Positions 1 to 64,000 of a stretch of DNA of 64,000 nt are shown piece by piece. The DNA is taken from contig NZ_CP067101.1 of NCBI RefSeq assembly GCF_016616425.1, positions 1,922,001-1,986,000 of the forward strand, in the 5' to 3' direction. The notes under the pieces were generated by a model. The model was not told where the DNA came from, made no database searches, and saw nothing but the letters and a program-made list of their open reading frames with translations. How positions within the stretch are numbered: the first letter of the stretch is position 1; every line of letters starts with the position of its first letter. The translations under genes were made by a program, and so were the position numbers. The DNA comes from Bradyrhizobium diazoefficiens. Its GTDB lineage: Bacteria; Pseudomonadota; Alphaproteobacteria; Rhizobiales; Xanthobacteraceae.

Positions 1-672
1 ACCCGTGCCCGCGACGCCCTGGCCGCCGAGCGTCGGCGCATGCCATGGATGGAAGTAACCAAAACCTATGCGTTCGAGGGGCCCGGCGGCAAGGTCAGTC
101 TGCTCGACCTGTTCCAGGGTCGGCGGCAGCTGATCGTCTACCGTGCCTTCTTCGAGCCCGGCGTGTTCGGCTGGCCGGATCACGCCTGTCGAGGCTGCTC
201 CATGGTGGCCGACCAGGTCGCCCATGTCGCGCATTTGAATGCCCGCGACACCACGCTCGTGTTCGCCTCGCGCGCGCCCCAGGCCGACATTATCAGGCTG
301 AAGCAGCGGATGGGCTGGATCATGCCATGGGTTACCATCACCGACAGCTTTGACGCCGATTTCGGCGTCGGCGAGTGGCACGGAACGAACGTGTTCTACC
401 GCGACGGCGACCGCATCTTCCGCACTTACTTCGTCAAGAGCCGCGGCGACGAACAAATGGGTGGCACCTGGAACTACCTCGATATCACCCCGCTCGGGCG
501 GCAGGAGGTCTGGGAGGATTCGCCGCACGGCTATCCGCAGACGCCGACCTACAAATGGTGGAATTGGCACGACAGCTACACGGAAGGCGCCGAGCCCGAC
601 AAGAAGTGGGTCGAGATCTCGACTGCCGGCGAGAAGGCGTTCCGCGAGGAGGCGGCGGAAGGACGTGACTAG
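1..672 (+). CDS. DUF899 family thioredoxin-like protein (5' end outside window)
   Basis: The frame is open from base 1, and the first codons read TRARDALAAERRRMPW, which is typical internal DUF899 sequence. The ATG at 40 is therefore internal and the true start lies upstream of the window. About 223 residues are visible. DUF899 proteins have a thioredoxin-like fold and unknown function. A CRGC motif (visible residue ~64), followed by SMVADQV, sits where a thioredoxin-type cysteine pair would be, and the C-terminus is aromatic-rich (YKWWNWHDSY). The stop overlaps the GTG start of the next small gene, so the two are probably translationally coupled. Family call is firm; biochemical role is unknown. 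Confidence 0.8.
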   Translation, partial: TRARDALAAERRRMPWMEVTKTYAFEGPGGKVSLLDLFQGRRQLIVYRAFFEPGVFGWPDHACRGCSMVADQVAHVAHLNARDTTLVFASRAPQADIIRLKQRMGWIMPWVTITDSFDADFGVGEWHGTNVFYRDGDRIFRTYFVKSRGDEQMGGTWNYLDITPLGRQEVWEDSPHGYPQTPTYKWWNWHDSYTEGAEPDKKWVEISTAGEKAFREEAAEGRD

Positions 673-940
673 TCCGCTGAGCGCAACTCCGGGTGCCAGC
701 CGAGATGGCGCGACGGCGGCGCGCCATCTCGCGAAGTGGCTCGGTCTCGCGGCCGCGCCGACCTTCGCAGTCATGGCCTTGTTGACGGCTGTACCCGGCG
801 GAACGGCGGACATGCTCTGCTCCTCCGCGCACGGCGCTTTGCTGGGCGGGATGGTGCCGATGTATCTGCTGATGAGCGCGTTTCATTCTGCGACGTGGCT
901 GAAGCTGATCGCGAAGTGGCGGCGCGTCGCGCGGGCATGA
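665..940 (+). CDS. small membrane protein, hypothetical
   Basis: A 91-residue reading frame starting at GTG 665, which overlaps the stop of the DUF899 gene; GGAAGGA lies just upstream. Two hydrophobic stretches are visible (around residues 27-45 and 57-75, the second containing LLGGMVPMYLLMSAFHSATW), so it is likely a two-helix inner-membrane protein. It ends in a basic tail (KLIAKWRRVARA). No family is recognised. The overlap suggests it is co-expressed with the DUF899 gene. A hairpin terminator follows at 962-987. Confidence 0.6.
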   Translation: MTSPLSATPGASRDGATAARHLAKWLGLAAAPTFAVMALLTAVPGGTADMLCSSAHGALLGGMVPMYLLMSAFHSATWLKLIAKWRRVARA

Positions 941-961
941 GATGATCGGGCGCAAATCGAA

Positions 962-987
962 GACGGCCCGGTTTCACCGGGGCCGTC
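962..987. terminator. bidirectional rho-independent terminator
   Basis: GACGGCCC and GGGCCGTC pair around a short loop, followed by TTT on the plus strand and a short run of T on the minus strand. It lies between convergent genes (plus gene ending 940, minus gene ending 992) and can serve both. Confidence 0.7.
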
Positions 988-991
988 TTTG

Positions 992-1489
992 CTATTTGCC
1001 GCTTCCGTTGACGAATAATTCCATCAGGACTTCATCAAAATATCGGCCGTTCTGTTTCAGCGCCTTCACCTCGCGGCCGTATTCGACGAAGCCGGCGGCC
1101 GCGTAGAGGCGTAACGCTGCTTCGTTCCTGCTCGCAACCGTCAGTTGGAGTTTTTCGACGTGCTTTGCAGCATGGGCAACGACGGTATCGACGAGACGCC
1201 GGCCTATGCCGGCTCTCCCTGCCGACTGTCGCACATACATGCCCCAGAGGTCAGCCTTGTGCATCGTCTGGGGGCCATCCTGCCGGCGGAAGCCGGCGAC
1301 GCCGACGATCTCGTCGTCGATGAAGGCGCCGAAGACGTCCGACGTGGTGAGGCGCTCCGCAAACCAAGCGAGCGGCTGTTCCTGCTCGCGCGCCAAGGTG
1401 CTAGAGAAAGCTTCGGGATGCGCCGCGAGCGCTTCCAGCCTGATCGCGCGGTAGAGAGCGGCGTCGGCGGATGTGAGCAGTCTGATCAT
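992..1489 (-). CDS. GNAT family N-acetyltransferase
   Basis: A 165-residue single-domain protein. It shows the GNAT pattern: beta strands leading to LWGMYVRQSAGRAGIGRRLV, with an acetyl-CoA pyrophosphate-binding loop of R/Q-x-x-G-x-G/A type (RAGIGRR), then the C-terminal NEAALRLYAAAGF motif (residues ~123-135) of motif B. GNAT enzymes transfer an acetyl group from acetyl-CoA to an amine; the substrate cannot be read from sequence. The upstream L,D-transpeptidase gene is on the same strand but a terminator separates them, so this is probably its own unit. Confidence 0.85.
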   Translation of the reverse strand: MIRLLTSADAALYRAIRLEALAAHPEAFSSTLAREQEQPLAWFAERLTTSDVFGAFIDDEIVGVAGFRRQDGPQTMHKADLWGMYVRQSAGRAGIGRRLVDTVVAHAAKHVEKLQLTVASRNEAALRLYAAAGFVEYGREVKALKQNGRYFDEVLMELFVNGSGK

Positions 1490-1532
1490 CTGCGCAACGA
1501 TATCGCATGGCGGACCGCGTGGCGAAAGCGAA

Positions 1533-1558
1533 AACGGCCCGGCATAGCCGGGGCCGTT
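1533..1558 (-). terminator. rho-independent terminator of the L,D-transpeptidase gene
   Basis: AACGGCCC pairs with GGGCCGTT, and on the minus strand the stem is followed by a TTTTCG tract. It lies just downstream of the minus-strand gene ending at 1588 and upstream of the GNAT gene. Confidence 0.65.
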
Positions 1559-1587
1559 CGCATTTCAATCTCGTCTGTCGCCTCGCG

Positions 1588-2292
1588 TTACCGAAGCTCC
1601 GCGCGGCGCTCCGTCATTGGCAGCACGATCACCTTGGTGCCGACGTTGACGCGGGAGTAGAGGTCGGTGACGTCGTCGTTGGTCAGGCGGATACAGCCGG
1701 AGGAGACGTGCTTGCCGATGGTCTCGGGGGCGTTGGTGCCGTGGATGCGGTAGACGGTGCCGCCGAGATACATGGCGCGGGCGCCCAGCGGGTTGCCGGG
1801 CCCGCCCGCCATGTGGCGCGGCAGGTAAGGCTGGCGAGCGATCATCTCCGGCGGCGGAGTCCAATCCGGCCACTCGGCCTTCCGGCTCACCGACTGGATG
1901 CCGGACCAGGTGAAGCCGTCGCGGCCGACTCCGATGCCGTAACGCAGCGCCTGGCCGTTGCCGAGCACATAATAGAGATAAGTGTTGGGCGTATCGATGA
2001 TGATGGTGCCCGGCGCCTCACGCGTCGCATAAGCGACGGTCTGGCGGCGGAAGCGGGCTGGCATCTCGACCGTATCCTGATCCTCGGATGGCGCAGCCTG
2101 GGAAGGCGCTGCCTGGTAGGGTTGATAGGGCTGGAACGGCTGCGGCGCTACCAGCGGCGGCAGTGGCTGGAAGAAGGGGAAGAGCTGCACCGGCGCGGCC
2201 TTGGCCGAACCCGACAATGCGATCGCGGAGATCGCGACTGCGCCAAAAGCAACGGCGCGCGAATAATTCCTGAACAGGTCCAGATTGAACAT
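1588..2292 (-). CDS. L,D-transpeptidase (YkuD domain), exported
   Basis: Start chosen at 2292: it gives a signal peptide (MFNLDLFRNYSRAVAFGAVAISAIALSG, then a SAKA|AP cleavage site) and has GGGGCG upstream; the in-frame extension to 2472 is poor in coding character. 234 residues. After a Pro/Gln-rich linker comes a YkuD catalytic domain (residues ~85-225) with the conserved His in RIHGTN and the active-site Cys in SSGCIRL. YkuD enzymes form 3-3 peptidoglycan cross-links or attach proteins to peptidoglycan in the periplasm. Single-gene unit ended by the hairpin at 1533-1558. Rhizobiales use many LDTs in polar growth; that link is general knowledge, not shown here. Confidence 0.88.
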   Translation of the reverse strand: MFNLDLFRNYSRAVAFGAVAISAIALSGSAKAAPVQLFPFFQPLPPLVAPQPFQPYQPYQAAPSQAAPSEDQDTVEMPARFRRQTVAYATREAPGTIIIDTPNTYLYYVLGNGQALRYGIGVGRDGFTWSGIQSVSRKAEWPDWTPPPEMIARQPYLPRHMAGGPGNPLGARAMYLGGTVYRIHGTNAPETIGKHVSSGCIRLTNDDVTDLYSRVNVGTKVIVLPMTERRAELR

Positions 2293-2566
2293 TGATCGCC
2301 CCTGTTTTGCTCGGTGGTGTTGATCACCGCGGCACCGTTTCGGTGCTTCGTTGCCTGAAGTCCTAGCGGCAAGACGTTTCGGGACATTTGCGCGGAAAAC
2401 CGAAAACGGTTTCATGGCGGCAAGGATTGTTTCATGACAGTTTCGTGGCCGCGCCGGCCCGTTAACGAACAAAACAGCCCGCCGACACTTCTATGACGTC
2501 ACACGCCTGAAATATCCTTCGTTGATGGTCGATGCCTGAGAATCATCAAACTCTCGGGATTTTCCC

Positions 2567-3619
2567 ATGCGGGTATTAATCGCGACTGACGCCTGGCATC
2601 CCCAGGTCAACGGTGTGGTCCGGACGCTGACCTCGCTCGCGAACGCGGCCAGGGCGCTCGATATCGAGATCGACTTTCTCACCCCGGACGGCTTTCCGTC
2701 GTGGCCGTTGCCGACCTATCCGGGCCTGCGCATCGCGCTGCCTTCGGCCAGGGAGATCGCACGGCGGATCGAGAAGGCGGCGCCGGAAGCCCTGCATATC
2801 GCGACCGAGGGCCCGATCGGCTGGGCGGCACGGGCCTATTGCCGCCGCAACCGGCTGGCGTTCACCACTTCCTACACGACGCGCTTTCCGGAATACGTCT
2901 CGGTGCGGACCGGCATCCCGGCTGCGGTCGGCTATGCCGTGTTGCGTCATTTCCACGATGCTGCCGCGATCACGATGGTGGCCACACCCTCGCTGCGGCA
3001 GGAGCTGTCCGAGCGCGGCTTCAAGCGGCTCGGCTTCTGGACGCGCGGCGTCAACACCGAGCTGTTCCATCCCGACGCTCCGGCGAAGCTCGATCTGCCG
3101 GGGCCGGTGTTCATGACGATGGGCCGCGTGGCGGTGGAGAAGAACCTCGAAGCGTTCCTCTCGCTCGACCTGCCCGGCACCAAGGTCGTCGTCGGCGACG
3201 GTCCGCAGAAGGCGGCGCTCGAAAAGAAGTATCCCGAGGCCGTCTTCCTCGGCGAGAAGAAGGGTGCGGATCTCACCGCGCATCTCGCCGCTGCCGACGT
3301 GTTCGTGTTTCCGAGCCTGACCGATACGTTCGGCGTGGTGCAGCTCGAGGCGCTGGCCTGCGGCACGCCGGTTGCGGCGTTTCCGGTGACGGGTCCCAAG
3401 GACGTCATCGCCGATCATCCGATCGGCGCGATCGATCACGATTTGCGCACCGCGTGCCTGCGCGCACTCACCATGTCGCGCGAGACCTGCCGCAACTTTG
3501 CACTGGAACGCTCCTGGGAAAACAGCGCGCGCCAGTTCGTCGGCAACCTCACCTCACTTCAGCCCAGCCGCGCCTTGCGCGCCTCGCCTCGCATGGCGCG
3601 GCGGCCGGTGCGCGGCTGA
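2567..3619 (+). CDS. GT4-type glycosyltransferase, probably acting on lipid
   Basis: 350 residues with the two-Rossmann GT-B layout. The N-terminus carries DAWHPQVNGVVRTL, the donor domain has GRVAVEKNLEAFL and VVGDGPQ, and the C-terminal EX7E region is PSLTDTFGVVQLEALACGTPV. This matches the GDP-mannose/UDP-sugar GT4 group that includes rhizobial glycolipid synthases. It is followed 34 bp later by pmtA on the same strand, so it probably glycosylates a membrane lipid such as diacylglycerol. That substrate is inferred from the neighbours; related rhizobial glycolipid transferases respond to phosphate limitation. An exopolysaccharide role is the alternative. Confidence 0.75.
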   Translation: MRVLIATDAWHPQVNGVVRTLTSLANAARALDIEIDFLTPDGFPSWPLPTYPGLRIALPSAREIARRIEKAAPEALHIATEGPIGWAARAYCRRNRLAFTTSYTTRFPEYVSVRTGIPAAVGYAVLRHFHDAAAITMVATPSLRQELSERGFKRLGFWTRGVNTELFHPDAPAKLDLPGPVFMTMGRVAVEKNLEAFLSLDLPGTKVVVGDGPQKAALEKKYPEAVFLGEKKGADLTAHLAAADVFVFPSLTDTFGVVQLEALACGTPVAAFPVTGPKDVIADHPIGAIDHDLRTACLRALTMSRETCRNFALERSWENSARQFVGNLTSLQPSRALRASPRMARRPVRG

Positions 3620-3652
3620 TCTTTCATTGGACCCACAGCGAGAACCTCATCG

Positions 3653-4342
3653 ATGGCCAAAATCATGAACCTTGACGGCGCCCAGCAGCTTGACCTCACC
3701 CGCGGCACGGTCGAGCAGGCCTATGACCGCTGGGCACCCGTCTACGATCTCGTGTTCGGCGGTGTGTTCGCCAAGGGCCGGCAGGCCGCGATCGCGGCTA
3801 CCAACAAGATCGGCGGCCGCGTGCTCGAGGTCGGCGTCGGCACCGGCATCTCGCTGCCGCTCTATGCACCCAATCTCCGCATCTTCGGCACCGACATTTC
3901 GGAGGCGATGCTCGACAAGGCGCGGCGCCGCGTGACCGAGCAGAACCTGAAGAACGTCGAGGGACTTGCGGTGATGGACGCCGAGAAGCTCGAATTCCCC
4001 GACAACTCCTTCGACGTCGTGATGGCGCAATATGTCGTCACCGCCGTGCCCAACCCGGAAAAGGCGCTCGACGAATTCGCCCGCGTGCTGCGCCCGGGCG
4101 GCGAGCTGATCATCCTGACCCGCGTCAGCGCCGATACCGGCATGCGCCGCTTCATCGAGCAGAAGCTGCAGCCGGTGGTGCGTCCGCTCGGCTTCCGCAC
4201 CGCCGAGTTCGCGTGGTCGCGCTATGCCAAGTGGCTGGCCGGCGCGCACGGCGTCGAGCTCGCCGAACGCCGGCTGATCCCGCCGCTCGGCCATTTCTCG
4301 CTGGTGCGCTTCCGCAAAGTCGACGTCGCGAAAGCGGCGTGA
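3653..4342 (+). CDS. pmtA: phosphatidylethanolamine N-methyltransferase
   Basis: 229-residue class I SAM-dependent methyltransferase. Motif I is VLEVGVGTG (residues ~60-68), the acidic residue follows in FGTDIS, and motif post-I/II includes FDVVMAQYVVTAVPNP. The N-terminal YDRWAPVYDLVFGGVF is characteristic of the bacterial PmtA family, which methylates phosphatidylethanolamine to phosphatidylcholine at the membrane surface. psd, which makes phosphatidylethanolamine, lies 2.7 kb downstream and supports the assignment. The upstream glycosyltransferase is close enough to be in the same transcript. Other small methyltransferases (UbiE-like) share the fold, but the N-terminal motif and the context favour PmtA. 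Confidence 0.85.
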   Translation: MAKIMNLDGAQQLDLTRGTVEQAYDRWAPVYDLVFGGVFAKGRQAAIAATNKIGGRVLEVGVGTGISLPLYAPNLRIFGTDISEAMLDKARRRVTEQNLKNVEGLAVMDAEKLEFPDNSFDVVMAQYVVTAVPNPEKALDEFARVLRPGGELIILTRVSADTGMRRFIEQKLQPVVRPLGFRTAEFAWSRYAKWLAGAHGVELAERRLIPPLGHFSLVRFRKVDVAKAA

Positions 4343-4468
4343 CCTGAAGCTCACGCGTTCGCGTGCGTCATCGCGCCGCTGCACATCGTCACATGACAAA
4401 ATGATGATGTCATACGGCGTACATCGAATCCCTTTAACCCGGTACCCGAAAGCATTTTGGGGAAGAGC

Positions 4469-5128
4469 ATGATCAAGAATTATCTCGAGCAGCTGCGCAT
4501 CCAGCGCTGGGACGACCATCGCTACTATCACCACAGCCGCATCAATCAGAGCCTGCACTTCGTCAGCGCGCTGAGCTTTCTGTTCGCCTATGTCTGGCTG
4601 TTCGTCGATCCCGTGGTCTCTGCGCTGGTCGGCTGGCTGGTCTCGATGACCTCGCGCCAGGCCGGTCACTTCTTCTTCGAGCCGCACGACTACGACCACG
4701 TCAACCAGGCGACGCACGAGTACAAGGAAGAGATCAAGGTCGGCTACAACCTTCAGCGCAAGGTGGTGCTGATGGCGATCTGGGCGGCTTCGCCGCTGGT
4801 GCTGTTCGCAGACCCGACGCTGTTCGGCCTGTTCACGCCCTGGGCGAGCGCGACCGACTTCATGCGGCAGGTGGCGAAAGTCTGGCTGGTGGTCGGCGGC
4901 GGCGGTCTTCTGTTCCGCACCGTGCACCTGTTCTTCATCCGCGACGTGGAAACCGGCCTTGTCTGGATGACCAAGATCCTGACCGATCCCTTCCACGATC
5001 TGATGCTCTATCGTAATGCGCCGCTGGCGCTGATGCGTGGCGAGCTGATGGATCCCGGTCTGCATCTCAACCCCGAGCACACGCTGGGCCTCATCGGCGA
5101 GCCCACGCTCGAAGAGCAGCACGCCTGA
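4469..5128 (+). CDS. polytopic membrane protein, Mpo1/DUF962-like
   Basis: 219 residues. ATG 4469 is preferred because GGGGAAG precedes it; a TTG at 4457 would overlap that site. The start YYHHSRINQSLHF plus GHFFFEPHDYDH (residues ~65-76) resembles the Mpo1-like (DUF962) family, whose conserved His/Asn residues bind iron in a fatty-acid alpha-dioxygenase of yeast. Four hydrophobic segments are visible. Several further His residues follow (HEYKEE, RTVHLFF). Its position between pmtA and psd fits a role in lipid or fatty-acid metabolism. The family match is by eye only and the enzyme role is inference. Confidence 0.55.
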   Translation: MIKNYLEQLRIQRWDDHRYYHHSRINQSLHFVSALSFLFAYVWLFVDPVVSALVGWLVSMTSRQAGHFFFEPHDYDHVNQATHEYKEEIKVGYNLQRKVVLMAIWAASPLVLFADPTLFGLFTPWASATDFMRQVAKVWLVVGGGGLLFRTVHLFFIRDVETGLVWMTKILTDPFHDLMLYRNAPLALMRGELMDPGLHLNPEHTLGLIGEPTLEEQHA

Positions 5129-5167
5129 GCGCGCTGCGTCGATCAAACACGCCGATGTCTGATGGCT

Positions 5168-5297
5168 ACGTCTTGCCCGGGCTTGTCCCGGGCATCCACG
5201 TCTTGGAGCCGTCGCGCGGAGGCGCGTGGATGGCCGGGCCTTCGGCTTACCGAAGCGGCTTCGGCCGCGCAGGCGGGACAAGCCCCGCCGTGACGGT
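5168..5297. repeat. intergenic palindromic repeat, family A copy 1
   Basis: GC-rich block of nested inverted repeats (for example CCCGGGCTTGTCCCGGG and CGAAGCGGCTTCG) in the gap between convergent genes. Its right half shares a 36-bp stretch (5250-5285) exactly with a second copy at 10290-10325. Confidence 0.75.
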
Positions 5298-5313
5298 GTG
5301 GGAGTATGCGGCC

Positions 5314-6978
5314 TCAGCGCCCAAGACGCTTGGCCAGCATTTCCTTCAAAATCTGCCGCTTGATCTGTTTGTTGGTGAGCACGCCGTCGTGCCACCAGAA
5401 ACCGTCGGCCTTCATCTTCTCGGCGGCGCGGAGGAAGCGTTCGGCGACCTCGGTGAAGTCGGCGTCGGTGTAGTTCAGGCTGAAGATGAGCCGGCCGGTG
5501 CCGACCCAGCTCAGCGCCAGGCCTTCGGCGCGCAGATAATATTGCAGCATCCAGTTGTAGCGGGACGGCGTGGTGTATTTCACCGTCCAGATCGAGGAGA
5601 AGTTGGCGAACCGCACCGGAAGGTCGGCGTCGATCATCATCTGGTTGAGCTTCTGGACGCGGCCGTTCCAGGTCTCCTCGAGACCCTCATAGACCGCGCG
5701 AAAATTCGGGCTGGCGAGCCGGCTCAAGAATTCGTCCATCGCCGTCATGACATAGGGGTGCGAGTTGAAGGTGCCGCGGGCAAAGCAGATATCGGCGGGG
5801 CGATCGTCGCGGAAGCGGCGCATCAGCTCGCGCTTGCCGCAGACCACGCCGACCGGCAGGCCGCCGGCGAGGCTTTTGCCGTAGGTCACCATGTCGGCCC
5901 TGACGCCGAAATATTCCTGGGCGCCGCCGGCGGCGAGACGGAAGCCGACGAAGACCTCGTCGAAGATCAGCACGATGCCGCGCTCGGTACAGACCGCGCG
6001 CAGCTTCTTGAGCCACTCCGTATAAGCCGCGCGATCAAAGTTGCCGCCGCGGGAGGAGTCGACCAGCGAGGAGTCGCCGGGCGCGTTGGCGTTCGGATGC
6101 AGGCCCTGCAGCGGATTGACCAGCACGCAGGCAATGTCCTTGCGCGTACGCAGCACATGCAGCGTCTTCTCCGACATCTCGGCGAGGGTGTAGGTCTCGT
6201 GCGCGGCAATGGGGTTGCCGACGCCGGGCTGCACGTCGCCCCACCAGCCGTGATAGGCGCCGGCGAAACGAACGAGGTGCGTGCGCCTGGTGTGGTAGCG
6301 CGCGAGCCGCACCGCCTGCATTACGGCCTCGGTGCCGGACATGTGGAACGAGACCTCGTCGAGGCCCGAGATCTGGCAGAGCCGGCTCACATTGTCGAGG
6401 ATGACGGGATGGTAGGGGCCGAGCACCGGGCCGAGCGCGCCTGCGCGCTTCTCCGAGTCTTCGATGCACTCCTTGTAGAAGTCGTTGCCGAAGATGTTGA
6501 CGCCGTAGGAGCCGGTGAGGTCGTAGGACGTGTTGCCGTCGACATCCGTGACGGTGACGCCGCTGGACGATTCCATGAACGTCGAGGTGCCGAGGTGCTC
6601 GCGGACGAGACGCGAGAACTGGAACGGCACGCGGTAGCTCTCGGTGAAGTCCAGGTCGGAGATGGTCTGCGCCGCCTCCTTCGTCATCGCGCGCCCCTTG
6701 GGATAGCGCTCGGCGTAGAGCTTGGCGAGGCGGAAGAAGCCGTCCTTGCGCTGCGCGGCGATGTTTCCCGGCGCTCCGTCGCAGGAGAAGTAGTCGCTCT
6801 CACCGAACTCGTAGAACGGGAGCAGCTTTGCCACCCGGCGCGACATCTTGGAGTGCCCGGCGAGCGAACGATGCTTGGCGCGGGACAGCTCGATCCGTGC
6901 CTTGAGCTTCGGGAAGGCGGCGGCAGCAGATGCTGCGGCGGCCACGGAAAATGAAAGAATCGGGAGTGTCGTTTCCAT
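5314..6978 (-). CDS. class-III PLP aminotransferase, glutamate-1-semialdehyde-mutase-like
   Basis: 554 residues, about 120 longer than typical GSA aminomutases because of an N-terminal extension with an Ala-rich hydrophobic start. The PLP-fold landmarks are present: SGTEAVMQAVRLAR, RFAGAYHGWWGD, IFDEVFVGFR, the Schiff-base lysine in TYGKSLAGG (~residue 368), and ARGTFNSHPY. The type could catalyse an amino shift or transamination, substrate unknown. hemL itself is shorter and lacks the extension, so this is probably not the heme enzyme. It is divergent from psd with only 35 bp between start codons and no good ribosome site, and is placed among phospholipid genes, so a lipid-headgroup or long-chain substrate is possible (inference). 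Confidence 0.75.
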   Translation of the reverse strand: METTLPILSFSVAAAASAAAAFPKLKARIELSRAKHRSLAGHSKMSRRVAKLLPFYEFGESDYFSCDGAPGNIAAQRKDGFFRLAKLYAERYPKGRAMTKEAAQTISDLDFTESYRVPFQFSRLVREHLGTSTFMESSSGVTVTDVDGNTSYDLTGSYGVNIFGNDFYKECIEDSEKRAGALGPVLGPYHPVILDNVSRLCQISGLDEVSFHMSGTEAVMQAVRLARYHTRRTHLVRFAGAYHGWWGDVQPGVGNPIAAHETYTLAEMSEKTLHVLRTRKDIACVLVNPLQGLHPNANAPGDSSLVDSSRGGNFDRAAYTEWLKKLRAVCTERGIVLIFDEVFVGFRLAAGGAQEYFGVRADMVTYGKSLAGGLPVGVVCGKRELMRRFRDDRPADICFARGTFNSHPYVMTAMDEFLSRLASPNFRAVYEGLEETWNGRVQKLNQMMIDADLPVRFANFSSIWTVKYTTPSRYNWMLQYYLRAEGLALSWVGTGRLIFSLNYTDADFTEVAERFLRAAEKMKADGFWWHDGVLTNKQIKRQILKEMLAKRLGR

Positions 6979-7013
6979 GACAACAAGCGCTAATACTGTG
7001 AGCTGACAGATTC

Positions 7014-7877
7014 ATGACAGTCAAAGCCCTCATCGCCTCTTTCACCCAGCAGGAAGACCTCAACTTCCTGTTGACCAACCGCATCCCCCGCGCCGCGCTG
7101 ACCCGCTTCATGGGTTGGTTCTCCAAGATCGAGAACCCGCTCGTGCGGGACGTCTCGATCGCGCTGTGGAAGCTGTTCTCCGACCTCGATCTGTCGGAGG
7201 CGCGCAAGACCCGCTTCACGAGCCTGCACGATTGCTTCACCCGGGAGCTCAAGCCGGGCCTGCGGCCGTTCGATCCGGATCCCTCCGTTGTCGCCAGCCC
7301 GTCCGACGGCATCGTCGGCGCGCATGGCCGGATCGCGGATACCGAGCTGTTCCAGGTCAAGGGCGCGCCCTATTCGCTGCTCGACCTCGTCGGCGATTCC
7401 GCGCTGGTCGATCAGCACCGCAACGGCTCCTTCGTTACGCTGCGGCTGACCTCCAGCATGTACCACCGCTTCCACGCGCCCTATGACGCGCATATCGAGC
7501 GCGTCACGCTGATCCATGGCGACGTCTGGAACGTCAACCCGATCGCCTTGAAGCGGGTCGAGCGGCTGTTCTGCAAGAACGAGCGCGCGGTGATCCGCAC
7601 CCATCTTAGCTCAGGCGAGGCCGTGACGCTGGTGCCGGTCGCCGCGATCCTGGTCGCGAGCATCCGCTTGCACTTCCTCGACATGGTTCTGAACGCGCAG
7701 ACCCGTGGCCCGGTGAATTTTCCCTGCGATATCAACGTCACCAAAGGCGAGGAGCTTGGCTGGTTCGAGCACGGCTCGACCATCATCATCCTCGCGCCCG
7801 GCGATTTTACGTTTTGCGATGGCATCGCCGAAGGCACCCGCATCCGCGCCGGTCAAGCGCTTCTGCGAAAAAAGTAG
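7014..7877 (+). CDS. psd: phosphatidylserine decarboxylase
   Basis: 287 residues, the size of full-length bacterial Psd proenzymes. The family motif FEHGST lies near residues 250-255; Psd self-cleaves at this Gly-Ser bond and the Ser becomes the pyruvoyl cofactor. SSMYHRFHAPYDAHI carries the conserved His/Asp pair, and SPSDG is the usual early motif. The enzyme decarboxylates phosphatidylserine to phosphatidylethanolamine at the inner membrane, supplying substrate for PmtA encoded upstream. The proenzyme motif has His where most have Leu (LGST). Divergent from the aminotransferase gene, with TAATAC/GTATTA in the 35-bp gap that could serve as a -10 on either strand. Confidence 0.9.
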   Translation: MTVKALIASFTQQEDLNFLLTNRIPRAALTRFMGWFSKIENPLVRDVSIALWKLFSDLDLSEARKTRFTSLHDCFTRELKPGLRPFDPDPSVVASPSDGIVGAHGRIADTELFQVKGAPYSLLDLVGDSALVDQHRNGSFVTLRLTSSMYHRFHAPYDAHIERVTLIHGDVWNVNPIALKRVERLFCKNERAVIRTHLSSGEAVTLVPVAAILVASIRLHFLDMVLNAQTRGPVNFPCDINVTKGEELGWFEHGSTIIILAPGDFTFCDGIAEGTRIRAGQALLRKK

Positions 7878-7944
7878 CCTTCAATCCGCCGCGCCGGCCG
7901 CCTATATCGGCCGCGGGGACGATTCGATCGACACGGATTTGGTG

Positions 7945-8511
7945 ATGGCGCGGGCGCCGGTGATGGCGGCGGGTGGTATCGTACTGCGGCGTGGTTCGAC
8001 GCCGCTGATTGCAGTCGTGCGCCAGCGCAAGCGCAACGAATGGGTTTTGCCCAAGGGCAAGCTCGATGACGGCGAGACGCCGAAGGAAGCCGCGCACCGC
8101 GAGGTGCTGGAGGAGACGGGCCACGACGTCGCCATCCACGAATTCCTGGGCACGCTCGTCTATCAGTCCGGCGGGCGCTCGAAGGTCGTGCATTTCTGGC
8201 GCATGGAGGCGGACGGCGGGCCGGTCCGCAAGCTGATGAACGACATCAAGGCGGTCGACTGGTTGAAGCTGGACGATGCGATCGCACGGCTGTCGCGCGA
8301 ATATGAACGCGCATTCCTGACCCAGATCGGCCCGATCGCGCTTGCCGCCGCAGGCCTCGCAGCCACCGATGCCGACGTAACTTTGCGGCCCGCAACCGAC
8401 GACATCGACGCCGCCATGCAGACGCTGACAGCAGCCGAGGCCGCCTCCGTCGACGACCTGCACCACGGCTTGCTGCAAAAAGTGAAGTCCTGGCTGCGCG
8501 GCGAGGCGTGA
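7945..8511 (+). CDS. Nudix hydrolase
   Basis: 188 residues from ATG 7945; GTG and TTG codons just upstream are alternatives. The Nudix box is intact (GKLDDGE, then REVLEETGHD, residues ~34-56), giving the Mg-binding Glu residues that hydrolyse nucleoside diphosphates linked to another moiety. A C-terminal extension of ~60 residues is Ala-rich with no recognised fold. KLMNDIKAVDWL follows the core and is typical of the diadenosine-polyphosphate/diphosphoinositol branch, but the substrate is not determined. Only 67 bp after psd on the same strand, so co-transcription is possible. Confidence 0.85.
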   Translation: MARAPVMAAGGIVLRRGSTPLIAVVRQRKRNEWVLPKGKLDDGETPKEAAHREVLEETGHDVAIHEFLGTLVYQSGGRSKVVHFWRMEADGGPVRKLMNDIKAVDWLKLDDAIARLSREYERAFLTQIGPIALAAAGLAATDADVTLRPATDDIDAAMQTLTAAEAASVDDLHHGLLQKVKSWLRGEA

Positions 8512-8626
8512 GTTCTCTTCACCGCCCCTTGCGGTCGCGGAAGCATTCGCGAGTCGGTACGATTGAAGCAGCGCCAGTTCCTTCCAAGTCATCGGTGACG
8601 GAGAGGAGGAGACTGGGCATGCTTCT

Positions 8627-10063
8627 CTACCGCCTCTCTTTCCTCTCCTTCGGGGCCGTCGCCGGTTTGCGCGGCGTTGCGGGCCGTTGCGTGGTGGGGA
8701 GGCGCTGCCGGAATCCGCCTTGGCGCTGGATGCCGCCTGGCTGTTGGATCGCGGGCGGCTGGCCGGGCTGCAATCCCGTACGCGGTGCTTCTGGCTGCTG
8801 CGGCGCCGCCGGCTGAGCCGGCACGGCTCCTCGAGGCTGTGTCGGAATCTGACCGCCTCGCTGTGGCTGGGTTGGTGCGCCGCTGGGCCGGGTGCCTTGC
8901 CCGGTGCGTGGCGCACCCGTCGGCCGGCCCGCGCCTTGCTGCCGGCCTCGCTGCTGCTGACCTTCCCCAGGTCGCGACGTGCCCGGCTGCACCGTGCCGC
9001 CTTGTTGTCCTTGTCCCTGCCGCTGTGGTGGCTGAGCGCCTTGCCGGCCCGGCGTGCCCGGCTGCTGCTGACCTCGACGGTCGTTCTGACCGGGCGGGCC
9101 ATTCGGGCGCTGTGGCTGCTGTCCCGGCGCGGTCGTCGGCTGCAATTGCTGTTGCTGCGGCGGCCGGGCCGGCCGCGGAATGCGGCTGAGCGCGCCCGGA
9201 TTGGCGCGGCGGAAGTCGCGCTGCTCGATGACGATCTGGCGGCCCGTGGTCTGCGCCAGATGGACCTGGCTGACGAAGCCGCGGTCGCGCGCGATCTGCT
9301 GCGGCGCGATCGTGATCGGCACCGCGGCGAAGCGCATGACGCCGGCGGTGGCCGCGCCGGGCCGGATCGCAAAGCCGCTCGATGCTTGCGTCAGCGCCCC
9401 GAGCCGCATGCCGCTGGTGCGGTCGTCGACGTCGATGTGGCCGACACGGCCGTCGGCGTCGGGATAGAGCTTGATGTTGACGTTGCGCGCGCCGTTCGCT
9501 GCCGCGCCTTCAGGCACATCGATGACGCCGGTGGTGCCGCGGATGCCGAGCGTCGCCGTCGGCGTCGTGATCTTCATGTTGCCGGTCTTCGCCACCGCCG
9601 CCGCCACGAAGGCGACCGTGCCCTTGCCGACGTCGAAGATCGCGGCATTCTGCTTGCCGCCGTCCTCATAGACGTAATCGTCGATGGTGATCCTGGCGCT
9701 CGCCGAGAGATTGAACGTGGTCGCATCGTTGAAGGTGATGCCGAGCGAGGAGTTCGACGAGGTCTGCACGATGTCGTTGAGATAGATGTCGTCACGCACG
9801 CGCAACGGATAGGAGTTCTTGTCGCGGATCACGGTCGCGATCCCCGTGACGGTTGCGACGTTGCCGATCGGCTCGACAGCGGCGGATTGCGCGTCCGCGG
9901 CCGGCGACGGCGAGGCTGAGGGCGTCGGGGACGGCGCGGGCGCCGGCTCTGCCTGCGCAAGCTCGATTGTCTCCGATGCACGAGTCACGCTGCTGCCTGC
10001 CAGCGGCAATGCCAGCAGCACGAGCGCGAACCCGAAGCGGCGCCAGGCCAGCATTGATGTCAC
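8627..10063 (-). CDS. FecR-domain exported protein with long Pro/Gln/Gly-rich tail
   Basis: 478 residues from a GTG at 10063. A signal peptide (residues ~1-29) is followed by a Pro/Ser/Ala linker (PAPAPSPTPSASPSP), then a FecR-type beta domain at ~65-185 with VTGIATVIRDK and TPTATLGIRGTTG. From about residue 285 to the end it is extremely rich in Pro, Gln, Gly and Arg, so probably disordered. FecR domains occur both in iron-signal transducers and in stand-alone surface proteins; no cognate sigma or TonB receptor gene is adjacent, so the second type is likelier. The composition hints at peptidoglycan, surface or nucleic-acid interaction, which is unproven. Confidence 0.75.
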   Translation of the reverse strand: MTSMLAWRRFGFALVLLALPLAGSSVTRASETIELAQAEPAPAPSPTPSASPSPAADAQSAAVEPIGNVATVTGIATVIRDKNSYPLRVRDDIYLNDIVQTSSNSSLGITFNDATTFNLSASARITIDDYVYEDGGKQNAAIFDVGKGTVAFVAAAVAKTGNMKITTPTATLGIRGTTGVIDVPEGAAANGARNVNIKLYPDADGRVGHIDVDDRTSGMRLGALTQASSGFAIRPGAATAGVMRFAAVPITIAPQQIARDRGFVSQVHLAQTTGRQIVIEQRDFRRANPGALSRIPRPARPPQQQQLQPTTAPGQQPQRPNGPPGQNDRRGQQQPGTPGRQGAQPPQRQGQGQQGGTVQPGTSRPGEGQQQRGRQQGAGRPTGAPRTGQGTRPSGAPTQPQRGGQIPTQPRGAVPAQPAAPQQPEAPRTGLQPGQPPAIQQPGGIQRQGGFRQRLPTTQRPATPRKPATAPKERKERR

Positions 10064-10206
10064 GAGGAAGTCCCGGTGAGAAAGCGAGGTGATCAGTCGA
10101 GTTCAGCCGGGGGGACCTGAATGGCGGATGAACATATGTCGCACGGGAGCGGCGAGCGTTCGCAGGGTGCCGGAGGCCAGCGGATGGTGAGCTCAGATAT
10201 CTCCAG

Positions 10207-10338
10207 GCCGTCATGGGCGGGCTTGTCCCGCCCATCCACGTCTCGCTTTGCGGCCAATCAAGAACGTGGATGCCCGGGCCTTCGCCTCGCCGAAGCGGCT
10301 TCGGCCGCGCAGGCGGGACAAGCCCGGGCATGACGGAG
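10207..10338. repeat. intergenic palindromic repeat, family A copy 2
   Basis: Same architecture as 5168-5297: outer GTCATGGGCGGGC / GCCCGGGCATGAC arms, an inner CCGAAGCGGCTTCGG palindrome, and 36 bp identical to copy 1. It fills most of the 309-bp gap between two minus-strand genes. Confidence 0.8.
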
Positions 10339-10372
10339 ATAGTGCATGTGCTGGAGATGACCTCTCAGCGTG

Positions 10373-11155
10373 TCAACTCACGCGCTTCCAGGTCTGGCCG
10401 CCGCAGAACATGCCGCCGAAGGCGCAGCCCTGCACGCGCATCGCATTCGGGCCCTTCATGGCGATCGTGGAGTCGTAGTTGCGGCCGGAGTTGGGATCGT
10501 GGATGCGGCCGCTCCACTTCGAGCCCTGCGGCTTCATGTTGATCAGGATGCGCTCATTGCTCTTCTCCGCGTAACCGCAAAGATTGGTGCCGCATTGTTC
10601 GACGCGGACATTGCCCTTGTTCTCTTCGGTTGCCCAGAGACCGACCGGCGAGTTCGGCGCGGCCACGGGCGCGGCGGCCACTGGGGCCGGAGCAGCCGCG
10701 ACTGGCGCGGGCGCTGCGGCAGGAGCAGGCGCCGCAGCAGGCTGCGCCGTGTTGTCGAAGCCGACGGATGGCGCGGCGGCAACTGTCGTCGCCGGCGCGG
10801 CAGGAGCGTCAGCGGGGGCTGCCGGTGCGGTTGCCTGAACCGGCGCCTGTTGCACGGGCTGCTGCTGCACCGGAGCCGGAGCGGGCTGCGCGGTGGTCGT
10901 GGCCGGAGCCGGCGTGGTGTCGAGGTCATCGTCCTTGGAGCCGCCGAGGCCCTTGAGGTCGATGTTGCTCAGCTTGATCGGCTTGTCCGACAGGCCCGGA
11001 GCGACGATGGTCACGCAGTTGAGCGAGGCGCAGTTGCGCGGCGTTTCGATGCGGATGTGCTGGCCCTGGATCTGGAACGAGATCGAATTGCCGGCATGGG
11101 CGGCCGCTGTCGACACGAGCAAGAGCGCGGTGGCGGCGATGGTGAGCTTGTTCAT
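10373..11155 (-). CDS. DUF2147 family exported protein
   Basis: 260 residues from ATG 11155 with a strong GGAG site; the longer in-frame extension to 11461 has no signal. Signal peptide MNKLTIAATALLLVSTAAAHA, then a short beta-like region with two Cys (CASLNC), a long Ala/Pro/Gln linker (residues ~75-165), and a C-terminal DUF2147 domain (GLWATEENKGNVRVEQCG, GRIHDPNSGRNYDSTI, CAFGGMFCGGQTW). DUF2147 proteins are periplasmic, of unknown function, with a beta-barrel-like fold. The repeated Ala-Pro linker suggests a spacer between two folded units. Confidence 0.8.
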   Translation of the reverse strand: MNKLTIAATALLLVSTAAAHAGNSISFQIQGQHIRIETPRNCASLNCVTIVAPGLSDKPIKLSNIDLKGLGGSKDDDLDTTPAPATTTAQPAPAPVQQQPVQQAPVQATAPAAPADAPAAPATTVAAAPSVGFDNTAQPAAAPAPAAAPAPVAAAPAPVAAAPVAAPNSPVGLWATEENKGNVRVEQCGTNLCGYAEKSNERILINMKPQGSKWSGRIHDPNSGRNYDSTIAMKGPNAMRVQGCAFGGMFCGGQTWKRVS

Positions 11156-11525
11156 GACAATCTCCGAAAACTGCGTGGTCGGATATGGATTGAAGTCGCT
11201 GGTGGATGAGACGTGGTTCGACCCTACGCCGGACCGGTTGGACGTTCTGTGATGAACGTCACAACGGCCATACGCCGTCTGGGTGAGGCAGCGCACATTC
11301 AGCCCTTGTTTCTCTTCGTAAGGTCGTCGCGACACGACAGGAGCGCCGATGACCCGGCTTCTGACTTCGCTTGGCACATTGATCGCTTTGACGGCGGCCG
11401 CGAGCCGCGGGACAAGCTGATCACGAGATCGCGGCAATGGAGCGCGCGGTCGTAGCGACAAGCGCTGTTGTCCTCCTCCTCTCTGGAGGGGGAAAGCGAG
11501 CTGCGCTGTGGTCGGCTGCTGCCTT
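11156..11525. other. intergenic region with little visible content
   Basis: 370 bp upstream of the DUF2147 gene. Apart from the tiny reading frame at 11349-11420, no convincing gene or repeat is seen; longer open frames here lack ribosome sites and coding character. GTGATGAACGTCAC (11249-11262) is a short palindrome that could be a regulator site. Confidence 0.4.
11349..11420 (+). CDS. possible 23-residue hydrophobic peptide
   Basis: ATG preceded by AGGAG (spacing 5-6). It encodes MTRLLTSLGTLIALTAAA followed by SRGTS and stop. It looks like an isolated signal or membrane segment: either a genuine small membrane peptide or the 5' remnant of a lost exported protein. Evidence is only the ribosome site and hydrophobicity. 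Confidence 0.3.
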   Translation: MTRLLTSLGTLIALTAAASRGTS

Positions 11526-11609
11526 CTAGATGATGCCGAGCACGATGGCGCCGACGAAGGCCATGGCGAGGTACGCGGTGACTACGCTCAGTCTCCCGGC
11601 GAACGTCAT
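11526..11609 (-). CDS. 27-residue single-span membrane peptide
   Basis: ATG at 11609 follows a near-perfect Shine-Dalgarno sequence (GGAGGAAG, 7-nt spacing). The peptide begins MTFAGRLSVVTAYLAMAFVG and continues AIVLGII: a short amphipathic or basic start and one hydrophobic span. No longer frame fits here. The quality of the ribosome site and the membrane character make it a likely real small protein. Function unknown. Confidence 0.55.
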   Translation of the reverse strand: MTFAGRLSVVTAYLAMAFVGAIVLGII

Positions 11610-11800
11610 GAGGTCGCTTCCTCCATGCACGCAGCTTTGCGCACGGACATCGTGGTTAACAGAGAGTCTCGTTGTGAAAAAGTCAGCCTTGCTGTCGCTC
11701 AACCCCGGCAGCGTTTCGTCGCGGGCGAGCCGGCGTGGTTAAAGAACGGTGAAATCGACACGTTGAAGAGTCTTTAAGTAAATTCACCGAACCTGCGTGC

Positions 11801-13006
11801 ATGACGCGCGGAGTTCGTTTGTATCTCGTCGGCTCCATCGTCCTTGTTTCGCTAGCGGGTTGCGGACGCGGCTTCTTCCAGGCCGAACGTGAACCGTGGC
11901 GGGCCGAGGCGGAAGCCGCATGCCTGAAATCGGGCGCGGTGAAAGAGGGGCCGGATCTCGTCCGCATCGACCCGATCTCCGGGCCCGGCATGTGCGGCGC
12001 CGAGTTTCCGCTCAAGGTGGCCGCCCTCGGCGAATCCTCCAGCAGCTACGGCTTTGCCGACGAGGAGTTGCGCCCGCCGGGCAGCATCGGCGGTCAGCCG
12101 CGCTGGCCGGTGACGCAGCCGCGGTCGAATTATCCGCAGAGCCAGACTTATCCGTCATCCTCCTATCCGCAACGGCCGAACTATCCCGAAAGCGCAGTGC
12201 GCCAACCCGCCGGTTATGACGCCTCAACCGGGCCGATGCCGCTGAACGCGCCCGGCGTGGCGGCGCAGGAGGACGAGATCGACCTGCCGCCCGATGGCAC
12301 CGACGCCGCGGGTGCGGCGCGCTACATGAATGCGCCGAGCTATCCGGCCCGACCGGCGCCGTACTCGCAGGCTCCTGCGCAGCAGCCGCTGCCGTCCCTC
12401 GGCCCTTCGCAGGGCAATCCCGTCACGGCGGTCGGTCCGGTTGCGATCAAGCCGACTGCAACACTCGCCTGTCCGATCGTGTCCGAGCTCGACCGCTGGC
12501 TCGCCGACACCGTGCAGCCTTCGGCGATGCGCTGGTTCGGCGTCCGAGTCACCGAGATCAAGCAGATCTCCGCCTATTCCTGTCGCGGCATGAACGGCAA
12601 TCCGCATGCTCACATCTCCGAACATGCCTTCGGCAACGCACTCGACATCGCCGGTTTCGTGCTCGCCGACGGCCGCCGCATCACCGTGAAGAACGGCTGG
12701 CGCGGCATGCCGGAGGAGCAGGGATTCTTGCGCGACGTGCAGTCGGGCGCCTGCGCGCATTTCACGACCGTTCTGGCGCCCGGGTCGAACGTCTATCACT
12801 ACGACCACATCCACGTCGATCTGATGCGCCGCGCCAGCCGCCGCCTGATCTGCCAGCCCGCCGCCGTTTCCGGCGAAGAGATCGCCGCGCGTGCGCAGTC
12901 GCGCAGCCCCTATGCCAACGCGCGCGATTCATCTGTCACCGGCTCGCTCGGTGCGCGCAAGAGCGCGACGCGCAAGCGCGAAGAAGACGACTACGCCGAC
13001 GATTAG
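11801..13006 (+). CDS. extensin-like C-terminal domain lipoprotein
   Basis: 401 residues. The signal peptide ends in a lipobox (SLAGC, Cys ~21), so it is a membrane-anchored lipoprotein. The middle is Pro/Tyr/Gln-rich and probably disordered. The C-terminal ~180 residues match the extensin-like C-terminal family, related in shape to LAS/M15 peptidases: HISEHAFGNALDIAGF and YHYDHIHVDL supply the His and Asp residues expected for zinc binding. A role in cleaving peptidoglycan stem peptides is possible but unproven. Not obviously in an operon; a TTAAAGAACGG-like AT-rich stretch precedes it. Confidence 0.85.
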   Translation: MTRGVRLYLVGSIVLVSLAGCGRGFFQAEREPWRAEAEAACLKSGAVKEGPDLVRIDPISGPGMCGAEFPLKVAALGESSSSYGFADEELRPPGSIGGQPRWPVTQPRSNYPQSQTYPSSSYPQRPNYPESAVRQPAGYDASTGPMPLNAPGVAAQEDEIDLPPDGTDAAGAARYMNAPSYPARPAPYSQAPAQQPLPSLGPSQGNPVTAVGPVAIKPTATLACPIVSELDRWLADTVQPSAMRWFGVRVTEIKQISAYSCRGMNGNPHAHISEHAFGNALDIAGFVLADGRRITVKNGWRGMPEEQGFLRDVQSGACAHFTTVLAPGSNVYHYDHIHVDLMRRASRRLICQPAAVSGEEIAARAQSRSPYANARDSSVTGSLGARKSATRKREEDDYADD

Positions 13007-13091
13007 GCGGACGTTGCCCTTGAAGCCCGCATGAGCGCAGCGACATCCGGGGCAGTGTCCCGCATATCGCTGCGCTCATGCAGGCTACGAT

Positions 13092-13427
13092 CTACGCCGG
13101 CTTCGACGGTGCGGGCATCAGCCCCATGCACCGCTGCACTTCGCCCGGGACGTTGTAGGTGCGCATGATGTGGCGGCTGTCGCGCAAGCCGGACGCCTCG
13201 CGCTGCACCACGAACATCCAGAGCGCCTGGCCGGCTTCCATCACCAGCTTGCGCCTGGCCGGCTGCTTTGATGCCGGCAGTTCCGAATGCACATGGGCGG
13301 CGTCGAACTCACGCAAACGCGTCAGCGCCTGTTCTAGTGTGCGGCCCATCCGTCCAAGCGCCGAGGCCTGCTCCTGGACGATTTCGTAATGGAGGATATC
13401 GACAGGCGGGCGAAGATCACGGGACAT
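13092..13427 (-). CDS. small conserved-looking hypothetical protein
   Basis: 111 residues from ATG 13427 (MSRDLRPPVDILHYE); an in-frame upstream ATG at 13463 gives a less likely basic extension. Mostly helical by eye, with an Arg/Leu-rich middle (LGRMGRTLEQALTRLREF). I believe it belongs to a small rhizobial domain-of-unknown-function family (DUF6665-like) but cannot verify this. It ends just upstream of the DNA-binding regulator's 3' end on the same strand, so it may share its mRNA, although it is downstream of a 44-bp gap. Confidence 0.6.
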   Translation of the reverse strand: MSRDLRPPVDILHYEIVQEQASALGRMGRTLEQALTRLREFDAAHVHSELPASKQPARRKLVMEAGQALWMFVVQREASGLRDSRHIMRTYNVPGEVQRCMGLMPAPSKPA

Positions 13428-13470
13428 GGCCGCAATATAATGTCGCCCGACCCGCCTGCGCAACGCGCTG

Positions 13471-14106
13471 CTACTTCGCCTTATACGCCGCCAGAAACAT
13501 CCGCGTCGCGCTGTCGATCACTTCGGTCATGCGCTCTTCCGACGGCGCGGGCGCGGCCTGGAAGACGAAGGGCAGGAAGAGCGAGGCCTTGCATAGTTCC
13601 ATGAACTGCGAGGCCGCAAGGTCGCAATCGTCGATCTTGAGATCGCCGGAGGCGACATGCGTCTTGAGATATTCGGAGAGGCGGTTGATAGTCTTGTCCA
13701 GCACCCGCGCATAATAACGGCGACCAACATCGGGCATGCGCTCGGCGATCGCCATCACGGTGCGGATCGCCGATCCACCGCCGGGCCGGCAGAGCAGATG
13801 GTTGTAGGCCCGGCCGAACTCCTTCAGCGTGGTCTCGGCATCGCGCCACGGATCGAAATTGAACACGACCTGGCCGTGCTGGAGCGCCTCCTGCTCGAGG
13901 ATGGCTTCGAACAGCGCGGATTTGTCGGCGAAGTAGACGTAGAGCGTGCCCTTGGAGACCTGCGCCGCGCGCGCGATCTCGCCCATGCTGGCGCCGTCGA
14001 AACCAAGATCCATGAACACCTTGCGAGCGCCGTCCAGGATCTGGCGACGTTTGGAGCCGTCCTCCTCCTGGATGACATGCAGATGTTCGCGGCGGGCTAC
14101 AACCAT
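13471..14106 (-). CDS. TetR/AcrR family repressor of the adjacent efflux genes
   Basis: 211 residues. The N-terminal HTH (residues ~20-65) reads ILDGARKVFMDLGFDGAS then EIARAAQVSKGTLYVYF, a textbook TetR recognition region. The C-terminal ligand domain belongs to the AefR-like group (GRRYYARVLDKTINRLSEYL). It is divergent from the membrane-fusion/MFS pair, and a perfect palindrome lies in the shared intergenic region (14205-14227). The expected behaviour is repression of the efflux genes and of itself, relieved by a toxic compound; the inducer is unknown. Confidence 0.9.
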   Translation of the reverse strand: MVVARREHLHVIQEEDGSKRRQILDGARKVFMDLGFDGASMGEIARAAQVSKGTLYVYFADKSALFEAILEQEALQHGQVVFNFDPWRDAETTLKEFGRAYNHLLCRPGGGSAIRTVMAIAERMPDVGRRYYARVLDKTINRLSEYLKTHVASGDLKIDDCDLAASQFMELCKASLFLPFVFQAAPAPSEERMTEVIDSATRMFLAAYKAK

Positions 14107-14204
14107 TGGTTTAGGGTCTCGGAAGGTTTTGGATCAAATCTGGGCTCATGAAACCCGAATAAAGGATTCGAGCCATTACGGTCCTGCTCGGGACCATTAT
14201 GTAT

Positions 14205-14227
14205 ATTGACCGAACCGTTCGGTCAAT
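14205..14227. promoter_or_regulatory. TetR-type operator palindrome
   Basis: Two 11-bp arms, ATTGACCGAAC and GTTCGGTCAAT, separated by one base: a perfect palindrome midway between the divergent tetR and efflux genes. This is the size and form of TetR-family operators, and the TTGAC could also be a -35 box, so binding would block transcription. Confidence 0.85.
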
Positions 14228-14299
14228 GGTATTTGGGACGGGCGAGAGGAGCCGGCCGCGCAGTGGTCGCCGTTTCGCGTTTATTTTGGGGAGGCCTTT

Positions 14300-15613
14300 A
14301 TGGCCGTATCGAGAGACCAGGCTGCGCGCATCCTTCGCCAGGAAGCGGTGGAAGAGCCCGCGGACGGTGACGCTGCGGTCGAGGCATCTGCACCCCTTGC
14401 CGGGCAATTGCGCTCTCACGTAGTGGAGGAAGCCAAGCGCCGCACCGGTGAGGCGCCGGAGAAGCCCGTGACCGAGAAGCCGGCCGAGCCTGCGCCAGAG
14501 GCGCCCGTCGCCGGCGCTCGCAAATCCGGCAAGCGTAAATTCGTCCTGGTGGGTGCCGGCCTCATGCTCGCGCTCGCCGCAGCGGGCTATGCCGGCTACT
14601 ACACGCTGGTCGGCCGGTTTTATATCTCCACCGATGACGCCTATGTCCGCGCCAACAACACCATGCTGGGTGCGCGCGTGTCCGGACACATCGCCTCGAT
14701 CCTCGCCGGCGATAACACGCCGGTGCGCGCCGGCGACGTCGTCCTCCGCATCGACGACGGCGATTACAAGATCGCGGTCGATGCCGCCGCGAGCCGGATC
14801 GCGACCCAGCAAGCCACCATCGATCGCATCGGCCGCCAGGTCGCGGCGCTCGACAGCCAGGTCGCGCAGGCCAAGGCGCAGCTCGTCTCGGCCGAAGCGG
14901 GCCTCAAGCGTGCCGATCTCGACTATGAACGCCAACAGGCCCTGAGCAACAAGGGGTTTGCCTCGCGCGCCGTGTTCGAGAGCTCGGAAGCCGGACGCGA
15001 CCAGGGCGCCGCCGCAGTCAAGGCGGCGCAGGCCGCCTACGATGTCGCCGTCAGCAATGTCGACGTCGCCAAGGCGCAGCAGGCCGAAGCGCGGGCCCAG
15101 CTCGCCGAGTTCAAGACCACGCTCGCCAAGGCCGAGCGCGACCTCTCCTTCACCGCGGTGCGTGCGCCGGTCAACGGCACGTTCTCCAATCGCCTGGTCA
15201 ACACCGGCGACTTCGTCGCCGTCGGCCAGCGCCTCGGCAACATCGTGCCGCTGGACGACGTCTATATCGACGCCAATTTCAAGGAAACCCAGCTCAAGCG
15301 CATCCGTCCCGGCCAGCCGGTGACGATCAAGGTCGATGCCTACGGCATGCGCAAGTTCTCCGGCGTCGTCGACAGCATCGCGGCAGGCGCGGGTTCGGTG
15401 TTCACGCTGCTGCCGCCTGACAACGCCACCGGCAATTTCACCAAGATCGTGCAGCGCGTGCCGGTCCGTATCCGCGTGCCGAAGTCGGTGGCGAAGCAGA
15501 ATCTGCTCCGCGCCGGCATGTCGGTCTATGCGACCGTCGACACCAACAAGGGTGCGGCCGACGCGGACAGCGAGGTCGATCTCGACGATCCCACCGCGAT
15601 CCACCCGCAGTAG
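14300..15613 (+). CDS. HlyD/EmrA-type membrane fusion protein
   Basis: 437 residues with GGGGAGG before ATG 14300. A long acidic/Pro-rich cytoplasmic N-terminus (~75 residues) precedes one transmembrane helix (~82-100), then the barrel-sandwich start YISTDDAYVRANN, a long alpha-helical hairpin with Ala/Gln/Lys heptads (~155-255), and the second lipoyl half VRAPVNGTFSNRLVNTGDF. This is the periplasmic adaptor that links an inner-membrane MFS exporter to an outer-membrane channel. No TolC gene is adjacent. Paired with the DHA2 transporter downstream and controlled by the divergent TetR gene. Confidence 0.9.
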   Translation: MAVSRDQAARILRQEAVEEPADGDAAVEASAPLAGQLRSHVVEEAKRRTGEAPEKPVTEKPAEPAPEAPVAGARKSGKRKFVLVGAGLMLALAAAGYAGYYTLVGRFYISTDDAYVRANNTMLGARVSGHIASILAGDNTPVRAGDVVLRIDDGDYKIAVDAAASRIATQQATIDRIGRQVAALDSQVAQAKAQLVSAEAGLKRADLDYERQQALSNKGFASRAVFESSEAGRDQGAAAVKAAQAAYDVAVSNVDVAKAQQAEARAQLAEFKTTLAKAERDLSFTAVRAPVNGTFSNRLVNTGDFVAVGQRLGNIVPLDDVYIDANFKETQLKRIRPGQPVTIKVDAYGMRKFSGVVDSIAAGAGSVFTLLPPDNATGNFTKIVQRVPVRIRVPKSVAKQNLLRAGMSVYATVDTNKGAADADSEVDLDDPTAIHPQ

Positions 15614-15660
15614 GGGCGCGGTAAACAACGATGTTCAAGGCGAGCGCAGCTTCGTCCTTC

Positions 15661-15792
15661 ACCTCTCCCGAAGGGAGAGGTCGGATCGCATCGGAAGATG
15701 CGATCCGGGTGAGGGGTTACGCTCTCTCGTGGGAGCTGCGGCCCCTCACCCGATTTGCTGCGCAAATCGACCTCTCCCCGACGGGGAGAGGT
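15661..15792. repeat. palindromic repeat between the two efflux genes
   Basis: Outer arms ACCTCTCCCG.../...CGGGGAGAGGT with inner hairpins (GATCGCATCGGAAGATGCGATC). It lies inside the probable efflux transcript and may influence stability or relative expression of the two genes. Confidence 0.75.
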
Positions 15793-15826
15793 GGACCGCG
15801 CACTCTCGCGCGATCTGGGTAAGAGC

Positions 15827-17413
15827 ATGGCCAATGCCACCACCGCTTCACCTGCCATGATGACGGCCCAGGCTTCGGAGCGCATTGCGCCGAAGCGGCT
15901 GTTCGCCTTCCTCATCATGGTGTTCGGGATGTTCATGTCGATCCTGGACATCCAGATCGTCTCGGCGTCCCTGAGTGAGATCCAGGCCGGCCTGTCGGCA
16001 AGCTCCAGCGAAGTCTCCTGGGTCCAGACCGCCTATCTGATCGCCGAGGTGATCGCCATCCCGCTGTCGGGATTCCTGTCGCGGGCCTTCGGCACGCGGC
16101 TGTTGTTCGCGATCTCGGCGGCCGGCTTCACCGCATCGAGCCTGCTCTGCGGTTTTGCCACGACCATCGAGGAGATGATCCTCTGGCGCGCGCTCCAGGG
16201 CTTCCTCGGCGCCGGCATGATCCCGACAGTGTTCGCCTCGGCCTATACCGTGTTCCCGCGATCGAAATTCCACATCGTCGGCCCCATCATCGGCCTGGTC
16301 GCGACGCTGGCTCCGACCGTCGGACCGACGGTGGGCGGCTACATCACCGACCTGATGTCCTGGAACTGGCTGTTCTTCATCAACGTCGTGCCCGGGATCG
16401 CCATCACGGCCGGCGTGCTGGCGCTGGTCGATTTCGACGAGCCGCATTTCGAACTGCTCGACCGCTTCGACTGGTGGGGCCTGCTGTTCATGGCCGGCTT
16501 CCTCGGCACGCTGGAATATGTGCTGGAGGAAGGCCCGCAATATGAATGGATGCAGGACACCTCTGTGGCGATCTGCGCGTCGATCTGCGCCGTCTCGGCG
16601 ATCGCGTTCTTCTGGCGTGTGTTCACGGCGGCCGAGCCGATCGTCAATCTGCGCACCTTCTCCGACCGCAATTTCGCCGTCGGCTGCACGCTGCAATTCT
16701 GCATCGGCATCGGGCTCTACGGCCTGACCTACATCTATCCGCGCTATCTCGCCGAGGTGCGCGGCTACAGCGCACTGATGATCGGCGAGACCATGTTCGT
16801 CTCCGGTATCACCATGTTCCTGGTCGCGCCGCTGGTCGGACGTCTGATGGCCAGGGTCGACATGCGCTACATGGTCGCGTTCGGACTCGTCGTGTTCGCG
16901 CTCGGCTCCTATCAGATGACGTGGATCACGCGCGACTACGATTTCTACGAGCTGCTGGTACCGCAGATCCTGCGCGGCATCGGCATGATGTTCGCGATGG
17001 TGCCGACGAACAACATCGCGCTCGGCACGCTGGCGCCGGAGAGAGTGAAGAACGCCTCTGGCCTGTTCAACCTGATGCGCAATCTCGGCGGCGCCGTCGG
17101 CCTTGCCGTCATCAACACCGTGCTCAACGACCGCACCGATCTGCACATCATGCGCCTGCAGGAGCGCGTGACCTGGGGCAATGCGACCGCGACCGAAACC
17201 CTGACCATGTTCATGCAGAAATTCCAGGGCCTCGGCGATTCCGCGCTGATGGCGATGAAGCAGCTCTCCCAGCTCGTGCACCGTCAGGCCGTGGTGATGA
17301 GTTTTGGCGACGCCTTCTTCGTGCTGACGCTGTTCTATCTCGGCCTCAGCCTGCTGGTCACGCTGCTGAAAAAGCCGGCCTCACCGTTCGGCGCCGGCGG
17401 CGACGCGCACTGA
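15827..17413 (+). CDS. DHA2-family MFS multidrug exporter (EmrB type)
   Basis: 528 residues from ATG 15827; the open frame extends upstream only through the palindromic repeat, so that part is not coding. It shows the 14-helix DHA2 layout. Family landmarks are LDIQIVSASLSEIQAGL in TM1, GFLSRAFGTRLLF (motif A region) and GPTVGGYITDLMSWNWLFFINVVPG (motif C, antiporter). It should use the proton gradient to export hydrophobic toxicants, working with the fusion protein encoded just upstream. Substrate range unknown. Confidence 0.9.
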   Translation: MANATTASPAMMTAQASERIAPKRLFAFLIMVFGMFMSILDIQIVSASLSEIQAGLSASSSEVSWVQTAYLIAEVIAIPLSGFLSRAFGTRLLFAISAAGFTASSLLCGFATTIEEMILWRALQGFLGAGMIPTVFASAYTVFPRSKFHIVGPIIGLVATLAPTVGPTVGGYITDLMSWNWLFFINVVPGIAITAGVLALVDFDEPHFELLDRFDWWGLLFMAGFLGTLEYVLEEGPQYEWMQDTSVAICASICAVSAIAFFWRVFTAAEPIVNLRTFSDRNFAVGCTLQFCIGIGLYGLTYIYPRYLAEVRGYSALMIGETMFVSGITMFLVAPLVGRLMARVDMRYMVAFGLVVFALGSYQMTWITRDYDFYELLVPQILRGIGMMFAMVPTNNIALGTLAPERVKNASGLFNLMRNLGGAVGLAVINTVLNDRTDLHIMRLQERVTWGNATATETLTMFMQKFQGLGDSALMAMKQLSQLVHRQAVVMSFGDAFFVLTLFYLGLSLLVTLLKKPASPFGAGGDAH

Positions 17414-17430
17414 ACCTTCCACGCATCCGG

Positions 17431-17546
17431 TGTCATCGTCCGGCTTGACCGGACGATCCAATATTCCAGAGGCAGGCGTTGGGGAGCTCTCCCTCTCACC
17501 ACATCCGCCGCGGCGTACTGCATGCCCCGCCTTCGCGGGGCATGAC
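17431..17546. repeat. intergenic palindromic repeat, family B copy 1
   Basis: Begins GTCATCGTCCGGCTTGACC and ends CGCCTTCGCGGGGCATGAC, with shared internal words ATTCCAGAGGC and GCGGCGTACTG. The same arrangement recurs at 40151-40249 and 56522-56623. Confidence 0.75.
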
Positions 17547-17630
17547 GGCGGAAATTGACGCGGCGGCGACGCGCATCAAGACGTCGTGCACCAAATTGCA
17601 ACACTCGTCCGTGATCTCGCGCGAGCCCCG

Positions 17631-17659
17631 TTGCAAATGACCAGCGACACATCTATAAA
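17631..17659 (+). promoter_or_regulatory. sigma-70-type promoter for the ABC/MATE unit
   Basis: TTGCAA (17631-17636) and TATAAA (17654-17659) are separated by 17 bp. The transcript would begin near 17666, about 270 nt ahead of the ABC transporter, and would include the short reading frame at 17696. Confidence 0.6.
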
Positions 17660-17695
17660 GCGCACCTCATTCAATCGAACCGGGGAGAGATTTGC

Positions 17696-17770
17696 ATGAT
17701 TTCGTCGCAGTCGCAGATCGTACGCCCGCGCTCGATGATGTTCTGGCTCGGTATGTGTTCGGCCTCCTAG
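17696..17770 (+). CDS. 24-residue possible leader peptide of the exporter transcript
   Basis: ATG 17696 is preceded by GGGGAGAG at good spacing. The peptide starts MISSQSQIVRPRSMMFWLG and ends MCSAS. Its TAG stop lies across the loop and right arm of a perfect GGCCTC-CTA-GAGGCC hairpin (17761-17775) followed by CTTTCC. A second frame (one base off) stays open from 17692 to 17859 and looks protein-like at its end (EALSASFDWAKVSTK), so a frameshifted small gene is the alternative to a regulatory leader. Confidence 0.45.
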   Translation: MISSQSQIVRPRSMMFWLGMCSAS

Positions 17771-17775
17771 AGGCC
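17761..17775 (+). promoter_or_regulatory. hairpin across the leader stop codon, possible attenuator
   Basis: GGCCTC pairs with GAGGCC over a CTA loop, followed by a weak CTTTCC tract. A ribosome stopping at the leader stop codon would cover this stem. The T run is too poor for a firm terminator call. Confidence 0.35.
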
Positions 17776-17934
17776 CTTTCCGCCAGCTTCGATTGGGCCA
17801 AGGTTTCGACCAAGAGTCCCGATCGCTCCGCTCCCCAAAATAAAGCCAACCCTAAGTGACGCCGTCTCGGCCCTCGCGGCCGGCCTGCGTCCATCGATGG
17901 AGCCGGTCCGCGCCAAGAGCGGCCGGATGATGCC

Positions 17935-19734
17935 ATGACCGTTCTGTCAAAGAAGCCGACGGCAATGCGCCTGGTGCTGCCCTTCGTGTTCCGGCGCTGG
18001 CGGAAGCAGCCGGGACGCGGGCTCGTCGTGGCCGGCGGCCTGCTGGGTGCCACCGTGGCCGATCTGTTCATGCCGGTTTTCTCCGGACATTTGATCGATG
18101 CGCTGACGCGTGGTCCGTCCGATCCTGATGCGCGCCACGCGGCGCTCGTCGCTTTCGGCGCGATCGTGGCGCTTGGCGCGGCATCGATGGTGCTGCGGCT
18201 CGCCGGCCTGCAGGCGATCGTGCCCTTCACACTGAAGACGATGTCGGAGGTCGCCGAGGGCGCCTTCATGCGCGTGCAGCGCTTCTCGACCGACTGGCAC
18301 GCCAACTCCTTCGCCGGCTCCACCGTGCGCAAGATCACCCGCGGCATGTGGGCGCTCGATCTGCTCAACGACACGCTCTTGCTGGCGCTTCTGCCTTCGT
18401 TTGTCGTCTTGATCGGCTCGATGGTCCTGCTCGGCGTGCACTGGACCTCGCTCGGCGTGGTGATTGCGCTCGGTGCGCTGGCCTATGTCACGATGACGGT
18501 GCTGTTCTCCACCCGCTACATCGCGCCGGCCGCGCGCGTCTCCAATGCCTGGGACACCAGGGTCGGCGGCACGCTCGCGGACGCGCTGACCTGCAACGCG
18601 GTGGTGAAATCCTTCGGCGCCGAAGCGCGCGAGGACGCGCGGCTCGCCCGCGTCATCGACCGCTGGCGGGTACGGGTGCGGCGGACCTGGTTTCGCTATA
18701 ACTACACCGCCATGGCCCAGCTCTCGCTGCTGCTATGCCTGCGGGGGTCCGTGATCGGAGGATCGGTGCTGCTGTGGATGTCCGGGCATGCTTCGCCCGG
18801 TGACGTCACCTACGTGCTCACCAGCTACTACGTCATCCACGCCTATTTGCGCGACGTCGGCATGCACATCAATCACCTCCAGCGCTCGGTCAACGACATG
18901 GAGGAACTGGTGGCGATCCACGACGAGCCGATCGGAATTGCGGATGCCACCGACGCGCAGCCGATTGCGATCGAAGGCGGCGAGATCGTGTTCGACGACG
19001 TCACGTTCCACTATGGCGGCCATCGCGCCCCGCTCTACGACGGGCTGTCGGTGACGATCCGGGCCGGCGAGCGTGTGGGCCTCGTCGGACGCTCCGGGTC
19101 CGGCAAGACCACCTTCGTCAAGCTGGTGCAGCGGCTCTACGACGTCACCGGCGGGCGCGTGCTGATCGACGGGCACGACATCGCGCACGCCACGCAGCAA
19201 TCGCTGCGCAGCCAGATCGCGATCGTGCAGCAGGACCCGATCCTGTTCCACCGCTCGCTCGCCGAGAACATCGCCTATGGCCGGCCCGGCGCCAGCTTTG
19301 ATGCGATCGAACAGGCGGCGCGGCTGGCCAATGCGCACGATTTCATCCTGCGCCTGCCGAAGGGCTACGGCACGCTGGTCGGCGAGCGCGGCGTGAAACT
19401 GTCGGGCGGTGAGCGGCAGCGCGTAGCGCTGGCGCGCGCGTTCCTGGCGGACGCGCCGGTGCTGATCCTGGACGAGGCGACTTCGAGCCTCGATTCGGAA
19501 TCGGAGGCGCTGATCCAGGAGGCGATGGAGCGGTTGATGAAGGGCCGCACCTCGATCGTGATTGCGCACAGGCTGTCGACGGTGCGCAGCCTTGATCGGA
19601 TCCTGGTGTTCGACCGCGGCGAGATCGTCGAGCAGGGCACCCACGCCGTGCTCGCAGGCAAGCGAGGGGGCATCTATCGCAGCCTGTTCGAGCGCCAGGT
19701 GGTGGAGCTCGGGCATATCGCAGCAGCGGAATGA
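17935..19734 (+). CDS. ABC exporter, fused membrane and ATPase domains (MsbA/multidrug type)
   Basis: 599 residues. Six hydrophobic segments lie in ~30-330, followed by one nucleotide-binding domain: Walker A GRSGSGKTT (~385-393), Q-loop QQDPILF, signature LSGGERQR (~488), Walker B VLILDEATSSLD (~508) and the H-loop IAHRLS (~543). This is a half transporter that works as a homodimer to export lipids, peptides or drugs across the inner membrane. The MATE gene follows after 61 bp on the same strand, giving a two-exporter unit behind the promoter at 17631. Specific substrate unknown. Confidence 0.9.
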   Translation: MTVLSKKPTAMRLVLPFVFRRWRKQPGRGLVVAGGLLGATVADLFMPVFSGHLIDALTRGPSDPDARHAALVAFGAIVALGAASMVLRLAGLQAIVPFTLKTMSEVAEGAFMRVQRFSTDWHANSFAGSTVRKITRGMWALDLLNDTLLLALLPSFVVLIGSMVLLGVHWTSLGVVIALGALAYVTMTVLFSTRYIAPAARVSNAWDTRVGGTLADALTCNAVVKSFGAEAREDARLARVIDRWRVRVRRTWFRYNYTAMAQLSLLLCLRGSVIGGSVLLWMSGHASPGDVTYVLTSYYVIHAYLRDVGMHINHLQRSVNDMEELVAIHDEPIGIADATDAQPIAIEGGEIVFDDVTFHYGGHRAPLYDGLSVTIRAGERVGLVGRSGSGKTTFVKLVQRLYDVTGGRVLIDGHDIAHATQQSLRSQIAIVQQDPILFHRSLAENIAYGRPGASFDAIEQAARLANAHDFILRLPKGYGTLVGERGVKLSGGERQRVALARAFLADAPVLILDEATSSLDSESEALIQEAMERLMKGRTSIVIAHRLSTVRSLDRILVFDRGEIVEQGTHAVLAGKRGGIYRSLFERQVVELGHIAAAE

Positions 19735-19795
19735 GCTCGCGGCAGCGGGGCGAATGTCCCGCTGTCACGCCGCCAAGGAATGGGCCAAGGATGGA

Positions 19796-21196
19796 ATGAC
19801 CATGAAAGACCTGACGAACGGCTCCATCGTGAGACACATCCTGGCCATGGCACCTCCGATCATGGTCGGCATGGTCACGATCATGATTTGCCAGCTGGTC
19901 GACCTCTACTTCGTGTCGGGATTGGGCGATGCCGCGGTCGCCGGCGTCGCGGCGGCCGGCAATGCCGGCTTTCTCGTCAATGCGCTGATGCAGGTGCTCG
20001 GCGTCGGCACGGTGGCGCTGATTGCGCATGCCGTGGGGCGCAAGGACCGGCCGGATGCGAACCTGATCTTCAACCAGGCGATCGTGCTGTCGGTGCTGTT
20101 CGGACTGTTGACCCTGGCCGCAGGTGCCGCGCTGTCGCGCGCCTACATGCAGTCGATTGCCGCGGATCAAGCCACGATCGAGGCAGGGACCACCTATCTG
20201 CTGTGGTTCATGCCGGCGCTCGCGCTGCAGTTCGCGACCCAGGTGATGGGATCCGCACTGCGCGCCACCGGTATCGTACGCCCCGCGATGCTGGTGCAGG
20301 CGTTTGCCGTGGTCATCAATATCGCTCTGGCGCCGGTCCTAATCACGGGCTGGGGCACCGGCCATGCGCTCGGGGTGGCCGGTGCGGGGCTGGCGAGCTC
20401 GATCGCAGTGGTCATCGGCGTGCTGATGCTGCTGGCGTATTTCCGCAAGGTCGAGCGCTATGTCGCCTTCAATCCGGCGCTATGGCGTCCGCAAGCGCAC
20501 CACTTGAAGCGCATCCTCAGTGTCGGTCTGCCCGCCGGCGGCGAGTTCGCGATGATGTTCATCTTCATGGCGGTGGTCTATTACGTGCTGCGCGATTTCG
20601 GCGCCGCGGCGCAGGCGGGTTTCGGCATCGGGCAGCGAGTGCTCGGCCTGATCCAGATGCCGGCGCTTGCCGTTGCGCTGGCGGCCGGGCCGATCGCCGG
20701 GCAGAACGTCGGCGCTGCAAACGGCGCACGTGTGCGGGAAACCTTCGTCAAGGCTGCGCTGATCGCCACCATCGTGATGCTCGGCTTCATGATCCTTGCG
20801 CAGTTGAAGCCGGAGCTGTTGCTCGCCGGATTCTCCAACGACCGGGAGACGATGGAGATCGCCTTCCTGTTCTTGCGGATCATCTCGCTCAACATGATCG
20901 CGCAGGGTCTGATCTTCACCTGCTCGAGCATGTTCCAGGGCCTCGGCAATACCAAGCCGGTGCTCTTGAGCTCGGTGACACGCGTGTTCACCTACTCGCT
21001 GCCGGCGATCTGGCTCTCGACGCGGCCGGGCTTTCGCATGGAGCACGTCTGGTATCTGTCGGTCGCGGCGACCACGTTCCAGGCCGGCTTAAGTGTCTGG
21101 CTGCTGCGCCGCGAGTTCAATAAGCGTCTTGTGTCGCCCCGGCACGAGGAGGCTGGGTCCGAGCCATCCATACCTCCCGCACGCGCACCGGCGTAA
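19796..21196 (+). CDS. MATE family multidrug efflux protein
   Basis: 466 residues from ATG 19796 (MTMKDLTNGSIVRHIL), with AAGG upstream; ATG 19802 is the alternative. The 12-helix MATE pattern is present in two similar halves, with QLVDLYFVSGLGDAAVAG in helix 1-2 and GIGQRVLGLIQMPALAVALA at the start of the second half, matching the NorM/DinF superfamily. It would export cationic or organic compounds in exchange for protons or sodium. Probably co-transcribed with the ABC exporter. Confidence 0.9.
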   Translation: MTMKDLTNGSIVRHILAMAPPIMVGMVTIMICQLVDLYFVSGLGDAAVAGVAAAGNAGFLVNALMQVLGVGTVALIAHAVGRKDRPDANLIFNQAIVLSVLFGLLTLAAGAALSRAYMQSIAADQATIEAGTTYLLWFMPALALQFATQVMGSALRATGIVRPAMLVQAFAVVINIALAPVLITGWGTGHALGVAGAGLASSIAVVIGVLMLLAYFRKVERYVAFNPALWRPQAHHLKRILSVGLPAGGEFAMMFIFMAVVYYVLRDFGAAAQAGFGIGQRVLGLIQMPALAVALAAGPIAGQNVGAANGARVRETFVKAALIATIVMLGFMILAQLKPELLLAGFSNDRETMEIAFLFLRIISLNMIAQGLIFTCSSMFQGLGNTKPVLLSSVTRVFTYSLPAIWLSTRPGFRMEHVWYLSVAATTFQAGLSVWLLRREFNKRLVSPRHEEAGSEPSIPPARAPA

Positions 21197-21238
21197 CGAT
21201 CGCCTCGGCCGGACATTTGCGGTGGAGCAAGTCCCAAA

Positions 21239-21982
21239 TCAATGCGTGCCAAAGCTGTTCCAGACGAGGCCGAGGCCTGACAGGAACAACAGACCGAGCA
21301 CGACATCGCCAAAATGCTTGTCGCTCAGCGCCCGATAGACGCGGGCGCCGGCCCAGGCGCCGATCAGCGTGCCGGGAAAGGCGACCAGCGCCAGCCAAAC
21401 CACCTTGAACGCCACGAGGCCTGAAGCCGTTTGCAGCACCAGCGCAGTGGCGAGCACCGTGAAATTGAAGAGCTGGAAGATGCCGCGCCGCTCATGCTTG
21501 TTCCAGCCGCGGATGTTGGCCCACAGGATCGGCAGCGGCCCCGACAGCCCGGCAAGGCCGCCCAGGATGCCGCCGGCAAAGCCGATCGCGCCGTCGGCGA
21601 TGCGGCCGCCAAACCTGAAGGCGAGCGGCCTCTTGTTCAGATAGAGCGCCGTCGAGAAGATCAGGAGCAGCACGCCGACGCTCAGCTTGAAAACTTTTGG
21701 ATCGGCCGAGGCGACCATCATCGTACCCAGCGGCACCCCGATCAGCCCCCCGATCAGGAACGGCCACACCAGCGAGAGATCAAAACTCTTCCACATCGAG
21801 GGCAGTGTCGATGTTTGCGCGATCACGGAGCAGATCAGCACCAGGGGCACCGCGAGCGAGGGCGGCAGCACGTAGAGCCAGATGCCGAGCGCCATGAGCG
21901 CCGTGCCGAACCCGGCCAGGCCCGAGACGAAGCCGCCGGCCAATGCGCCGAGCAGCAGCAGCGCGTAGGTGAGCGTTTCCAA
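21239..21982 (-). CDS. TauE/SafE family membrane protein (sulfite/anion exporter type)
   Basis: 247 residues. TTG 21982 is chosen because AAGGAC lies 6 nt upstream and the protein then begins at the first helix (LETLTYALLLLGALAGGF); a longer frame from 22075 adds a non-membrane stretch. About eight hydrophobic segments. The family repeat glycine motifs are visible twice: SGLAGFGTALMALG and GGILGGLAGLSGPLPILW. TauE/SafE proteins move sulfonates, sulfite or other small anions; the substrate is not readable. No sulfur genes are adjacent, so the role remains general. Confidence 0.85.
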   Translation of the reverse strand: METLTYALLLLGALAGGFVSGLAGFGTALMALGIWLYVLPPSLAVPLVLICSVIAQTSTLPSMWKSFDLSLVWPFLIGGLIGVPLGTMMVASADPKVFKLSVGVLLLIFSTALYLNKRPLAFRFGGRIADGAIGFAGGILGGLAGLSGPLPILWANIRGWNKHERRGIFQLFNFTVLATALVLQTASGLVAFKVVWLALVAFPGTLIGAWAGARVYRALSDKHFGDVVLGLLFLSGLGLVWNSFGTH

Positions 21983-22143
21983 CAGATTGTCCTTGTCGCC
22001 GGGGCCATGCCGAATTGTTGACGGCCGTCGCCCGCATAGCACGGCTGCGGCTGTGCAAGTCAATCCATCCTGCACGCAAGCGTGATCTGCGGCGTCGGGC
22101 GTTCACGAAAGACATGCCCACCATCGCCGTCATCGTCGATGAT

Positions 22144-23514
22144 CTAGACGATCTGTCTGGTGTCGGCGGGCTTCTGCAATGCACCGACCAGGATGCGCAG
22201 CGCTTCCGTCAATTCCGATCTGTCTCGTGCCGCCCCCAGCGAGACGCGCGCCGCATGCGGCGGTGTGCCGTCGACTGTGAAGGCATCGCCGGCGACGACC
22301 GCAAGTCCGTTCCGCAAGAGATGTGCGGCGACATCGGGCCGGCCCTCGGGCAGCCGCAGCCACAGATGATGCGCTGCGGGCTTGGCCAGGAACTGGAAAC
22401 CCTTCAAGGTGCGTTGCGCGAGCTGCTGACGGCCGACTGCCTCGCTCCGGATGGCGGTGATGATACGATCGGCAATGCCGGTTTCGATCCAATGCGTCAC
22501 CAGTGCGACCATCAGCGGCGCAGGCATTTGAACGGTGGCCTGCAAGTACGCGCGCATCTCAAGCTGCGCGTCGCGGTCGGGCATCACCAGATAGGCAACG
22601 CGTAGGGCTGGCGCGATGCATTTGGACAGCGTGGTCGCGAGATAAGTCCGCTCCGGAATGAGGCTTGCGATCGGCGATGCCGAGCGGTCGAGCAGGCCGT
22701 AGGCGTCGTCCTCGATCAAGATCGTGTCGGTATCGCGGATGATCTGTGCGATGGCGCTGCGTCGCTCAGGGGGCAGCGTCGCGGTGGTCGGATTGTGCAG
22801 CGTCGGAATGAGATAGACGGCCTTTGGCCGGTGCATGCGGCACGCCCTTGCCAGCGCATCGGGAAGGATGCCGCCGTCATCCATGGCGACGCCAACGAGC
22901 TTGACGCCGAGCCGCGCCGCTGCGGCCTTGATGCCGGGAAATGTCAGCGCCTCCGTCAGCACGATTTCGCCGGGCCGCGCGAGGCGGGTGAGCAGGTTGA
23001 ACAGGATCGTCTGCGAACCCGGAAAGATCACGAGCTTGTCGGCATGCGCGTGTGGCACCCGTGCACGCATCCAGCGCGCGGCGACTTCGCGCTCATGCGC
23101 GCTGCCGCCGGGCGGCTGATAGTTGAGATACGCGGTCAAGCCCGATTGCGCGCGGATGGATTCCATCCCCGCGACGATGCGCTCGTCGAGTTGCGCCTCC
23201 AGCGGATGCGGCGGCACGTTCATCGAGAGATCGATCGCTACGGGATGCGGCAAGTCGACCGCGCGGCGCGCGCTGGTCTCCGACACGAACGAACCCTGTC
23301 CGACCCGCGCCTCCAAGATGCCGCGTCGCCGAGCCTCGGTGTAGGCGCGCGTTACCGTGGTGAGGTCGACGTCGAGCGCCTTCGCCAGCGCGCGCTGCGT
23401 TGGAAGCTGCTGGCCGCGCACCAGCCGGCCGGCGGCGATATCGGCTTCCATGGCCTCGACAATGCGCTGGTAGCGTGGCCCTGAGAGCTCCGAGATTGTA
23501 GGAGTCCAATCCAT
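22144..23514 (-). CDS. MocR/PdxR-type regulator (GntR HTH + aminotransferase domain)
   Basis: 456 residues from ATG 23514. The N-terminal winged helix of GntR type (~residues 10-75) reads GQQLPTQRALAKALDVDLTT. It is followed by a fold-I aminotransferase domain (~95-450) with the PLP lysine in TTLSKCIAPALRVAY and the PLP-contacting IEDDAYG. MocR proteins use PLP or amino-compound binding to control nearby genes. It is divergent from the DUF983 gene, and a palindrome sits in the 78-bp gap (23546-23564), so that pair is the probable target. The effector is unknown. Confidence 0.88.
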   Translation of the reverse strand: MDWTPTISELSGPRYQRIVEAMEADIAAGRLVRGQQLPTQRALAKALDVDLTTVTRAYTEARRRGILEARVGQGSFVSETSARRAVDLPHPVAIDLSMNVPPHPLEAQLDERIVAGMESIRAQSGLTAYLNYQPPGGSAHEREVAARWMRARVPHAHADKLVIFPGSQTILFNLLTRLARPGEIVLTEALTFPGIKAAAARLGVKLVGVAMDDGGILPDALARACRMHRPKAVYLIPTLHNPTTATLPPERRSAIAQIIRDTDTILIEDDAYGLLDRSASPIASLIPERTYLATTLSKCIAPALRVAYLVMPDRDAQLEMRAYLQATVQMPAPLMVALVTHWIETGIADRIITAIRSEAVGRQQLAQRTLKGFQFLAKPAAHHLWLRLPEGRPDVAAHLLRNGLAVVAGDAFTVDGTPPHAARVSLGAARDRSELTEALRILVGALQKPADTRQIV

Positions 23515-23545
23515 GCAATGTCGACCAACACCTTTGAATGTATGA

Positions 23546-23564
23546 ATACAATATATTATTGTAT
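23546..23564. promoter_or_regulatory. palindromic operator between mocR-type gene and DUF983 gene
   Basis: ATACAATA and TATTGTAT flank a TAT centre, a perfect 8-bp-arm inverted repeat. The A/T composition differs sharply from its surroundings, and the spacing is compatible with both divergent promoters. Confidence 0.65.
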
Positions 23565-23592
23565 GGATCATTGAAAAGGAAGAGGTGTGGTC

Positions 23593-24027
23593 ATGGCGGC
23601 CGGTTCAGTCTCTCTGGCGAAGGCGATGTGGCGCGGTTTCCGCGGCAAGTGCCCGAATTGCGGCGGCGGGCACCTGTTCGGGCGTTTCCTGAAGGTCGCT
23701 CATAATTGCGAGCATTGCGGCGAGGAGCTGTTCCACCAGCGCGCCGATGACTTTCCTGCCTATCTCGTGATGGTCGTGGTCGGCCATCTCGTGGTGCCGG
23801 CGACCCTTGCGGTCGAGACCGCCTATGCGCCGGCGGTCTGGTTGCAACTGGCGGTGTGGTTGCCGGTGACGCTGTTCGCCTCGCTCGCGCTGCTGCAGCC
23901 GACCAAGGGCGCCATCGTCGGCCTGCAATGGCAGCTCGGCATGCACGGCTTTGAAGCGAGCAAGCAGCGGCGCGAGGCCCTCGAGCTCGCGCCGGTGCTG
24001 GTGAAGGCGGATATGCGCGCGGCCTGA
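23593..24027 (+). CDS. DUF983 membrane protein with zinc ribbon
   Basis: 144 residues; ATG 23593 has a GGAAGAGG site (an upstream GTG at 23587 would be too close to it). Two Cys pairs (CPNCGGG and CEHCGEE, ~residues 22-48) form a zinc-ribbon-like unit, then two transmembrane helices (~60-80 and 85-105). DUF983 proteins are widespread in alphaproteobacteria and often sit near cytochrome oxidase genes, but none is present here. Divergent from, and perhaps controlled by, the MocR-type regulator. Confidence 0.82.
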   Translation: MAAGSVSLAKAMWRGFRGKCPNCGGGHLFGRFLKVAHNCEHCGEELFHQRADDFPAYLVMVVVGHLVVPATLAVETAYAPAVWLQLAVWLPVTLFASLALLQPTKGAIVGLQWQLGMHGFEASKQRREALELAPVLVKADMRAA

Positions 24028-24095
24028 GCGGCGTTTACATCGCGCGGCCGGCCGCTACACTCCATCGTATCAAACAAGAACGATGGAAAACGCCG

Positions 24096-24809
24096 ATGGC
24101 GGCACGCCCGAAGACCTTTCTGCTCTGTCATGGCGCCTGGTCCGGCGGATGGGCCTGGAAGAAGATGCACCCGCTGATGGCTGAGGCCGGTCACCGCCTG
24201 GTGACGCCGACCTATACCGGGCTCGGCGAACGCGCGCATCTCGCCAGCCCGGCGATCGATCTCGAGACTCACATTCAAGATATTCTCAACGTCATCGCCT
24301 TCGAGGATATCAGCGATATCGTGCTGCTCGGCCATAGCTACGGCGGCATGGTCGCAACCGGTGTCGCCGACCGCGCCGGCGAGCGCGTGACGCGGCTGAT
24401 CTATCTCGACGCTTTCGTGCCGCGCGATGGTCAGTCGCTGTTCGACCTCAACGAAGGAGGGCGCGAGCCGATGCGGAAGGCGGCAGCTTCTGGCGACGGC
24501 TATCGCATTCCCCCGAACCCGCCGCCGCCGGATACGCCGCAGGCAGATCTCGACTGGCTCAACTCGCGCCGGGTTGCGATGCCAATCAAGTGTTTCGAGA
24601 CGAAGCTGAAGCTCGCGCATGGCGAGCCGGCGATGCCGCGAAGCTACATCTATTGCACGCGGATTCCGCCGGGTGACGTGTTCGGGCAGTTTGCGCAGCG
24701 CACGAAGAGCGAGAACGGCTGGCGCTATTTCGAGCTCGATGCGAGCCATGCGCCGAATGTCACGGCGCCAGAGGCGCTGATGGGCGTGTTGGGGAAGATC
24801 GTCGCGTAA
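24096..24809 (+). CDS. alpha/beta hydrolase (esterase-like)
   Basis: 237 residues. The nucleophile elbow is GHSYGG (~residues 88-93), the oxyanion region is LLCHGAWSGGWAW near the N-terminus, and the catalytic His lies in DASHAPNVTAPEAL near the C-terminus, with an Asp in YLDAFVPRDG. The size and the CHGAWSG motif resemble plant-type methylesterases and the EstC/hydroxynitrile-lyase group of small esterases. Substrate unknown. Single gene followed by a palindromic repeat. Confidence 0.85.
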   Translation: MAARPKTFLLCHGAWSGGWAWKKMHPLMAEAGHRLVTPTYTGLGERAHLASPAIDLETHIQDILNVIAFEDISDIVLLGHSYGGMVATGVADRAGERVTRLIYLDAFVPRDGQSLFDLNEGGREPMRKAAASGDGYRIPPNPPPPDTPQADLDWLNSRRVAMPIKCFETKLKLAHGEPAMPRSYIYCTRIPPGDVFGQFAQRTKSENGWRYFELDASHAPNVTAPEALMGVLGKIVA

Positions 24810-24817
24810 CTCACAGC

Positions 24818-24919
24818 TGTCATTCCGGGGCTCGCGAAGCGAGAGCCCGGAATCCATTCATCCACCGTCTCTGCCGCCTGATGGATTCCGGGCTCGTGCT
24901 TCGCACGCCCCGGAATGAC
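24818..24919. repeat. intergenic palindromic repeat, family C copy 1
   Basis: TGTCATTCCGGGGCTCGCGAAGCGAG at one end and CCCCGGAATGAC at the other form a long inverted repeat; copies also at 27179-27217 (short form) and 42798-42922. Confidence 0.8.
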
Positions 24920-24997
24920 GCCATTTCAGGACTGCGCGCCGGGGTCCAAAATGGTGAGGGGTCCGATGCGATCAGCACCGAACCCCTCGTTGCAAGG

Positions 24998-25430
24998 CAT
25001 CAGCCGGCCTGTAAGCCGGGTTCTGTAGGGCATCGTCCGCTTGCGCGAACGATACGTGACGGCCATTCCTCTGGGACCATGTTTGCACATGGTCTCGAGC
25101 AACCTACCCGGACGGCGGGCCTGACATCGCCCCGCGGCGTTATCGCTCAAAGCGAACAGCCCGCTACGCCGTCCCTATTCGGTTTTGCTCCCGGTGGGGT
25201 TTGCCCTGCCGGCTCCGTTGCCGGAACCGCGGTGCGCTCTTACCGCACCTTTTCACCCTTACCCTGCAAAGCCCGAAGGCGAAGCGGGGCGGTTCGTTCT
25301 CTGTGGCACTTTCCCTGGGGTCGCCCCCGCCGGACGTTATCCGGCACCGTATGTCAAGGGAGCCCGGACTTTCCTCCCCGGCGGCCTTTCGGCACCTGCC
25401 GGAGCGGCCGTCCGGCCGACTGACGGATAA
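24998..25430 (-). ncRNA. rnpB: RNase P RNA (class A)
   Basis: Read on the minus strand, the conserved 5' region contains GAGGAAAGTCCGGGCTC (25360-25376) and the 3' region contains ACAGAACCCGGCTTACAGGC (near 25007-25026), both hallmarks of bacterial RNase P RNA. The intervening ~350 nt hold GC-rich paired stems (for example CCGGACG/CGTCCGG). The length (~430 nt) suits alphaproteobacterial class A. It is the catalytic RNA that matures tRNA 5' ends with the RnpA protein. End points are approximate by ~10 nt. Confidence 0.93.
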
Positions 25431-25460
25431 CGCATGAGGCATTTGTGACGGTTTCGTCAA
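25430..25460 (-). promoter_or_regulatory. candidate rnpB promoter (-35 TTGACG)
   Basis: On the minus strand TTGACG occurs at 25460-25455, about 25-30 nt ahead of the predicted RNA 5' end, the usual place for a -35 box. The -10 element is not obvious. Confidence 0.4.
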
Positions 25461-25506
25461 GCCGATATCGCTGAGCGCACCGCCTGCAAATAATTTATCC
25501 TGAAGA

Positions 25507-25533
25507 TGTCGTTTGGAGCGTACCCCGTTCGAC
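25507..25533 (+). promoter_or_regulatory. candidate ECF42-type promoter
   Basis: TGTCGT at 25507-25512 and CGAC at 25530-25533 are 17 bp apart, 40 nt before the DGPF gene. ECF42 sigma factors are reported to recognise TGTCGA/CGAC-type elements ahead of DGPF genes, so this is a plausible autoregulated promoter. Confidence 0.45.
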
Positions 25534-25572
25534 TGGATGTCGGCGACACAGCCGAACAACAGGAGTGAAGCG

Positions 25573-25926
25573 ATGCAGTATCTGCTGATGATCTACCAGA
25601 ACGAGGCCGAGTACGCGAAGATTGACACGGGAACCACCCAGAAAATGTCGGCGGAGTATGAGGCCTTTACGCAATCCATCATTCGGAACGGCAATTTCAA
25701 GGCCGGCGACCGGCTCCGCCCGACCACCACCGCGACGACCGTGCGCGTGCGTGACGGCAAGACGCTGACGACCGACGGACCGTTTGCGGAGACGCGCGAG
25801 CAGCTCGGCGGCTACTATCTGATCGAGGCCAAGGATCTGAACGCCGCGATCGAGATCGCGGCGCGGATTCCCAGCGCAAGGATCGGCTCGATCGAGGTGC
25901 GGCCGATCTGGGTTTACGAGAAGTGA
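25573..25926 (+). CDS. YCII-related DGPF-domain protein
   Basis: 117 residues; AGGAG lies 8 nt before ATG 25573, and an open extension to 25513 lacks this signal. It has the family start [11 protein letters not shown] and the signature [20 protein letters not shown] (residues ~76-95). DGPF/YCII proteins are small ferredoxin-fold proteins of unclear activity, typically encoded next to ECF42 sigma factors and often controlled by them. Here the sigma gene starts 13 bp after the stop, so the two form one operon. Confidence 0.88.
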
Positions 25927-25939
25927 CCGTGGTCAGGGA

Positions 25940-27175
25940 ATGACCCCTTCCGAGATCGACAAGATCTTCCGCGACGAGGCGGGGCGGGCGCTGGCCACGC
26001 TGATCCGTCTCGTCGGCGATTTCGATCTTGCCGAGGACGCGCTCCAGGATGCCTTTGCCGTCGCGCTGGAGCGCTGGGGGGCATGCGAAGCCCCCGACAA
26101 TCCGCGCGCCTGGCTGGTCAATGTCGCCAGGCACAAGGCGATCGACCGCATCAGGCGGCAAGCTGCGTTCCGCGGCAAGCAGCAGGCGCTCGTGCACGAG
26201 CGCGAGCTGAACGCACAAGCGCCCGACGAGCCGCCGGCGATGCTCGACGATGACATGCTGCGGCTGATCTTCACCTGTTGCCACCCGGCGTTCGCAGCCG
26301 AGGTCCAGGTCGCGCTGACGTTGCGCACGGTCTGCGGGCTGTCGGTCGCGCAGGTCGCGCGCGCCTTTCTCCTCGGCGAGGAAGCAATGGCGCAGCGGCT
26401 GGTCCGCGCCAAGCAGAAGATCAGGCTCGCCGGTATCCCCTACGAGGTGCCCGAGCGTGACGCGCTGGCACCGCGGCTCGATGGCGTGCTCGCCGTGATC
26501 TATCTCGTCTTCACCGAGGGCTATGTCGCGACCGAGGGCACCGATCTGATGCGGCCCGATCTTGCGGCCGAGGCGATCCGGCTCGGCCGCTTGCTCGATC
26601 GGCTGATGCCGGATCGCGCCGGTATCAAGGGCCTGCTGGCCTTGATGCTGCTGCACGATGCGCGTCGCGCCGGACGCGAGACGACAGCCGGCGATATCGT
26701 GCTGCTCGAAGAGCAGGACCGCAGGCTGTGGGATCGCGCGCAGATCGGGGAGGGCCTGGGTCTGGTCGATGATGCGCTGCGCGTGCCCGGCCGGCCGCAA
26801 GCCTATGCGGTGCAGGCCGCGATCGCCGCGCTGCATGCGCGCGCGCCGAGCTTTGAGCAGACCGACTGGCCGCAGATCGCCGGACTCTACGAGGTCTTGC
26901 TGCGCATCAACCCGTCTCCGGTCATCGAACTCAACCACGCCGCGGCATTGTCGATGGTCGACGGGCCGGCACGTGCGCTCGATCTCGTCGATGCGATTGC
27001 CGCCCGAGGCGGACTTCGCGGTTATGAGCTGCTGCCGGCGGTGACGGCGGATTTGTTGCGGCGGCTTGGCAGGACGGAGGAGGCGCGCGAGGCCTACCGC
27101 GCGGCGACGGAGGCGACGCAGCTCGAGCCGTTGCGGCGGCTGTATGCGCGAAGGATGAGGGAGATGGACGACTAG
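25940..27175 (+). CDS. ECF sigma factor with C-terminal extension (ECF42 type)
   Basis: 411 residues, about twice the size of a minimal ECF sigma factor. Region 2 lies at ~1-75 ([33 protein letters not shown]) and region 4 at ~115-165 ([34 protein letters not shown]). A ~230-residue C-terminal extension with DUF6596 character follows ([13 protein letters not shown] [14 protein letters not shown]) and then TPR-like helices. In ECF42 proteins the extension is needed for activity, and no anti-sigma factor is used; none is seen here. It probably directs transcription of the DGPF operon. The activating signal is unknown. Confidence 0.88.
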
Positions 27176-27178
27176 TAC

Positions 27179-27217
27179 TGTCATTCCGGGTTCGCACTTC
27201 GTGCGCCCCGGAATGAC
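27179..27217. repeat. intergenic palindromic repeat, family C short form
   Basis: TGTCATTCCGGG...CCCCGGAATGAC with a GCACTTCGTGC core; it can act as a bidirectional stem-loop between the convergent sigma-factor and amidase genes. Confidence 0.7.
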
Positions 27218-27225
27218 CACGACCG

Positions 27226-28008
27226 TCACTTCGACGATACCGTCGTTCCTTCCGCCGGCAGGCTGGCCAGCAGCGCTTGCAATGTCGACAGCGTCGAGTG
27301 GTCCGCAACCCCATCGAGCCGCGCCGGGCGGAAATGGCGCTGGAAGGCCGTGACGACTTCCATGGTCGCGGCGTCGTATTTGCCGTTCAGCGGCACGCCG
27401 TAGCCGTACCTGGCGAGCGCCTGCTGCATGCTCAGCACCGCATCGCTGATGGTGCCGAGCATCAGGCTCTCGCCGCGCACGACAGGTGCCGGCGTCACCC
27501 AGTGGCCGACGCCGGAATTGGCCAGCGAATGCCATGGAAACTTTTCGCCGGGGTCTTTCTTGCGCGCGGGCGCGACATCGGAATGGCCGAGCACGCGGTG
27601 AGGCGGCACCTTGCGGCGGAGCATGATGCCGCGGCACAACGCGATCACGGCGGCGATCTGGCGCAGCGGATACTCGGGATAGCCCCAGTCATGGCCGCGA
27701 TTGACGATCTCGATGCCGATCGAGCAGGAATTGATGTCGTCCTCGCCGGCCCAGGACGATACGCCGGCGTGCCAGGCCCGCCTGGTCTCGGGCACGCATT
27801 GCACGATGCGGCCGTCTTCCAGCACGACATAATGCGCCGAGACTTCCGTGCCGGCCGTGCACAGCCGCGCCAGCGCACCCTCGACATCGGGCATGCCGGT
27901 GTAGTGCAGCACGATCATGTCGGGCTGCCGTCCCTTGCTGCGCTCGCCGTGGTTCGGCGAGGGGATGATGTCGGAGACGATTGAGGAGTCAGGCTCGAAT
28001 GTTCGCAT
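27226..28008 (-). CDS. N-acetylmuramoyl-L-alanine amidase (AmiD/AmpD type) with peptidoglycan-binding domain
   Basis: 260 residues from ATG 28008 (MRTFEPDSS). A longer frame to 28140 exists with a GAGG site, but its codons are unlike those of the body, so the shorter start is preferred with moderate certainty. The amidase_2 domain (~20-170) has the zinc ligands in IVLHYTGM and VLGHSDVAPARKKDPG, and the PG-binding domain_1 (~190-250) carries ALARYGYGVPLNG and AFQRHF. It cleaves the amide between muramic acid and the stem peptide for recycling or remodelling. No signal peptide is evident in the short form, so it may be cytosolic like AmpD. Convergent with the sigma-factor unit. Confidence 0.85.
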   Translation of the reverse strand: MRTFEPDSSIVSDIIPSPNHGERSKGRQPDMIVLHYTGMPDVEGALARLCTAGTEVSAHYVVLEDGRIVQCVPETRRAWHAGVSSWAGEDDINSCSIGIEIVNRGHDWGYPEYPLRQIAAVIALCRGIMLRRKVPPHRVLGHSDVAPARKKDPGEKFPWHSLANSGVGHWVTPAPVVRGESLMLGTISDAVLSMQQALARYGYGVPLNGKYDAATMEVVTAFQRHFRPARLDGVADHSTLSTLQALLASLPAEGTTVSSK

Positions 28009-28517
28009 GTTCGCCGCGGCCTTGGGAACCGGGAGAATGCGTTGACGCTTCGAATCGGATCCAGACGGCGTGGACGAACCGGACGGCGGCATAGATATCC
28101 CAAGTCGGACGGAGAATGAGCCCTTCTCTTTACTATTCATTTACCCTCGACCGCGCGCAATCGCGTGGCGCGGTTAACGGACGCATTTCGGCCCAAGTGT
28201 GTGGATGAAGCATCACCGCGACTTCACCTTGTCGACTTGTAAGGAGCCGATCAACGCTTTCTTAACGCTAAGGGTCGTTACTGAGGGATGAAGAGCCGAC
28301 CCGCATCCGGAGGCGGCCAAAGCGCATTTTGGCTCGAAATCCCATGGCTGCCCGACAAATTCCACTGGGAACACTGGGTTTGCGGCCCGGGATGACCGGC
28401 CTTGGTAACCATGCTGGACGAGGGCTTTGTCGTGGAACCGCCGCGACGCGGAGTGATTCGAGACGTTATGGGCTTGCTGGTCCGCGATTCGGCATGGGCG
28501 TCAGGCAGGCTTGGCAC
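28009..28517. other. long intergenic region upstream of the dcw cluster
   Basis: 509 bp separating the divergent amidase gene from rsmH. It includes AT-rich words (GGTTAACGG at 28171-28179, CTTTCTTAACGCTAAGG near 28257-28274) that may hold the dcw promoter and CtrA-like half sites, but no full consensus is visible. No mraZ gene, which commonly opens the cluster in other bacteria, is seen here. No coding frame with good character. Confidence 0.5.
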
Positions 28518-29507
28518 ATGAGTTCGGCTCCGCACGTTCCCGTTCTTGGCCGTGAGGCCATCGCTCATCTCGTCCCGCGCGAGGGTGGCATCTATGTCGA
28601 CGCTACTTTTGGCGCCGGCGGCTATAGCCGCGCGATTCTGGAGATACCGGGAACTCGGCTCATTGCCATTGACCGCGACCGCACCGCAATCGCAGGCGGT
28701 GCCGCACTGGTCGAACGTTCCGCCGGCCGGCTGACCCTGGTCGAGGACCGCTTCTCCAGCCTTGCCGAAATCTGTGCGGCGCAGGGCGTCGAGACGATCG
28801 ACGGCGTCGTGATGGATGTCGGGGTGTCCTCGATGCAGCTCGACCAGGCCGGTCGCGGCTTTTCCTTCCGTCTCGACGGTCCGCTCGACATGCGGATGGG
28901 GCAGTCGGGGCCGACTGCGGCCGATGTCGTCGCCCGCGCCTCGGAAGGCGAACTCGCCGACATCATCTATCTCTTCGGCGAGGAGCGGCATTCGCGCCGC
29001 ATCGCCCGTGCCATCGTGGCAGACCGGCAGGAGACCCCATTCACGACCACGCGTGCGCTCGCCGACCTTGTCGCCAGGGTCGTGCGCTCGAAGCCCGGAG
29101 ATATTCATCCGGCGACGCGGACGTTTCAGGCGTTGCGCATCTTCGTCAACGAGGAGCTCGAGGAACTCCAGACCGCACTGGCCGCTGCCGAGCGTGTGCT
29201 CAAGCCGGGTGGCCGCCTCGTCGTGGTCTCGTTCCACTCGCTGGAAGACCGCATCGTCAAGAATTTCCTCTCTGAGCGTTCAAAAACCGGCGGCGGCTCG
29301 CGGCATCTGCCGGAGGTGGCGCAAGTTCCGCCAAGCTTCCAGCTTCTGACGCGGCGGCCCGTCGTCGCCGGTGAAGACGAAGTCGCGCACAATCCGCGCG
29401 CGCGTTCCGCAAAGCTGCGCGCGGCCGAACGCACCGCGGCGCCGGCGCACGAGAATGGCGAGCAATCGTCCTGGCCCAAACTCTCCGACGTGATGAGGGG
29501 CGGCTAG
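28518..29507 (+). CDS. rsmH: 16S rRNA (cytosine(1402)-N(4))-methyltransferase
   Basis: 329 residues from ATG 28518 ([15 protein letters not shown]); open sequence upstream lacks coding character. It has HVPVL at the N-terminus, the SAM motif [15 protein letters not shown] (~residues 30-44), [20 protein letters not shown], and the RPGGRL-like [21 protein letters not shown] near the C-terminus, all diagnostic of RsmH (MraW). It methylates C1402 of 16S rRNA in the ribosomal P site. First gene of the dcw cluster; ftsL begins 3 bp after its stop. Confidence 0.95.
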
Positions 29508-29510
29508 CGC

Positions 29511-29903
29511 ATGCGCATCGTCCACCTCCTCGTCATCGGCGCGCTGATCTTCGCGGCGGCCTATGTCTATCGGATCAAGATGGACTCCACGGCGCGCACC
29601 GAGAAGGTGCTGCGGCTGCATGCGGAGATCCGCGCGCAGCGCGACGCGATCGCCTCGCTGCGCTCCGAATGGGCCAAGCTCGATGCGCCGCTGCGACTGC
29701 AAGGCCTGTCCGAGCGGCACCTGCAGCTCAAGCCGGTCAACGGCACGCAATATGATTCGCTGAAGAACCTTCCGGACCGTCCGCCCCGGATGTTCAGGCC
29801 GGGCGAGCCCGATCCGATCGGGGCCATGCTCAACGCCATCGAAGCCGCGAGCGATCCGGATAACGTGACGGGCTCCGTGCCTCAGCCCGAGGACAAGCAA
29901 TGA
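29511..29903 (+). CDS. ftsL: cell division protein FtsL
   Basis: 130 residues. A short cytoplasmic start and one transmembrane segment (~4-22, HLLVIGALIFAAAYVYRIK) are followed by a periplasmic coiled-coil-like stretch with Leu/Arg heptads (KVLRLHAEIRAQRDAIASLR) and a Pro-rich tail. FtsL forms a complex with FtsB and FtsQ that recruits FtsW/FtsI to the septum. The call rests on position between rsmH and ftsI and on this bitopic coiled-coil layout, since sequence conservation is low. Its 3' end overlaps ftsI by 4 bp, implying coupling. Confidence 0.85.
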   Translation: MRIVHLLVIGALIFAAAYVYRIKMDSTARTEKVLRLHAEIRAQRDAIASLRSEWAKLDAPLRLQGLSERHLQLKPVNGTQYDSLKNLPDRPPRMFRPGEPDPIGAMLNAIEAASDPDNVTGSVPQPEDKQ

Positions 29904-31654
29904 GCCCGGCGACGCCTGCAAAACCAGCCGAAAAGCCGACCGAGCCCTGGCGCCAGCGGCTGATCCGTAGCCTGCTCTACGGGCGCAACGTCGATCGCGC
30001 CGCCAAGGCGCGCGCCCGCGTTGGTCTGGCGATGCTCGCCTTCGCCTCGGTCTACGCCCTGATCGGCGGCCGGCTCGTGATGTTCGCGATCGGCGCCGAT
30101 GCCCATGGTGCACGCCGCGCCGCTGCGCAGGAAGTGGTGGCGACCGCACGCCCCGACATCGTCGACCGCAACGGCGCCATCCTTGCGACCGACGTCAAGG
30201 CAGCGAGCCTGTTCGGCGAGCCGCGCCGCATCATCGACAAGGACGAGGCGATCGAGCTTCTCACCGCGACCGTGCCCGACCTCGACGAGGCCGAGGTGCG
30301 CGAGCGCCTGTCGTCGCGCAAGGGCTTCGTGTGGCTCAAGCGCGAGGTCACGCCGGCGCAGCAGCAGGCGATTCACAAGCTCGGCATTCCCGGCATCGGG
30401 TTCCTGCGCGAGAACAAGCGCGTCTATCCGACCGGCAACGAAGTTGCCCACCTCATCGGTCTCGTCAACATCGACAACCAGGGCATCGCCGGCATGGAGA
30501 AGTGGCTCGACAATCAGGGCCTCGCCGATCTCCACCGCGCCGGCTTTGCCACCGACCGGCTGCAGAAGCCGGTCGAGCTCTCGGTCGATCTGCGCGTCGA
30601 GCACGCGCTGCGCGACGAGCTGTTGAAGGCGAAGGACAAGTTTCACGCCAAGGCGGCCTCCGGGCTCGTCTCCAACGTCAAGACCGGCGAGATCGTGGCG
30701 ATGGTCTCGGTGCCGGATTTCGATCCGAACAATCCGAAGGAAGCGCACGACCCCGATCGCATCAACCGCCTGACCACCGGCGTCTACGAGATGGGCTCGA
30801 CCTTCAAGGCCTTCACGCTGGCAATGGCGCTCGATTCCGGCAAGTCCGATCTCAATTCGATGTGGGACGCGCGTGGGCCTTTGCATTACGGCAGGTTCGC
30901 CATCCACGACGACCATCCGCTTGGCCGCTTCATCAACATGAAGGAAGTGTTCTACTACTCCTCCAACGTCGGTGCGGCGCGCATCGCGCTGTCGCAAGGC
31001 GTCGAGGCCCACAAGGCGTTCCTGCGCAAGATGGGACAGCTCGATCGCCTGCGCACCGAACTGCCGGAGAGTGCCTCGCCGATCCTGCCGAAGCATTGGG
31101 GGGAGCTGAACACCGTCACTATCTCCTTCGGCCACGGCATGGCGGTCGCTCCGCTGCAGGCGGTGATGGGCATCGATGCGCTGGTCAATGGCGGCTATCT
31201 CATTCCGCCGACCTTCGTGAAGCGTACCGAAGAAGAGGCAATGGCGGTGGCCAAGCGCGTGATCAAGCCCGAGACCTCGGACAAGATGCGGTATTTGATG
31301 CGGCTCAACGCCGAGGTTGGCACCGCGAAGAAGGCCGATGTTCCCGGCTACTATATCGGCGGCAAGACCGGCACCGCGGAAAAGGTCATCAACGGCCGTT
31401 ACGCCAAAAAGCGAGTTCTCAACGCCTTCACGGCGATCCTCCCGGCGGACAATCCGAAGTACCAGCTGCTGGTCATGCTGGACGAGCCGCAGCCGTTGAA
31501 GGAGACCTACGGTTTCATCACTTCCGGCTGGAACGCCGTGCCCACGGGCGGCAAGGTGATCGAACGGATCGCGCCGCTGCTCGGCATCGAGCCCCGCTTC
31601 AATCTGCCGCCGTCCGACCGCCTTATTCTTGCAGCATCCAGGACAACCCAGTAA
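29900..31654 (+). CDS. ftsI: septal peptidoglycan transpeptidase (PBP3)
   Basis: 584 residues. An N-terminal membrane anchor (~45-65) is followed by the non-catalytic PBP dimer domain and the transpeptidase domain with the three penicillin-binding motifs: STFK (Ser ~300), SSN (~354) and KTGTA (~488). It makes the septal D,D cross-links from lipid II as partner of FtsW. The start overlaps ftsL, and the reading is translationally coupled. It has the usual bacterial class B PBP size. murE starts 84 bp downstream. Confidence 0.96.
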   Translation: MSPATPAKPAEKPTEPWRQRLIRSLLYGRNVDRAAKARARVGLAMLAFASVYALIGGRLVMFAIGADAHGARRAAAQEVVATARPDIVDRNGAILATDVKAASLFGEPRRIIDKDEAIELLTATVPDLDEAEVRERLSSRKGFVWLKREVTPAQQQAIHKLGIPGIGFLRENKRVYPTGNEVAHLIGLVNIDNQGIAGMEKWLDNQGLADLHRAGFATDRLQKPVELSVDLRVEHALRDELLKAKDKFHAKAASGLVSNVKTGEIVAMVSVPDFDPNNPKEAHDPDRINRLTTGVYEMGSTFKAFTLAMALDSGKSDLNSMWDARGPLHYGRFAIHDDHPLGRFINMKEVFYYSSNVGAARIALSQGVEAHKAFLRKMGQLDRLRTELPESASPILPKHWGELNTVTISFGHGMAVAPLQAVMGIDALVNGGYLIPPTFVKRTEEEAMAVAKRVIKPETSDKMRYLMRLNAEVGTAKKADVPGYYIGGKTGTAEKVINGRYAKKRVLNAFTAILPADNPKYQLLVMLDEPQPLKETYGFITSGWNAVPTGGKVIERIAPLLGIEPRFNLPPSDRLILAASRTTQ

Positions 31655-31738
31655 TCAACGGGGTAGGCCATCGCCGCTGCCGAGTCGGGATTTTCCCGGG
31701 GATTCGGCCTTCCGGCAGGGCATGTCGACTGGAAGACC

Positions 31739-33211
31739 ATGAAGCTGCGCGACCTCATAGGTCAGGACGTTCTGGGCAATGATGCCGCAATCGAGCCCGC
31801 TGTCGCGGCGCTCGAGGTGACCGGCGCTGCCCTTGACAGCCGCGTGGTCAAGCCGGGCGATCTCTTCTTCGCGCTTGCGGGCAGCAAGACCGACGGCACA
31901 CGCTTCATCGACGCTGCGGTTGCAGCAGGCGCGGTCGCCGTCGTGGGCCACCATGCACCCGACGGCAGCAAGGTGCCGTTCATCACGGTTGCCAATCCGC
32001 GCCGCGCGCTCGCGCTGACCGCCGCGAGATTCTTTCCAGCACAACCGGCGACCATCGCCGCGGTGACCGGCACCAGCGGCAAGACCTCGGTCGCCGCATT
32101 CACGCGCCAGATCTGGGAGCAGCTGGGACATGCCTCCGCCAGCATCGGCACGATCGGCCTCGTCTCGCCCAAGCGCACCGTCTACGGTTCGCTCACGACG
32201 CCGGATCCGATCGCGCTGCACCGCCAGATCGACGAGATCGCGCGCGAGGGCGTTACACATCTCGCCTTCGAAGCATCGTCGCACGGACTCGATCAGTATC
32301 GCTTGGACGGGGTGCGCATCACCGCCGGCGGCTTCACCAATCTGTCGCGCGACCACATGGATTATCATCCGACCGTCGCCCATTATCTTGCCGCCAAGCT
32401 GCGCCTGTTCAGAGAACTCGTTTCCCCGGGCGGTGCGGCAGTGATCTCGGCCGATCACGATTGCTCGGCCGATGTCATTGACGCAGCGAAGGCGCGCGGC
32501 TTGCGCGTGATGACGGTCGGCCGCAACGTCGACGGGGCGGGCGAGGGCATTCGTCTCGCCGCTGCCGACGTGGAAGGTTTTTCGCAGGTGCTCGCGCTCG
32601 AGCATCGCGGCAAGCGCTATGCCATCCGGCTGCCGCTGGTCGGCGAATTCCAGATCGAGAACGCGCTGGTGTCGGCCGGCCTTGCCATCGGCACCGGCAG
32701 CGATGCGGCCGATGTGTTTGCGAGCCTCGAACATCTCGAAGGCGCCAAGGGCCGTCTCGAGCGCGTCGGCGAGCGCAACGGCGCGCCGATCTTCGTCGAC
32801 TACGCGCACAAGCCCGACGCGCTGGCCAAGGCGCTGCAGGCGCTGCGGCCCTACGCCAAGCGCAGGCTGGTCGTCGTGTTCGGCGCCGGCGGCGAGCGCG
32901 ATGCCGGCAAGCGGCCGATCATGGGCGAGATCGCGGCCGAGAATGCAGACGGTATCATCATCACCGACGACAATCCGCGCAGCGAGAAGCCGGAAGCGAT
33001 CCGCGCCGCGATCCTCGCCACCGCGAAAGGCGCCCGTGAAATCGGCGACCGTGCCGCGGCGATCCGCGCCGCGATCGAGGAGCTGGAAGACGGCGATGCG
33101 CTGCTCATCGCCGGCAAGGGCCACGAGACCGGGCAGATCGTCGGCCGAGAGGTTTTGCCCTTCAGTGACCACGAGGCGGTCGCCGCCGCATTAGCGTCGA
33201 GGGTTGCATGA
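31739..33211 (+). CDS. murE: UDP-MurNAc-L-Ala-D-Glu:meso-diaminopimelate ligase
   Basis: 490 residues with three Mur ligase domains. The ATP P-loop is GTSGKTS (~111-117), the central domain contains FEASSHGLDQYRLDG, and the C-terminal domain has DNPRSE (~410), the motif that selects meso-diaminopimelate as third residue. The enzyme adds meso-DAP to UDP-MurNAc-dipeptide in the cytosol. Its stop overlaps the start of murF by 4 bp (ATGA), so the two are coupled. Confidence 0.96.
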   Translation: MKLRDLIGQDVLGNDAAIEPAVAALEVTGAALDSRVVKPGDLFFALAGSKTDGTRFIDAAVAAGAVAVVGHHAPDGSKVPFITVANPRRALALTAARFFPAQPATIAAVTGTSGKTSVAAFTRQIWEQLGHASASIGTIGLVSPKRTVYGSLTTPDPIALHRQIDEIAREGVTHLAFEASSHGLDQYRLDGVRITAGGFTNLSRDHMDYHPTVAHYLAAKLRLFRELVSPGGAAVISADHDCSADVIDAAKARGLRVMTVGRNVDGAGEGIRLAAADVEGFSQVLALEHRGKRYAIRLPLVGEFQIENALVSAGLAIGTGSDAADVFASLEHLEGAKGRLERVGERNGAPIFVDYAHKPDALAKALQALRPYAKRRLVVVFGAGGERDAGKRPIMGEIAAENADGIIITDDNPRSEKPEAIRAAILATAKGAREIGDRAAAIRAAIEELEDGDALLIAGKGHETGQIVGREVLPFSDHEAVAAALASRVA

Positions 33212-34587
33212 GCGCGCCGATATGGACGGTTGCCGAAGTGGCGCGTGCGCTGGGCGCTGAAGGATCTTTCCCGGACACCCCGATCGATTTCGTCACCCAG
33301 GACAGCCGCTTGGTGAAACCGGGCAGCCTGTTCGTCGCGCTGAGCGGTACGCCGAGCGGCGGCTTCGTGTCGGCCTTCGCCAGCGCGCGTGACGGCTGGG
33401 AGTTCGCGGACAAGGCGGAAGCCTCAGGCGCGGTCGCGATGATCGTGCCGCACGAGATCGCGGGCATCGGCATTCCGCAAATCGTCGTCAAGGACACGCT
33501 GATCGACGGCCTCTGGAGGCTCGCGCGCGCCGCGCGCGCCCGTTTCCACGGGCCCGTGATCGGGCTCACCGGCAGCGCGGGCAAGACCAGCACCAAGGAG
33601 TTTCTGGCGGCCTATCCGAACGCCTATGCGAGCCCGTCAAGCTTCAACAATTTCTGGGGCGTGCCGCTGACACTGTGCAACGCGAAGCCCGATGCCAGCC
33701 TCTGGGTCGTCGAGATGGGCATGAACCAGCGCGGCGAGATCGCGCGGCTCAGCGAATTGACCCGTCCGACGGTGGCGCTCGTCGTCAACGTTCAGCCCGT
33801 GCATCTGGAAAAGCTCGGCTCGCTCGACGCCATCAGGCGCGAGAAGGTATCGATCGCGCTCGGCCTGCCCGAGGATGGAGTCCTGGTGCTGCCGGCCGGG
33901 ATCAAGGCGTCCGACTGGAAGGGCAAGGTCGTACGCTTCGGCGAGCACGCCGAGGTGCATGAGGTTGCGCACGCGCCGCATGGCGAGAGCTGGCAGGTCG
34001 TCGCCGCACTCGGCAAGAAGGAGATCGCCTTCAGCCTGACGCCGGGCGCGCCGCACCGCGTGCAGAATGCGCTGGCTGCGCTCGCGGCGATCCGTGCGGC
34101 CAATCTCGATCCGGCGACGCTCGCGATCAAGCTCGACCGGGTCGGCATCATGACCGGCCGCGGCGTCGAGCAGGCGGTCGGCGGCATCACGGTGATCGAC
34201 GACAGTTTCAACGGCAATCCGGCCAGCGTCGCTGCCGCGCTGCAAAGCCTCCAGGCGCGCAACGTGACCGGCGGCCGCCGCGTTGCGGTGCTCGGCGACA
34301 TGCTGGAGCTCGGCGATAATGCGCCAGACTATCACATCGCCCTCGCCAAACATCTCGACGGTATTGACGGCGTCTACTGCGTCGGCCCTCTGATGCGCCA
34401 TCTCTATGAGGTGCTCCCGGCCGGCAAGGGCCTCGGCTGGCACGACGATCCCGCCTCTCTGAAACCGGGAGAGATCGCAAATCTGTTGAGGGCAGGCGAT
34501 GTCGTGGTTGTCAAGGGCAGCAAGAAGATGTTCTGGGTCAACAAGTTTGTGCCGGGTCTGGTGGCCGCCTTGCAGGCAAAGGCGTAA
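33208..34587 (+). CDS. murF: UDP-MurNAc-tripeptide:D-Ala-D-Ala ligase
   Basis: 459 residues. The N-terminal substrate domain (SRLVKPGSLFVAL) is followed by the ATP loop GSAGKTSTKE (~121-130), VEMGMNQRGEI, and the C-terminal domain with DDSFNGNPAS. MurF joins D-Ala-D-Ala to the tripeptide, completing the cytosolic pentapeptide. Overlaps murE by 4 bp. A 177-bp gap without clear coding content follows before mraY. Confidence 0.96.
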   Translation: MSAPIWTVAEVARALGAEGSFPDTPIDFVTQDSRLVKPGSLFVALSGTPSGGFVSAFASARDGWEFADKAEASGAVAMIVPHEIAGIGIPQIVVKDTLIDGLWRLARAARARFHGPVIGLTGSAGKTSTKEFLAAYPNAYASPSSFNNFWGVPLTLCNAKPDASLWVVEMGMNQRGEIARLSELTRPTVALVVNVQPVHLEKLGSLDAIRREKVSIALGLPEDGVLVLPAGIKASDWKGKVVRFGEHAEVHEVAHAPHGESWQVVAALGKKEIAFSLTPGAPHRVQNALAALAAIRAANLDPATLAIKLDRVGIMTGRGVEQAVGGITVIDDSFNGNPASVAAALQSLQARNVTGGRRVAVLGDMLELGDNAPDYHIALAKHLDGIDGVYCVGPLMRHLYEVLPAGKGLGWHDDPASLKPGEIANLLRAGDVVVVKGSKKMFWVNKFVPGLVAALQAKA

Positions 34588-34764
34588 ACTGCTTGGAAGG
34601 CGCTGTTCCCGAATCCCGACCTTTGCGGCGCGAAGCCGTTCGGTTTCCCGAGGTCGCGCGACCCATGATGAAGACAAGCGAATGCGCGTGAGGCACGCTG
34701 AGGCCAGGATAGAGACGAAGATCAAGGCCAAGGCCGCGCGCATAGGCGCCACAGGACCCTTTGA

Positions 34765-35868
34765 ATGTTTTACTGGCTAATCGATCTCTCCAACACATTT
34801 TCGGGCTTCGGTGCCGTTCGCGCCTTCCTGAATGTCTTCCGCTACATCACTTTCCGCACCGGAGGCGCCGTCGTCACCGGCGCGCTGTTCGTGTTCCTGT
34901 TCGGGCCCTGGATCATCGATCATTTGCGCATCCGTCAGGGCAAGGGCCAGCCGATCCGCACCGATGGGCCGCAATCGCATCTCAGCAAGAAGGGCACGCC
35001 CACGATGGGCGGGCTGATGATCCTGTCCGGCCTCACGGTCGGCACGGTGCTGTGGGCCAATCCGCTCAACCCCTACGTCTGGATCGTGCTGGCGGTGACG
35101 CTCGGCTTCGGTTTTGTCGGCTTCTATGACGATTACCTCAAGGTGACCAAGCAGACGACGACCGGGTTCGGCGGCAAGCTTCGTCTGCTGATCGAGGCGG
35201 CGATCGCGCTGGTCGCCTGCTACGCTCTGGTGCGGCTGAACCGCGATCCCGCATCGACCGCGCTGACGATTCCCTTCCTCAAGGATACGGTGCTGCATTT
35301 CGGCTGGTTCTTTATCGTGTTCGGTGCCTTCGTCATCGTCGGGGCCGGCAATGCGGTGAATCTCACCGATGGCCTCGATGGTCTCGCCATCGTGCCCGTG
35401 ATGATCGCGACCGCAAGCTTTGCGATGATCGCCTATCTCGCCGGCAACGCGGTGTTCGCCGAATATCTCCAGATCAAATATGTCGCCGGCACCGGCGAGC
35501 TCGCGGTGCTCTGCGGCGCGCTGCTGGGTGCCGGGCTCGGCTTCCTCTGGTTCAACGCGCCGCCGGCCTCGATCTTCATGGGCGACACCGGGTCGCTCGC
35601 GCTTGGCGGCATGCTGGGTTCCATCGCGGTCGCGGTGAAGCACGAGATCGTGCTCGCGGTGATTGGCGGCCTGTTTGTGCTGGAGGCGGTCTCCGTCATC
35701 GTGCAGGTCGTATCGTTCAAGCTCACCGGAAAACGCATCTTCCGGATGGCGCCGATCCACCACCATTTCGAGCAGCTCGGCTGGACCGAGCCGCAGATCG
35801 TCATCCGGTTCTGGATCATCTCGGTGATGCTGGCACTCGCTGGCCTGTCCACGCTGAAGCTGCGGTGA
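34765..35868 (+). CDS. mraY: phospho-MurNAc-pentapeptide transferase
   Basis: 367 residues with about ten transmembrane segments. MraY signatures: [12 protein letters not shown], the aspartate-rich [11 protein letters not shown] (Mg-binding DD), [11 protein letters not shown], and [11 protein letters not shown], plus the C-terminal APIHHHFE histidine triad. It transfers the MurNAc-pentapeptide phosphate to undecaprenyl phosphate, making lipid I at the inner membrane. Followed 7 bp later by murD on the same strand. Confidence 0.97.
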
Positions 35869-35875
35869 TCGATCG

Positions 35876-37276
35876 ATGATCCCCGTCACGTCCCTTGCCG
35901 GCAAGACCGTCGCAGTGTTCGGCCTCGGCGGCTCGGGGCTCGCCTCCTGCCACGCCCTGAAGGCCGGCGGCGCCGAGGTGATCGCGGCCGACGACAATGC
36001 CGAGAACGTCGCCAAGGCCGCGCAGGCCGGTTTCATCACGGCGGATTTGCGCAACGTCTCCTGGGCGAATTTCGCTAGCCTCGTGCTTGCGCCCGGCGTG
36101 CCGCTGACGCATCCGGTGCCGCACTGGAGCGTGCTGAAGGCGCGCGAGGCCGGTGTCGAGGTGATCGGCGACATCGAGCTGTTCTGCCGCGAGCGGCGGC
36201 GCCACGCGCCGGATGCGCCGTTCGTTGCCATCACCGGCACCAACGGCAAGTCGACCACGACGGCGCTGATCGCGCATCTGACCAAGGTTGCCGGCTACGA
36301 TACCCAGATGGGCGGCAATATCGGCACCGCGATCCTGTCGCTGGAGCCGCCGCGGATGGGCCGCGTCCACGTCATCGAGATGTCGTCCTACCAGATCGAC
36401 CTCACGCCCTCGCTCGATCCCTCCGTCGGCATCCTGCTCAATATCAGTGAGGACCACATCGATCGTCACGGCACCGTCGCGCACTACGCCGCGGTGAAAG
36501 AGCGCCTGGTTGCCGGTGTGCAGCCTGGCGGCACCTCCATCGTCGGTGTCGATGACGGCTATTGCCGCGACATCGCCGATCGGCTCGACCGTGCCGGCAA
36601 GAACGTGGTGCGCATCTCGGTCAAGAACCCGCTGGCGAGCGGCATCCATGTCGAGCACGGCAATATCGTGCGCACCTCAGGCGGCGCCCGCAGCGAAGTT
36701 GCCGCACTTGGCGGCATCGGCTCGTTGCGCGGCCAGCACAACGCGCAGAACGCGGCCTGCGCCGCCGCCGCCGCACTTGCGATGGGCATCAATCTCGATG
36801 TGCTCCAGAACGGCTTGCGCAGTTTTCCGGGTCTGGCGCATCGCATGGAGCAGGTCGGCCGTCGCGGCAACGTGCTGTTCGTCAACGATTCCAAGGGCAC
36901 CAACGCCGACGCAACTGCGCATGCGCTGTCGTCCTTCTCGGACATCTTCTGGATTGCCGGCGGCAAGCCGAAGGCCGGCGGCATCACCAGCCTGACCGGT
37001 TTCTTCCCGCGCATCCGAAAAGCCTATCTGATCGGCGAGGCCGCGCCGGAGTTTTCGGGCACGCTGGGCGCGCAGGTCGCGCACGAGATCAGCCAGACAC
37101 TGGACGTCGCCGTCGAGCACGCGGCGCGCGATGCGGAGGCCTCGGGGCTCAGCGACGCCGTCGTGCTGCTGTCACCTGCCTGCGCCTCCTTTGACCAGTA
37201 CCGCAATTTCGAAATCCGCGGCACCAGGTTCCGCGAGCTGGTGCAAGCCTTGCCGGGCGTCATGCCGGTGGTGTGA
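35876..37276 (+). CDS. murD: UDP-MurNAc-L-Ala:D-Glu ligase
   Basis: 466 residues. Rossmann start ([17 protein letters not shown]), ATP loop GTNGKSTTT (~121-129), [30 protein letters not shown] and the C-terminal [19 protein letters not shown], which is the MurD-specific motif. Adds D-glutamate to UDP-MurNAc-L-alanine. Only 7 bp separates it from mraY, so they are in the same transcript. Confidence 0.96.
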
Positions 37277-37301
37277 GGACGTCGACAACGCGGGATGACG
37301 C

Positions 37302-37594
37302 ATGAATTTGCTGGGTGCGTGGCTGGTAGATGAGAGGGACGAGTTGGCGCTACCCGTTTGGGAAACGTCGTGCTTGAGTTCGATGAAAATGGCGGGCTGC
37401 GCTACACGATTCGTGAGCAGGACAAGCGTCAAATCATCAACCTTCGATATCGGGTGGAGGGCTCGACGATTGTCACAGACCAGCCCTCGGCGTCACAAGT
37501 TGAACGCACCCAATTCTCCTTCGCCGACGATGGCGTGCTGACTCTCACCTTCGGCGGTGTACCGTATCGGTTCGTTAGGGCATCTGGGCCGTAG
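37302..37594 (+). pseudogene. frameshifted small lipocalin-like protein gene
   Basis: The first frame (from 37302) reads MNLLGAWLVDERDELAL, and after one missing base near 37352-37356 another frame continues with TRLGNVVLEFDENGG, then QIINLRYRVEGSTIVTDQPS and FADDGVLTLTFGGVPYRF, to the stop at 37594. Joined, the ~97-residue product looks like a single small beta-rich, lipocalin-like protein whose known relatives have this order of motifs (LxGxW, TYRVEGDxIVTDQPS). The shift therefore looks like a one-base deletion. It could be a true pseudogene, a programmed shift or a sequencing error. It sits between murD and ftsW, where no such gene is normal. Confidence 0.65.
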
Positions 37595-37695
37595 TCCGGC
37601 ATGAACTCATCTCTCAAAAGTTACCGATCTCCTTAACCCCCCGGTAACCAACCTCGGCGACCAATGGACGGACCTCTGTCCGAAAGCGGCCGCCC

Positions 37696-38847
37696 ATGCT
37701 CTCCCGTGAAGAACGCACCCCCTTTTCCGAGTGGTGGTGGACCGTCGACAAGCCGCTGATGGGCGCCATCCTGGCGCTGATGCTGACCGGGGTGATCCTG
37801 TCGCTGGCCGCGAGCCCGCCGGTTGCGACCCGCATCGGGCTCGATCCCTTCCACTTCTTCAACCGCCACGTGATGTTCCTGGCGCCGTCCTTCATGGTGA
37901 TGGTGGGCGTCTCCTTCCTGTCGCCGCGGTCGATTCGCCGAAGCGCGCTGATCATCTTCACGGTCAGCATCATTCTGATCGTCGTGACGCTCGCGATCGG
38001 CCCCGAGGTGAAGGGCTCGCGGCGCTGGATCACGCTGCTCGGCGTCAACATCCAGGCCTCCGAAATCGCAAAGCCGTCGTTCGTCGTCATCGCGGCCTGG
38101 CTGTTTGCGGAATCGACCAAGCGGCCGGAGATGCCGGCGACCTCGATGGCGCTGGTGCTGCTCTTGATGCTGGTCTCGCTGCTGGTGATGGAGCCGGATT
38201 TCGGCCAGACCATGCTGATCCTGATGGTGTGGGGCTCGCTGTTCTTCATCGCGGGCATGCGCATGATCTGGGTGTTCGGGCTGGCAGGCCTCGGTGCGGC
38301 CGGCCTGTTCAGCGCCTATCTGTTCGTCCCGCACGTCGCCGGCCGCATCAAGCGTTTCATGAATCCGGCCTCGGGCGATACCTTCCAGGTCGATACCGCC
38401 ATGGAGGCCTTCTACAACGGCGGCTGGTTCGGCCTCGGACCGGGCGAGGGCATCGCCAAGCGCAGCCTGCCGGACAGCCATACCGACTTCGTGTTCGCGG
38501 TCGCCGCCGAGGAATTCGGCATCATCCTGTGCCTTGCCATGCTGGCGCTGTTCGCCTTCGTCGTGATCCGCACGCTGTCGCGCGCCTATGCCAACGAGGA
38601 CATGTTCTCGCGCTTCGCGGCCTCGGGCCTTGCGATCCTGTTCGGCGTGCAGGCCGCGATCAACATGTCGGTGAACCTCCAGCTCATCCCCGCCAAGGGC
38701 ATGACGCTGCCGTTCATCTCCTACGGTGGCTCCTCGATCGTGTCGCTGGCCTATGGCGTCGGCATGATGCTGGCGCTGACGCGCCTGCGCCCGCGCACCG
38801 AAGTCGAGGCGAGCGGCCACGCCGACGCGATGCGCAGCTACGCGTGA
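37696..38847 (+). CDS. ftsW: septal peptidoglycan glycosyltransferase of the SEDS family
   Basis: 383 residues, ~10 transmembrane helices. SEDS landmarks: GSRRWITLLGVNIQASEIAKPSFV, LLVMEPDFGQTMLI, GLGPGEGIAKRSLPDSHTDF and the C-terminal LPFISYGGSSIV. FtsW polymerises lipid II into septal glycan with FtsI. Starts at 37696, 101 bp after the frameshifted gene. The gap to murG contains palindromic repeat copy D1. Confidence 0.95.
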   Translation: MLSREERTPFSEWWWTVDKPLMGAILALMLTGVILSLAASPPVATRIGLDPFHFFNRHVMFLAPSFMVMVGVSFLSPRSIRRSALIIFTVSIILIVVTLAIGPEVKGSRRWITLLGVNIQASEIAKPSFVVIAAWLFAESTKRPEMPATSMALVLLLMLVSLLVMEPDFGQTMLILMVWGSLFFIAGMRMIWVFGLAGLGAAGLFSAYLFVPHVAGRIKRFMNPASGDTFQVDTAMEAFYNGGWFGLGPGEGIAKRSLPDSHTDFVFAVAAEEFGIILCLAMLALFAFVVIRTLSRAYANEDMFSRFAASGLAILFGVQAAINMSVNLQLIPAKGMTLPFISYGGSSIVSLAYGVGMMLALTRLRPRTEVEASGHADAMRSYA

Positions 38848-38855
38848 CAGGTCTC

Positions 38856-38959
38856 GTGTCCCGGACAAGCGCAGCGAAGCGGAGCGCAGAGCCGGGACCC
38901 AGAATGCCGCACCAATGGGTCCCGGTTCAGCAGCGCACCACGCTGCGCCCGGGGCACGC
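38856..38959. repeat. intergenic palindromic repeat, family D copy 1
   Basis: GTGTCCCGGACAAGCGCAGCG with a complementary CGCTGCGCCCGGGGCACGC end and an inner GCCGGGACCCAGAATGC; the second copy is at 52703-52806. Located between ftsW and murG. Confidence 0.75.
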
Positions 38960-39011
38960 ACGCCGTGTAGCCGGCTCGCAATGACGGCGAAGGCCTTGTA
39001 AAAAGACACTT

Positions 39012-40112
39012 ATGGACACGTCCCCCCTGATTCTTCTCGCCGCGGGCGGCACCGGCGGCCATCTGTTTCCGGCCGAGGCGCTGGGCGTCGAGCTGATCCG
39101 GCGCGGCTTTCGCGTCCGCCTCGTGACGGACGAGCGCGCGCTCCGTTACAGCGGGCTGTTCAGCAAGGACATGATCGATGTCGTGTCGAGCGAGACCGCG
39201 CGCGGCCGCAATCCGCTCCAGCTCGCCTATGCCGGACTCACGCTCGCCGCCGGCACGCTGTCCGCTTACAGCCTGATCAAGCGCCTGAAGCCCGTCGCCG
39301 TCGTCGGCTTTGGCGGCTATCCGACGCTGCCGCCGTTGGTCGCGGCGAAATTCGCCGGCGTGCCCGGCATCATCCACGACGCCAATGCGGTGCTCGGCCG
39401 CGCCAATCGGTTCCTGTCGAGCCGCGTTCGCGCCATCGCAACGTCCTTGCCCGGCGTTCTCGACCGCGATCCGGCGCTCTCCGGCAAGACCACGACGGTC
39501 GGCACGCCGATGCGCCCGGCAGTGCTCGCCGCGGCTGCTGTCAAATATTCTGCCCCTGAAACCAACGGGCCGCTGCGCCTGCTCGTCGTCGGCGGCAGCC
39601 AGGGCGCACGCATCATGGCCGATATCGTGCCGGGCGCAATTGAGCGGCTCGAGCCCGCGCTGTGGGGCCGGCTCGTCCTTACCCAGCAGGTGCGCGACGA
39701 GGACATGACTCGCGTGCGCGCGGTCTACGACAGGCTCAAGATCAATGCCGAGCTCGCGCCGTTCTTCACCGACCTGCCGGCACGGCTCGCTTCAAATCAT
39801 CTCGTGGTATCGCGCTCCGGTGCCGGCACGGTCGCCGAGCTCGCCGCGATTGGCCGGCCCTCGATCCTGGTGCCGCTGCCGGGTTCGATCGACCAGGACC
39901 AGTTCGCCAATGCCGGCGTACTGGTCAAGGTCAATGGCGCGATCCGCATCCCGCAGACCGAGTTCACCGCCGATCGCCTCGCCGCCGAAATCTCCGCCTT
40001 CGCCGCCGAGCCCGCGCGCCTTGCCGCCATGGCCGAGGCCGCCGGCGGCGCCGGCCGTCTCGATGCGGCCGAACGGCTGGCGGATCTGGTGGTCAAGGTC
40101 GCGGGACTCTGA
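39012..40112 (+). CDS. murG: N-acetylglucosaminyl transferase making lipid II
   Basis: 366 residues with GT-B fold: N-terminal AAGGTGGHLFPA (residues ~10-21), GFGGYPTLPPL, and the donor-site VVSRSGAGTVAELAAIGRPSI followed by LPGSIDQDQFANA. MurG adds GlcNAc from UDP-GlcNAc to lipid I on the inner membrane face. The murG-murC gap holds repeat copy B2. Confidence 0.95.
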   Translation: MDTSPLILLAAGGTGGHLFPAEALGVELIRRGFRVRLVTDERALRYSGLFSKDMIDVVSSETARGRNPLQLAYAGLTLAAGTLSAYSLIKRLKPVAVVGFGGYPTLPPLVAAKFAGVPGIIHDANAVLGRANRFLSSRVRAIATSLPGVLDRDPALSGKTTTVGTPMRPAVLAAAAVKYSAPETNGPLRLLVVGGSQGARIMADIVPGAIERLEPALWGRLVLTQQVRDEDMTRVRAVYDRLKINAELAPFFTDLPARLASNHLVVSRSGAGTVAELAAIGRPSILVPLPGSIDQDQFANAGVLVKVNGAIRIPQTEFTADRLAAEISAFAAEPARLAAMAEAAGGAGRLDAAERLADLVVKVAGL

Positions 40113-40150
40113 CGCCTGTTCCGCCCCAGATGGCCAAAAAAAAGCCCCTT

Positions 40151-40249
40151 GTCATGCCCCGCGAAAGCGGGGCATCCAGTATCCGACGCAGTTGATTTGA
40201 ATCTCTGGCGTCGCGGAGTACTGGATCGTCCGCCTTCGCGGACGATGAC
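40151..40249. repeat. intergenic palindromic repeat, family B copy 2
   Basis: GTCATGCCCCGCGAAAGCGGGGCATCCAGTAT at the left and GTACTGGATCGTCCGCCTTCGCGGACGATGAC at the right, each a stem-loop, in the murG-murC gap. Confidence 0.8.
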
Positions 40250-40263
40250 CTCAAGGAAACCAC

Positions 40264-41667
40264 ATGAGACTGCCGCGCGAGATCGGACCCATCCACTTCG
40301 TCGGGATCGGCGGGATCGGCATGAGCGGCATCGCCGAGGTGCTGGTCAATCTCGGCTATGCCGTGCAGGGTTCGGACGCTTCCGACAATTACAATCTAGA
40401 CCGCCTGCGCAAGAAGGGTGCGAAGGTTTCGGTCGGCCACAAAGCCGAGAATATCGATGGTGCCGAGGTCGTCGTGGTTTCCACCGCAATCAAGCGCGAC
40501 AATCCGGAACTGATGGCGGCGCGCGAACGGCGCATTCCCGTGGTGCGCCGCGCCGAGATGCTGGCCGAACTGATGCGGCTGAAGAGCTGCGTCGCCATCG
40601 CCGGCACCCACGGCAAGACCACGACGACCACGATGGTCGCAACGCTGCTCGACGCCGGGGGGCTCGATCCCACCGTCATCAACGGTGGCATCATCAACGC
40701 CTACGGCTCCAACGCGCGTCTCGGCGCCGGCGACTGGATGGTGGTCGAAGCGGACGAAAGCGACGGCACGTTCCTGAAGCTGCCGACCGACGTCGCGATC
40801 GTCACCAATGTCGACCCCGAGCATCTCGACCACTTCAAGACCTTCGAGGCCGTGCAGGACGCGTTCCGTCATTTCGTCGAGAACCTGCCGTTCTACGGCT
40901 TTGCCGTGATGTGCAGCGATCATCCCGTGGTGCAGAGCCTCGTCGGCAAGATCGAGGATCGCCGCATTATCACCTATGGCGAAAACCCGCAGGCCGACGC
41001 GCGGCTCGTCGATCTCACCCCGATGGGTGGCGGATCGAAATTCACGGTCGCGTTCCGCGACCGCAAGACCGGCGCTGGGCATGAGATTGCAGAGCTGATG
41101 CTGCCGATGCCGGGACGCCACAACGCTTCCAATGCGACCGCCGCGATCGCGGTGGCGCGCGAGCTCGGCGTGTCCGACGAAGCGATCCGCAAGGCGATCG
41201 CCGGCTTCGGCGGCGTCAAGCGACGCTTCACCAAGACCGGCGATTGGAACGGCGTCACCGTCATCGACGATTACGGCCATCACCCCATCGAGATCGCGGC
41301 CGTGCTGAAGGCGGCGCGGGAATCCACCAACGGCAAGATCATCGCCGTGGTGCAGCCACATCGCTACACCCGCCTGCAGTCGCTGTTCGAGGAGTTCTGC
41401 ACCTGCTTCAACGATGCTGACGCGGTCATCGTCGCCGACGTCTATGCCGCTGGCGAAGCGCCGATCGACGGTATCGACCGCGACCATTTCGTCGCAGGCC
41501 TGCGGGCCCATGGCCATCGCGAGGTGATCGCGCTGCCGGCAGCGTCGGAGCTCGCGGGCATTGTCAAGGGACTGGCGAACTCCGGCGATCTCGTCGTGTG
41601 CTTGGGGGCGGGCAACATCACGCAATGGGCGTATGCCTTGCCGGACGAATTGAAGGCGCTGGTGTGA
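40264..41667 (+). CDS. murC: UDP-N-acetylmuramate:L-alanine ligase
   Basis: 467 residues. N-terminal [21 protein letters not shown] loop GTHGKTTTT (~114-122), [12 protein letters not shown], and C-terminal [14 protein letters not shown] plus [11 protein letters not shown]. MurC adds L-alanine to UDP-MurNAc, the first peptide step. The 208-bp gap to murB is filled by a repeat. Confidence 0.97.
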
Positions 41668-41712
41668 GGGCGGTGATTTTGATTTCGCTATTCGCCATGA
41701 AACACACTGCGC

Positions 41713-41818
41713 TCCCTCCCCCCTTGTGGGGGAGGGTGGGGGAGAGGGGTAGCCACGAACTCCGACCTCGCTTGGGGCTACCCCCCTCCCTGACCCTCCC
41801 CCACAAGGGGGGAGGGAA
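41713..41818. repeat. long inverted repeat between murC and murB
   Basis: CCCTCCCCCCTTGTGGGGGA and TCCCCCACAAGGGGGGAGGG arms enclose a TAGCC.../...GGCTA inner pair; the transcript would fold into a ~100-nt stem-loop. Confidence 0.8.
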
Positions 41819-41875
41819 TAGAAGCAATGCGCCTGCCTTACACGAGCTAGATTTTCGCGGAGGCGGTGCAGTCGC

Positions 41876-42796
41876 ATGAGCTTCCCCGACATCACTTCCT
41901 CGCTCAAAGCCGCGATGCCGGAGCTGCGCGGCCGGCTGCTCGCCAACCAGTCGCTTGCCGAACTCACCTGGTTTCGCGTCGGCGGTCCGGCGCAGGTGCT
42001 GTTCACGCCGGCGGACGAGGACGATCTCGCCTATTTTCTCGCGCATCTTGCTTCCGACATCCCCCTCTATGTCGTCGGCGTCGGCTCCAACCTGATCGTG
42101 CGTGACGGCGGCATCGCGGGTGTGGTGGTCCGGCTGGCGCCGCGCGCCTTCGGCGAGGCGTGCGCGAGCGACGATGTCGTCACCGCCGGCGCTGCTGTGC
42201 TCGACAAGCGTGTGGCGGAGGTCGCCGCGTCGGCCAATATCGGCGGGCTCGAATTCTACTTCGGCATTCCCGGCACGATCGGCGGCGCCTTGCGCATGAA
42301 CGCGGGCGCCAATGGCGGCGAGACCAAGGACGTGCTGGTCGAAGCGACCGGCATCGGGCGCGATGGCAGGAAGCACGTGTTCTCCAACGCCGAGATGAAG
42401 TTCGTCTACCGTAACAGCGGCGTCGATCCCTCCATCATCTTCACCTCCGCGCGCTTTCGCGGTCAGATCAGGGACGCTGATACGATCCGCGCGCGCATGG
42501 CTGACGTGCAAAGCCATCGCGAGACTGCGCAGCCGGTCCGCGAAAAGACCGGCGGTTCGACCTTCAAGAATCCGCCCGGCCATTCCGCCTGGAAGCTGGT
42601 CGACGCTGCCGGCTGCCGCGGTTTGCGCGTCGGCGGCGCGCAGGTCTCCGAGATGCATTGCAATTTCCTGATCAACACGGGCGATGCCACCGCGCACGAC
42701 ATCGAGACGCTGGGCGAAACCGTACGCGAGCGGGTGAAGGCAAATTCCGGAATTGAGCTACACTGGGAAATCAAGCGGATCGGGGTTTCCGCGTGA
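41876..42796 (+). CDS. murB: UDP-N-acetylenolpyruvoylglucosamine reductase
   Basis: 306 residues. FAD-binding features [20 protein letters not shown] and [24 protein letters not shown], then the catalytic region VYRNSGVD (Ser proton donor follows in [24 protein letters not shown]). Type I MurB, which reduces the enolpyruvyl group to form UDP-MurNAc with NADPH. Followed by repeat copy C3 before ddl. Confidence 0.95.
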
Positions 42797-42797
42797 G

Positions 42798-42922
42798 TGT
42801 CATTCCGGGGCTCGCGAAGCGAGAACTACGATGCGCAATTGCGCATCGGAGAATCCATCGGGCGCCGGAGACGGTGATGAAATGGATTCCGGGTTCGATG
42901 CTGCGCATCGCCCCGGAATGAC
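42798..42922. repeat. intergenic palindromic repeat, family C copy 3
   Basis: Starts TGTCATTCCGGGGCTCGCGAAGCGAG and ends CGCCCCGGAATGAC, with an inner ATGCGCAATTGCGCAT palindrome. Confidence 0.8.
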
Positions 42923-42943
42923 GAACTGGAGAGATTGCGGACT

Positions 42944-43936
42944 ATGAACATGCGCATCACCATCCTCTTCGGCGGCTCCAACAGAGAGCGTCTTGTCTCG
43001 GTCGCCTCAGCCCAGGCGCTGCATCAGGTACTGCCCGAGGCCGACCTGTGGTGGTGGGACGTCGAGGACAAGGTGCATGTGGTGCAGTCGAGACAGCTGC
43101 TTGAACACGCCCGTCCGTTCGAGGACGAGTTCAAGCCCGGCACATCAGGCATTCCACTGGAGCTGGCGCTCGACCAGGCCAAGGCCGAGGATCGCGTCCT
43201 TGTGCTCGGCCTGCATGGCGGGCGTGCCGAGAACGGCGAATTGCAGGTGATGTGCGAAGCGCGCGGCGTACCCTTCACCGGTTCGGGCTCGGCCTCCTCA
43301 CATCTTGCCTTCGACAAGATCGCCGCCAAGCGGTTCGCCGCACTCGGCGGTGTGACGCCGCCGGCCAACGTTGCGCTCGACGACATCGACGAAGCCTTCG
43401 CCGAATACGGGAGGTTGATCGCCAAGCCTGCGAAGGACGGGTCCAGCTATGGCCTGATCTTCGTCAACGCCAAGCAGGATCTCGTCGCCGTCCGCAATGC
43501 GGCCAGGCACGAGGAGTATGTGATCGAGCCCTATATCGCCGGCGTCGAGGCGACCTGCGGCGTGCTGGAGCGCGCCGATGGTTCGATCATCTCGCTGCCG
43601 CCGATCGAGATCATTCCCGGCGAGGGCAATTTCGACTACGCCGCAAAATATCTCCTGAAGTCGACCCAGGAGATCTGCCCCGGCCGTTTCGCACCCGAGA
43701 TCACCGCCGCGCTGAAGGCGCAGGCGATGCTGGCGCACCGCGCGATGTCCTGCACCGGCTATTCCCGGTCGGACTTCATCGTCTCGGACCGGGGCCTGGT
43801 CTATCTCGAGACCAACACGCTGCCCGGGCTGACCAAGTCCTCGCTCTACCCCAAGGCGCTGAAGGCCGAGGGTATCGAATTCGTCGACTTCCTGCGCGGC
43901 CTGGTAGAGCTCGCCGGGCGGGGTGTGCGGAAATAG
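42944..43936 (+). CDS. ddl: D-alanine--D-alanine ligase, divergent variant
   Basis: 330 residues from ATG 42944 (GGAGAG upstream; a TTG at 42935 is less likely). ATP-grasp ligase layout: GGSNRERLVSVAS, GSGSASSHLAFDKIAAKRF, KPAKDGSSYGL (catalytic Ser), GNFDYAAKYL (catalytic Tyr) and ETNTLPGLT (metal). The usual HGxxGEDG loop reads LHGGRAENGELQ, and the N-terminal loop has Asn instead of Ser/Ala before RE, so it is a divergent member. It makes D-Ala-D-Ala for MurF. The position in the cluster supports the role. Confidence 0.88.
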   Translation: MNMRITILFGGSNRERLVSVASAQALHQVLPEADLWWWDVEDKVHVVQSRQLLEHARPFEDEFKPGTSGIPLELALDQAKAEDRVLVLGLHGGRAENGELQVMCEARGVPFTGSGSASSHLAFDKIAAKRFAALGGVTPPANVALDDIDEAFAEYGRLIAKPAKDGSSYGLIFVNAKQDLVAVRNAARHEEYVIEPYIAGVEATCGVLERADGSIISLPPIEIIPGEGNFDYAAKYLLKSTQEICPGRFAPEITAALKAQAMLAHRAMSCTGYSRSDFIVSDRGLVYLETNTLPGLTKSSLYPKALKAEGIEFVDFLRGLVELAGRGVRK

Positions 43937-44285
43937 TTAGGACTGGTTAACGGCCGGACGGGCGAAACTGCCCGGTTTGGCGCCCAAAACCGATAAAATG
44001 CCGGATATCGCGGCATAAATGCCTCACATGGCGGGGCAAATTGCGCCGGGCGTTAACGAATTTTACCTTTTGTTTACCAGGACGTCCGAAGGTTAACGCT
44101 GGCGGCGCATATGGCGCTTTGGCTGTCGGCGCGTGAGCTGTTGCGGGTGATGTCACCTCCAGCGAACGCTTTGAAGGGGAGAGGCTTCTTCTGCTGAAGA
44201 CCAGCACCCGGCCCGGCACGCCCAGGACGTCATGTTCGCCAGGATCCGCGCGATGTCGCGGACAAACTGTTGACGAGCTCGTGCA
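43937..44285. other. ddl-ftsQ intergenic region with putative promoter/terminator signals
   Basis: 349 bp. A small stem (CGGGCGAAACTGCCCG, 43958-43973) follows ddl. Four GTTAAC/TTTAC-type words (43950, 44053, 44074-44080, 44092) cluster upstream of ftsQ; GTTAACGAATTTTACC resembles a degenerate CtrA full site, as expected for cell-cycle control of ftsQA, but is not a perfect match. No coding sequence. Confidence 0.35.
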
Positions 44286-45308
44286 ATGGATGGAGCAGGA
44301 AGCCTCACCCGGTCGCTTTTCAGATCGCTGAGGCCCCAAGCTGACCTGAAGGCGGCCGCGATCGGAGCGGTCGTGCTTCTGCGCGAGTGGGTGCAGGACA
44401 AGCGCGACGAGCAGCGCGCTGCTGCCAAGATCAAGTCCAGAGTCAGGACAAAGGCCGTCGCCGAACGCGAGCCGCCGCCGCGCGTGGTTGCACTCGTCGA
44501 GCGCTACCTGCCGCGCCGGGTCGGGATCAGCATGACCGTGCTGCTGCTGATCGGAAGCTGCGGTTTCGGCATCGTCAAGGGCGGCCATCTCCAGGATTTC
44601 ATCACCGCGGTCAGCGACGCCCGCAACGCGCTGGCCAATTCCGCCGGCTTCCGCATCACCTCCGTGGTGATCAACGGCCGCAAGCAGCTCAGCCAGGACG
44701 AGATCCTGGCGATCGGCGGCGTCAGCGGCCGCTCCTCGCTGCTGTTCCTCGACGCCGACGCGGTGCGCGACAAGCTCAAGGCCAATCCCTGGATCGCGGA
44801 TGCAACCGTACTGAAGCTCTATCCGGGCCAGCTCATGATCGAGCTCACCGAGCGCAAGGCTTTCGCGCTGTGGCAGGAGGCCGGCCGGCTCTCGGTCATC
44901 GCCGATGACGGCGCCGTGCTCGAGCCCTACGTCTCGCGTCGCTTCCTGTCGCTGCCGCTGGTGGTCGGCAAGGGCGCCGAGACCCAGGCCCGCGACTTCC
45001 TCGCGCTGCTGGCGCGCTATCCGCAGGTCAATTCGGTGACGAAGGCTGCGATCTTCGTCGGCGAGCGGCGCTGGAACCTGAGGCTCAAGGACGGCCTCGA
45101 CATCCGCCTGCCCGAGCAGGACGTCGGCAACGCGCTTGCGATGCTGACCAAGCTCGACAAGGAGGACAGGCTGTTCTCCCGCGACATCGTCGCCGTCGAC
45201 ATGCGCTTGCCCGATCGGCTGGTGGTGCAGCTGTCCGAGGACGCCGCCAAGGCGCGCGAGGATCAGTTCAAGGACAAGAAGAAAAAGAAGGCCGGGGATT
45301 CCGCATGA
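44286..45308 (+). CDS. ftsQ: cell division protein FtsQ
   Basis: 340 residues. A ~80-residue basic cytoplasmic region, one transmembrane helix (~80-102, ISMTVLLLIGSCGFGIVKG), a POTRA domain starting near 115 (FRITSVVINGRKQLSQDEILAI) and the FtsQ/DivIB beta domain (GAETQARDFLALLARYP, WNLRLKDGLDIRLP). It ends in a Lys-rich tail. FtsQ bridges early and late divisome proteins. The start codon has a poor ribosome site; the stop overlaps the start of ftsA by 4 bp. Confidence 0.92.
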   Translation: MDGAGSLTRSLFRSLRPQADLKAAAIGAVVLLREWVQDKRDEQRAAAKIKSRVRTKAVAEREPPPRVVALVERYLPRRVGISMTVLLLIGSCGFGIVKGGHLQDFITAVSDARNALANSAGFRITSVVINGRKQLSQDEILAIGGVSGRSSLLFLDADAVRDKLKANPWIADATVLKLYPGQLMIELTERKAFALWQEAGRLSVIADDGAVLEPYVSRRFLSLPLVVGKGAETQARDFLALLARYPQVNSVTKAAIFVGERRWNLRLKDGLDIRLPEQDVGNALAMLTKLDKEDRLFSRDIVAVDMRLPDRLVVQLSEDAAKAREDQFKDKKKKKAGDSA

Positions 45309-46627
45309 CCGGTCTCGATCGCACCCAGACGCCGAAGACGCGCCCGATGCCGCACAAGCGCGGCGGCCTCGTCGCCTGCCTCGACATCGGCACCAGCAAG
45401 ATCGCCTGCATGATCGCGCGCCTGAAGCCGTCGCCGCCGAGCGATGCGCTGCGCGGCCGCACCCACGCAGTGGAATTGATCGGCTACAGCCAGATCCAGT
45501 CGCGCGGCATGAAGGCCGGCGCGGTGATCGATCTCGGTGAATGCGAGCAGGCGGTGCGCCAGGCCGTCGCGCTCGCGGAGAAGATGGCCAAGGTGCGGGT
45601 CGAGTCCGTGCTGCTCTCGGTCTCCGGTGGCCGGCTCTCCGGCCAGCTGGTCGAAGCCGCCGCCGACATCCGTGGTGGCGCCGTGACGCAGGCCGATGTC
45701 AGTCGCGTCACCTCCACCGGCATGCGTCACGCCACCGGCGAAGGCCGCACCGTGCTGCACGCGCTGCCGGTCGGCTACACGCTCGACGGCGTCAAGGGCA
45801 TCCGCGATCCCCGCGGCATGGTCGCGCATCAGTTCGGTGTCGACATGAACGTCGTCACCTGCGACGCCACCGTTGCGCGGAACCTGATGCTGGCGGTGGA
45901 ACGCTGCCACATCAATGTCGAAGCCATGGCGGCAAGCCCTTATGTGGCCGGATTGTCGGTGCTGACCGACGACGAGGCCGATCTGGGAGCTGCCGTCGTC
46001 GAGATGGGCGCCGGCACCACCACGATCGCGGTCTATTCCGGCGGCCGTTTCGTGCATGCGGCTGGTTTTGCGGTTGGCGGGCAACACATCACGATGGATC
46101 TTGCACGCGGACTCTCCGCGACCATTGCCGATGCCGAGCGAATCAAGACGTTATACGGGACCGTCATCACCGGCGGATCGGACTCGCGTGAGCTGATGTC
46201 CGTGCCGACGGCCGGTGACGAGCAGGATCTGCCGCAGATCGTCTCCCGCGCCACCATCGCCAACATCGTCAAGCACCGTGCCGAGGAAGTCTTCGAAATG
46301 GTTCGGGACAAGCTGAAGGATTCGCCCTTCGCCTCGGAGCCCAACGGCCGTGTCGTGCTTTCGGGTGGAGCTTCGCAGCTCACCGGCCTCGTCGAACTCG
46401 GAACCCAGATTCTCGGCCGGCCCGTGCGGGTCGGGCGTCCGCTCGGCTTCGGCCGGCTGCCCAACGAGGCGAAGAACGCCGCGTTCGCGGTGCCGGCCGG
46501 ACTCCTCGTCTACCCGCAATATGTTCACCACGAACATGTCGAACCGCGGCATACGCGGCAGCAGGTCAAGACAGGGACCGGCGGTTATTTCGGAAAGGTG
46601 GGACGATGGCTACGCGAGGGCTTCTGA
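45305..46627 (+). CDS. ftsA: cell division protein FtsA (actin-like)
   Basis: 440 residues. Actin-fold ATPase with phosphate-1 loop VACLDIGTSKIACMIA, phosphate-2 VVEMGAGTTTIAVYSGG, SGGASQL and the C-terminal amphipathic helix FGKVGRWLREGF that tethers it to the membrane. It anchors FtsZ filaments to the inner membrane and starts divisome assembly. Overlaps ftsQ by 4 bp; ftsZ starts 90 bp downstream. Confidence 0.96.
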   Translation: MTGLDRTQTPKTRPMPHKRGGLVACLDIGTSKIACMIARLKPSPPSDALRGRTHAVELIGYSQIQSRGMKAGAVIDLGECEQAVRQAVALAEKMAKVRVESVLLSVSGGRLSGQLVEAAADIRGGAVTQADVSRVTSTGMRHATGEGRTVLHALPVGYTLDGVKGIRDPRGMVAHQFGVDMNVVTCDATVARNLMLAVERCHINVEAMAASPYVAGLSVLTDDEADLGAAVVEMGAGTTTIAVYSGGRFVHAAGFAVGGQHITMDLARGLSATIADAERIKTLYGTVITGGSDSRELMSVPTAGDEQDLPQIVSRATIANIVKHRAEEVFEMVRDKLKDSPFASEPNGRVVLSGGASQLTGLVELGTQILGRPVRVGRPLGFGRLPNEAKNAAFAVPAGLLVYPQYVHHEHVEPRHTRQQVKTGTGGYFGKVGRWLREGF

Positions 46628-46717
46628 TGACTCCTTTCCGCAATTCCCGATTTTCACCAACTCCCGCGGCCGCCGGCCGGGGCGAACCCACGCGCGCGTG
46701 ATCGAGAGGCAGCAACC

Positions 46718-48523
46718 ATGACCATCAGCATCAATGTCCCTGATATTCACGAACTGAAGCCCCGGATCACCGTGTTCGGCGTCGGCGGCGCCGGTGGCAA
46801 CGCCGTCAACAACATGATCACGGCGGGCCTTCAGGGCGTCGATTTCGTGGTCGCCAACACCGACGCGCAGGCGCTGACGATGTCGAAGGCGCAGCGCATC
46901 GTGCAGATGGGCACGGCGGTCACGCAAGGCCTTGGCGCAGGTTCGCAGCCGAACGTCGGCGCTGCGGCGGCGGAAGAGGTGATCGACGAGCTGCGCGACC
47001 ATCTCTCGGGCGCCAACATGGTGTTCGTCACCGCCGGCATGGGGGGCGGCACCGGCACCGGTGCAGCGCCCGTGATCGCCAAGACCGCGCGTGACATGGG
47101 CATCCTCACCGTCGGCGTCGTGACCAAGCCGTTCCACTTCGAGGGCGGCCGCCGCATGCGCACGGCCGAAGCCGGCATCAACGAGCTTCACAAGGTCGTG
47201 GATACGCTCCTGATCATCCCGAACCAGAACCTGTTCCGGGTCGCCAACGAGAAGACCACTTTCGCCGACGCCTTCGCGATGGCCGACCAGGTGCTCTACT
47301 CCGGCGTTGCCTGCATCACCGACCTGATGGTCAAGGAAGGCCTGATCAATCTCGACTTCGCCGACGTGAGAGCGGTGATGAGGGAAATGGGCAAGGCAAT
47401 GATGGGCACCGGCGAAGCCTCGGGCGACAAGCGCGCGCTGACCGCCGCGGAAGCCGCGATCGCCAATCCGCTGATCGACGATTCCTCGATGAAGGGTGCC
47501 AAGGGCCTCCTCATCTCCATCACCGGCGGCAAGGACCTCACTCTGTTCGAGGTCGACGAGGCCGCAACCCGCATCCGCGAGGAGGTCGACCAGGACGCCA
47601 ACATCATCGTCGGCGCGACCTTCGACGAGGCGCTCGATGGCCTGATCCGCGTCTCGGTCGTTGCCACCGGCATCGAGCAGGCCGCGATCGCCCGCAACAG
47701 CCAGGCCACCAGTGCCCCGGTTGCGAACGCGGCGCCGCAGACGCAGCAGGCGCCCGCAGTTCCAGCCGCAGCCGCTGAGAGCCGTCTCGCCGACCTGACC
47801 GCGCGGCTCCGCGCCGACAACCAGCGCATGGCCGAGCGCGCCCAGAAGCCGGAAGGGCAGTTCCCGGCAGCAGGACAGGCTCCGGTCGCTGCCGCGCCGA
47901 TGGCGCCCCGTCCGAACGTCGAGCGCGCCGCGCTCGCCGCCATCGCGGCCGCCGTTGCGGACGTCCCGCAGGCGCCCGCGCCGATGCAGACCTACGGCGA
48001 TGTCACCGTGCGCCCGATCGCGCAGAAGCCGACCCTGTTCCCCGAGCCCGACATGGCTCCGGTCGCGATGCAGGAGCCGATGACGCCGGAAAACTTCATC
48101 CCGCCGCAGGCCGAGCGCGCGCCGGTCCGTGCGCCGCGGATGCCGCGCCTTGACGAATTGCCGATGCCGGCCCAAGCCGAGATTCGCCAGGCCCGCGGCG
48201 AGGTTGAGGAGGAGACCCCGCAGAAGACCCGCCTGTCGCTGCTCCAGCGCCTCGCCAATGTCGGCCTCGGCCGTCGCGACGAGGAGAGCGAGGCACCGGT
48301 CGCGGCCCGCAGCGCCGGTCCCGCGATGCCGCCGTTGCCCGAGCGCCGGCCGCAGAAGACGGTGGGACAGCAGATCGCATCGAGCGAGCCGGTATCGGAG
48401 TATGCCCGTCGTCCTGCGCCGCAGGGGCTGGACATGCACGGCCGTCCCGCGCCTGTTGCGCCGGCGCCACAGGGTGACGACCATCTTGATATCCCGGCAT
48501 TCCTGCGGCGGCAGGCGACCTGA
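46718..48523 (+). CDS. ftsZ: cell division GTPase FtsZ
   Basis: 601 residues. The tubulin-like core (~1-320) includes the nucleotide loop GGGTGTG (~109-115) and T7 region [11 protein letters not shown] (~209-219) with its catalytic Asp. A long Ala/Pro/Gln-rich linker (~325-580) makes it larger than the ~400-residue enterobacterial form, as is common in Rhizobiales, and the C-terminal [10 protein letters not shown] is the conserved peptide that contacts FtsA. It forms the Z-ring. A strong terminator follows at 48553. Confidence 0.98.
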
Positions 48524-48552
48524 GGATTGTTACAATAAGGCAGAGCCAAAAA

Positions 48553-48579
48553 GGTCCCGGCAACAAGCTTGCCGGGACC
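48553..48579 (+). terminator. rho-independent terminator of the ftsQAZ transcript
   Basis: Perfect 11-bp stem (GGTCCCGGCAA / TTGCCGGGACC) with a 5-nt loop and TTTCCTTTT tail, 30 bp after the ftsZ stop. Confidence 0.92.
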
Positions 48580-48588
48580 TTTCCTTTT

Positions 48589-48886
48589 GTCTCTCGCATG
48601 GCCGGGCTGCATAGCCAAGCAACTGATTTTAAATCATTAATTACGCATGTGGGTGTTCAGTAAGATTGCCGGAAGCGGCCCAAAACCTCGGCGCAATTTG
48701 GTTAAGCCTTGGCGCGAATACGGCAGGTTTGGGGTAACAATCGGTAAAAAAGCGTGAGTTGGCGCTGTTTGGGGCAGTGACTATGGTTTGCCGTGACTTG
48801 GGGATACGGATTCGCGAACGGGCGGCAAGGCCCGGCCAAGCGGGTCCAGTATAAGTCGCAGCGGGTCGTAGTGGGGCGGGTTCCTG
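48589..48886. other. ftsZ-lpxC intergenic region
   Basis: 298 bp after the terminator. AT-rich stretch TTTTAAATCATTAATTACG (48628-48646) and GGTTAAGCC/GGTAAAAAAGCG words probably contain the lpxC promoter; exact boxes are not clear. No gene seen. Confidence 0.4.
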
Positions 48887-49849
48887 ATGAAATTTAGCCG
48901 GCAAACAACGCTTCGTGCGCAAGCCTCCGTGGCAGGCGTAGGCGTTCATTCCGGTCTTCCCGTCACTCTCACGCTTGGGCCTGCGCCTGTCGACGCGGGT
49001 TTTATTTTTGTCCGCACGGGCCTTGAGGGAAGCGATCGCGAAGTTCGGGCGGCCGCTGACCAGGTGATCGCGACCGACTTCGCCACCGTCCTCGGCGACC
49101 GCGAGGGTCCGCTGGTGTCCACCGCCGAGCACGTGCTTGCTGCACTGCGGGGCATGGGTGTCGACAACGCCACCATCGAGATCGACGGTCCGGAAGTGCC
49201 GATCATGGACGGCAGCGCCGCGGCCTTCATTGCGGCGATCGACCAGGCCGGCATCGTGACCCAGACGGCACAGCGCCGCTTCGTTCAGGTTCTGAAGCCA
49301 GTCTCGGTCAAGATCGGCGACTCCTTCGGCGAGATCAGGCCCTACGCCAACGGGTTCTGCGTCGAGGTCGAGATCGACTTCACCAATCCCATCATCGGCC
49401 AGCAGAGCTACGCTTTCGACCTCAACCCGGAACGTTTCCGCCGCGAAGTGGGCCGCGCCCGGACTTTCGGTCTGATGTGCGACGTCGCGCGGCTCTGGAG
49501 TGCGGGCTATGCCCTCGGCGCCTCCTTCGACAATACCGTCGTGTTCGACGACGAGCGGCTGCTCAACGCCGAGGGCCTGCGCTACGCCGATGAATGTGCC
49601 CGCCATAAGGTGCTGGACGTGATCGGCGACCTCTCGCTGGCCGGCCTGCCGCTGCTTGGCGCTTATCGCTCGGTGCGTGGCGGCCACAAGCTCAACCACG
49701 CTGTCCTGACCGCGTTGCTCGCCGACCGTACCGCCTGGCGGGTGGTCGAGGGCGAGGCGGCCCGCCGTACCACGCGTCCCGTGGGCGAGGTCGGTCGCGG
49801 CATCGTCGGCGGCCGGATCGCTGCGGCCTACGGGCCGGACGTATCCTGA
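48887..49849 (+). CDS. lpxC: UDP-3-O-acyl-N-acetylglucosamine deacetylase
   Basis: 320 residues, one LpxC unit with two similar domains. Zinc ligands lie in STAEHVLAAL (His ~79) and in HKLNHAVLTAL with Asp in VLDVIGDLSL; the start RQTTLRAQASVAGVGVHSG carries the conserved GVGxHSG. It performs the first committed step of lipid A synthesis. Behind its own promoter region, beyond the ftsZ terminator. Confidence 0.96.
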   Translation: MKFSRQTTLRAQASVAGVGVHSGLPVTLTLGPAPVDAGFIFVRTGLEGSDREVRAAADQVIATDFATVLGDREGPLVSTAEHVLAALRGMGVDNATIEIDGPEVPIMDGSAAAFIAAIDQAGIVTQTAQRRFVQVLKPVSVKIGDSFGEIRPYANGFCVEVEIDFTNPIIGQQSYAFDLNPERFRREVGRARTFGLMCDVARLWSAGYALGASFDNTVVFDDERLLNAEGLRYADECARHKVLDVIGDLSLAGLPLLGAYRSVRGGHKLNHAVLTALLADRTAWRVVEGEAARRTTRPVGEVGRGIVGGRIAAAYGPDVS

Positions 49850-50148
49850 CTTCCTTGCTACCGCAGGCATTGGCCGCGGCTACCCCCCGGGAAACTCCTG
49901 GTAACCATGATCGACTAGCATTGCGGCGCGTTCGCCTTAATCCGGGCGAAATGCCTGCCTATCCGGTTGGTTACCGATCGTTTTTGGGATACATCGGCGT
50001 GGTCGCATGGCAGGCGCCACGGTTACATTTCGCGCCCATGACGGGGTTCATGGGCTGGCGGACACCGCATCACAGGGCGTCAGGGCTTAAACTCATGTCG
50101 GCACAGCGTATGACGCGCGGATATCCCGCGGTTTCGCCAAGAGTTTCG
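49850..50148. other. lpxC-bamD intergenic region
   Basis: 299 bp with no clear coding content if bamD starts at 50149; in-frame ATGs at 50095 and 50110 could extend bamD by up to 18 residues. Promoter boxes are not distinct. Confidence 0.35.
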
Positions 50149-51012
50149 ATGAGAGTTGCTTCGATCGGAGCCCGTGGGCTGCTTCAGGCCGTCACCTTCA
50201 TCATGCTCGCGCTGCCGCTCGCCGGCTGCGGCACCGGCGCGCTCTGGGACAAGTTCACCGCCAAGGACGACACCTTCGTCGAGGAGCCCGCCGACAAGAT
50301 CTACAATGAGGGCCTGTACCTCATGAACGAGAAGAAGGACCTGAAGGCGGCGAACAAGAAGTTCGAAGAGGTCGACCGCCAGCATCCTTATTCAGACTGG
50401 GCCCGTAAATCGCTGCTGATGTCGGCCTACGCGTCCTACCAGGGCGGCGACTATGACGGCTGCATCGGCGCCGCCACCCGCTACGTCACGCTGCATCCCG
50501 GCAGCCCGGATGCGGCCTATGCACAATATCTGATCGCGGCCTCCCATTACGACCAGATCCCGGACATCAGCCGCGACCAGACCCGCACCGAGAAGGCGAT
50601 CGCCGCTCTTGAAGAGGTGGTGCGCAAATACCCGAACTCGGAATACGCGACGTCGGCCAAGGCCAAGATCGAGGGCGCGCGCGATCAGCTCGCCGGCAAG
50701 GAAATGAACGTCGGCCGCTACTACGCGAAGCGGCGCGACTACACGGCCGCGATCAACCGCTACAAGACCGTTGTCACGCAGTACCAGACCACCCGCCATG
50801 TCGAAGAGGCGCTGTTCCGGCTCACCGAGGCCTATATGGCGATTGGCATCGTCGGCGAGGCGCAGACCGCGGCAGCCGTTCTCGGGCATAATTTTCCTGA
50901 CAGCCGCTGGTACAAGGACGCCTATAATCTTGTAAAATCCGGCGGTCTCGAACCGAGCGAGAATCAGGGGTCCTGGATCAGCCGGACCTTCAAGAAGATG
51001 GGTCTCGGCTAG
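50149..51012 (+). CDS. bamD: outer membrane assembly lipoprotein BamD
   Basis: 287 residues from ATG 50149, chosen because it gives a compact lipoprotein signal ending in LPLAGC (Cys27); ATG 50095 would lengthen the N-region. The mature protein has TPR repeats (NEGLYLMNEKKDLKAANKKFEEVD, YASYQGGDYDGCIGAATRYV, AINRYKTVVTQYQTTRHVEEAL). BamD is an essential part of the BAM complex that inserts beta-barrel proteins. recN starts 13 bp later. Confidence 0.92.
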   Translation: MRVASIGARGLLQAVTFIMLALPLAGCGTGALWDKFTAKDDTFVEEPADKIYNEGLYLMNEKKDLKAANKKFEEVDRQHPYSDWARKSLLMSAYASYQGGDYDGCIGAATRYVTLHPGSPDAAYAQYLIAASHYDQIPDISRDQTRTEKAIAALEEVVRKYPNSEYATSAKAKIEGARDQLAGKEMNVGRYYAKRRDYTAAINRYKTVVTQYQTTRHVEEALFRLTEAYMAIGIVGEAQTAAAVLGHNFPDSRWYKDAYNLVKSGGLEPSENQGSWISRTFKKMGLG

Positions 51013-51025
51013 GAAATTTGGTTCC

Positions 51026-56371
<5,346 letters not shown>

Positions 56372-56521
56372 GCGTGTCCGCCTTTCGAATTCGAGTCGGA
56401 CTGTAGCGTGCTCGCACAAGACGGAAATCGGCGTTTCGGAATGCGGCCATACCGATTCCGGGACGGTTATGACAACAGCGCGATTGCGACCGCCTGGCCG
56501 CACGTCGTTCCAAAAACGCGA

Positions 56522-56623
56522 TGTCATTCCCCGCGAAGGCGGGGAATCCAGTATTCCAGAGGCGATCGTGATTGAATCGAGAAGCTGCGGCGTACTGGAT
56601 GCCCCGCCTGCGCGGGGCATGAC
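56522..56623. repeat. intergenic palindromic repeat, family B copy 3
   Basis: TGTCATTCCCCGCGAAGGCG...ATTCCAGAGGC...GCGGCGTACTGGATGCCCCG...GGCATGAC, sharing its inner words with 17431-17546. In the gap between two minus-strand genes. Confidence 0.8.
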
Positions 56624-56680
56624 AGTCTGTGGTGGGGCGAGGAGCGTTGCATTGGTCGCGCAGCGCCATGCGGACACCGT

Positions 56681-58510
56681 CTAAGCCGTCAGCTCCGCCG
56701 TCGCCTGATCGAGCCAGGCCTTGGTCGCCTCGTCCAGCGCCGGCCGCACCTCGGCCCGGACGCGCGCGTGATAGGCATTGAGCCAGGCGAGCTCGTCGCG
56801 GCTCAGCATCGCTGCGTCGATGAGCCGGCGGTCGATCGGCGCCAGCGTCAGCGTCTCGAACGCGTTCATCGGCTTCTCGGCGCCCTTGATGTCGGCGGCC
56901 ACCACCAGCTCGAGATTTTCGATGCGGATGCCGAAACCGTCGGTCTTGTAGTAGCCGGGCTCGTTGGAGAGGATCATGCCACGCTTCAGCGCCGTGGTGC
57001 CGAGCTTCGAGATCCGCGCCGGCCCTTCGTGCACCGAGAGATAGCTGCCGACGCCATGGCCGGTGCCGTGCTCGAAATCGAGGCCGGCAGCCCAGAGATA
57101 TTGCCGCGCCAGCGTGTCGAGCTGCGCGCCATTGGTGCCGTCCGGAAACACCGCGCGCGCGATCGCGATATGGCCGCGCAGCACGCGGGTGAAGCGGTCG
57201 CGCATCTCATCCGTCGGCTCGCCAACTGCCATGGTGCGCGTGACGTCAGTGGTGCCGTCTTCGTACTGCGCGCCGGAATCGATCAGCAGCAGGTCGCCGG
57301 GCGCGATCCGCCGGTTGCTCTTGCGGGTGACGCGGTAGTGCACGATGGCGCCGTTCGGGCCGGTGCCGGAGATGGTCGGAAACGACACGTCCTTCAGCGC
57401 GCCGGTGTCGCGGCGGAACGTCTCCAGCGCCTCGACCGCATCGATCTCGGTGAGCTTGCCGCTTGCGGCCTCGCGGTCGATGAAGGCGAGGAAGCGCGCC
57501 AGCGCCACGGCGTCGCGCCGATGCGCCGTCTGCGTACCCTTGATCTCGGTCGCGTTCTTGACCGCTTTGAGCAGTGCAATCGGATCGCTGCCTCGCACCG
57601 GCTTGCCGCCGGCGCCCGCGATCAGCCGGCTGAGCGCATCGGCCGCGGTGGCACTGTCGAGCGCGATCGATCCGCCGCCCTTGGCGAGCGCCATCAGCGT
57701 CGGCGCCATCGCGTCGGGCTCGCGCACGTCGGCGGACTGTTCGAGATGGTCGCGCGTGAGGTTGGAGAGCTTGCGATGGTCGATGAAGATCGTCGGCCGT
57801 CCGTCCTTCGGCACCAGCGCGTAGGACAGCGGCAGCGGGGTGTGGGCGACGTCGGCGCCGCGGATATTGAAGGTCCAGGCGACCGCGTGGCTGTCGGACA
57901 GCACCAGCGCGTCGACGCCGAGCTTGCCGATCTCGTCTCTGATCTGCGTCAGCTTCTCGACTTCCGCCACGCCGGCATGCTGTAGTCCGTGCACAGCGAT
58001 GGGGGCGAGTGGCGGCTGCGGGCGGTCCTGCCAGATCGCGTCGACAGGATTGCTGTCGACCGCGACCAACTCGGCGCCGGCCTTGGCGCACGCGGCGGAC
58101 AGGCGCTCGGCTGCCGCAAAAGTGTGCAGCCACGGATCAAATCCGAGGCGGTCGCCGGCTTTCAGATGCGCCGACACCCATGCCTCCGGTGGCGGGTCGA
58201 CCAGTGATTCCACGGCCCAGGCCTTTGCATCGACCTGCTTGGCGACCTGAAGCGTGTAGCGGCCATCGACGAACACCGCGGCTTCCTGGGTTAGAACCAC
58301 CGCGAATCCCGCCGAGCCCGTGAAACCGGTCAGCCAGGCCAGCCGCTCTTCCGACGGCGGTACATATTCGTTCTGCTGCTGATCGGCGCGCGGAACGACG
58401 AAGCCGGTCAGCTTGCGACGGACGAGTTCTTCGCGAAGTGCGGCCAGCCGTGCCGCCAGTGCGACGCCGGCCTCCGGCTCCTCGAATGTCTGGAAGTGTG
58501 CTTCGAACAT
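56681..58510 (-). CDS. M24 family Xaa-Pro aminopeptidase (long form)
   Basis: 609 residues. Two N-terminal creatinase-like domains (~1-310) and a C-terminal pita-bread peptidase domain. Metal residues: Asp pair in IDSGAQYEDGTTDVT, His in HGTGHGVGSYLSVHEGP, Glu in LSNEPGYYKTDGFGIRIENLEL. The ~600-residue size and two-domain N-terminus resemble the cytosolic XPNPEP1 type. It removes an N-terminal residue before proline in peptides. A single-gene unit read away from the small protein gene upstream. Confidence 0.9.
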   Translation of the reverse strand: MFEAHFQTFEEPEAGVALAARLAALREELVRRKLTGFVVPRADQQQNEYVPPSEERLAWLTGFTGSAGFAVVLTQEAAVFVDGRYTLQVAKQVDAKAWAVESLVDPPPEAWVSAHLKAGDRLGFDPWLHTFAAAERLSAACAKAGAELVAVDSNPVDAIWQDRPQPPLAPIAVHGLQHAGVAEVEKLTQIRDEIGKLGVDALVLSDSHAVAWTFNIRGADVAHTPLPLSYALVPKDGRPTIFIDHRKLSNLTRDHLEQSADVREPDAMAPTLMALAKGGGSIALDSATAADALSRLIAGAGGKPVRGSDPIALLKAVKNATEIKGTQTAHRRDAVALARFLAFIDREAASGKLTEIDAVEALETFRRDTGALKDVSFPTISGTGPNGAIVHYRVTRKSNRRIAPGDLLLIDSGAQYEDGTTDVTRTMAVGEPTDEMRDRFTRVLRGHIAIARAVFPDGTNGAQLDTLARQYLWAAGLDFEHGTGHGVGSYLSVHEGPARISKLGTTALKRGMILSNEPGYYKTDGFGIRIENLELVVAADIKGAEKPMNAFETLTLAPIDRRLIDAAMLSRDELAWLNAYHARVRAEVRPALDEATKAWLDQATAELTA

Positions 58511-58697
58511 GGTGGATCACTTTAGGTTCATGGAGGCGAGTCCGCAATCTGGACGTATTTGCGTCGCATCTGGCACAGACTGTGCTTGAACTGGTTCCAC
58601 TCGAATCGAGTGGAGTTGAGGATACGGCAGCCGCGCTTCGTCCGGATAACAGGGACATTCGAGCAGGTGGTTCATCTCAACGAAGAGGGGACACACG

Positions 58698-58877
58698 ATG
58701 CCAGCATTCACGTTTGAGAAGATCTCGCCATCGGCGCGCCGTGCCCCGATGGCGGCGGCACCGAAGAAGCCGCGCGGCATCATCGGTCAGGTGATCGAGC
58801 GTATCGCCGAGCGCCGCGCAAGGCGTGCCTTGCAGGACGAGCACGCGATGCGCCGCGACGAGAAGCCGGCGGAGTAG
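58698..58877 (+). CDS. 59-residue basic hypothetical protein
   Basis: ATG follows GAAGAGGGG at 7-nt spacing. The peptide begins MPAFTFEKISPSARRAPMAA, continues KKPRGIIGQVIERIAERRAR and ends EHAMRRDEKPAE: strongly basic and probably helical in the second half. It lies in the gap between the divergent aminopeptidase and the convergent prmA. No family recognised. The good ribosome site and GC-rich third positions favour a real gene. Confidence 0.6.
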   Translation: MPAFTFEKISPSARRAPMAAAPKKPRGIIGQVIERIAERRARRALQDEHAMRRDEKPAE

Positions 58878-58887
58878 GCGAGATTTT

Positions 58888-58963
58888 GTGGGTTGGCCGA
58901 ATGCGTAACCCACCACCTTCGTCCTCGCGCAAAGAGAAGAGGGGGATTACGCTCCGCTAATCC
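58888..58963. repeat. two adjacent small inverted repeats
   Basis: GTGGGTT...AACCCAC (58888-58913) and GGATTACGCTCCGCTAATCC (58944-58963) follow the small gene and precede the end of prmA; they may act as terminators. Confidence 0.55.
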
Positions 58964-58966
58964 ACC

Positions 58967-59854
58967 TTACGAAGGCTTCCGTAGCAACAGACTGCTCCAC
59001 CCCTCGATCCGCAGGTGCTTCAACGGTACGAGGCCGCGCGCGCGGTAAGCGGCGATCACGGCGGGAGCCTGGTGCGTCAGCAGGCCGGAGAGGATGACGC
59101 GTCCGCCGGGCGCGAGATGCCGCGCCATCGGGCCCGCCAATTGCCGGAGCGGGTTGGCAAGGATGTTGGCCAGCACCAGGTCGAACGGACCTGCCCGCCC
59201 AAAATCCGGCGCGGCGAAGCCGGTGGCACGGATCACCCGCACACGGTTGCCAACTTCATTCAGCGAGGCGTTCTCGGCCGCCACCCGCACCGAGGGCGGA
59301 TCGATGTCGGAGGCGAGCACTGCGCGATGCAGCGCCTTCGCCGCGGCGATCGCCAGCACGCCGGTGCCGGTGCCGAGGTCGAGCACGCGGCCCGGCCGCG
59401 CGCTTTTGAGGACATGGTCAAGCAGCAGTAAACAGCCACGCGTGGTGCCGTGATGGCCGGTGCCGAAGGCGAGCGCCGCCTCGATCTCGATGGCGAGCTT
59501 GTTCGGCGCCACACGGTCGCGGTCATGGCTGCCGTGCACGACGAAGCGTCCGGCCGGAACCGGGACGAGATCTTCCAGGCTGGCCTTGACCCAGTCCTTG
59601 GCCTCGATGGTGTCGAAGAGAAGCGTCCCGGCGATCTCATTTCCTGCTGAATTTGCAATGAGTTCGCGTAGCCATGCCTGATCGGGCGTCGCAGCGAAAT
59701 GGAGCGTGACGTCCCATTGTCCGTCCGGCCGCTCGAAGGCGGCAACCGCCGCATCGCCCTCGAAAAACATCTCGGTGAGCACGTCGACGACGCGCCTGGC
59801 GTCGGCTTCACTGCCGATCGAAAAGCTGGCGCGATGAGTAGGAGAAGGCTGCAT
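58967..59854 (-). CDS. prmA: ribosomal protein L11 methyltransferase
   Basis: 295 residues. N-terminal substrate domain, then SAM domain with VLDLGTGTGVLAIAAAK (~145-161), DIDPPSVRVAAENA, LANILANPLRQLA and ILSGLL, all PrmA motifs. It trimethylates residues of L11 in the cytosol. A GFGTGHH-like FGTGHHGTTRGCL just before motif I is diagnostic. The downstream region has two stem-loops that may terminate it. Confidence 0.92.
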   Translation of the reverse strand: MQPSPTHRASFSIGSEADARRVVDVLTEMFFEGDAAVAAFERPDGQWDVTLHFAATPDQAWLRELIANSAGNEIAGTLLFDTIEAKDWVKASLEDLVPVPAGRFVVHGSHDRDRVAPNKLAIEIEAALAFGTGHHGTTRGCLLLLDHVLKSARPGRVLDLGTGTGVLAIAAAKALHRAVLASDIDPPSVRVAAENASLNEVGNRVRVIRATGFAAPDFGRAGPFDLVLANILANPLRQLAGPMARHLAPGGRVILSGLLTHQAPAVIAAYRARGLVPLKHLRIEGWSSLLLRKPS

Positions 59855-60008
59855 TCAGGATTCCGTTGAGTTCAATTTTTCGAACTTCCGTTGCCAATTT
59901 TCTGCACAATTTGCGGTTCCCGAGTTAACCGAGCCGTAGGTCGTGCCCCGTAGATTTTCGGATGTCGAATTGAGCCAACACAGCTTGGAATTGAAACGGA
60001 GGCAGGTC

Positions 60009-60173
60009 TTGAAAGGCATGATTCAGAAGTTCTGGTCGGATGAGTCCGGTGCAACGGCGATCGAATACGGTCTGATTGCCGCGGGTATCGCTCTGGCGAT
60101 CATCACCGTGGTGAACAACCTGGGCTCCACCTTGAACGAGAAGTTCACTTCAATTAGCACCTCCTTGAAGTAA
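60009..60173 (+). CDS. Flp/Fap-type pilin prepeptide (TTG start)
   Basis: 54 residues. TTG 60009 is chosen because GGAGG lies 6 nt upstream; an ATG at 60018 has no suitable site. Short basic leader then the prepilin-cleavage motif SGATAIEYGLIAAGIA, cut after the Gly by a CpaA-type peptidase, followed by a hydrophobic helix (ALAIITVVNNLG) and a short polar tail. It is the major-subunit type of Tad pili used in adhesion. No tad/cpa genes are in the window, so the assembly genes must be elsewhere. A terminator follows at 60179. Confidence 0.9.
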   Translation: MKGMIQKFWSDESGATAIEYGLIAAGIALAIITVVNNLGSTLNEKFTSISTSLK

Positions 60174-60178
60174 TTTCC

Positions 60179-60200
60179 GCCCCCATCTCCTGGCGGGGGC
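60179..60200 (+). terminator. terminator of the pilin gene
   Basis: GCCCCC...GGGGGC stem with a 10-nt loop followed by TGTTTTCTT. Confidence 0.7.
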
Positions 60201-60229
60201 TGTTTTCTTCAGAGGCTATTCCTGATCAT

Positions 60230-60258
60230 CGCCCGCAAGGGGATTCCCCTGGCGGGCG
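60230..60258. repeat. hairpin downstream of the pilin gene
   Basis: CGCCCGCAAGGGG and CCCCTGGCGGGCG form an imperfect long stem over a short AT loop; possible second terminator or a regulatory stem. Confidence 0.5.
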
Positions 60259-60317
60259 AGGTCGTTTTGGGCGAGCGATCTCGGGAGTATTCACAGGTTG
60301 TCCGCAGCTTGCCGGGA

Positions 60318-60325
60318 CGCTATCC
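60318..60325. repeat. left target-site duplication CGCTATCC
   Basis: The 8-bp word CGCTATCC directly abuts the left terminal repeat and recurs at 63131-63138 directly abutting the right one. An 8- to 9-bp duplication is characteristic of IS1-family insertion. Confidence 0.85.
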
Positions 60326-60347
60326 GGTGATGTCTCAGTTTGAAATT
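60326..60347. repeat. left terminal inverted repeat of the element
   Basis: Begins GGTGAT and continues GTCTCAGTTTGAAATT. The right end, read on the minus strand, begins GGTAGT and continues with the same 16 bases. IS1 also begins GGTGATG. Confidence 0.85.
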
Positions 60348-60351
60348 CTGA

Positions 60352-60747
60352 CTATCTAAGCCAACGATACGCGGCAACTGCAACAGTTGCTGTTACCAAT
60401 ATCCGTATCAGTTCAACGTGGCCCATCATCCAGATACTAGGCGCGGGCGCTCTGGGATTTAACCTATGCTCAGCCTTTCGATAGCCGTACCAGCGGAAAA
60501 GGCAGTTCACCATTTCTGCGATGGTTGCGACGCCTAGAGCGGGAATAATATATCTCGCTATTTCTAGAAGGTAAGCGACCTTGGCAGAATCCGGCTGCAT
60601 TTTCAGCCAAATGAACCCGCCAATGACAGCCGTGGACACCTGCACAAAGAAACGGAATGTGTCCTCCATTCTCTTCATAAAGGCATCGAGCATCGAACAT
60701 ACACGTTTGTAGTGTTCAAGGGGGGTGACGCGCATTTCAGCTGGCAT
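60352..60747 (-). CDS. element passenger: small three-helix membrane protein
   Basis: 131 residues from ATG 60747 (GGGAG, 6-nt spacing). A charged N-terminal helix (EHYKRVCSMLDAFMKRMEDTF) is followed by a hydrophobic span (FFVQVSTAVIGGFIWLKM), another around LEIARYIIPALGVATIAEM and a third at the C-terminus (ILVTATVAVAAYRWL). Unknown family; it resembles small cytoplasmic-membrane sensors in layout only. Inside the IS1-like element, transcribed divergently from the other passengers, and it may be co-regulated through the TGCTT/AAGCA motif in the shared 55-bp gap. Confidence 0.65.
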   Translation of the reverse strand: MPAEMRVTPLEHYKRVCSMLDAFMKRMEDTFRFFVQVSTAVIGGFIWLKMQPDSAKVAYLLEIARYIIPALGVATIAEMVNCLFRWYGYRKAEHRLNPRAPAPSIWMMGHVELIRILVTATVAVAAYRWLR

Positions 60748-60764
60748 TTGCGGCTCCCGCGATA

Positions 60765-60782
60765 TATGCTTAGCGTCAAGCA
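60765..60782. promoter_or_regulatory. element operator 1 (ATGCTT-N6-AAGCAC)
   Basis: ATGCTTAGCGTCAAGCAC spans 60766-60783 in the divergent passenger promoter gap. Read on the other strand it is GTGCTTGACGCTAAGCAT, matching operator 3 in 16 of 18 positions. Confidence 0.6.
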
Positions 60783-60802
60783 CTCTATAGGTTGTGGAAC
60801 AA

Positions 60803-61033
60803 ATGCCAAGAGGCCCAAAAGGCGAAAAGCGTCCCGCCGACGCCATCGGCAACGCCATCATGATCGCCAAGATCGCCACCGGCGAAATTGAGGACATGAC
60901 GACGGAGGATGGCAAGAACGCCGCCGCCGTGGCCTTGGGGCGCATGGGTGGCAAGGCGCGGGCGGCTGGGATGACGGCCAAAAAGCGAAAAGAGATAGCA
61001 AAGAAAGCAGCAAAAACACGCTGGGGAAAATAG
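60803..61033 (+). CDS. element passenger: small basic protein, possible DNA-binding
   Basis: 76 residues from ATG 60803 (a GTG 9 bp upstream is the alternative). N-terminal PRGPKGEKRPADAIGNAIM and a C-terminal Lys/Arg-rich helix GGKARAAGMTAKKRKEIAKK with AAKTRWGK at the end, a composition typical of small nucleoid or KGG-like proteins. The same signature (KRAANLTPEQRREIASKAGN, ARWSK) opens the next gene product. It could bind DNA and control the element's operators, but no defined fold is recognised. Small proteins of this type occur widely in Rhizobiales. Confidence 0.65.
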   Translation: MPRGPKGEKRPADAIGNAIMIAKIATGEIEDMTTEDGKNAAAVALGRMGGKARAAGMTAKKRKEIAKKAAKTRWGK

Positions 61034-61061
61034 CAAGAACGTTCTCTTTTGTTCTCTCTCG

Positions 61062-61084
61062 TGCTTGCTATACAACAGCAAGCA
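61062..61084. promoter_or_regulatory. element operator 2 (TGCTTGCT-N7-AGCAAGCA)
   Basis: A perfect 8-bp-arm inverted repeat in the 88-bp gap before the P63C gene. A further half site AGCAAGCAT lies at 61102-61110, just ahead of the ribosome site. Confidence 0.6.
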
Positions 61085-61121
61085 TAGTACCGGTTCCATA
61101 TAGCAAGCATGGAGCAGGTAT

Positions 61122-62198
61122 ATGTCTGACGACAACCCGCAGCGCCGCGGTGGCAACAAACGGGCAGCGAACCTCACCCCCGAACAACGTCGCGAGATAG
61201 CTAGCAAAGCCGGCAACGCTCGTTGGTCAAAGTTTGCAATTGAACCCGGCCAAAAGCTTCTGAAGTCGGTCGCGAGCGGGATTCTTAACCTTGGAAGCGC
61301 TCAGCTTGAATGTGCCGTCCTCGATGACGAAAACCACACGCGCGTTCTGACGCAGGCGGGATTTTTGACGGCATTGGACCGGGCACCTAAGCCAAATTCT
61401 GGAGGCGGAGGGGCGGTCGCCAACTTGCCTGTATTTTTGCAGGCCAAGAACTTAGAGTCGTTTATTTCCAAAGAGTTGGAGTGGTCGTCAACTCCGATCG
61501 TTTTTGAAGCAAGCAAGGGAGGTGGCTTGAGTGGCCGCTCGCTCGGATATCGCGCTCAGTTATTGCCAGATGTTTGTTGGGTTTATCACAACGCCCAAAT
61601 CGCCGGGAAACTGCTCCCTTCCCAGATGCACGTTGCTGAGAAGTGTACGGCGCTTCTCAGGGCTTTGACGAACGTTGCCATCGACGCGCTGGTAGATGAA
61701 GCGACGGGCTGGCAATACCTGCGCGAGAAAGACGACCTACAGAAGTTGCTGGCGGCCTACATGTCATCCGAGTTGATGCCGTGGACTGAGCGCTTCCCGC
61801 GCGAGTTCTATAAGGAAATGTTTCGGCTTTGGAATTGGCAATGGCCTCCGGCGAATAGCGATAAGGGCGGTCCGCAAGGTCCCAGGTACGCTGGCAAGCT
61901 GACCAATAAACTGGTGTACGACCAGCTACCTCCCGGGGTGGCCGATGGCTTGAAAAACAAGACCCCAGCCGATGCAAACTGGCAGCGCAAGGACCGTCTG
62001 CACCAGTGGCTGAATGAAGAGATCGGTCAGCCGCACCTAGAAAAGCAAGTCGCGGTCGCCACCAACATCATGAAGGTTTGCGACGACAAGGACGAATTCA
62101 TGATGAAATTCGAAAGAGCATTCCCGAATACATTCGAGAGAGGTCGCCAACTTTCCTTCCATAAGAAATTGAGTGGTCCGAAAGACCTCGACGAATAA
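61122..62198 (+). CDS. element passenger: P63C-domain protein
   Basis: 358 residues. The N-terminus (~1-35) carries GGNKRAANLTPEQRREIASK like the preceding small protein. The C-terminal two thirds contain the P63C hallmark VDEATGWQYLREKDDLQKLL, then PWTERFPREFYKEMFRLW (residues ~205-245). P63C domains are known from phage and other mobile genes; biochemical function is unknown. GGAGCAGGT gives the ribosome site. Its TAA stop overlaps by one base an ATG that could open the transposase frame. Cargo of the IS1-like element. Confidence 0.85.
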   Translation: MSDDNPQRRGGNKRAANLTPEQRREIASKAGNARWSKFAIEPGQKLLKSVASGILNLGSAQLECAVLDDENHTRVLTQAGFLTALDRAPKPNSGGGGAVANLPVFLQAKNLESFISKELEWSSTPIVFEASKGGGLSGRSLGYRAQLLPDVCWVYHNAQIAGKLLPSQMHVAEKCTALLRALTNVAIDALVDEATGWQYLREKDDLQKLLAAYMSSELMPWTERFPREFYKEMFRLWNWQWPPANSDKGGPQGPRYAGKLTNKLVYDQLPPGVADGLKNKTPADANWQRKDRLHQWLNEEIGQPHLEKQVAVATNIMKVCDDKDEFMMKFERAFPNTFERGRQLSFHKKLSGPKDLDE

Positions 62199-62215
62199 TG
62201 CTTGACGGTAAGCAT
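62198..62215. promoter_or_regulatory. element operator 3 (ATGCTT-N6-AAGCAT)
   Basis: ATGCTTGACGGTAAGCAT with perfect 6-bp arms; its centre contains the TTGACG that serves as the -35 box of the transposase gene. Confidence 0.65.
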
Positions 62216-62230
62216 AAAAGTTCAGATAAT
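62202..62230 (+). promoter_or_regulatory. transposase promoter
   Basis: TTGACG (62202-62207) and GATAAT (62225-62230) are 17 bp apart. Initiation ~7 nt after the -10 would fall at the A of ATG 62237, giving a leaderless or near-leaderless mRNA. Confidence 0.65.
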
Positions 62231-62236
62231 AGGGGC

Positions 62237-63121
62237 ATGAACAAGCTGCCCCTGCAAACCCGCGTTCAAATCCTCCAGATGCTCTGCGAGGGATCGTCCA
62301 TGCGTTCGATCTCCCGGATCACGGGAGTTTCGATCAACAGCGTTTCCAAGCTTCTGATTGATGCCGGTTTGGCTTGCGCGGCCTACCACGACCTGATGGT
62401 CCGCAACGTGCCTGCGAAGGCCGTCCAGTGCGATGAGATTTGGTCGTTCAGTTACGCCAAGCAAAAGAACGTCAAGTTCGCCAAGGCCGCCCCTGCGGCT
62501 GCTGGCGACGTCTGGACGTGGACCGCGATTGACGCCGACTCCAAGCTGATCGTCTCTTGGCACGTTGGCGACCGTAGCGCGGACACGGGCACGTCGTTCA
62601 TGTTCGATTTGAAGGCCCGTCTTGCGAACAAGGTCCAACTGACGACAGACGGCCATAAGGCGTATCTCAAGGCCGTTGAGGAAGTGGACCTTGATGCTGA
62701 CTATGCGATGCTGAACAAGATTTTCGCAACGGACTACGCTGGTCCGGGCCGCTACAGCCCGCCCAAGTGCATAGGCGCGATCAAGAACCCCATCAAAGGC
62801 AACCCCGACCCGGCCCTGGTCAACACGTCCTTTGCCGAGCGGCAGAACTTGACCATGCGCATGTCAATGCGCCGCTTTACCCGGCTCACCAATGCGTTCA
62901 GCAAGAAGTTTGAAAATCACTGCCACGCGCTGGCGCTCTACTTCGCGTTCTACAACTTCTGCCGCGTCCACAAGACGCTTGGCGTCACCCCGGCGATGGC
63001 CGCTGGCCTGATCGAAACGCCGGTCAAGATGGACGGCATTATCAAGATGATCGATGAGGCAAGCCCGGTTAGGGCGCGCGGCCCTTACAAGAAGCGGAAC
63101 GGCCCTGAAATTTCAAACTGA
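62237..63121 (+). CDS. IS1-family transposase
   Basis: 294 residues from ATG 62237; an upstream ATG at 62198 would add 13 residues and overlaps the P63C stop. An N-terminal HTH (~residues 18-48, EGSSMRSISRITGVSINSVS) precedes a DDE-type catalytic domain. Candidate acidic residues are Asp66 (QCDEIW), Asp138 (TTDGHKAY) and Glu201 (FAERQN), with the C-terminal MRRFTRLTNAFSKK. It cuts and joins the terminal repeats. The reading frame is intact and the stop overlaps the right repeat, so the element may still be active. Confidence 0.9.
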   Translation: MNKLPLQTRVQILQMLCEGSSMRSISRITGVSINSVSKLLIDAGLACAAYHDLMVRNVPAKAVQCDEIWSFSYAKQKNVKFAKAAPAAAGDVWTWTAIDADSKLIVSWHVGDRSADTGTSFMFDLKARLANKVQLTTDGHKAYLKAVEEVDLDADYAMLNKIFATDYAGPGRYSPPKCIGAIKNPIKGNPDPALVNTSFAERQNLTMRMSMRRFTRLTNAFSKKFENHCHALALYFAFYNFCRVHKTLGVTPAMAAGLIETPVKMDGIIKMIDEASPVRARGPYKKRNGPEISN

Positions 63122-63130
63122 GACACTACC
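63109..63130. repeat. right terminal inverted repeat of the element
   Basis: Inverse of the left repeat with two mismatches (positions 4 and 5 from the outer end). It includes the transposase stop codon. Confidence 0.85.
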
Positions 63131-63138
63131 CGCTATCC
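63131..63138. repeat. right target-site duplication CGCTATCC
   Basis: Direct copy of 60318-60325, abutting the right terminal repeat. Confidence 0.85.
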
Positions 63139-63224
63139 ACCCGCTTTTCCCGCAATTGTCTTGGGATTTTCCACCGACTTTGCCCAAGCCGGACTCGACG
63201 TTTTGGCCCCGGTAGTCCCCGGCC

Positions 63225-63255
63225 TGTCCACAACTCATCCACAGATCTATCCACG
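63225..63255. promoter_or_regulatory. cluster of DnaA-box-like words
   Basis: TGTCCACAA (63225), TCATCCACA (63235) and CTATCCACG (63247) occur in tandem. TCATCCACA differs from the DnaA consensus TTATCCACA by one base, the others by two. The last overlaps the stop codon of the oxidoreductase. Confidence 0.35.
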
Positions 63256-64000
63256 GCTTCCGAACAGCGATCGGTGATCCCTCAGGATTGCCTGCGCAGC
63301 GTTATGGCCCGGCGCGCCGGTAACGCCGCCGCCGGGGTGTGCGCCGGCGCCGCAATGGTAGAGGCCCTTGAGCGGCCCGCGATAATCGGCATGGCCCAGC
63401 ATCGGCCGCGCCGAGAACAGCTGGTTCAAGGTCAGCGCGCCGTGGAAGATGTCGCCGCCGAGCAGGCCGAACTGCCGTTCGAGATCGAGCGGGGACAGGA
63501 TTTGGCGGCCCAGCACGCTCGTCGCAAAACCCGGCGCGTATTTGTCCACCGTCGCGATCATGAGATCGGCAACTTCTTCGCGATGATCGTCCCACGATTG
63601 TCCATCGGGAAGCCGTGGCGCGACGTGCTGGCAGAACAGGCTCGCGACATGCTTTCCCGCCGGCGCCAGGGTGTCGTCGAGCGTCGAGGGGATCAGCATC
63701 TCGATGACGGGCGAGCGGCTCCAGCCTTGCGCCCGGGCATCGAGCCATGCGCGGTCCATGTAGTCGAGGCTCGGCGCCAGGATGATGCCGGAACTGAGAT
63801 GATCGCCCTCGCCCGGCAGCGCGGCGAAGGAGGGGAGGCGGTCCAGCGCCACGTTCATGCGGAAGGTGCCGGAGCCGTTCTTCCAGTGCCGGATGCGAGC
63901 GAGGAAATCTGCAGGCAGGGCCTCGGCCGCGACCAGCCGCGTATAGAGCAGCTTTGGATTGACATTGGCCGCGACATATCTTGCGCGGATGGTTGAGCCG
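63247..64000 (-). CDS. phytoene dehydrogenase-like FAD oxidoreductase (5' end outside window)
   Basis: The frame is open from the stop at 63247 to the window edge, ~250 residues of the C-terminal part. Conserved C-terminal block GLYHCGAGAHPGGGVTGAPG is the FAD-contacting motif of carotenoid-oxidoreductase/phytoene-desaturase-like enzymes, and KNGSGTFRMNVALDRLPSF is typical of the substrate domain. The substrate is not identifiable: these stand-alone members are often not carotenoid enzymes. Convergent with the element and pilin region. Confidence 0.85.
   Translation of the reverse strand, partial: GSTIRARYVAANVNPKLLYTRLVAAEALPADFLARIRHWKNGSGTFRMNVALDRLPSFAALPGEGDHLSSGIILAPSLDYMDRAWLDARAQGWSRSPVIEMLIPSTLDDTLAPAGKHVASLFCQHVAPRLPDGQSWDDHREEVADLMIATVDKYAPGFATSVLGRQILSPLDLERQFGLLGGDIFHGALTLNQLFSARPMLGHADYRGPLKGLYHCGAGAHPGGGVTGAPGHNAAQAILRDHRSLFGSRG

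Follow-up and report, generated by a model that had tools for sequence, protein, structure and literature searches.

Members of the IS1 family have terminal inverted repeats that begin GGT and produce target duplications of 8–9 bp. Classical IS1 has two overlapping frames, insA and insB, joined by a frameshift; the family also contains single-frame subgroups, and a typical member is short and carries a transposase only. Phages, plasmids and large islands are known carriers of defence genes. The term transporter IS (tIS) is used in passages of PMC9330008 for insertion sequences with a single transposase and passenger genes between the ends, and members of this type exist in a number of IS families, according to parts of PMC7986276. 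The pair RmrA/RmrT is identified as RosmerTA in a portion of PMC11883136; excerpts of PMC10440598 report measured anti-phage activity for RosmerTA, and raise the question of whether such modules act in addiction or in defence.

The locus described here lies within a 64 000-nucleotide stretch of Bradyrhizobium diazoefficiens DNA (the window), in which an IS1-type transposon with three passenger genes had been proposed. Its features are as follows:

60318–60325, unstranded: left 8-bp target duplication, CGCTATCC, found as a single copy in the empty allele of a relative (L084)
60326–60347, plus strand: left terminal inverted repeat, GGTGATGTCTCAGTTTGAAATT, matching the right end at 20/22 positions
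60352–60747, minus strand: left-slot ORF of about 131 aa, tentative membrane protein, 8xMP-like below threshold
60765–60782, minus strand: operator-like palindrome upstream of the small gene, the exact reverse complement of TGCTTGACGCTAAGCATA
60803–61033, plus strand: small basic protein (76 aa, pI 10.4) found in all complete elements, a probable repressor
61062–61086, unstranded: longer palindrome, TGCTTG...CAAGCATA, with operator-like half-sites, upstream of the P63C gene in the window copy
61122–62198, plus strand: middle-slot cargo, P63C-domain protein of 358 aa (Pfam PF10546, 3.2e-29)
62198–63121, plus strand: IS1-type DDE transposase of 307 aa, its conserved part starting at M14 (62237), assigned from Pfam DDE_Tnp_IS1, NCBIfam IS1 and hhalign
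62199–62216, plus strand: operator-like palindrome overlapping the -35 box of the transposase promoter
62202–62230, plus strand: promoter-like TTGACG-17-GATAAT, conserved across the aligned elements
63109–63130, minus strand: right terminal inverted repeat, reverse-complemented GGTAGTGTCTCAGTTTGAAATT, overlapping the transposase stop
63131–63138, unstranded: right copy of the 8-bp duplication CGCTATCC, exact

Boundaries and mobility of the element

The element is 2805 bp long (60326–63130), with 22-bp end repeats that agree at 20/22 positions and an exact duplication of CGCTATCC, all of which had been predicted and were confirmed in the sequence; the left-end consensus over 72 elements is GGTAGTGTCTCAGTTTGAA. 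When the window was scanned for exact 8-bp duplications spaced 700–6000 bp apart, the element's ends were the sole pair with more than 16/22 matching positions, and the best such pair per window reached 14–17/22 in 15 first-order Markov windows. The left flank was matched in 118 of 149 genomes. Loci of 29 relatives were retrieved; in 20 the alignment runs through the junction, and in nine it falls into two pieces. The anticipated empty site was found in L084, which has one uninterrupted CGCTATCC and joined flanks of 87% identity. Among 81 loci with a related transposase, both ends were present at 73 and an 8-bp duplication with at most one mismatch at 65 (exact at 64), giving 73 complete elements, 72 of them distinct, with lengths of 2.1–5.3 kb. 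Transposase loci number at least 585 in all. The idea that chance boundaries enclose ordinary chromosomal genes was rejected: the Markov windows and the duplications at 65 of the 81 related loci both speak against it, and the empty allele refutes it, so that we give it virtually no weight.

One genome has an identical 3316-bp element at two sites (L063 and L064), with different duplications. Copies of this sort had been proposed as proof of mobility, and they were obtained for this element, although no second site was seen for the P63C version carried in the window. The ends and duplications across the family, the empty site and the two-site copies bear out the proposed mobile unit; on these sequence comparisons, the window element is judged to be a mobile IS1-type unit with real ends, of a kind that moves whole.

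The transposase

The transposase start overlaps the P63C stop (TAATG), and its own stop lies within the right repeat. Its assignment to the IS1 type in the original prediction was upheld by Pfam DDE_Tnp_IS1 (4.4e-6; 27.5 bits, above the cut-off of 24.1) and by hhalign, which aligned the DDE core with IS1 InsB (probability 90, E 1.6e-6) and placed D79, D151 and E214 on the IS1 motifs. Against NCBIfam IS1 it scored 64.7 bits, under the cut-off of 100, and we therefore regard it as a distant member of the family. Because it is a single frame of 307 aa, rather than an insA/insB pair, the claim is limited to a distant, single-frame relative. The element's ends begin GGT and are flanked by 8-bp duplications, as in the IS1 family, but none of the 72 distinct complete elements consists of a transposase alone.

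Cargo and its exchange

The backbone runs from the left end through the small basic protein, a probable regulator, and the transposase to the right end. There are three cargo slots: one to the left of the small gene, one to the right of the transposase, and a middle one that separates the two genes and is occupied in all elements examined. A cargo-bearing unit had been thought unusual; within this family cargo is the rule, because the gap between the small gene and the transposase is at least 746 nt in all 72 distinct complete elements, and it holds an ORF of at least 90 aa in 71 of them. The transposase, the small basic protein and the P63C protein predicted for the window are all present, whereas the membrane protein is tentative: the left-slot ORF has one strongly hydrophobic stretch, matches 8xMP at E 0.0033 (17.7 bits, cut-off 30) and was not matched by tblastn (1e-3) in any of the other 72 complete elements.

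The comparisons indicate that the middle slot is exchangeable. Cargo and transposase distances did not correlate for RmrA (n = 15, r = -0.03), P63C (n = 10, r = -0.07) or AAA cargo (n = 7, r = -0.21), although cluster c3 (n = 7) showed some correlation (r = 0.53, p = 0.06). No common middle-slot cargo cluster was found in 34 of the 40 closest transposase pairs, and four cargo classes required 20 changes on the transposase tree, as if placed at random (shuffled mean, 20.7). In the 12 element pairs compared, only the ends, the small gene and the transposase were similar at the nucleotide level, with a few short matches elsewhere.

A PADLOC search at 1e-8 matched RmrA in 15, PD-Lambda-2_B in three and HEC-04 in three of the 71 main cargo proteins (best 25 of 116 matching families), compared with at most 5/91 flanking proteins; the Fisher test for cargo (21/71) against flanks (5/91, a control reduced by hand from 127 ORFs to 91) gave p = 5.4e-5. 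RmrT was matched in the sole RmrA partner tested. Several cargo clusters, each annotated from one representative, are toxin–antitoxin-like (RosmerTA, MazF-like and SocA/Panacea), and AAA/HEC-04-like and PD-Lambda-2-like cargo is also present; 27 of the 72 elements have no cargo cluster assignable to the defence/toxin–antitoxin, AAA or P63C class. A plasmid RES/Xre antitoxin pair was rejected as cargo, since it lies just outside the right end.

The small basic protein and the palindromes

The small basic protein, originally counted among the passengers, is instead a backbone gene: it is found in 73/73 complete elements (72/72 distinct), and its distances track those of the transposase (r = 0.37, p = 0.001, n = 72). 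The gene is inverted in one element (L252). Structure prediction gave three helices (pLDDT 83.5, with a pTM of only 0.40) for which Foldseek returned no fold match, and the protein was rejected as a recognisable InsA homologue when no match to IS1 InsA was found.

The palindrome is present at both sites in 46 of 72 elements (at the left site in 54, at the transposase in 50) and is rare elsewhere, with five matches in 215 kb of elements and two in 462 kb of flanks. Its presence was predicted by small-protein similarity with an AUC of 0.98, compared with 0.74 for the transposase; in L038 and L050, for example, the transposases share 95% identity and the small proteins 50%, and the palindrome is found in L038 but not in L050. 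As the palindrome follows the small protein better than the transposase, the small protein is probably the repressor of the transposase. The promoter match by itself is no evidence, the region having two promoter-like sites compared with 1.8 in shuffles. Among the 22 elements that lack the standard palindrome at the transposase, the test for operator pairing did not reach significance (p = 0.11), and direct matching between the sequences immediately preceding the small gene and the transposase was weak (11/71 at 13/16 or better, against 2/211 shuffled), because the left operator is usually about 60 bp from the left end.

The P63C protein

The P63C protein matches phrog_2384 over residues 3–337 (2.6e-98) and occupies the middle slot in 10 of the 72 elements. 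It matched none of the PADLOC families at 1e-8 and so falls outside the catalogued defence systems; a sequence search of the PDB gave a best E of 0.19, and Foldseek against the PDB gave no match at 1e-3. In two genome samples, five of 13 P63C loci adjoin an IS1-type transposase and two an IS1595-type transposase, with neither nearby in the remaining six. Among the neighbours of P63C in 80 viral contigs there was no dominant partner gene, the next same-strand genes recurring in at most eight loci; the frames that recurred most often lay opposite P63C. We regard P63C as a phage-type gene and a candidate for the same class as the anti-phage and toxin–antitoxin cargo, a guilt-by-association argument that is the weakest step of the analysis.

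Discussion

It seems probable, taking the model as a whole, that the element is an IS1-type cargo transposon, repressed by its small protein and exchanging cargo that benefits or retains the host. The transposase moves everything between the ends and makes the 8-bp duplication, as the comparison of loci shows. The small protein would bind the palindrome on the transposase promoter and its other copy close to the left end, thereby repressing both the transposase and itself. Cargo passes between elements, so that closely related transposases carry different cargo, and recombination in the shared backbone segments is a plausible route. The cargo would benefit the host cell or hold on to its host, often as anti-phage or toxin–antitoxin genes, as the family data support, and the P63C protein of the window copy would be a candidate of the same class.

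Alternatively, the small protein could be an architectural or transposition co-factor, resembling histone H1, rather than a repressor; it is basic and universal, it lacks a fold match or a match to IS1 InsA, and on one plasmid copy the gene at the corresponding position carries the annotation 'histone H1', although that gene has no tblastn match to it at 1e-3. We think this unlikely, given that the palindrome lies on the transposase promoter and that its presence follows the type of small protein more closely than the transposase. Returning to the cargo, it might serve the element, by making loss costly or by keeping out competing elements, with phage defence as a by-product. The several toxin–antitoxin-like clusters fit this, as does the addiction-or-defence question raised in the cited part of PMC10440598, but the AAA/HEC-04-like and PD-Lambda-2-like cargo is not obviously addictive and chromosomal loci should gain little from addiction, and we rate this alternative as rather improbable too.

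A stronger competitor, which we rate as quite possible if somewhat short of even, is that P63C is a phage-derived transcription regulator, Bro- or antirepressor-like, that modulates the element or prophages and has no part in defence. Structure prediction yields a match to p63 of phage Mx8 (1e-7) and a weak resemblance to Bro-type viral regulators; Bro-N is matched by one of the 71 main cargo proteins; viral contigs are rich in P63C (at least 550 confirmed among 600 pattern matches listed); and a 30-residue motif is common to the N-terminus of P63C and the small protein. However, only 10/72 elements carry P63C, in both orientations (three plus, seven minus), so the element does not need it, and it also accompanies a methylase/restriction-like protein in IS1595 transposons, as in L206, where P63C occurs with a DNA methylase that has a fused restriction-endonuclease-like domain.

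Comparison with known systems

The DDE core aligns with that of IS1 (InsA/InsB, Escherichia coli), the duplications are also 8 bp and the element's ends begin GGTGATG, as in IS1A. The family nevertheless differs in length (2.1–5.3 kb compared with 768 bp), in its single frame without a recognisable InsA, and in its universal small basic gene and cargo. The IS1595 transposon L206 (4152 bp) likewise has an 8-bp duplication and a P63C passenger, but its transposase, above the NCBIfam IS1595 cut-off, belongs to another group and its ends are GGCAATGATATAC. RosmerTA is represented by the RmrA cargo of the family (15/71 main cargo proteins, best 25 of 116 families), although the window's own copy lacks it and carries P63C.

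Literature searches returned no description of a conserved accessory gene, paired operators and a swapped anti-phage slot together in a tIS, and none of IS1-type elements with systematic defence cargo. This family resembles tISs in being single-transposase insertion sequences with passengers between the ends, and the passengers move with those ends, judging from the L063/L064 copies and the duplications at 65/81 loci; it differs in having the conserved accessory gene, paired operator-like sites and a swapped slot enriched in anti-phage genes. The paired-operator model would explain how an IS with cargo might hold its transposase in check, and the slot could serve as a discovery tool, with P63C, a three-gene set, cluster c11 and others as defence candidates. 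More tentatively, and with more doubt than confidence, we suggest that widespread, self-repressed IS1-type transposons of 2–5 kb may form an exchange platform for immune genes, in which the segment between an autoregulated repressor and the transposase holds a defence module that can be replaced, and that P63C may be an unrecognised defence protein of IS1-type elements, IS1595-type elements and phages. Barely above the size of an insertion sequence, and combining a conserved backbone with a freely exchanged slot, such a unit would rank with the smallest carriers of immune genes.

Structure and mobility of the element

The window contains an IS1-type element with the following features:
60326-63130, IS1-type element, terminal ends matching at 20/22 positions, CGCTATCC flanking both sides
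60765-60782, left counterpart of the operator-like palindrome
60803-61033, + strand, gene for the 76-aa basic protein
62199-62216, 18-bp operator-like palindrome at the transposase promoter

The element is real: of all pairs of ends in the window that are spaced by 700-6000 bp and have an exact 8-bp duplication, it alone gave more than 16 matches out of 22, and the top pairs in 15 control Markov windows reached 14-17. The host genome, a single contig of 7.14 Mb, holds one full copy; a second, decayed transposase remnant of the same group lies at G000:C1:4814358-4815114 and is 79% identical at the DNA level where the two match. Bradyrhizobium was the source of the loci nearest to the window transposase among the matches listed. 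The left flank was matched in 118 of 149 relatives' genomes, and 29 of those loci were fetched for junction alignment, 20 of which aligned straight across and nine in two pieces. The empty allele sought by the original prediction is present in the relative G066, where the flanks are joined at locus L084 with one CGCTATCC between them and 87% identity across the joined flanks.

A transposase scan over the genomes of 84,980 species gave at least 585 confirmed relatives, the best 80 of which, with the window's own locus, made up a survey set of 81 transposase loci. Within this set (best 80 of at least 585 relatives, plus the window) both ends were located at 73 loci and an 8-bp duplication differing at no more than one position at 65, exact duplications numbering 64 (63 distinct and the duplicate L064); where a locus offered several candidate ends, the pair was picked with the duplication among the criteria, and many loci had a single candidate pair. 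The 72 distinct elements are 2125-5291 bp long (median 3192), the longest, L049, being without a duplication and having an uncertain left end. Counting partial matches, the transposase occurred in 40 of 385 genomes drawn evenly from the class.

Cargo and ends are mobile as one unit. Repeated copies with different 8-bp duplications, which had been proposed as proof of this, were found in one Sphingopyxis genome, where two copies identical over 3316 bp lie at separate sites, flanked by CGGAGCCG and CAATGCGC, respectively; cargo and ends therefore move together. Elsewhere, L139 (1489-2589) is a 1101-bp internal deletion derivative in which the two ends, the small gene and the final portion of the transposase survive, with a duplication matching at 7/8 positions.

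Conserved backbone and exchange of cargo

The 76-aa basic protein was encoded in 73/73 complete elements of the survey set (best 80 of at least 585 relatives, plus the window), the loci of which had been selected on the transposase alone, the small protein playing no part. At a cut-off of 1e-12 it was found at 15 places in the 149 relatives' genomes, with a nearby end (at most two mismatches) at 13 and variant ends at one (L253); at the other, in genome G094, a search nearby found no end. Small-protein and transposase distances were correlated (r 0.37, p 0.001, n = 72). In 12 pairwise DNA comparisons, similarity lay at the left end, small gene, transposase and right end, with a few short matches elsewhere, and three variable slots separated these segments. 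The middle slot, between the small gene and the transposase gene, measured at least 746 nt in all 72 distinct elements (same best-80 set plus the window) and contained an ORF of at least 90 aa in 71; the slot to the right of the transposase exceeded 200 nt in 28/72. In a same-genus genome, the element at L252 (4377-7821) has its small gene inverted relative to the transposase and is missing the palindrome.

Cargo is swapped between elements. The cargo of L018 differs from that of L023 at 96% transposase identity; among the 40 closest pairs of transposases, 34 had no middle-slot cargo cluster in common. Cargo and transposase distances were uncorrelated for RmrA (r -0.03), P63C (r -0.07) and AAA proteins (r -0.21), with some correlation for cluster c3, which belongs to the three-gene set (r 0.53, p 0.06). 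Four cargo classes required 20 changes on the transposase tree, compared with a shuffled mean of 20.7, and 83/200 shuffles were as low. The orientation of the P63C gene was also mixed (three plus, seven minus).

The small protein as a putative repressor

We infer from sequence that the small protein is probably a repressor. In the window, a promoter-like site stands directly ahead of the conserved start of the transposase, and its -35 box is overlapped by the 18-bp palindrome; the counterpart of this palindrome is upstream of the small gene, and a longer related one precedes the P63C gene. Allowing up to 4/18 mismatches, the palindrome occurred close to the left end or the small gene in 54/72 elements, upstream of the transposase in 50/72 and at both positions in 46/72; matches elsewhere numbered five in 215 kb of elements and two in 462 kb of flanks, and shuffled elements (125 kb) gave none. 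Among 17 further loci, outside the consensus set, the four with small proteins of at least 58% identity (L264, L265, L159 and L269) had the palindrome at two places apiece, and the remaining 13 (at most 56%, or small protein undetected) gave a single match in one. L252 is an informative case: its transposase is 79% identical to that of the window but its small protein only 53%, and it has no palindrome. Presence of the palindrome was predicted by small-protein similarity to palindrome-bearing elements with an AUC of 0.98, compared with 0.74 for the transposase (n = 72); a test of operator pairing within the 22 elements that lack the standard palindrome at their transposase was not significant (p 0.11). 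The small protein is predicted to fold into three helices, the overall confidence being modest (pLDDT 83.5, pTM 0.40), and this fold had no match in the PDB. The small protein and the P63C N-terminus share a 30-residue motif (window 60950-61030 and 61122-61230, respectively); among the cargo ORFs scanned it was exclusive to P63C proteins, 7/10 having it by pattern.

Defence-like cargo and the possible role of P63C

The cargo is often defence-like. The main cargo ORF was scanned in 71/72 elements, and PADLOC matches at 1e-8, among the first 25 of 116 families listed, comprised RmrA in 15/71, PD-Lambda-2_B in 3/71 and HEC-04 in 3/71, compared with five family matches in total among 91 flanking proteins (21/71 against 5/91, odds ratio 7.2, p 5.4e-5, the flank set being hand-cut to ORFs below about 550 aa). 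The RmrT partner was present in the single case tested. RmrA/RmrT is RosmerTA in the account of PMC11883136, and PMC10440598 describes a RosmerTA system as protecting E. coli from some phages, with a toxin that depolarises membranes. Other cargo types were SocA/Panacea, PemK/MazF-like, nSTAND/AAA, a ClpP-like protease, Abi_2 (scoring just under the cut-off) and unknown proteins. With each cluster annotated from a single representative, 29/72 elements carried a known defence or toxin-antitoxin type, 38/72 with P63C included and 45/72 with AAA as well, and 27/72 carried none of these. A recurring three-gene set (L044, 3588-4915: DUF6941, a weak HTH and one further gene, with clusters in seven, six and five elements) is a candidate defence module. 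Four plasmid copies were examined: the middle slot encoded two hypothetical proteins in one, an XRE regulator and a hypothetical gene in another, and the other two had an HTH protein and a hypothetical gene; at one of these two (L266) a search found no ends. At the plasmid copy L264, a RES-domain/Xre antitoxin pair (5422-6260) begins at the right end, outside the element as called.

The P63C protein matches phrog_2384 (residues 3-337, 2.6e-98) and, among the matches listed, is common in viral contigs. Its structure model (pLDDT 85.6) had no match in the PDB at 1e-3, and its matches in a viral library were to p63 of phage Mx8 and, at lower strength, to Bro proteins; a regulatory function is therefore a serious rival to one in defence. 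Within a distance of about 1.5 kb, five of the 13 P63C loci in two genome samples had an IS1-type transposase beside them, two an IS1595-type one and six neither. A further IS1-type subfamily is distant (ends GGTACTGTCC/GGTGCTGTCC, 34% transposase identity); in it, L250 (3162-7782) has P63C between its ends, of the form GGTGCTGTCC, with an exact duplication. L249 (3874-7402), of the same subfamily, has a SocA/Panacea protein between its ends, and no small protein was detected in either. On a viral contig, L206 (158-4309) is a complete IS1595-family transposon of 4152 bp with an exact 8-bp duplication (AAAGTTTT) and a transposase above the NCBIfam cut-off; its cargo is P63C and a DNA methylase bearing a restriction-endonuclease-like domain. 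The same three gene types occur together at L143, and at L272 P63C has a methylase match and an IS1595-like transposase beside it.

Relation to known systems

In searches of an open-access library we found no description of a whole IS1-type group in which every element has a regulator gene and an exchangeable, anti-phage-rich slot; single members may already have been named in ISfinder or the main subscription reviews, which lay outside these searches. Judged by its transposase, ends and duplications, the window element is a distant member of the IS1 family with a single reading frame, and its anatomy makes it a transporter IS in the sense of PMC9330008.
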